DNA from: Acidimicrobiaceae bacterium
Lineage (GTDB): Bacteria; Actinomycetota; Acidimicrobiia; Acidimicrobiales; Bog-793
DNA: 33,243 nucleotides
NCBI GenBank assembly: GCA_003159795.1
Contig: PLPK01000039.1
Span: forward strand, 19,586 to 52,828
Direction: 5' to 3'
Shown: in pieces, positions 1 through 33,243 of the stretch
Layout of the letters: every line of letters begins with the position of its first letter
Position numbering within the stretch: position 1 is the stretch's first letter
Notes under the pieces: generated by a model
Databases searched by the model: none
What the model was told of the DNA's origin: nothing
Seen by the model: the letters and a program-made list of their open reading frames with translations, nothing else
Program-made: the position numbers and the translations under genes

Positions 1-141
1 TCGGAGAAGATCCTCTGGAAGGAGTTCCGGGTCGGCGAGACGATCATCGTCGACGCCGAGGAGGGCGCCATCGTCTTCAAGACGGTCGCCGGCATCTCCC
101 CGCCGCCCGTCGAGCTCGCCGAGGCGGGCGCCGACTCATAG
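1..141 (+). CDS. ATP-dependent Clp protease ATP-binding subunit (ClpC/ClpB type), C-terminal fragment
   Basis: Frame 1 from the window edge reads SEKILWKEFRVGETIIVDAEEGAIVFKTVAG...ADS*, resembling the Clp/Hsp100 C-terminal region; truncated at the window start. Confidence 0.6.
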   Translation, partial: SEKILWKEFRVGETIIVDAEEGAIVFKTVAGISPPPVELAEAGADS

Positions 142-305
142 ACCCGGCGGTCCCGGCATCTCCCGGCTCGGGCCGGGCCTCGCGTTCGCTCCGCCGCCGG
201 GATGTGCGCCTCCGGCCGTGCTGGTCGTCGTGGTCCTGTCGCGACGGGAATGCCGGCCGGGCGCTGGGCGTTGGAATGCCGGCGAGTGTTGGCGAAGGAG
301 GGGTC

Positions 306-714
306 GTGCCCGAGGCGGACGACTGGAACCGGAGGACCATCGAGGAGTTTCGCGCCAACGGTGGTCGCGTCGGTGACGGGTCCGAGGACACACTCTCTCG
401 GTCTCCAAAGCTCCGGCGCAAGAAGCGGCCGAGCGCGTGAGTCCCTTGGGCACCAACGGGTTCGTGGGGGTAAGCGATCTTCGCGTCCAAGGAGGGCGCC
501 GCCTCGAACCCGGACTGGCACCACAATCCGGCCGCGCACCCGGCAGCGTCGGTCCGCGTCGGCACCGCGCGGCTCGAGGTCGGGGCCCGCGAGGCCGGTG
601 ACAAGGCGCGCAGACCGATCTGGGAGACAGGGGCGCGACGACCCGGCCTTGGCCGGATACGGGTGCTTTCCGACCGGCGAGATCCCTGACGTCATCTGCG
701 AGCCGGTCACCTGA
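306..714 (+). pseudogene. Decayed Ddn/DUF385-family deazaflavin (F420)-dependent nitroreductase
   Basis: Family-like segments in order but in alternating frames: MPEADDWNRRTIEEFRANGGRVG (frame 3), SSGARSGRARESLG (frame 1), ASKEGAASNPDWHHNPAAHPAASVRVGTARLEVGAREAGDKARRPIWE (frame 3), GEIPDVICEPVT* (frame 1). Confidence 0.75.
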
Positions 715-889
715 TCCCGGTCCCGCCGGCCCCGGGCCCGGCGCCCGATGGCTCGCCACTCGGCCCCTGTCCCGGGACCGGTAGACTTATAGCAAGTCGT
801 GGCTGCAGGCCGGGGTGGAACCGTTCATGGGATCCGTCGGGCCCCGTCTTCACGGCCGAGAATTCCTCTCGAGACGTGAGGAGTCGCGA

Positions 890-1366
890 GTGTTCGACGT
901 CGGCGACAAGGTCGTCTATCCCCACCACGGAGCGGCGGTGGTCGAGCGTCGCGAGATGCGCGAGGCGTTCGGCGAGAAGCGCGAGTACCTCGTCCTACGT
1001 CTCGCCTACGGCGACCTCACCCTGATGGTCCCCTCGGACAACACCGAGGAGGTCGGGCTGCGCGAGGTCATCAACGACGAGGAGGTCGAGGAGGTCTTCG
1101 CCGTCCTTCGCAAGAAGGAGGCGCGGATGCCGACAAACTGGTCCCGTCGCTACAAGAACCACGTCGAGAAGCTGAAGTCCGGTGACATCTACCAGGTCGC
1201 CGAGGTCGTGCGGAACCTCTCGATCCGCGACAAGGACAAGGGGTTGTCCGCCGGCGAGAAGCGCATGCTGAACCGTGCCCGGCAGATCCTCGTGTCGGAG
1301 CTGACGTTCGCCATCGGCGTGAACGAGGCCGAGGCCGAGGAGCGGCTCAACGCCGCACTCCCCTAA
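890..1366 (+). CDS. carD: CarD family transcriptional regulator
   Basis: MFDVGDKVVYPHHGAAVVERREMREAFGEKREYLVLRLAYGDLTLMVP is a typical CarD RNAP-interacting domain; GTG start preceded by a GTGAGGAG-like SD. Confidence 0.9.
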   Translation: MFDVGDKVVYPHHGAAVVERREMREAFGEKREYLVLRLAYGDLTLMVPSDNTEEVGLREVINDEEVEEVFAVLRKKEARMPTNWSRRYKNHVEKLKSGDIYQVAEVVRNLSIRDKDKGLSAGEKRMLNRARQILVSELTFAIGVNEAEAEERLNAALP

Positions 1367-1389
1367 CCCGGGGACCGCGGGCCGGATCC

Positions 1390-2043
1390 GTGCCGGACGG
1401 CGTCTGGGCGATCGTCGTCGCAGCGGGTGAGGGTCGCCGCTTCGGCGGGCCGAAACAGTTCACGCCAGTCGGCGGGCGCCTCATTGTCGAATGGGCCGTC
1501 GACGCGGCGCGCTCGGCGGCCGATGGCGTCGTCCTCGTCGTCCCGCCCTCCAGAGTCGCCGACGCCGCGCTCCACGCCGGGTGTGCGATCGTCGTCGCCG
1601 GGGGGCCGACACGGGCGGGATCGGTGCGCGCCGGGCTCGCCCGGGTGCCGGACACCGCCGGGATCGTGATCGTCCACGACGCGGCGCGCCCCCTGGCGTC
1701 GGCCGACCTCTTCGCCGCCGTCATCGCAGCGGTCCACCGGGGCGCGGACGCGGCGATCCCGTGCCTGCCGGTCGCCGACACCCTGAAGCGGGTGCGCGGC
1801 GGCCGGGTCGTCGCGACAGTCGACCGGACCGGGCTCAACGCCGTCCAGACCCCGCAGGCCTTCCGCGTCGAGGTACTCCGTCGGGCCCACGAGGGCTGTC
1901 CCGAGGCGACCGACGACGCTGCCCTCGTCGAGGCGATCGGGGGCGTTGTCGCTGCCGTGCCGGGGGAAGCGCGCAACCACAAGATCACCGACCCGTCCGA
2001 CCTCGCCCTCGTCGGGGCCTGGCTCGAGGGCGGACAGCCTTGA
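1390..2043 (+). CDS. ispD: 2-C-methyl-D-erythritol 4-phosphate cytidylyltransferase
   Basis: VWAIVVAAGEGRRFGGPKQF and VIVHDAARPLAS motifs; adjacent to ispF. Confidence 0.95.
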   Translation: MPDGVWAIVVAAGEGRRFGGPKQFTPVGGRLIVEWAVDAARSAADGVVLVVPPSRVADAALHAGCAIVVAGGPTRAGSVRAGLARVPDTAGIVIVHDAARPLASADLFAAVIAAVHRGADAAIPCLPVADTLKRVRGGRVVATVDRTGLNAVQTPQAFRVEVLRRAHEGCPEATDDAALVEAIGGVVAAVPGEARNHKITDPSDLALVGAWLEGGQP

Positions 2044-2050
2044 GGGCGAC

Positions 2051-2536
2051 ATGAGTGAACTCCGGGTCGGCCTCGGCGTCGACCTCCACCGTTTCGCCGC
2101 AGGGGCGGAGGCCGACGGCGCGCCGCTCACACTCGGGGGTGTGCACTTCGCCGGCGAACGACCTCTCGTCGGGCACAGCGACGCCGACGCGATCGCCCAC
2201 GCCGTGGCCGACGCCGTCCTCGGTGCGGCGGGGCTCGGCGACATGGGTGGCCATTTCCCCGACACCGACGCCGCCTGGCGCGGTGCCGACAGCCTGGGGC
2301 TCCTGACCGCGGCGGTCGCCGAGGCGGCGGCCGCGGGTTGGCGATTCGTGAACGCCGACTGCACCCTCGTCGCCGAGCGCCCCCGGGTCGCCGAGGTCCG
2401 GGAGGAGATGGTTGAGCGCCTGTCCGACGCCGCCGGCGGTCCTGTCCACGTGAAAGCGACGCGTCCCGAAGGTCTCGGGAGCCTCGGTCGGGTGGAGGGG
2501 GTCGCGTGCCTGGCCGTCGCGCTCCTCGAGCGGTGA
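2051..2536 (+). CDS. ispF: 2-C-methyl-D-erythritol 2,4-cyclodiphosphate synthase
   Basis: RVGLGVDLHRF...GHSDADAIAHAVADAVLGAAGLGDMGGHFPDTD motifs; ATG at 2051. Confidence 0.95.
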   Translation: MSELRVGLGVDLHRFAAGAEADGAPLTLGGVHFAGERPLVGHSDADAIAHAVADAVLGAAGLGDMGGHFPDTDAAWRGADSLGLLTAAVAEAAAAGWRFVNADCTLVAERPRVAEVREEMVERLSDAAGGPVHVKATRPEGLGSLGRVEGVACLAVALLER

Positions 2537-3380
2537 GGGGCGCGCCGGCCCGTGACCGGCGCCTGCCTTCGGACCGCGGCGAGAGTGGCCTCGGCGGCGA
2601 GCAGGTCGAAGGGCGCCGCGCCGTGCGCGAGCTCCTCGTCGTCGGCCGCCGGGCGGTGCGCGAGCTCCTCGTCGCTGAGGGCCAGGACGCCTCGGTCCTG
2701 CTCGACGAGGTGGTCTCCTTGGCCGCCGCCGCCCGCGTGCCGCTGCAGACCGTCTCGGCGCTCGAGCTGCGCGGCTTCGCGCGCACGGAGGCGCCCCAGG
2801 GCGTTGTCGCCCGGGCCGCGCCGGTAGAATCGGTCGGGCTCGATGAGCTCGTCGCCCCGAACCCCGGCCACGGGCCGGCGCGCACCCCAGCAGGCGCCGT
2901 GCCCTTCCTCGTCGTCATCGCCGAGGTGACCGACCCGCACAACCTGGGCGCGATCCTGCGCAGCTCGCTCGGCGCCGGGGTGACGGGTGTCGTCCTCGCC
3001 CGGCACCGGACGGCCAGCCTCACGCCCTCGGCGGTGAAGGCGGCGGCGGGGGCGGTCGAGCACCTGCCGATCGCCCTCGTGTCCGGGATCGGCCCGGCGC
3101 TGACATTGCTCGCCGGACGCGGCGTGTGGATCGTCGGCCTCGACCCGGAGGGGGAGCGGTCGCTCGACGAGCTCGAGATCGCGACCGAGCCGCTGGCGAT
3201 CGTGGTCGGCGCCGAGGGGAGGGGGCTCGCGCCGCTCGTCCGGAAGCGGTGCGATGTACGCTGCCGGATCCCGCTCTACGGGCCGATCGAGTCTCTCAAC
3301 GTCTCCGTCGCCACGGCGGTGGCGCTCTTCGCGCTGGCGGCGCGGCGGCACGGCGCCGGCGGCGCCGGAAGGTCCGGCTG

Positions 3381-3384
<4 letters not shown>
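2533..3384 (+). CDS. SpoU/TrmH family RNA 2'-O-methyltransferase (RlmB-like)
   Basis: EVTDPHNLGAILRSS, IVVGAEGRGL and IPLYGPIESLNVSVATAVALF SPOUT motifs; GTG start in a GTGA overlap with the ispF stop. Confidence 0.9.
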
Positions 3385-4652
<1,268 letters not shown>

Positions 4653-4766
4653 TACGACGACCTCCTCGGATCGGCCTCGTGTCTCCGTGCGATCCTAGGG
4701 GACGAATCAAAACGGCCACCCTGCACCCTCTCTTGGCGATCCGGCCCGTCCGGGATCGGGGGCCGG

Positions 4767-5210
4767 TCAGCTCTCGAGCGAGATCCGGTAGACGTTGGTC
4801 TCCCGGCGGATGAAGCCGAGCTGCTCGTAGAGGCGGTTCGCGTCGAGCCTCGACGGGCGTGAGGTGAGGTCGACCGTCCGGCACCCGGTCTCGGCGGCGA
4901 GCTGGAGGGCCGCCTCGACGAGCTGTGAGGCGACGCCCTTGCCCCGGTGGGTGGGGTCGACGACGACATCCTCGATCCAAGCCCGTCGCCCCGTCGGGAT
5001 GGCGAACGTGGCGAGCGACAGCGTGCCGACGATCTCGCCGGCGAGGCGCGCGACGAACACGGTCATCGGGCTCGAGGAGACGAGGTCCCGCAGCTCAGCG
5101 AGGTCGGGCGGGCGCGCCGCGGAGAGGTGCGTGACGAGGAGCGCGAACGCCTCGGCGTCCTCGGCGGTCGGTTCGGTGAGTGCTTCGACGGTGATCGGGG
5201 TCTCGGGCAT
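4767..5210 (-). CDS. GNAT family N-acetyltransferase
   Basis: IEDVVVDPTHRGKGVASQLVEAALQLAAETGCRTVDLTS... is the GNAT acetyl-CoA binding motif. Confidence 0.85.
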   Translation of the reverse strand: MPETPITVEALTEPTAEDAEAFALLVTHLSAARPPDLAELRDLVSSSPMTVFVARLAGEIVGTLSLATFAIPTGRRAWIEDVVVDPTHRGKGVASQLVEAALQLAAETGCRTVDLTSRPSRLDANRLYEQLGFIRRETNVYRISLES

Positions 5211-5292
5211 CGGGTCGAGCGTACCGAAGTGTGCCGCCCGCCCGGCGAGTGGCGCGCGCGACCACCGTTAGGCTTGGCGGTGACCCGGGGAG

Positions 5293-6201
5293 GTGGCTGT
5301 GGCCAGCGGTGACAGGAAGAGGGCAGGTTTGCGCCCGTTCCGGTTCGTCTCGCACCGGGGCGTTGCCGAGGCGGTCCGTCTCTCCGGGCGACCGCGCGTC
5401 GAGCACCCGCTGATGGTGGTCGCCTTCGAGGGCTGGAACGACGCCGCCGACGCCGCCTCGTACGCGCTGACGAACCTGGCACAGGCCTGGCAGGCCGTAC
5501 CCTTCGCCGAGATCGACCCCGAGGAGTTCTTCGACTTCACCGAAGCGCGCCCGGAACTGATCGTCGTCGAGGGGCTGGTACGGGAGATCACCTGGCCCAC
5601 CACCGTCTTCTCGGTCGCCCCCGGCCCGGTCGACATCGTCGTCGCCCGTGGGCCGGAGCCCCAGCTGCGCTGGCGCGCCTACTGTGACGCCTTTGTCGAG
5701 CTCGCGCTCGCGCTCGGGGCCGGCAGGGTCGTCATCCTCGGCGCCTATCTCGCCGAGGTCGCGCATTCGCGGCCGGTCCCGCTTGCCGCCACCACCAGCG
5801 ATGCCGCCCTCCTGGGGCCCGAGGGCGTGGCCCTCTCGCGCTACGAGGGGCCGACCGGCATCGTCGGCGTGCTCGGCGCGGCGCTCGCCGTGGCCGGTGT
5901 CCCGACGGTCACCATCTGGGCGAGCGTGCCCTGCTACTCGATCCCGGTCTCGGCCAAGGCCGCGCTGGCACTCGCCGAGGCGACGACCCGGATGGTCGGC
6001 CGGCACGCCGACCTCGCCGAGCTCACCCGGGAGGCGCTCGAGTACGAGCGCCAGATGGACGAGCTCGTGGGGGAGGACGAGACGGTCGCGGCCTACGTCG
6101 CGCGGATCGCCCACGACGACGCCGCCGCGGTCCCGGACGGATCGGTCGAGGTCCTCACCGACGAGATCGAGCGCTACCTGCGCGACGAACCCCCCGGGTA
6201 G
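5293..6201 (+). CDS. PAC2 family protein (proteasome assembly chaperone-like)
   Basis: LMVVAFEGWNDAADAAS..., GAYLAEVAHSRPVPL... and a C-terminal acidic helical region typical of actinobacterial PAC2 proteins; GTG start with GGGGAGG SD. Confidence 0.85.
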   Translation: MAVASGDRKRAGLRPFRFVSHRGVAEAVRLSGRPRVEHPLMVVAFEGWNDAADAASYALTNLAQAWQAVPFAEIDPEEFFDFTEARPELIVVEGLVREITWPTTVFSVAPGPVDIVVARGPEPQLRWRAYCDAFVELALALGAGRVVILGAYLAEVAHSRPVPLAATTSDAALLGPEGVALSRYEGPTGIVGVLGAALAVAGVPTVTIWASVPCYSIPVSAKAALALAEATTRMVGRHADLAELTREALEYERQMDELVGEDETVAAYVARIAHDDAAAVPDGSVEVLTDEIERYLRDEPPG

Positions 6202-6245
6202 GGAGCCAGTTCCCATCTGTGGCGGCGCGCGTGCGACGATGGTCC

Positions 6246-6446
6246 ATGGCCGTGCGAGAGGACTGCCGTCACTACGTGATGCAGACGGTGCGCGGCGGTG
6301 AGCGCGTCGAGGCCTGCAAGCTCGGCGTCAACGAGCAGGTCCCCTTCGCCTGCCCCGAGGGTTGCGTCTTCTACGAGAAGCGCAGCACCTCGTCGGCCGG
6401 CTGGAGCGTCTCCCGCGAGGGTCGCGAGACCCCGCCGGCCCCCTAG
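6246..6446 (+). CDS. Small Cys-rich protein of unknown function (66 aa)
   Basis: MAVREDCRHYVMQTVRGGERVEACKLGVNEQVPFACPEGCVFYEKRS...; four Cys; closely downstream of PAC2. Confidence 0.6.
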   Translation: MAVREDCRHYVMQTVRGGERVEACKLGVNEQVPFACPEGCVFYEKRSTSSAGWSVSREGRETPPAP

Positions 6447-6451
6447 GGAAG

Positions 6452-6481
6452 CGCGCCGCCCCGCGCCTACCGGGCGGCGCG
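6452..6481. terminator. Possible bidirectional hairpin between convergent genes
   Basis: CGCGCCGCCC (6452-6461) / GGGCGGCGCG (6472-6481), 10-bp perfect stem, 10-nt loop; overlaps the 3' end of the larE-like gene; no U-tract. Confidence 0.45.
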
Positions 6482-7324
6482 GTCCGGCTCAGCTGAGTCG
6501 TTCTTGAGCGCCGTCCGGGTGAGATTGCCCGAGCGGAACCCCTCGAGGTCGAGCGTGACGTGGCGGTAGCCGACAGCACGGATCGCCGCGACGATGGACT
6601 CGCGCTCGTCGAGCGCGCGGGGTAGCTCGTCGAGACCGAGCTCGATGCGGGCTGTGTCGCTGTAGTGGCGGACGCGCAGGACCCGGAACCCGAGCCCGCG
6701 GAGGGCCGCCTCCGCGGCCTCGACCCGCCGCAGCACCCCGAGCGTCACGGGGGTGCCGTGGGGAATGCGCGACGCGAGGCACGCCGCCGCCGGCTTGTCC
6801 CAGGTGCGCAGGCCGAGCCGCCGCGACAGCTCCCGCACATCGTGCTTCGCGAGTCCCGCCTCGACGAGTGGGAAAACGGCGCCGCGTTCGGCGGCGGCGC
6901 GCTGGCCCGGCCGGTAGTCGGTGAGGTCGTCGAGGTTCACCCCCAGGGTGATCGTGGCGGCTTCGCTCGCCGCGGGCCCGGCGAGCACGTCCATCAGCTC
7001 CCGCTTGCAGTGGTAGCAGCGGTCGAGGTCGTTGCGGGCGTAGGACTCGTCGGCGAGTTCGTTCGTCTCGACGACGAGGTGGCGCAGCCCCCACTCGGCG
7101 GCGAGCGCCCGGCAGTGCGCGAGCTCGTCGGCGCCCAGCGAAGCGGAGGACGAGGTCACGCACAGGACGCGGGCCGGCCCGAGCGTCCGGTTCGCGACGT
7201 AGCCGAGCAGCGACGAATCGGCGCCGCCGGAGAAGGCGACGACGACACGCCCGAGCTCGTCGAGCACGCGCGCGAGGCGCTCGAGCCCGGGGACTGGGGC
7301 GGTCACCGCGGCGCCAGCGGACAC
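6467..7324 (-). CDS. larE: LarE-like ATP-dependent sacrificial sulfur transferase (PP-loop)
   Basis: VVVAFSGGADSSLLGYVA PP-loop; DRCYHCKRELMD and WDKPAAACLASRIPHG LarE-family motifs; GTG start at 7324. Confidence 0.85.
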   Translation of the reverse strand: MSAGAAVTAPVPGLERLARVLDELGRVVVAFSGGADSSLLGYVANRTLGPARVLCVTSSSASLGADELAHCRALAAEWGLRHLVVETNELADESYARNDLDRCYHCKRELMDVLAGPAASEAATITLGVNLDDLTDYRPGQRAAAERGAVFPLVEAGLAKHDVRELSRRLGLRTWDKPAAACLASRIPHGTPVTLGVLRRVEAAEAALRGLGFRVLRVRHYSDTARIELGLDELPRALDERESIVAAIRAVGYRHVTLDLEGFRSGNLTRTALKNDSAEPDRAAR

Positions 7325-7326
7325 GG

Positions 7327-8046
7327 TCAGTCCTCGGTGGGCGCCGCGGGGATCACGGCGGGGGGCTGCACGAGCCCCGTGAAGAACGGGCCGAACTTCC
7401 CGTAGCGCGCGGACGCTTCGTCGTATCGCATCGCGTAGACGCAGGACTTGATGTCGTCGAACGTCCTGGCGAAGAGCGTCACGCCCCACTCCCAGTCGTC
7501 CAGCCCGCTCGAACCGGTGACGAGCTGGATGACGCGGCCCCGGAAGGTGCTGCCCAGCTTGCCGTGGTTCATCATCATCCGCAGCCGCTCGTCGTAGGGC
7601 AGGCGGTACCAGTTGTCGTCACCCTCCCGGCGGCGTGACATCGGGTAGAAGCAGAAGGCGGGCAGCCCCTCCGGCGGGAGCTTCGGGTGCAGGCGCGCCT
7701 GCTTCATCTCGGCGGAAACGCGTTTCGCGTACTCGGAGACCTCGGTGAGCGAGACGTACGAGTACCGGGGCAGGCAACCGGCGTGGGCGAGTTCGGTCTG
7801 GAGCTGTCGTAGGCGCCCGAACGAGGGGCCGAGCGCGAGTACGCCAAGATCGGCCTTGTGTCCGATGACCTCCACGGTGACGACCTCGTAGCCGTCGGCG
7901 CGGCAACGCCGCAGGGCGGACTCGGTGGCGTGCCCGTCGGCCGAGAGGGTGTCGCAGAACAGGTGGAGCGCCGCCCACCCGGGGGTTTGCCCGGTTTCGG
8001 GGGGGTCGGTCCCCTCGAATTCGGCGGGCGGGGTGGGACTCGTCAC
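7327..8046 (-). CDS. hemQ: Coproheme decarboxylase HemQ (chlorite dismutase family)
   Basis: FCFYPMSRRREGDDNWYRLPYDERLRMMMNHGKLGSTFRGRVIQLVTGSSGLDDWEWGVTLFA is characteristic. Confidence 0.92.
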   Translation of the reverse strand: MTSPTPPAEFEGTDPPETGQTPGWAALHLFCDTLSADGHATESALRRCRADGYEVVTVEVIGHKADLGVLALGPSFGRLRQLQTELAHAGCLPRYSYVSLTEVSEYAKRVSAEMKQARLHPKLPPEGLPAFCFYPMSRRREGDDNWYRLPYDERLRMMMNHGKLGSTFRGRVIQLVTGSSGLDDWEWGVTLFARTFDDIKSCVYAMRYDEASARYGKFGPFFTGLVQPPAVIPAAPTED

Positions 8047-8088
8047 GGGGCGAGTCTACGGCGACCGGGGAAAGGGCCCCTCCGCGTA

Positions 8089-8125
8089 GACGGCACGACC
8101 GCGGTTCGCCCGCGGTCGTGCCGTC
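8089..8125 (-). terminator. Strong hairpin downstream of groEL
   Basis: Perfect 16-bp inverted repeat GACGGCACGACCGCGG-TTCGC-CCGCGGTCGTGCCGTC, 5-nt loop, 23 nt past the groEL stop; no U-tract. Confidence 0.75.
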
Positions 8126-8147
8126 GAGTTCGTGACGTGCGCAGTTT

Positions 8148-9806
<1,659 letters not shown>

Positions 9807-9833
9807 TTAGCACTCTCATCTGTCGAGTGCTAA
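9807..9833 (-). promoter_or_regulatory. CIRCE element (HrcA operator) upstream of groEL
   Basis: TTAGCACTC-TCATCTGTC-GAGTGCTAA: perfect match to consensus TTAGCACTC-N9-GAGTGCTAA. Confidence 0.97.
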
Positions 9834-9898
9834 TAGCAAACCACGCCAGCTGCCAGGACGCAACACGCCCAGCTCAGGGCGGTCGTCGGGGTGGGGTC

Positions 9899-10174
9899 TC
9901 AGCCGCCGGAGATCGCCGGGACGACCGAGAGCGTCTGGCCGTCCTGGACGGGCGTGTCCAGCCCGTCGAGGAACCGGACGTCGCGGTCGGCGAGGAAGAC
10001 GTTGACGAACCGGCGCAGCTGGCCGGTTTCGTCGACGATCCGTGCTTTCAGGCCGGGGTGGTGGGCTTCGAGGTCGTCGAGGGCCTCGCCCACCGTCGAG
10101 GCCTCCACCACGACCTCGCGCTTGCCGCCGGTGAGGGGCCGCAGCTGGGAAGGGATTCGGACGACGATGCTCAC
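9899..10174 (-). CDS. MoaD/ThiS-family ubiquitin-like (sulfur carrier-like) protein
   Basis: VSIVVRIPSQLRPLTGGKREVVVEASTVGEALDDLEAHHPGLKARIVDETGQLRRFVNVFLADRDVRFLDGLDTPVQDGQTLSVVPAISGG*; C-terminal GG; GTGA overlap with the upstream thrC-like stop. Confidence 0.88.
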   Translation of the reverse strand: MSIVVRIPSQLRPLTGGKREVVVEASTVGEALDDLEAHHPGLKARIVDETGQLRRFVNVFLADRDVRFLDGLDTPVQDGQTLSVVPAISGG

Positions 10175-11418
10175 TTGGGGTTCCTCCAGCTCTCCTCGAG
10201 CTCCGTGAAGGCGTCGAACGAGGGTTTGATGACCGCCGAGGCGCCGAGCGTGTCCCCGAAGGCCTCGACCGTCTTCAGGCCCGTCCCGGTGATGCAGGCG
10301 ACGACGCGTTCGTCGCGCCGCACGACCCCCTCCCGGGCGAGAATCGCGAGACAGGCGATCGTGACGCCGCCGGCGGTCTCGGCGAAGATCCCCTCGGTCC
10401 GGGCGAGCAGCCGGATCCCGTCGATGATCTCGGCGTCGGTCGCCGCGGCGATCGAACCGGACGATGAGCGCACCGCGCGCAGCGCGGCCTCGCCGTCGGC
10501 CGGGCTCCCGATGGCGAGCGACTTCGCGATCGTGTCGGGGCGAACCGGGGTGGGGACCTCGGCCCCGGCGGCCAGGGCCTTGGCGACCGGGGCGCAGCCC
10601 GCCGCCTGGGCGCCCGAGATCCGCACCCGCCGGTCCCCCTCGACGAGCCCCACGAGGCCCAGTTCGCTGAATCCCTTGTCGATCTTGGTGAGCAGGCTCC
10701 CGGAGGCGATCGGCACGACGACGTGGTCCGGGAGTTCCCAGCCGAGCTGTTCGGCGACCTCGAAGGCCACCGTCTTGGAGCCCTCGGCGTAGTACGCGCG
10801 CAGGTTGATGTTGACGAACGCCCAGTCGTCGCGCTCGTCGGCGATCTCGGCGCACAAGCGGTTGACCTCGTCGTAGACGCCGTCGATCGCGACGACGCGG
10901 GCCCCGAACACCGCGGTCGTCGTGATCTTTGTGCGCTCGAGGTCGGCGGGCACGAAGACGTAGCACTCCATACCGGCACGGGCCGCGTGCGCCGCCACGG
11001 AGTTGGCGAGGTTCCCTGTCGACGCGCACGCCGCCACCTTGAAGCCGAGCTCGCGCGCCCGGGTCAGCGCGACCGACGTGACCCGGTCCTTGAACGAGCC
11101 GGTCGGGTTGCGGGTGTCGTCTTTCAGCCAGAGCTCGCCGAGGCCCAGCTCGGCGGCGAGCCGGTCGGCGCGGATGAGCGGCGTGTAGCCGGCCCCGAGG
11201 TCGACCGCCCCGACAGGGTCGGCGGGGAGGAGGTCGGCGTAGCGCCAGATCGACGGCGGCCCCCCGGCGATCCGGGCGTGATCCACGCGGCGGGCGACGG
11301 CGTCGTAGTCGTAGACCACCTCGAGCGGGCCGAAGCACCATTCGCAGACGTAGAGGGCTTTCGAGCCGAAGAGCCGCCCACATTCGCGGCAGCGCAGACC
11401 ATTGGTCGGCGAGGTCAC
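10171..11418 (-). CDS. thrC: Threonine synthase homologue with N-terminal zinc ribbon (PLP fold type II)
   Basis: LRCRECGRLFGSKALYVCEWCFGPLEV (CxxC...CxxC) then [38 protein letters not shown] at 11418 with GAGGAGGAAGCT SD. Confidence 0.85.
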   Translation of the reverse strand: MTSPTNGLRCRECGRLFGSKALYVCEWCFGPLEVVYDYDAVARRVDHARIAGGPPSIWRYADLLPADPVGAVDLGAGYTPLIRADRLAAELGLGELWLKDDTRNPTGSFKDRVTSVALTRARELGFKVAACASTGNLANSVAAHAARAGMECYVFVPADLERTKITTTAVFGARVVAIDGVYDEVNRLCAEIADERDDWAFVNINLRAYYAEGSKTVAFEVAEQLGWELPDHVVVPIASGSLLTKIDKGFSELGLVGLVEGDRRVRISGAQAAGCAPVAKALAAGAEVPTPVRPDTIAKSLAIGSPADGEAALRAVRSSSGSIAAATDAEIIDGIRLLARTEGIFAETAGGVTIACLAILAREGVVRRDERVVACITGTGLKTVEAFGDTLGASAVIKPSFDAFTELEESWRNPK

Positions 11419-11680
11419 AGCTTCCTCCTCATCGATCGGGCATTGGCACCTGGTGGCGAGTGGTGAACACTCGGAACTGGTTGCCGCGGCGTCTTCGGGC
11501 CCGTCCCTCAGCCGCTCTGGATGATGGGTGCAAGTCTGGTCGGCGGGTCCCGACAAGTCAAAATGGCCCGTCGTTGCTCGCTACCTGGGACGCGGCGAAG
11601 ATGGTCGGTGTGACGGCCCTTTCCGACGTGCTTCCCGGGGTCGGTCCCGTGTCGGGAGATTGCGGCGAGGCGCCCGGATC

Positions 11681-13072
11681 GTGAGCGATCTCGTCGTCGT
11701 CGCGACCCGGGGACCGTTCGCGCTCCGCCTCGAGGCGGGCGAGGTGGTGGCCGGTCGCGCCGCCGGCGGGCTCGCGCCAAGCCTCGCCGCGGCGCTCGAG
11801 GGACGGCGTGCCCTCTGGATCGCCGCCGCGGCGTCCCGCGACGAGCGGGAAATCGCGGCGCGCGGCCTGCCGATCCCGGCACCCGAGGGTCTCACCGTCC
11901 GACTCGTCGTGGTACCCGACGAGATCGCCGCCGCTCACCGGCTGATTGCCAACGGCACGTTGTGGTTCCTCCACCACGGGCTGTTCGACAGGGCACATCG
12001 GCCGACGGTCGACCGCCGCTGGCACGAGGCATGGGAGCGCTACCGCGCCTACAACGCGCTGTTTGGCGATGAGATCGCGCGGCTCGCGCCGGCCTCGGCG
12101 ACGGTCGTCATCAACGACTACCAGCTCTCACTCGTCGGCGGCCGCCTCGCCGAGCTGCGTCCGGATCTCGCGACGGTCCATTTCACCCACACGCCGTTCT
12201 GTGTCCCGGAGGAACTGCGGACGCTTCCGAGCGACGTCGCGGCCGAGCTCGTCGGGTCGATCGCGTCGTGCGGTGCCGCCGGGTTCCACACCGAACGCTG
12301 GGCCGGCAACTTCCGGCGCTGCGCCGGCGAGTACCTGGCCGACGAGCCGAGGACCCTTGTCTCCCCGCTCGGAGTCGACCCGCGGCGGCTCGCCCGGGAG
12401 TCGGCCTCGCCGGGCGTCGAGGCCGCGCGCGCCAGGCTCTCCGCGGCCGTCGACGGTCGGCGCATCGTCTTCCGCAGCGACCGGTTGGAGCTGGCGAAGA
12501 ACATCGTGCGGGGCTTCGCGGCCTTCGGGGAGCTGCTCGAGGCGGAGCCGGGCTGGCGAGATTCCGTTGTCTTTCTCGCTCACCTCTACCCGTCGCGGGA
12601 GGAGCTCCCCGAATACCTCGCCTACCGCAACGAGGTGGAGCGCGCGGCCACGCGCCTGAACGAACGCTTCGGAAAGCCGGGCCGCCTACCGGTCATCCTC
12701 GAGATCGCCGACGACCACGACGCCTCCCTCGCCGCGCTGAGCTCGTACGACGTGCTCCTCGTCAACGCCCTGCGCGACGGGATGAACCTCGTCGCGAAGG
12801 AGGGCGCGGTGCTGAACACGCGGGACGGCGTGTTGTGTCTCAGCAAGGAGGTCGGCGCCTTCGAAGCGCTCGGCGAGGCGGCAGTAGCCGTCGAGCCGTT
12901 TGACATCGCGGGGACGGCCCGGGCGATACGGGAGGCGCTGGAGATGCCGGCCTCCGACCGCCACGCCCGAGCACGACGGCTCGCTGAGCTCGCGGCGCTC
13001 CACCCGCCAGCGGAGTGGCTCGAGGGCGTGGTCGCCGAGGCGCGGCCCGGCAGACGGGCGAGCACGAGCTAG
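11681..13072 (+). CDS. otsA: Trehalose-6-phosphate synthase (GT20)
   Basis: VVINDYQLSLV, VHFTHTPFCVPEELRTLP, GAAGFHTERWAGNF, FRSDRLELAKNIVRGFAAFGELLE, LLVNALRDGMNLVAKEGAVLN. Confidence 0.9.
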   Translation: MSDLVVVATRGPFALRLEAGEVVAGRAAGGLAPSLAAALEGRRALWIAAAASRDEREIAARGLPIPAPEGLTVRLVVVPDEIAAAHRLIANGTLWFLHHGLFDRAHRPTVDRRWHEAWERYRAYNALFGDEIARLAPASATVVINDYQLSLVGGRLAELRPDLATVHFTHTPFCVPEELRTLPSDVAAELVGSIASCGAAGFHTERWAGNFRRCAGEYLADEPRTLVSPLGVDPRRLARESASPGVEAARARLSAAVDGRRIVFRSDRLELAKNIVRGFAAFGELLEAEPGWRDSVVFLAHLYPSREELPEYLAYRNEVERAATRLNERFGKPGRLPVILEIADDHDASLAALSSYDVLLVNALRDGMNLVAKEGAVLNTRDGVLCLSKEVGAFEALGEAAVAVEPFDIAGTARAIREALEMPASDRHARARRLAELAALHPPAEWLEGVVAEARPGRRASTS

Positions 13073-13089
13073 CGGGCCGCCGGCTGGAG

Positions 13090-13893
13090 TTAGCTGGCCG
13101 GGGAAGCCCGCTTGGCGAGTTCGTCGAGGAAGCCGAGCGCGCCGGCCGGCCCCTCGACGACGAAGTCAGCGCTGGCGATGAGGGCCTCGGGCGCCTCGGG
13201 GCTCGTCACCGCGACGCGCACGCCCGCGAAGTGGCGGGACTGGGCGAGTGTGTCGACCGCCGTGAACGCCGGGATGTCGCCGACGTCATCGCCGAGGACG
13301 CACCCGGCCGAACAAGCCGCGAGCAGCGACGTGACGACGGACCCCTTGTCGTTAGCGACCGGAAGGACGAGCTCGATCGCCCGCCTGCCCTGCCGGATGG
13401 CGAGGCCGTGGCCTTCGGCGATCTCGTGGGCGAGCTCGATCGCGGCCGGTGCCGCCTCCGGGGCCTGGCGCCAGTGGAGGGTGAGCGCGAGCCCCTTGTC
13501 CTCGACGAAGGCGCCCGTGGGGACGCGGGCATGGGCCTCGCGGATCGCCGCGGCGACCACCCCTGCGTAGTCGTCGACGAGCGGGTCGTAGGCGATCGAG
13601 CCGTCGGGCTCGAGGTGTTCGAGGCCGTAGTGCCCGTAGACCCCGAGACGCGCGAGGGCGGGCCCGATCCCGAGGCGCTCGACGAGAAAGGCGACCGGCC
13701 GGCCCGAAACGACGGCGACGACGCCGAAACGTGCCGTCAGGCGCGCGAGCACGTCGATGGCACCGGGGAGTGGTGGCGCCTCGTTGGGGTTCGGGACGAT
13801 CTCCGCAAGCGTGCCGTCGTAGTCGATGATGACCCCGGTCGTGGACGGCTTCGTGGACAGAAGCGCCAGTGCCCGCTCGACGGCCGGGTTCAG
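13090..13893 (-). CDS. otsB: Trehalose-6-phosphate phosphatase (HAD); probable CTG start
   Basis: Reading upstream of the tracked ORF gives LNPAVERALALLSTKPSTTGVIIDYDGTLAEIVPNPNEAPPLPGAIDVLARLTARFGVVAVVSGRPV; DxDGTL is the HAD nucleophile motif. No ATG/GTG/TTG precedes it after the in-frame upstream stop. Confidence 0.85.
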   Translation of the reverse strand: MNPAVERALALLSTKPSTTGVIIDYDGTLAEIVPNPNEAPPLPGAIDVLARLTARFGVVAVVSGRPVAFLVERLGIGPALARLGVYGHYGLEHLEPDGSIAYDPLVDDYAGVVAAAIREAHARVPTGAFVEDKGLALTLHWRQAPEAAPAAIELAHEIAEGHGLAIRQGRRAIELVLPVANDKGSVVTSLLAACSAGCVLGDDVGDIPAFTAVDTLAQSRHFAGVRVAVTSPEAPEALIASADFVVEGPAGALGFLDELAKRASPAS

Positions 13894-14156
13894 TGCGGTC
13901 GACGTTGACGGGGGGCTTCGGCGAAGAACACGGCGCGCCGACGTTCGACGCGGCGGCGCCTCATGCGGTGAACGACGAGCGGGTCATACGCGGCGGCATC
14001 GTCGGAGTCGGCGAGCGCCGAGACGATCGCGTAGTACCGCGCCGGGGAGATGTCGAGCCGGGCACGTATCGCGTCCCGTTTGCTCGATTTGTCAGACAGC
14101 GTCCACCACTCGCGCTCGAAATCGAGCACCGCGCGCTCGAGTGATGTCAGCGACAT
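13890..14156 (-). CDS. DUF3263 domain-containing protein
   Basis: MSLTSLERAVLDFEREWWTLSDKSSKRDAIRARLDISPARYYAIVSALADSDDAAAYDPLVVHRMRRRRVERRR. Confidence 0.8.
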   Translation of the reverse strand: MSLTSLERAVLDFEREWWTLSDKSSKRDAIRARLDISPARYYAIVSALADSDDAAAYDPLVVHRMRRRRVERRRAVFFAEAPRQRRPH

Positions 14157-14489
14157 GGCCTGTTTTCCACAGCTCGACAATGCCGTGACGAGGCCCGCGA
14201 AGCAAGCATCCTTGCCTGTCCCGCCTTTTAGGCGGGTTGTGCACTACCGAGAGCGATCCCATCCGGGGCATTTCGGCGGCACGCGGACGACCGAGGGAGC
14301 GGCCGGAGCGCGGCGAGCACGCGCGCCACGGCCAGATTCTTGGCTCTATCTCCGGGCAAGGTGGTACAGGGCGAGGCCCGGCTGGCGTCCACCGAGGCGA
14401 CATCGACCGCGACGGAGGACCTGCGCGGCGGAGACCCGTCCGGCGAACGGGCGCCCCGCGCCCGAAGCCTGCCGCCCGGCGCGGTGCCG

Positions 14490-17165
14490 TCAGGTCCCGA
14501 GGAGCCTGCGCACGACGTAGGGAAGGATGCCGCCGTGCCGGTAGTACTCCTCCTCGGTCGGGGTGTCGATCCGGACGACGGCCTCGAACTCCTTGTCGTC
14601 GGCGCACACCCTGACGTGGCGATGGATGAGACCGCCCGGCGGCGCTCCAGCCAGGCCCGACACATCGAACACCTCGGTGCCGGTGAGCCCGAGCGTCGCG
14701 GCATCGTCGCCGGGGAGGAACTCGAGGGGCGCGACACCCATCCCGATGAGGTTCGAGCGGTGGATCCGCTCGTAGCTCTCGACGAGGACGGCTCGCACGC
14801 CGAGGAGGGCGACCCCCTTCGCGGCCCAGTCCCGGGACGACCCCGACCCGTACTCCTTACCCGCCAGCAGGATGAGCGGCATGCCCTCAGTGCGGTAGGT
14901 CTCGGCGACGTCGTAGATCGAGCCGGGGACGCCCTCGGGGAGGTGGACCGAGACGCCGCCCTCCACGCCGCCCGCCAGCCCGTTGCGGATCCTCGGGTTG
15001 GCGAGCGTGCCTCGGATCATGACCTCGTGGTTCCCCCGCCGGGACCCGTAGGAGTTGAACTCGGTCGGCGGGACGCCGTTTCTGACAAGCCACTGGCCCG
15101 CCGGGCTCGAGGGCCGGATCGAACCGGCCGGCGAGATGTGATCGGTCGTCACGGAGTCGCCGAGGACGGCGAGCGCCCGGGCTCCGGTGATGTCGGTGAC
15201 CGGCCGGGGTTCCCGGGGCATGTTCTCGACGAACGGTGGACGGCGGATGTAGGTGGACGTGTCGTCCCACGCGAACTGCAGGCCGGGCGTGACGTCGAGG
15301 GACCGCCAGTTCTCGTCGCCGGCGAAGACGTCGGCGTAGTCCCTCGTGAACATCGCGGACTCGAGGCCGTCCTCGAGGACCGCTGCGACCTCAACCGCCG
15401 TCGGCCATAGTTCACGCAGGTAGACGGGCTTTCCATCCGGCGATTCCCCGAGCGGATCGCGGTAGAGGTCGACGTCCATCGTGCCGGCGAGCGCGTAGGC
15501 GACGACGAGCGGCGGTGACGCGAGGTAGTTCATCCGCACCTCGGGGTGGATGCGCCCCTCGAAGTTCCTGTTGCCCGAGAGGACCGAGACGCAGGAGAGA
15601 GACCCGGCTTCGATGGCGGCGGAGATCTCGGGGGCGAGCGGCCCCGAGTTGCCGATGCAGGTCGTGCAGCCGAAGCCGACGATGCCGAAGCCGAGCTTCT
15701 CGAGGTACGGCATGAGCCCGGTCCGGTCGAGGTAGTCGGCGACGACGCGCGAACCGGGGGCGAGCGACGTTTTCACCCAGGGCTTCGTGGTGAGACCCCG
15801 CTCGACGGCCCGCTGCGCGAGCAGCCCGGCGGCGATCATGACCTGGGGGTTCGAGGTGTTCGTGCAGCTCGTGATGGCGGCGATGACGACGCTGCCGTCG
15901 CCGATCTCGACGGCCCGGCCGTCGGCGAGCGGCGCGGGCACGCGGCGGCTCGCCGCTCCAGTCCGTGTCGTCGCCGAGCGCGAGGTGGCGAGCGAGCGGC
16001 GGAAGGCCTCCTGGGCTCGGTCGAGAGGCACCCGGTCCTGGGGGCGGGACGGCCCAGCGATGCTCGGGACCACCGTCGACAGGTCGAGCGCGAGCGTGGT
16101 GGAGTAGACGGGCTCGTGCGCCGGGTCGTGCCAAAGTCCCTGTGCCTTCGCGTACGCCTCGATGAGCCGGACGAGGGAATCGGGGCGACCGGTGAAGCGC
16201 AGGTAGCGGAGGGTCTCGGCATCGATGGGAAAGATCGTCACCGTCGAGCCGTACTCGGGCGACATGTTGCCGATCGTCGCCCGGTTCTCGAGAGGCACGT
16301 TCGCGAGGCCGGCTCCGAAGCACTCGACGAACTTGCCGACGACGCCGTGGGCCCGCAACAGCTCGGCGATCGTGAGGACGAGATCCGTCGCCGTAGCCCC
16401 CTCGACCAGCGCGCCGTCCAGCCGGAGCCCGACGACCTCGGGGACGAGCATCGAGATCGGCTGGCCGAGCATCGCCGCCTCGGCCTCGATCCCCCCGACG
16501 CCCCAGCCGACGACGCCGAGACCGTTCACCATCGTCGTATGGGAATCGGTCCCGACGAGCGTGTCGGGGTAGGCGGCACCGGTGCCGTCGGTGAAGACGA
16601 CCTGGCTTAGCAGCTCGAGGTTCACCTGGTGGCAGATCCCGGTGTCGGGGGGCACGACGCGCAGGCCGGAGAACGCCTGCTGGCCCCAGTGGAGGAACCG
16701 GTAGCGCTCGGCGTTGCGCTCGAATTCGAGACGCGCGTTCGTCACCAGAGCGTCGGGGCGGCCGGCCACGTCGACGGTGATGGAATGGTCGATGACGAGG
16801 TCGACCGCGATCTGGGGATTGACGGATCCCGGGTCGCCACCGAGTGTGCCGACGGCGTCGCGCAGCGCGGCGAGGTCGACGACGCACGGCACACCGGTGA
16901 AGTCCTGGAGCAGGATGCGGGCCGGGGAGAAGGCGATCTCGCGCGCGACGGGGGCCTGCCCCGCCGCCGAGGCGAGGGCGGCGATGTCGGCGGCGGTGAC
17001 GACCTCACCGTCCTCGTGGCGCAACAGGTTCTCGAGGAGGACCTTCAGCGAATAGGGCAGCCGATCGACGCCGAACTCGCCCGGCAGGGCGTCGAGCTGC
17101 TCGACCGTGTAGTCGGTGCCGCCGACGCTGATGCGCCCCGCGGTGCCGAACGAGTTCAGCCCCAT
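14490..17165 (-). CDS. acnA: Aconitate hydratase
   Basis: Full-length 891 aa; [75 protein letters not shown]. Confidence 0.97.
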
Positions 17166-17197
17166 GAAGCCTTCCTTTCCCCCGCCCGGGGCCGACG

Positions 17198-17746
17198 CTA
17201 ACTGGGCGGGACGGTCTTGGGAGCCTCCGAGTCGCCGGTGACGCGGGCCGCCTCCGGGCGGACGCGGTCGCGCAGCCGGCGCAGCAGCGCGACGAGGGTC
17301 TCGGTTTCGCTTGTGTCGAGGACGCCGGCGATCAGTGCCTCGATGTCCCGTTCATGGCGCCGGAGGGCCTCATCGGTGCGCGTCCGCCCGAGCGGGGTGA
17401 GGGCCGCGAACGCACCCCGCCGGTCGTCGGGACACGCCTCCCGGCAAACAAAGCCAGCGTTCGCGAGGCGGTCGATAGCGCGGGTCAACCCGCCGGGCGT
17501 GAGGCCGGTCTGCGCCGCCAGGTCGATCATCCGCAGCCGGGTGCCGGGGGAGCGCTCCAGGCGCACGAGTACCTCGAGGGCGAGCCCGCCCAAGCCGAGC
17601 TCGGATTCGATCCCCGGGGCGAGGGCTCGTCGCAGGCCCCCGGCCGTCTCGAACACGAGCCCGGTGAGCGTGATTCCGGGGGCCTCTGAAGGGTCGCCGG
17701 CGGCGCAAACATCGCTGACGTGCTCGTTTACCGCCTCGACGCTCAC
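17198..17746 (-). CDS. MarR family transcriptional regulator
   Basis: [74 protein letters not shown] wHTH; GTG start overlapping a 9-codon upstream ORF. Confidence 0.88.
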
Positions 17747-17772
17747 GGCGTCGGTTCGAGCTCGTCGTCCAT
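17743..17772 (-). CDS. Putative 9-aa upstream ORF (MDDELEPTP*) coupled to marR
   Basis: ATGGACGACGAGCTCGAACCGACGCCGTGA; its TGA overlaps the marR GTG (GTGA). TACACT -10-like hexamer 6 nt upstream of the ATG. Confidence 0.4.
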   Translation of the reverse strand: MDDELEPTP

Positions 17773-17803
17773 GTCAGCAGTGTACCGGATTTTCGGGAAA
17801 ATG

Positions 17804-17832
17804 ATTGCTTGGGCAATAATTGCTGATACAAT
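17804..17832. promoter_or_regulatory. Alternating ATTGC/GCAAT half-sites overlapping the yceI core promoter (candidate MarR operator)
   Basis: ATTGC (17804-17808), GCAAT (17813-17817), ATTGC (17819-17823), then TACAAT -10-like hexamer (17827-17832). Confidence 0.5.
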
Positions 17833-17889
17833 TAGTGACAGATCAAGGACACAAGACAGAACCGCAGTTCACCGAGGAGGAGAGGCACG

Positions 17890-18471
17890 ATGGCAGCAGC
17901 AACCGCAGAGCTGACGAGGGTCGTCGGGGGCGAGACCGTCCCGAACCCGGGAACCTACACACTCGACAAGACCCACACCGTCGTGGCCTTCGTCGCCCGC
18001 CACCTGATGGTGACCAAGATACGCGGCACTTTCGGCGAGTTCGAGGGAACCATCATCGTCGCCGAGGATCCAACCGAGTCGAGCGTCCAGGCGATTATCC
18101 GGACCGACAGCGTGTCGACGGGCGAGGCCCAGCGCGATGCGCACCTGCGTTCGGGTGACTTCTTCGAACAAGACAAGTACCCGACGATGACGTTCTCGAG
18201 CACCGCCGTTCGTCCGGCGGGCGACGGCAAATGGCAGGTCTCGGGAGACCTGAGCATCAAGGACGTGACCCGGCCGGTGGTGCTCGACCTCGAGTTCAAC
18301 GGCGCGACCTCGGATCCGTGGGGCGGGGTCCGACTCGGATTCTCTGCCGCGACCGACATCGACCGCACCGAGTTCGGCGTCACATGGAACACGGCGCTTG
18401 ACGGTGGAGGCGTCGTCGTCGGCAACCGCGTGCGGATCGAGATCGAGGCGGAAGCGGTTCTCGCAAGCTAA
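17890..18471 (+). CDS. YceI family protein (polyisoprenoid-binding/lipocalin-like)
   Basis: GTYTLDKTHTVVAFVARHLMVTKIRGTFGEFEGTI...HLRSGDFFEQDKYPTMTFSST...WQVSGDLSIKDVTRPVVLDLEF; GAGGAGG SD. Confidence 0.95.
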   Translation: MAAATAELTRVVGGETVPNPGTYTLDKTHTVVAFVARHLMVTKIRGTFGEFEGTIIVAEDPTESSVQAIIRTDSVSTGEAQRDAHLRSGDFFEQDKYPTMTFSSTAVRPAGDGKWQVSGDLSIKDVTRPVVLDLEFNGATSDPWGGVRLGFSAATDIDRTEFGVTWNTALDGGGVVVGNRVRIEIEAEAVLAS

Positions 18472-18560
18472 CCTCCCTTGCTTGCGGCGTCGGCGCCGGG
18501 ATCGCCTTGCGACCCGGCGACGCGACGCGTCCGGGCCGCCGCAGCGCGACGCGACGAATC

Positions 18561-18583
18561 GCCTGGTTGTGTGAGCACCAGGC
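18561..18583 (+). terminator. Possible hairpin after yceI
   Basis: GCCTGGT-N9-ACCAGGC perfect 7-bp stem; no U-tract. Confidence 0.25.
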
Positions 18584-18719
18584 GCAACACCAGGGGCAGG
18601 GGTTCGGCGCGGCGGGTCGTCGCGTTCACACGCGAGGCTTCCGCCCCACTGTTATCGTCACGGGCGAGCGGAGCCGATTGCCATCGGGTTCGACCGCCTT
18701 TTCCAGCGAAAGGATCGCC

Positions 18720-19217
18720 ATGACAGTCCGCAATCACGAGTCCAGAACATTCGGCATGCTGCGTCTGCTGCCTCTGGTGCTCGCTGTGTCGTTCGCGGCG
18801 GCCCTGTTGCCCGCGAGCGGCGCCGGTGCCGGGTCGACAAACGCCATTACCGTCAGCGGGGCGCTCAAGGGCACGCTCAAGGTCGTGCCGCGGGTCACCT
18901 GCTCGGGGCTGAACAGTGGTCAGGAGACGCTGAGCTGGAACAGCGCCAAGCTGTCGCCGAAGAAGGCCCAGGCTTGGTCGATCATCTTCAACAAAGTGAC
19001 CCGTCCCGGTACGTTCAAGTTGGTCCCCTCGACCATCCTGCACACCAAGCTGAACGTCGTACTCATGGGTGGCATCGCCTACGCCTGGGTCTCTTCGGCT
19101 GGGAAGCTGACCGTCGGCAAGGGGGGAATGACCGGTTCCATCAATGCGACACTCGGCTTGCACGAGGGTACGGCGACGGGGACGGTCTACCTCAAGGGCA
19201 GCTGGAAGTGCACCTGA
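18720..19217 (+). CDS. Secreted protein of unknown function
   Basis: MTVRNHESRTFGMLRLLPLVLAVSFAAALLPASGAGAGSTNA signal peptide; mature part has two Cys (VTCSG, SWKCT*). Confidence 0.65.
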   Translation: MTVRNHESRTFGMLRLLPLVLAVSFAAALLPASGAGAGSTNAITVSGALKGTLKVVPRVTCSGLNSGQETLSWNSAKLSPKKAQAWSIIFNKVTRPGTFKLVPSTILHTKLNVVLMGGIAYAWVSSAGKLTVGKGGMTGSINATLGLHEGTATGTVYLKGSWKCT

Positions 19218-19284
19218 GCGAATAACGGGATCACCCAACCGGTTCCGGCTTCATCGGGAGTGACGACTTCGGCACAGGTCGTCT

Positions 19285-19840
19285 CATTCCACGATCCGGA
19301 TACGCCCATTGCCGGACGGCCCCGAGCAGGGTCGCCTTGGTCAACTCCCGGTGAGGTAGATCGGGCTGCCGATCCATTGCACTGAGTGGGCGGGGATGGA
19401 GTTCCCCAAATGACGAGCACGATCCACCATTCTGGGTTCGCGCGCCCATGCTCGTGCGCCGCTGGACCCTGACCGTCCTCTTGAGGGCGATCCCCGCCTT
19501 GAGAGCTCGATCACGTCCTGCCAACGCTTCTCGTTGCGCCCGGAGTTCGGAACGTTCGTATGGGCGGGCTCCGGGGCGAGCGCGAGCTCGTCGGCGGGCG
19601 AGAATCGCCTCGAGGTCCATCTCCACGAAGGTCGTCCCCCGGCACGGGACGCGTTTATGCGGACCGACCTCGAGTGTTCCGGTCTTATGGGCGGAGCGCT
19701 GGCGCCCACGGGTTTCGACCTAGCCGAAGACGACGTCCCGGCCCCGTTCGAGCCGGTGCCGTCCCCCGCCGAGCTCTGTGATGGTCTTGTGGACCCCGGC
19801 GACTGCGCCAAGGTGGATCTGGAACCGCGCGGTGGCGACG
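19285..19840 (-). pseudogene. Remnant of KdpD N-terminal sensor domain, opposite in strand to the intact kinase gene
   Basis: Minus-strand reads ARFQIHLGAVAGVHKTITELGGGRHRLERGRDVVFG*VETRGRQRSAHKTGTLEVGPHKRVPCRGTTFVEMDLEAILARR, then in another frame AHTNVPNSGRNEKRWQDVIEL, then back LKAGIALKRTVRVQRRTS...WAYPD. Corresponds to KdpD LGAAPGVGKT...RRLERGTDVVVGFVETHGR...YRGTTFEEMDLDAILARRP...ELAHTNVPGSRNEKRWQDVEELLDAGIDVISTVNVQHLES...NVYPP. Confidence 0.88.
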
Positions 19841-20031
19841 ACTGCAGTGGAGACCGCGTCAGGCGGCTCGTTCGCCGGGTCGGCTATCTCCCCGTTGCCG
19901 CCGACGGCGTGCGCCTGCGCCGTCGTTATCGGCGCGGGATCGTGGGAGCCATCTCGCGCGGTCCTGGCCTCAGGCGTGTCCCGCAGGGTGCTCGGTAGAC
20001 TGCCACCGCAGCGAATGAGACGCGGGACGCC

Positions 20032-21510
20032 ATGAAGACATTCGAGCATTACCTCGTTCGCGTGCTCATCGTCCTGGCGGCGATCGCGGCCATCGGCTTC
20101 ATCCTGCTGCCGTTCCGTGCGCACGTCGACCGCGAGACGATCGGCCTTATCCTCGTGATCCCGGTGTTCGTCGCCGTCGCGGCAGGTGGCTACGTCGCCG
20201 GCGTCGTCGCGGTTATCGGCTCTTTCGTTCTCTACGACGTCCTCTTCATCCCGCCATATGGGACGTTGGCGGTCGGCCCGGGCCAGAACTGGGTCCCGCT
20301 CGGCGTCTACCTGGTCGTCATGCTCGCTGTCGCCCGCATCCTTGCCAGCCTGCGGCGCGCCCGGGCGGAAGCACGGCGACGCGAGGCGGAGACGCGGCGA
20401 CTGTTCGACCTTTCGGAGGCGCTGACCGCGGACCAGCCGCTTCCTGTCCTGCTTGCGGCGATCGTGACGTTGGTGTACGAGGCATTCGGGCTGGCGAGTG
20501 TGTACCTGCTCCTGCCGGATGGCGATGACTTCAGCGTCGCGGCCCGTGCCGGCGAGCCGCTGCGCGACGAGGACCTGCGTGCCGTCTTCCCCGCCGCTGG
20601 CGAACCCCGGAGCCTGGGGGGCGTGTCCACGGGGTCGGGCCGCCTCTTCGGCATCCCGCTCGCCGCAGCCGGCCGGCCGATCGGCGTGCTCGTTCTCTCC
20701 GGGAGACCGATCTCGTTCGGCGACCTCGGGTCGCTGCGCACCTTCGCCAATCAGGCGGCGCTCGCGGTCGAGCGGGCCCGCTTGCGCGAGCAGACGGTGC
20801 AGACGGAGCTCCTGCGGCAGGTCGACGGCTGGCGCTCGGCCCTGTTGGGGGCCGTCTCCCACGATCTGCGGACCCCACTCGCCTCGGTCAAGGCCGCCGT
20901 TTCCGACCTGCGCCGCGACGACCTGCAACTGTCGAAGGAGGACGCCGACGAGCTGCTCGCACTGATCGAGTCACAGTCCGACCGGCTCGCGCGGCTGGTG
21001 ACCAACCTGCTCGACATGTCGCGCATCGAATTCGGCGAGCTGGAGCTGCGCCGCGAGCCGGCGACGCTCGCCAGCCTGCTCACCGACGCCCTGGCATCGT
21101 TCGGTGCTGAGCCGTGGACCGGACGGGTCGTCTCTTCGTTTGCCGCGGACTTCCCGGCTGTCGACGTCGACCGGCTCCTCGTCTGCCAGATCCTCGCCAA
21201 CCTCCTGGAGAACGCGGCGCGGTACGCGCCCGATGGGACGCTCATCTTGGTCGCGGGCAGCCTGGTCGGCGACGTGGTGGAGGTCTCGGTCGAGGACCGA
21301 GGTCCGGGAGTTCCCGAGGCTGACCGGGACCGGATCTTCAAGATGTTCAACCGGGTCTCCGGAGGAGGGCGGGCGGGCATCGGTCTCGCCATCGTCCAGG
21401 CTTTCGTCGAGGCACATGGGCAGACGGTCCGGGCCGAGGGCGCGCAGGGAGGCGGGGCGAGGTTCGTCTTCACGCTGCCGGTCGCGGACACGACGGTCGG
21501 GGTCGCCTGA
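20032..21510 (+). CDS. kdpD: KdpD-like sensor histidine kinase lacking the N-terminal KdpD/USP domains
   Basis: Starts at the DUF4118 TM region (VLIVLAAIAAIGFILLPF...); then GAF-like, HisKA (LLGAVSHDLRTPLASVKAAVSDLRR) and HATPase (NLLENAARYAPDG, DRGPGVPEADRDRIFKMFNR). Confidence 0.9.
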   Translation: MKTFEHYLVRVLIVLAAIAAIGFILLPFRAHVDRETIGLILVIPVFVAVAAGGYVAGVVAVIGSFVLYDVLFIPPYGTLAVGPGQNWVPLGVYLVVMLAVARILASLRRARAEARRREAETRRLFDLSEALTADQPLPVLLAAIVTLVYEAFGLASVYLLLPDGDDFSVAARAGEPLRDEDLRAVFPAAGEPRSLGGVSTGSGRLFGIPLAAAGRPIGVLVLSGRPISFGDLGSLRTFANQAALAVERARLREQTVQTELLRQVDGWRSALLGAVSHDLRTPLASVKAAVSDLRRDDLQLSKEDADELLALIESQSDRLARLVTNLLDMSRIEFGELELRREPATLASLLTDALASFGAEPWTGRVVSSFAADFPAVDVDRLLVCQILANLLENAARYAPDGTLILVAGSLVGDVVEVSVEDRGPGVPEADRDRIFKMFNRVSGGGRAGIGLAIVQAFVEAHGQTVRAEGAQGGGARFVFTLPVADTTVGVA

Positions 21511-22185
21511 GTGACCCGCGTGCTCGTCGTCGACGACGACGCTTCGCTGCGCAAGGCGCTCCAGATTGGCCTCACGGCCCGTGGCTACGAGGTGCTGCTA
21601 GCACGGACCGGGGAGGAGGGGATCGCCCAGGTGGCGCTCGGCGCGCCCGACCTCGTCGTGCTCGACCTCGGGCTCACCGACATGGACGGTCTCGACGTCT
21701 GCCGGCGGGTCCGTTCCTGGTCGAGCGTTCCGATCGTCGTGCTGAGCGCCGCGGGGTCCGAGTCGCGCAAGGTCGCCGCGCTCGACGAGGGGGCCGACGA
21801 CTACGTCACGAAGCCCTTCTCGATGGCGGAACTCGAGGCGCGCCTGCGCACCGCGCTGCGCCACGCCGGTTTGCCCTCGGCGGAGCCCACCGAGGTGGGC
21901 GCCGGCCGGATCTCACTCGATCTCGTCCACCTGACCGCCAGGCTCGACGGGCGGCCGCTGGAGCTCACCCCGCACGAGTTCTCTTTCCTCAGCTACCTCG
22001 CCCGCAATGCCGGGAAGGTCTGCACGCACCAGATGATCCTGCTGGCCGTCTGGGGACCCGGCTACGGCGAGGAGACGAGGTATGTCCGCGTCTACGCCCA
22101 CCGGCTGCGGCGCAAACTCGGCGACGCCGACGGCCGGATGCTGCGCAACCATCCCGGCATCGGCTATGAGCTCGTCGCGGAATGA
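21511..22185 (+). CDS. kdpE: KdpE-type OmpR-family response regulator
   Basis: VTRVLVVDDDASLRKALQIGLTARGYEV receiver, wHTH C-terminus (ELTPHEFSFLSYLARNAGKVCTHQMILLAVWGPGYGEETRYVRVYAHRLRRKL). Confidence 0.93.
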   Translation: MTRVLVVDDDASLRKALQIGLTARGYEVLLARTGEEGIAQVALGAPDLVVLDLGLTDMDGLDVCRRVRSWSSVPIVVLSAAGSESRKVAALDEGADDYVTKPFSMAELEARLRTALRHAGLPSAEPTEVGAGRISLDLVHLTARLDGRPLELTPHEFSFLSYLARNAGKVCTHQMILLAVWGPGYGEETRYVRVYAHRLRRKLGDADGRMLRNHPGIGYELVAE

Positions 22186-22214
22186 GCAGGCCCGCTCGGA
22201 CCTTCTGCCGTACC

Positions 22215-22745
22215 TCAGTGCAGGCGGGCGAGTGCCTCGTTGAGCTGCAGCACGTTGACGTAGGAATTGCCGAGGAAGCCGAACTGCGAGCCGACGACCT
22301 GTGACGCGATGAGGCGCCGGACCACGCCGTGGCTCAACCCGTTCGCCTTCGCGACGGCCGCCGCCTGGGCGTAGGCGTCGGCGGGGCTGATGTCAGGGTC
22401 GACACCGCTTCCGGAACCGGTGACGAGATCGGCAGTCGGGGTGATGCCCTCGCTGCGCAGCAGGTAGATGCGCGCCTCGAGGATCTTGACGAAGGCCTCC
22501 GAACGCGGTCCCCAGTTCGCGGAGCCTGTCGCGCCGGGATTGTCGGGATCGTCCCGGCCTTGGAACCACTTCGGACCCGTCCACTGCTGGCCGACGAGGG
22601 TCGAGCCATTCGCCGTCAGCGATCCTCCCGCCTGGTGGCTGAAAAAGACATTGCCGACGAGGGTCTCGACGGCGGGGTAGGCGAGCCCGAGTAGCAGGAA
22701 GAAAATGACCGAGATGACGACGGCACGGCGGATCTGCACGAGCAT
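22215..22745 (-). CDS. kdpC: K+-transporting ATPase subunit C
   Basis: GLAYPAVETLVGNVFFSHQAGGSL...GSGVDPDISPADAYAQAAAVAKANGLS...FLGNSYVNVLQLNEAL. Confidence 0.95.
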   Translation of the reverse strand: MLVQIRRAVVISVIFFLLLGLAYPAVETLVGNVFFSHQAGGSLTANGSTLVGQQWTGPKWFQGRDDPDNPGATGSANWGPRSEAFVKILEARIYLLRSEGITPTADLVTGSGSGVDPDISPADAYAQAAAVAKANGLSHGVVRRLIASQVVGSQFGFLGNSYVNVLQLNEALARLH

Positions 22746-24805
22746 CAGTAGGCTCCCGTCGCCGTGAGGATGAGGTCGATGAGCTTGATCCCGAGGAACG
22801 GCAGGATCACACCCCCGACCCCGAAGATCCAGACGTTGCGCCGCAGGATCGCGGACGCGCTCATCGGGCGGAACCGCACGCCGCGCAGCGCGAGCGGGAT
22901 GAGGGCGATGATGATGAGCGCGTTGAAGATCACGGCCGCTAGCACGGCGCTCGACGCGTTGTGGAGATGCATGATGTTCAGCCGGTTCAGGACCTTGTAG
23001 GTGCCGGCGAAGAGCACGGGAATGATCGCGAAGTACTTGGCGACGTCATTCGCGATCGAGAACGTCGTGAGCGCTCCTCGCGTGATGAGGAGCTGCTTGC
23101 CGATCTCGACGATGTCGATGAGCTTCGTCGGGTTGGAGTCGAGGTCGACCATGTTCCCGGCCTCCTTGGCGGCCGAGGTCCCGGTGTTCATCGCCACGCC
23201 GACGTCGGCCTGAGCGAGGGCGGGCGCGTCGTTCGTCCCGTCGCCGGTCATCGCGACGAGCTTGCCGTCCTCCTGCTCGGAGCGGATGAGGGCCATCTTG
23301 CGTTCCGGGGTCGCCTCGGAGAGGTAGTCGTCGACGCCCGCCTCGGCGGCGATCGCGGCCGCGGTGAGAGGGTTGTCACCGGTGATCATGACGGTCCGGA
23401 TGCCCATCGCCCGCATCGCCGCGAACCTCTCCTGGATGCCCTCCTTGACAATGTCCTTCAGCTCGATGACCCCGACGACAGCCGGACCGTCGGCGACGAC
23501 GAGCGGCGTCGAGCCAGCACGCGCCACTCGCTCGACGATGCCGTCGAGCTCCGGCGGAATGCTCCCGCCCTGGCCGATAACCCACTGCCGGACCGAGTCG
23601 GCGGCGCCCTTGCGGATCTGGCGGTCACCGGCATCCAGGCCGGACATGCGGGTGAGGGCGGAGAAGGGGACGAACTCGTGGGGGCCGAGAGCCTGCTCGC
23701 GGATGTTGAAGCGATCCTTGGCGAGCACGACGATCGAGCGGCCTTCAGGTGTCTCGTCGGCGAGCGACGCGAGTTGTGCCGCCTCGGCGACCTCGCGCTC
23801 GTCATGCCCCCCGACCGGCGTGAACGAGGAGGCCATCCGGTTGCCGAGCGTGATCGTGCCGGTCTTATCCAGCAGCAGCGTCTGGACGTCGCCGGCGGCT
23901 TCGACTGCCCGCCCGCTCATCGCGAGGACGTTGCGTTGCACGAGCCGGTCCATACCCGCGATGCCGATGGCGGACAGCAGCGCGCCGATCGTCGTCGGGA
24001 TGAGACAGACGAGCAATGAGACGAGGACGACCACCTGGACGGAGTTGCCCGAGTAGTGCGCGAAGGGCTGGAGGACGACGACAACGGGCAGGAAGATGAT
24101 CGTCAGGGCGGCGAGCAGGATCGTGAGTGCTACCTCGTTCGGCGTCTTCTGGCGGCTCGCACCCTCGACGAGGCTGATCATCCGGTCGAGGAACGTGTGC
24201 CCGCGCTCGGCCGTGATCCGGACGAGGATGCGATCGGAGAGCACCTTGGTCCCACCGGTGACAGCCGAGCGGTCGCCACCCGACTCGCGGATCACCGGGG
24301 CCGATTCGCCGGTGATCGCCGACTCGTCGACCGACGCGACCCCTTCGATGATCTCGCCGTCTGACGGGACGATGTCTCCGGCCTCGCAGACGACGACGTT
24401 GCCCTTTGCGAGGGCGCCCGCGGCGACCCGGGTCTCCTCGCCGTCGGCGTTGAGCAGCCTTGCCTCGGTGTCGGCGCGCATCTTGCGCAGCGTGTCCGCC
24501 TGCGCCTTGCCGCGGCCCTCGGCGACGGCCTCGGCGAAATTGGCGAACAGGACCGTCAGGAACAGCCAGATCGTCACCGACCACGTGAAGATCCCGGGGT
24601 GGGCGATCGACTCGACAAGCGTGACGATCGCCCCGATGAGGACGACGAACATGACGGGATTGCGGATCTCCACCCTCGGGTCGAGTTTCCGAACGGCGTC
24701 GATCGACGCCCGGCCGAGGATCTCGCGGTCGAAAAGCCCGCGTCGCTCGGCGACGCCGTGCGCGGCCGGCCGGGTGGTCGTGTCGGTGGTCGTGTCGGTG
24801 GTCAT
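22745..24805 (-). CDS. kdpB: K+-transporting ATPase subunit B (P-type)
   Basis: [14 protein letters not shown] phosphorylation motif, [53 protein letters not shown]; start [12 protein letters not shown] at 24805. Confidence 0.97.
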
Positions 24806-26496
24806 CAGAAGAACTTCCTGCTGAGGAGCTGCTCGACGATTGGTCCGAGCGAGACGGCCGGGAAGAAAGTGAGCGCGCCGACGATGAGGATCACGCCGAG
24901 AAGCAAGCCGGTGAACATCGGCGTGTCGGTCTTGAAAGTTCCCACCGAGGCGGGGACGGCCTGCTTGGCGGCGAGCACGCCCGCCATGGCGAGGCACGGG
25001 ATCATGACCACGAACCGGCCAAGCAGCATCGCGATGCCCCCGGCCACGTTGTAGAAGGCCGTGTTGGCGTTCAGGCCCGCGAACGCTGAGCCGTTGTTAT
25101 TCGCCATCGAGGTGAAGGCGTAGAGGATCTCCGTGAATCCGTGTGGACCGTGGTTGAGCGGCCCGACACGGCCCGCGTGGATCGACACCGCGATGCCCGT
25201 CAGCATGAGCACGACGATCGGCATGATGAGCACGCCGAGCGCGGCGAGCTTCACCTCCTTGGACTGGATCTTTTTACCGAGGAACTCGGGGGTCCGCCCG
25301 ACCATGAGTCCGCCGATGAAGACGGTGATGATGGCGAAGAGCAGGATCGTGTAGAGCCCGCTCCCGGTGCCCCCAGGGCTCACCTCGCCGAGCATCATGC
25401 CCGTGAGCACCGTGAAGCCCCCGATCGGCGTGAGCGAATCGTTTGCCGCGTCGACGGAGCCGGTCGAGGTCTGCGTCGAGGCGACGTTGTAGAAGATCGA
25501 GTCGGAGACGCCGAACCGGACCTCCTTGCCCTCGACGTTCCCACCTGGTTGGAAGGTGAGGCCGGCCTTCGCGATCGCCGGGTTCGTTCCGTGCTCGGCG
25601 ATCTCGCCCATCGCCACCCAGGCGCCGAACAGGATGATCATCGCGGCGACCACGGAGACGCCCTGGCGGAAGCTGCCGACCATCTTGCCGAAGGTGTAGG
25701 TGAGGGCGAAGGGGATCGCGAGCAGCAGCACGATCGAGAGGAAGTTCGTGAACGCCGTCGGGTTCTCGAAGGGGGTCGCGCCGTTGGCGTTGTAGGTTCC
25801 CCCGCCGTTCGTCCCGAGTTGCTTGATGGCCTCCTGAGAGCCGAACGGCCCGCGTGGGATGACCTGGGTGACGTGGTTCAGGGCGTCGTGGATCGTTACC
25901 GGCCCGGCGAAGGTCTGGATGGCCCCCTGGCCGATGAAGATGACGGCCGCGACGAGCGAGATCGGCAGGAGCACGTAGACGACACCGCGCACGAGGTCGA
26001 CCCAGAAGTTGCCGATCGTCGGCGAGCCGCGGCGGGCGAAGCCGCGGACGAGAGCGATGGCGACGGCGATGCCCACCGACGCCGAGGCGAAGTTCTGGAC
26101 GGCGAGTGCGCCCATCTGGGATAGGTACGACATCGTCGACTCGCCGGAGTAGGCCTGCCAGTTCGTGTTGGTGAGGAACGAGATCGCCGTGTTCCACGAC
26201 AGCGCGGGCCCGACCGCGCCGAGGTGCTGTGGGTTGAGCGGTAGCGATCCCTGCAGGCGGAGCATCCCGTAGACGACGAGGATCGCGACGGCGGAGTAGG
26301 AGATGACCGACCCGGCGTAGCGCTGCCAGCTCTGTTCGACCTCGGGGTCGACGCCGATGAGCCGGTAGATCGGTCCCTCGACGAAGCGCAGGTACCTGAC
26401 GCGTCCCTCGTAGACGGCGGCGAGGTACGAGCCGAGGAACCGCCAGATCAGGATCATGACGACGGCGAAGATGACGAGCGTCCATGTCAGGTTCAC
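24805..26496 (-). CDS. kdpA: K+-transporting ATPase subunit A
   Basis: Full-length; [42 protein letters not shown] selectivity-filter regions. Confidence 0.97.
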
Positions 26497-26585
26497 TAGA
26501 AGTGCTCCGCCCGGAACATCGCGAATCCGAGGTAGATGAAGACGGCGATCGAGATCGCGAGCAGGGCGCCTTGGACGGCGGTCAT
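26496..26585 (-). CDS. kdpF: K+-transporting ATPase subunit F
   Basis: MTAVQGALLAISIAVFIYLGFAMFRAEHF*: 29-aa single TM ending in the KdpF-like ..E(R/H)F; directly upstream of kdpA. Confidence 0.85.
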   Translation of the reverse strand: MTAVQGALLAISIAVFIYLGFAMFRAEHF

Positions 26586-26665
26586 ACGCGTTCGAGTACC
26601 CAGACCAGCCCGAGCATGACGGCCGCGAAGATGAACACGCTTAGGACCGCGAGAAGATCTCCCAC
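26582..26665 (-). CDS. Uncalled 27-aa single-TM microprotein overlapping kdpF
   Basis: GTG GGA GAT CTT ... encodes MGDLLAVLSVFIFAAVMLGLVWVLERV*; stop overlaps kdpF start (ATGA); SD-like GAGTGG upstream of GTG. Confidence 0.6.
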   Translation of the reverse strand: MGDLLAVLSVFIFAAVMLGLVWVLERV

Positions 26666-26688
26666 GGGTCCACTCTGTGGGCGACCGC

Positions 26689-26736
26689 GTCAAGAAGGTG
26701 TCAAATCTTGGCGCGGGAGCGTTAATAAGTTGTCAA
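26689..26736. promoter_or_regulatory. Three GTCAA direct repeats upstream of kdp (candidate KdpE/OmpR-type sites)
   Basis: GTCAA at 26689-26693, 26700-26704 and 26732-26736 (TTGAC on the kdp coding strand); first two 11 bp apart. Confidence 0.4.
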
Positions 26737-26825
26737 CGGGGCCCGGTCCAGGCGCGTGTCGACGACGCGGGCCGTCGTTGCCGGCCTTTGCGTTTGGTGC
26801 CAAGGCCTTTTCGTATGCTGGGGCG

Positions 26826-27431
26826 ATGCCGAGGCGTGTCACCCCCGGGAGATCCCCCGCCGCCGGGTCGCGCGCCTCGTCGCCACGAGGACGGCTCTGG
26901 CGCGCGCCGTGGCTGGCGGCGGCTCTCGTCGCGGGCTTCGGGCTTGCGGTGACCGGCTGCGGTCGACCGGGCGGGAGCGCGGGTTACGGCCCGTACCCGG
27001 TGTCACTCCCGGGCGCCTCGACCCTGTGCCCAACGCTCGCGGAGGTGGACTACTACGTTCCCGTCCCCACGACCGCCGCCTCGAGGATCGTGGAGCGGTC
27101 GACGACCGTCGGCGTCCGGTCCACGGTCCGCTGCGTGTACGGGAATCCGGGCCGCAAGCCGCGGCACGCGGCGTCGATCGAGATCGTGCTGCGTCCGAGC
27201 GCGAGCCAGACCCGGCCCCGTGGTGTCGTGCTGTCGAGGATCAGGGACCTCGGCGTCTGGATGGTCAGCTACCACCGGGGGGGTCTCAACTCGGTGGTCG
27301 TCCACCAGGGAGGCGTCGACGTGATCGTGACCTCGGCGGTGCCGGTATCCGAGCTCGTTGGGTTCGCCGAGGAGGAGCTGGCGAGAGTCCCCGAGCCGGA
27401 TCGGGTGACGTGGAACCGGAGCGTCGTATGA
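26826..27431 (+). CDS. Putative lipoprotein of unknown function
   Basis: WLAAALVAGFGLAVTGC lipobox; TATGCT -10-like hexamer 6 nt upstream of the ATG suggests a near-leaderless transcript. Confidence 0.7.
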   Translation: MPRRVTPGRSPAAGSRASSPRGRLWRAPWLAAALVAGFGLAVTGCGRPGGSAGYGPYPVSLPGASTLCPTLAEVDYYVPVPTTAASRIVERSTTVGVRSTVRCVYGNPGRKPRHAASIEIVLRPSASQTRPRGVVLSRIRDLGVWMVSYHRGGLNSVVVHQGGVDVIVTSAVPVSELVGFAEEELARVPEPDRVTWNRSVV

Positions 27432-27446
27432 CGGCGGCCGTTCAAC

Positions 27447-27521
27447 TGGTGCCCTCGGCGGGATTCGAACCCACGCGCCCGGCTCCGGAGGCCGGTGCTC
27501 TATCCCCTGAGCTACGAGGGC
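27447..27521 (-). tRNA. tRNA-Arg (anticodon CCG), CCA encoded
   Basis: GCCCTCGTAGCTCAGGGGATAGAGCACCGGCCTCCGGAGCCGGGCGCGTGGGTTCGAATCCCGCCGAGGGCACCA: 7-bp acceptor stem, D arm GCTC/GAGC, anticodon loop CTCCGGA, T arm GTTCGAATC. Confidence 0.95.
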
Positions 27522-27624
27522 TTGGAACGTGCCGACCGTCTCTCGTGGCAAATTGCCCGAGTCCGGCGCCTGGCACGGCTTCTCGGTTGCATGGTAGTCG
27601 CGCACCCGCTGGTGGCTTCCCGCG

Positions 27625-29235
27625 ATGACGAACGCCGAGTTGATCGTCGACGGGGTCGTGCGTGCCCTGCGCAGCGCGGGGATTGTGGTCGAACCGGGCG
27701 AGGTGGTGCTCGAGCGTCCACAGCGACCGGAGCACGGCGATCTCTCTTCCAACGTCGCCCTCATCGTCGCGGCGCGTTCCGGTCGCGCCCCCCGCGCGAT
27801 CGCCGAGGAGCTCGCGGGTCGGCTCACCGCTCTCGACCTGCCCCACGTCGAGGCGGTGGAGGTGGCGGGGCCGGGATTCGTCAACCTGCGCGTCGGGCCC
27901 TCGTACTTTCACGAGGCGCTCGCCGCTGTTCTGGAGGCGGGAGCCGACCGCTACGCGTGCCCCGATGTCGGCAAGGGCGAACGAGTACAGGTCGAGTTCG
28001 TCTCCGCCAATCCGACGGGGCCGCTTCACGTCGGTAACGGCTGGTTCGCATCGTTCGGTGACGCGCTCGCGCGTCTGCTCCAGCGTTGCGGCTACGTCGT
28101 CGAGCGCGAGTACTACCTGAACGACACCGGGAACCAGATCCGCCTCCTCGGGGAGAGCCTGCTCGCACGCCGGGCGGGGGTCGCCCCGCCCGAGGAGGGT
28201 TACCAGGGGGCCTACCTCGTCGAGCTCGCGGCCCGCTACGACGGCCCCGAGGACACGATCGCGGCGGGCCGGTTCGCCTCCGTCGCCATCGTCGAGAACA
28301 TCCGCGCGACCCTCGCGCGTCTCGGGATCGTCTATGACCAGTGGTATAGCCAGGCCTCCATCGAGGAGAGCGGCCAGGTCGAGGAGACGATCGCCATCCT
28401 GCGCGCCAAGGGCCTCGTCTACGACAGGGACGGGGCGACCTGGTTCGCGTCGAGCGAGTACGGCGACAACCGCGACCGTGTCCTTGTCACGTCGGCCGGT
28501 GACAAGACCTACTTCGCCGGGGACATCGCCTATCACCGGGACAAGTTCCTCACCCGGGAGTTCGATCGCGTGATCGACGTCTTCGGTGCCGACCACCACG
28601 GCCAGGTGCCGAGTCTGCGCGCCGGTGTCGCCGCGCTCGGCATCGACCCGAGCCGGTTGGAGGTCGAACTCGGCCAGCTCGTCTCGCTCGTGAGCGGCCG
28701 GATGTCGAAACGGTCGGGCCAGTACGTGCCGCTCGATGAGCTGATCGACACCGTCGGGCCCGACGCGACGCGCCTCCTCGCGCTGATGGGCTCGATCAAC
28801 CAGGCGACGACTATCGACCTCGACGCCGTACGCCGGCAGTCGATGGAGAACCCCGTCTACTACATGCAGTACGCGCACGCCCGGATCGCGTCGATCGAGC
28901 GCGTCGCCGCCGACCGGGGGGTCGTGCGTCCCGCGCTCGGCGAGGTCGACCTCTCGTTGCTCGTCGATCCCCACGAGCTCGAGCTCGTCCGGCGCCTCAT
29001 CGACCTGCCCGTAGTGCTCGCCGATGCCGCGACGGCGCGCGCCCCGTACAAGGTGACGAACTGGGTGCGCCAGCTCGCCGCCGATTTCCACGGCTTCTAC
29101 CACGAGTGCCGGGTCCTCGGCGACGACGTGGCTCTGCCGCTCACCGGGGCGCGCCTTGCCCTCGTCGAAGCGGTGCGCATCGGCCTGGCGATCGGGCTCG
29201 GCGTGCTGGGCGTGTCTACCCCCGAGTCGATGTGA
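27625..29235 (+). CDS. argS: Arginyl-tRNA synthetase
   Basis: VEFVSANPTGPLHVGNGWFASFGDALARLL (HIGH-like), FGADHHGQVPSL, GRMSKRSGQYVPLDELID, C-terminal DALR domain. Confidence 0.97.
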   Translation: MTNAELIVDGVVRALRSAGIVVEPGEVVLERPQRPEHGDLSSNVALIVAARSGRAPRAIAEELAGRLTALDLPHVEAVEVAGPGFVNLRVGPSYFHEALAAVLEAGADRYACPDVGKGERVQVEFVSANPTGPLHVGNGWFASFGDALARLLQRCGYVVEREYYLNDTGNQIRLLGESLLARRAGVAPPEEGYQGAYLVELAARYDGPEDTIAAGRFASVAIVENIRATLARLGIVYDQWYSQASIEESGQVEETIAILRAKGLVYDRDGATWFASSEYGDNRDRVLVTSAGDKTYFAGDIAYHRDKFLTREFDRVIDVFGADHHGQVPSLRAGVAALGIDPSRLEVELGQLVSLVSGRMSKRSGQYVPLDELIDTVGPDATRLLALMGSINQATTIDLDAVRRQSMENPVYYMQYAHARIASIERVAADRGVVRPALGEVDLSLLVDPHELELVRRLIDLPVVLADAATARAPYKVTNWVRQLAADFHGFYHECRVLGDDVALPLTGARLALVEAVRIGLAIGLGVLGVSTPESM

Positions 29236-30563
29236 TGACGTTCCTCTCCGGTGACGACGAGAGTCCCGGCCCGACACCGTGTGAGACGCCGGTCGCGCGG
29301 CACCTGCTCCCCGACAGCACCGCGGTGACGGCCGCGGGGCGACTCGAGGTCGCGGACATCGACGTCGTCGCGCTCGCCGAGGAGTTCGGCACGCCGCTCT
29401 TCGTCTACGACGAGGCGACCCTGCGGGCGCGCTGCCGCGAGCTCGTCGGGGCTTTCGGTCCCGGCGGCGCCTACGCGACGAAGGCGTTCCTTTGTCGCGC
29501 GATGGCCCGGCTGGCGCTCGAAGAGGGTCTCCGGCTCGACGTGTCTACTGACGGCGAGCTGGGTGTGGCACTGGCCGCCGGCGCAGAACCGGACCGGATC
29601 GTCATGCACGGGAACAACAAGTCCGACGCTGAACTCGCCGCCGTCGTGGCCCTCGGTGGCGGAAGGATCGTCGTCGACTCGTTCGACGAGATCGCGCGGC
29701 TGGCCCGTCTCGCCGGGGGCGGCGCGCGGGGTGCCACCCAGCAGGTCCTTGTGCGGGTCAATCCCGGGATCGAAGCGCACACGCACGAATTCATCGCGAC
29801 GGGCCGCGAGGACTCGAAGTTCGGGTTCTCCGTGGCCTCGGGTGCCGCGGGATCAGCGATCGACGCCCTGAGGAAGGTGGTGGCGGTCGAGGTCGTCGGT
29901 GTCCACGCGCACATCGGGAGTCAGATCATGCGGCTCGATTCATTCGCGCGCATCGCCGAGGTCCTCGCCCCGCTCGCGGCCGACCGGGGTCTCGCCGAGC
30001 TCTGTGTTGGCGGCGGGCTGGGAGTCGCCTATCTCTCTGACGAGTCGGCCCCGACGATCACCGAGTGGGCCGCGGCGGTGCTCGCCGCTGCGGCGCGCGC
30101 CGGACTTCCCTCCGGCGTGCGGGTGAGCGCCGAGCCGGGACGCGCGTTGGTTGCCACCGCCGCGATGACCTGTTACCGGGTCGGGACGGTCAAGGAGCTC
30201 CCGGGCATCCGCAACTACATAGCCGTCGACGGGGGCATGAGCGACAACCCGCGGCCGGTCCTCTACGGCAGTGGTTACGAGGCCTTCCTCCCGCGGGACG
30301 TCACCGCGGACCGCCCCTACGCGGCGAGGATCGTCGGCAAGCACTGCGAGACGGGCGACGTCGTCGTCGCCGAGGCGCGCCTACCGGGTGACGTTGCCGT
30401 CGGCGACGTGCTCGTGACCCCGGTGACCGGGGCCTACGGGTTCTCGATGGCCTCGAACTACAACCGGGTGGGTCGCCCCCCGGTCGTTTTCGTGCGCGAC
30501 GGGAGCGCGCGGGTCGTCGTGCGGCGCGAGACCGTGGCGGACCTCCTCCGCCTGGAATCCTGA
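29235..30563 (+). CDS. lysA: Diaminopimelate decarboxylase
   Basis: GTPLFVYDEATLRARCRELVGAFGPGGAYATKAFLC, VHAHIGSQIM, SAEPGRALVATAAMTCYRVGTVKE, GKHCETGDVV; ATG overlaps argS stop (TGATG). Confidence 0.95.
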   Translation: MTFLSGDDESPGPTPCETPVARHLLPDSTAVTAAGRLEVADIDVVALAEEFGTPLFVYDEATLRARCRELVGAFGPGGAYATKAFLCRAMARLALEEGLRLDVSTDGELGVALAAGAEPDRIVMHGNNKSDAELAAVVALGGGRIVVDSFDEIARLARLAGGGARGATQQVLVRVNPGIEAHTHEFIATGREDSKFGFSVASGAAGSAIDALRKVVAVEVVGVHAHIGSQIMRLDSFARIAEVLAPLAADRGLAELCVGGGLGVAYLSDESAPTITEWAAAVLAAAARAGLPSGVRVSAEPGRALVATAAMTCYRVGTVKELPGIRNYIAVDGGMSDNPRPVLYGSGYEAFLPRDVTADRPYAARIVGKHCETGDVVVAEARLPGDVAVGDVLVTPVTGAYGFSMASNYNRVGRPPVVFVRDGSARVVVRRETVADLLRLES

Positions 30564-30582
30564 GAGTCGCTAGATTGTGCCG

Positions 30583-31911
30583 ATGAGCAGGGATGTCTGG
30601 CGTGCCACGCCGCACGTCGTGCGTCTCGGGCTGCTCGGCCTCGGCAACGTGGGCGCCGCCTTCGCCGAACTCGTCGACGACGACCAGCAGGGCATCAACC
30701 GCCGCGTCGGGCTCGGGCTCGAGATCACCCGGATCGCGGTGCGCGACACGGCCAAGCCCCGCGGCCCGCTCGGTCGGCTGGACCGGATCACCGACGAGGC
30801 CGCGAGTGTCGTCGCCGACCCGTCGGTCGACGTCGTCGTCGAGCTCATCGGCGGGATCGAGCCCGCCAAGTCGCTGATCCTGGCGGCGCTCAACGCCGGC
30901 AAGCCCGTCGTGACGGCCAATAAGGAGCTCCTCGCGCAGGATGGGCCGGAGCTGTTCGCGGCCGCGGAGTCGGCTGGACGGGCATTGTTGTTCGAGGCTG
31001 CCGTCGCGGGCGCGATCCCGCTCGTGCGGGCGCTGCGCGTCTCGCTCGTCGGCGAGCACATCCGCCGCGTGCTCGGCATCGTGAACGGGACGACAAACTA
31101 CATCCTCACCGAGATGAGCGAGAAGGGCCTGAGCTACGCCGCGGCTCTCGTCGCGGCCCAGGAGCTCGGCTACGCCGAGCGTGACCCTGCCGCCGACGTC
31201 GGCGGGCACGACGCCGCCGCCAAGGCTGCGATCCTCGCCGGGATCGCCTTCAGCGCCGATGTCGTCGCCGGTGACGTCTACCGCGAGGGGATCGAGGCGA
31301 TCGAGACCGCCGACATCGAGTTCGCCCACCGGCTCGGCTACGAGGTGAAGTTGCTCGCCGTCGCGGAGCAGCTCGTGGCCCCGGACGGCGGTCCGGCGAT
31401 GATCGCGGTGCGCGTGCACCCGGCGATGGTCCCCGCCGACCACCCGCTCGCCTCGATCCGGGGCCCGTCCAACGCCGTTTTCGTCGAGGGCGACGCGGCC
31501 GGCGAGCTGATGTTCTTCGGGCGCGGGGCGGGGGGGCGCCCGACGGCGTCGGCGGTGCTCGGCGACGTGGTCGACGCGGCGGGCGCGCTCGGGGCCGAGG
31601 GAAGCCTGCGTTTCGCACCGCGGCACCGCGCCCAGATCAGGCCGATTGGTGAGCTGCGTGCGCAGTACTACGTCGCGATCGACGTCACCGACCGTCCCGG
31701 CGTCCTCGCCACGGTCGCGACGGCGTTCGGGCGGCACAACGTTTCGGTGCGCTCGATGGAGCAGGTCGGGCTCGGTGACGAGGCCCGGCTCGTCTTCATC
31801 ACCCACCTCGCGGTCGAGTCCGACGTGCAGGCGACGCTGCGCGAGCTCGCGCCCCTCGACGTCGTGCGGCGCGTCGGCGGCCTCATCAGGGTCATCGGGC
31901 AGGAACGGTAG
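30583..31911 (+). CDS. hom: Homoserine dehydrogenase (ACT domain)
   Basis: [67 protein letters not shown]-terminal ACT domain ([31 protein letters not shown]). Confidence 0.96.
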
Positions 31912-31927
31912 GGGCGGTGCCGACGTG

Positions 31928-33013
31928 GTGAGAGGCGCGCGGTCCTCGCCCGACGAGACGCCACGTGCCACAAGCCCGACCTGGCCCGGTGTGATCCGGC
32001 GCTACGCCGAGTTCCTCCCCGTCACCGGGGCGACCCCGGTCGTGACGCTCCTGGAGGGGAACACGCCGCTGCTCCCGGCGCCGCGGCTCTCGGAGCGGGT
32101 CGGCGCCGAGGTCTACCTGAAAGTCGAGGGGCTGAACCCGACGGGGTCGTTCAAGGACCGGGGTATGACGGTCGCGATCTCCAAGGCACTCGAGGAGGGC
32201 TCTCGGGCGGTCGTCTGCGCCTCGACCGGCAACACATCGGCGTCGGCCGCGGCCTACGCGGCACGGGCGGGGATGACCTGCGTCGTCCTCGTGCCCGAGG
32301 GTCACGTCGCACTGGGCAAGCTCGCGCAGGCGCTCGTGCACGGCGCCCAGGTCCTCCAGGTGAGAGGCAACTTCGACGCCGCGCTCGTCGTCGTGCGCGA
32401 GCTGCCGTCGCGGGCCCCGGTCGTCGTCGTGAACTCCGTCAACCCGTTCCGGATCGAGGGCCAGAAGACCGGCGCCTTCGAGATCGTCGACGCGCTCGGC
32501 GATGCGCCCGACCTGTTCTGCATCCCGGTCGGCAACGCCGGGAACATCACGGCATACTGGCGCGGCTACCGCGAGTACCGGGCAGCGGGGATCTCGACCC
32601 GGCTGCCCCGGATGCTGGGCTTCCAGGCCGCCGGGGCGGCGCCGATCGTCGCGGGTCACCCGATAGACAAGCCCGAGACGATCGCCACGGCGATCCGCAT
32701 CGGCAACCCGGCGTCGTGGTCCGGCGCGACCGCGGCCGCCAGTGAGTCCGGCGGCGCGATCGCCGCGGTGACCGACGACCAGATTCTCGACGCCTACCAC
32801 TTCCTCGCCGAGGAGGAGTCGGTCTTCTGCGAGCCCGCCTCGGCGGCGTCGGTGGCGGGGCTGTTGAAAGCCGACGTCCCGGCGGGCGGGAAGGTCGTCT
32901 GCGTCCTCACCGGGAGCGGGCTGAAGGATCCCGACACCGCCATCAGCGGGGCTCGCGCCCCGGACGTCGTCGACGCGACGCTCAAAGCGGTCCTCGCCGC
33001 GCTCACGCTGTAG
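31928..33013 (+). CDS. thrC: Threonine synthase
   Basis: [64 protein letters not shown]; after hom. GTG at 31925 or 31928. Confidence 0.95.
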
Positions 33014-33120
33014 CGGTCGGCCGGTCGCCGCCTGCCGGCGTGGCGGGCGGCGAAGCTCCGGCTGCCCGCCGCCATCACGGCCGAGTACGCACGCGCCGCT
33101 CTCGGCCTGAAGCGGTCGGG

Positions 33121-33239
33121 TTGGCGCTGGAGATGTCGGGGGCGCGCCTTCGTTGCCGCCCCGCTTGGGTCGTGGCCCAGTACTACACGTTCCTCCGACT
33201 CGGCTTCGCCGGCTTCCGCGGGCCGACGCCGGTGCTGTG
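33121..33239 (+). pseudogene. Glutamate decarboxylase remnant
   Basis: [38 protein letters not shown] resembles GAD ...[36 protein letters not shown]...; no upstream GAD catalytic domain is readable. Confidence 0.65.
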
Positions 33240-33243
33240 ACCT

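Follow-up and report, generated by a model that had tools for sequence, protein, structure and literature searches.

A CTG codon in a stop-start overlap as the probable start of the trehalose-6-phosphate phosphatase gene otsB in Acidimicrobiales

Poor start codons can be retained for a long time at a single gene, as is the case for the AUU codon of infC, a weak conserved start that limits output. The otsB gene described here would resemble infC in this respect, with the difference that no autoregulatory logic is known for otsB and that its low output is only inferred. Termination-reinitiation, with coupling established for overlaps of the ATGA type (PMC6728339), takes place at ATGA and GTGA overlaps (PMC6728339, PMC10666635, PMC12548453), and the otsB junction shares with these systems a four-base overlap in the -1 register, co-directional genes and a TGA that is shared with an NTG codon. 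In contrast to them, the otsB start would be CTG, and no Shine-Dalgarno sequence, which is usual but not obligatory at such overlaps, accompanies it in the window. A word search found no mention of CTG in PMC6728339 or of CUG in PMC12548453, and a study of reinitiation at non-canonical codons (PMC4648390) was set aside as it concerns eukaryotic ribosomes.

In genetic code table 11, bacterial CUG starts are read as formyl-methionine like other NTG codons, and the same would hold for otsB. CUG accounts for 0.024% of bacterial starts and its output in E. coli is 0.86% of that of AUG, both figures as cited in PMC11497404, and mycobacterial reporters showed no enrichment of it as a start (PMC4633059); this low activity and the reporter failure count against a CTG start. 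As a rule, CTG starts are uncommon and short-lived in evolution, with four switches to CUG among some 69,000 ancestral starts in 36 genome groups, and they are usually sporadic (PMC5622118), whereas the otsB CTG has been kept across several genera. CTG starts are known, as are stop-start overlaps, and it is the lineage-conserved CTG version that is unusual. In the literature searched, the coverage of which was incomplete, no case of a CTG conserved between genera at a single gene was found, and searches for CTG starts in Streptomyces and for conserved bacterial CUG starts returned nothing closer. The protein itself does not differ from the known OtsB/trehalose-phosphatase HAD family (TIGR00685; PDB 5gvx, 6upb) in its family assignment, catalytic residues or length; the start alone is odd.

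The junction of otsB with the DUF3263 gene

The window, a stretch of 33,243 nucleotides from the genome of a soil actinobacterium of the Acidimicrobiaceae, carries otsB on the minus strand at 13090-13893 (267 aa when read from CTG) and, directly upstream on the same strand, a DUF3263 gene at 13890-14156 (88 aa from ATG 14156; PF11662, E 6.4e-22). The minus strand near the otsB start reads ...CGACCGCACTGAACCCGG..., and the minus-strand letters around 13890 are GACCGCACTGAACCC. The DUF3263 gene ends in CAC TGA, its stop lying at 13892-13890. At the same place, the codons of the otsB frame are GCA CTG AAC, with CTG at 13893-13891, so that the two co-directional genes overlap by the four bases CTGA (13893-13890). 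The nearest upstream stop in the otsB frame is a TGA at 13986-13984, and from there down to a GTG at 13752-13750 the frame contains no ATG, GTG or TTG; no standard start is found for 47 codons of otsB. This GTG encodes residue 48, and a start there would drop D24 and D26 of the catalytic HAD motif DYDGTL (codons D24-Y25-D26 at 13824-13816). A sequence-only reading had described the CTG that overlaps the DUF3263 TGA, the lack of standard starts between the in-frame TGA and GTG 13752, and the loss of the catalytic aspartate from a product begun at the first standard codon, and all of this is exact by coordinates and frames. The overlaps with standard starts to which it referred elsewhere in the window were also located, as GTGA at 10173 and as CTGATG, with ATG as the start, at 24807 and 22747. 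No Shine-Dalgarno motif (GGAG, GAGG, AGGA or AAGG) was identified in the 20 bases before the window CTG.

The frame read from CTG matches Trehalose_PPase (PF02358) with an E value of 4.8e-26 and 91.8 bits against a cut-off of 27, and TIGR00685 (T6PP) with 116.3 bits against a cut-off of 68.05. The HAD residues D24, D26, S63, K183 and GDD 201-203 are invariant across 37 sequences. A product begun at GTG 13752 remains recognisable as a family member, but its match sets in at profile position 28-34, past the nucleophile motif, and the first part of both profiles is lost. An AlphaFold2 model of the 267-aa product has a pLDDT of 95.9 (96 for residues 1-10), with a helix at 3-13, a strand at 19-23 and high confidence from the first residues, and the OtsB N-terminus is therefore predicted to be foldable from residue 1.

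Conservation of the junction in Acidimicrobiales

The family of the window was represented by 35 genomes from 20 genera of the order Acidimicrobiales. DUF3263 was found in 27 of these genomes, and in 20 it immediately precedes otsB. Comparison of the orthologous junctions, suggested in the sequence-only reading as a check, identified CTGA in ten of the 20 genomes with adjacent genes, from seven genera (that of the window, g2, g9, g11, g13, g16 and g20), GTGA in two (G007, G018) and TTGA in one (G023), all in the same -1 register; ATGA was not found at this site for the DUF3263-otsB pair. As the four-base NTGA register recurs in 13 of the 20 genomes, the overlap is more than chance, and its first base varies as it would in a start codon. 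Three further genomes (G003, G004, G021) have a GTG or ATG start a few bases past the stop, and the remaining four constitute genus g3. Most other relatives have an additional gene, about 600 bases long or longer, between DUF3263 and otsB, which then starts with ATG or GTG at approximately the same distance from the catalytic aspartate. Orthologues with ATG, GTG or TTG mostly begin 20-30 codons before this residue, and the window CTG, the sole conserved in-frame NTG upstream of it, lies at -23; the position of the start is therefore a common one and only the codon is odd.

Between the junction and the catalytic aspartate, five genera have no usable ATG, GTG or TTG, as seen in the window, in g9 and g11, and in each of the three genomes of g16 and the four of g3, and CTG is there without an alternative standard start that would spare the domain. 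The only such codon in G024 (g13) and G019 (g20) is a GTG 3-4 codons before the aspartate, and GTGs that could serve as a start are present in G001 and G012. The start in g16 is less sure, because the 22 codons that follow CTG show no codon-position bias.

In the four g3 genomes the overlap has been lost: otsB lies in another frame, about 30 bases past the DUF3263 stop, and no standard start occurs between that stop and the aspartate. All four nevertheless keep a CTG 22-23 codons before the catalytic aspartate, with GAGG at -12/-13, eight or nine bases upstream of the CTG; a motif of the Shine-Dalgarno type was also noted in L009. Substitutions between the g3 genomes favour third positions after the CTG and not before it, although the counts are small. 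The suggestion that CTG is the otsB start is thus strengthened both by the CTGA junction in seven genera and by g3, where CTG is retained in the absence of the overlap. A junction at which CTG is kept between genera, and stays with a Shine-Dalgarno-like sequence of its own after loss of the overlap, provides a natural test of whether reinitiating ribosomes are less selective about the start codon.

In the otsB tree, the CTG genomes of the family fall into one group of 16 sequences with moderate support (82, drawn open), which also includes G001 and the two g4 genomes. Outside the family, CTGA is the sole otsB start candidate in five scattered Acidimicrobiales genomes (L038, L045, L134, L184, L195), and because these lie elsewhere on the tree, the CTG-only label must change about eight times over the tree as a whole. 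The upstream gene is DUF3263 in L195 and another gene in the four other lineages, by Pfam LytR_C in both L134 and L184, the two tested for it, which suggests a repeated origin of the CTGA-only otsB; as single genomes, these five carry less weight than the family group.

Several minor observations were made at these loci. In L177 (2880-3046), otsB has neither an in-frame ATG, GTG or TTG nor a CTGA overlap, and the only NTG codons before the aspartate are CTGs at -16, -11 and -3. Five sequences titled Bifidobacterium breve or Acidobacteria (L162, L188, L191, L203, L168) carry an otsB that groups with Acidimicrobiales, and their titles look wrong. In Streptomyces and Actinacidiphila (L192, L205, L206), DUF3263 is directly upstream of otsB, with an ATG start at -32 codons, and judging from the arrangement of these Streptomycetaceae loci the DUF3263-otsB neighbourhood may be older than the order.

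NTGA junctions at other genes

Other junctions were scanned with a simple codon-usage score in sampled stretches, comprising 374 kb of the genome of the window and 390 kb of eight relatives. In the former, 32 NTGA junctions with coding on both sides were identified (13 GTGA, 8 ATGA and 11 CTGA), and ten of the 11 CTGA junctions have a standard start within -6 to +12 codons, otsB being the exception. In the eight relatives, two CTGA junctions without a near standard start were found among 57 junctions. DnaG was rejected as a second case of a CTGA start, since codon 26 is an ATG and the zinc-finger match sets in just behind it, at residue 30; the frame of the second candidate from the relatives is doubtful, having no Pfam match. 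Within the sampled stretches (about 89 junctions in nine genomes), otsB is thus almost the only gene with CTG as its sole start candidate, and the overlap starts of other genes in the scan are nearly all ATG or GTG. A genome-wide use of CTG was rejected as an explanation, since no second solid case was found in the sampled stretches of this genome and the eight relatives. For instance, a PP-loop-like ORF at 7329 on the minus strand of the window (CTGACCGTG) has a GTG two codons past its CTGA junction, which illustrates how, in this genome, a standard start is usually close at hand at such junctions.

The C of the junction is not by itself a sign of selection, since no other base stands before TGA as often: C precedes TGA in 44 of the 81 TGA-ended ORFs of the genome of the window, and at this share ten C among 13 junctions have a P of about 0.085. 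Selection for C at the junction is therefore unsupported.

Possible modes of otsB translation

We consider it probable that otsB is translated from CTG 13893 by termination-reinitiation after DUF3263. The grounds for this proposal are the absence of alternatives, the constant register, the g3 genomes and the contrast with other genes. Ribosomes that end DUF3263 at TGA 13892-13890 would restart one base back at the overlapping CTG, which would be decoded as formyl-methionine. As no recognisable Shine-Dalgarno sequence is present at the window junction, it is proposed that a ribosome already brought to the site by termination would stand in for it, so that even a weak start codon would suffice. 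Phosphatase output would then probably be low and coupled to DUF3263, and a low-output enzyme could tolerate the poor activity of CUG. Reinitiation could relax the demand on the start codon, with a possible consequence for the dose of OtsB.

Initiation at another non-standard codon further downstream (CTG 13869 or 13860, ATC 13830 or 13827) or from a leaderless mRNA appears unlikely. All four codons are in the otsB frame, some trehalose-phosphate phosphatases begin very close to the motif (the profile match to PDB 1u02 sets in at residue 3 of that protein), and the first 22 codons of g16 look unconstrained. However, these codons are not common to the relatives, unlike the junction CTG, and a start at 13869 or 13860 would cut the confidently predicted helix; as for a leaderless mRNA, CTG failed as a leaderless start in mycobacteria (PMC4633059).

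A programmed -1 frameshift shortly before DUF3263 ends, which would yield a DUF3263-OtsB fusion and leave CTG with no role as a start, is distinctly unlikely, even though the otsB frame is open back to 13986, the -1 register is constant in 13 genomes and the base before TGA follows background composition. No slippery heptamer was found before the stop in the window, and none is shared in the last 60 bases, as 13 of the 15 CTGA loci have none and the two matches in the other loci are unrelated. Furthermore, relatives have GTGA or TTGA at the same junction, the same CTGA occurs behind the unrelated LytR_C gene, and g3 breaks the register yet keeps CTG. Gene decay or a sequence error, by which the true start was lost or misread, is highly improbable despite the draft assembly of 86 contigs from which the window comes, since CTGA is present in independent assemblies of seven genera, the catalytic residues are intact and invariant, and otsB is a single-copy gene in this genome.

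Returning to a CTG start reached by reinitiation, a broader and tentative suggestion is that otsB of Acidimicrobiales has repeatedly and for long been kept on a poor CTG fed by ribosomes terminating upstream, with the phosphatase held low and tied to DUF3263 (nucleoid-associated-like) or LytR_C. If this were true, termination-reinitiation would lower the demand on the start codon enough for CTG to be a stable choice, and such genes would be mis-annotated wherever gene callers accept only ATG, GTG and TTG. In this clade, callers so limited would cut off the catalytic aspartates or put the start of the gene in the wrong place, a systematic annotation error.

The literature searched contained almost nothing on DUF3263. 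The window DUF3263 protein has a weak match (65.9 bits, below the cut-off of 160) to the NCBIfam model of the mycobacterial nucleoid-associated protein NapA, and may be a DNA-binding partner whose gene lies close to otsB in much of the order. A trehalose-6-phosphate synthase gene (11528-13072, plus strand; Glyco_transf_20, E 1.2e-73) is convergent with otsB, with 17 bases between the ends of the two genes, and because of this orientation the two trehalose pathway genes do not belong to one operon here.
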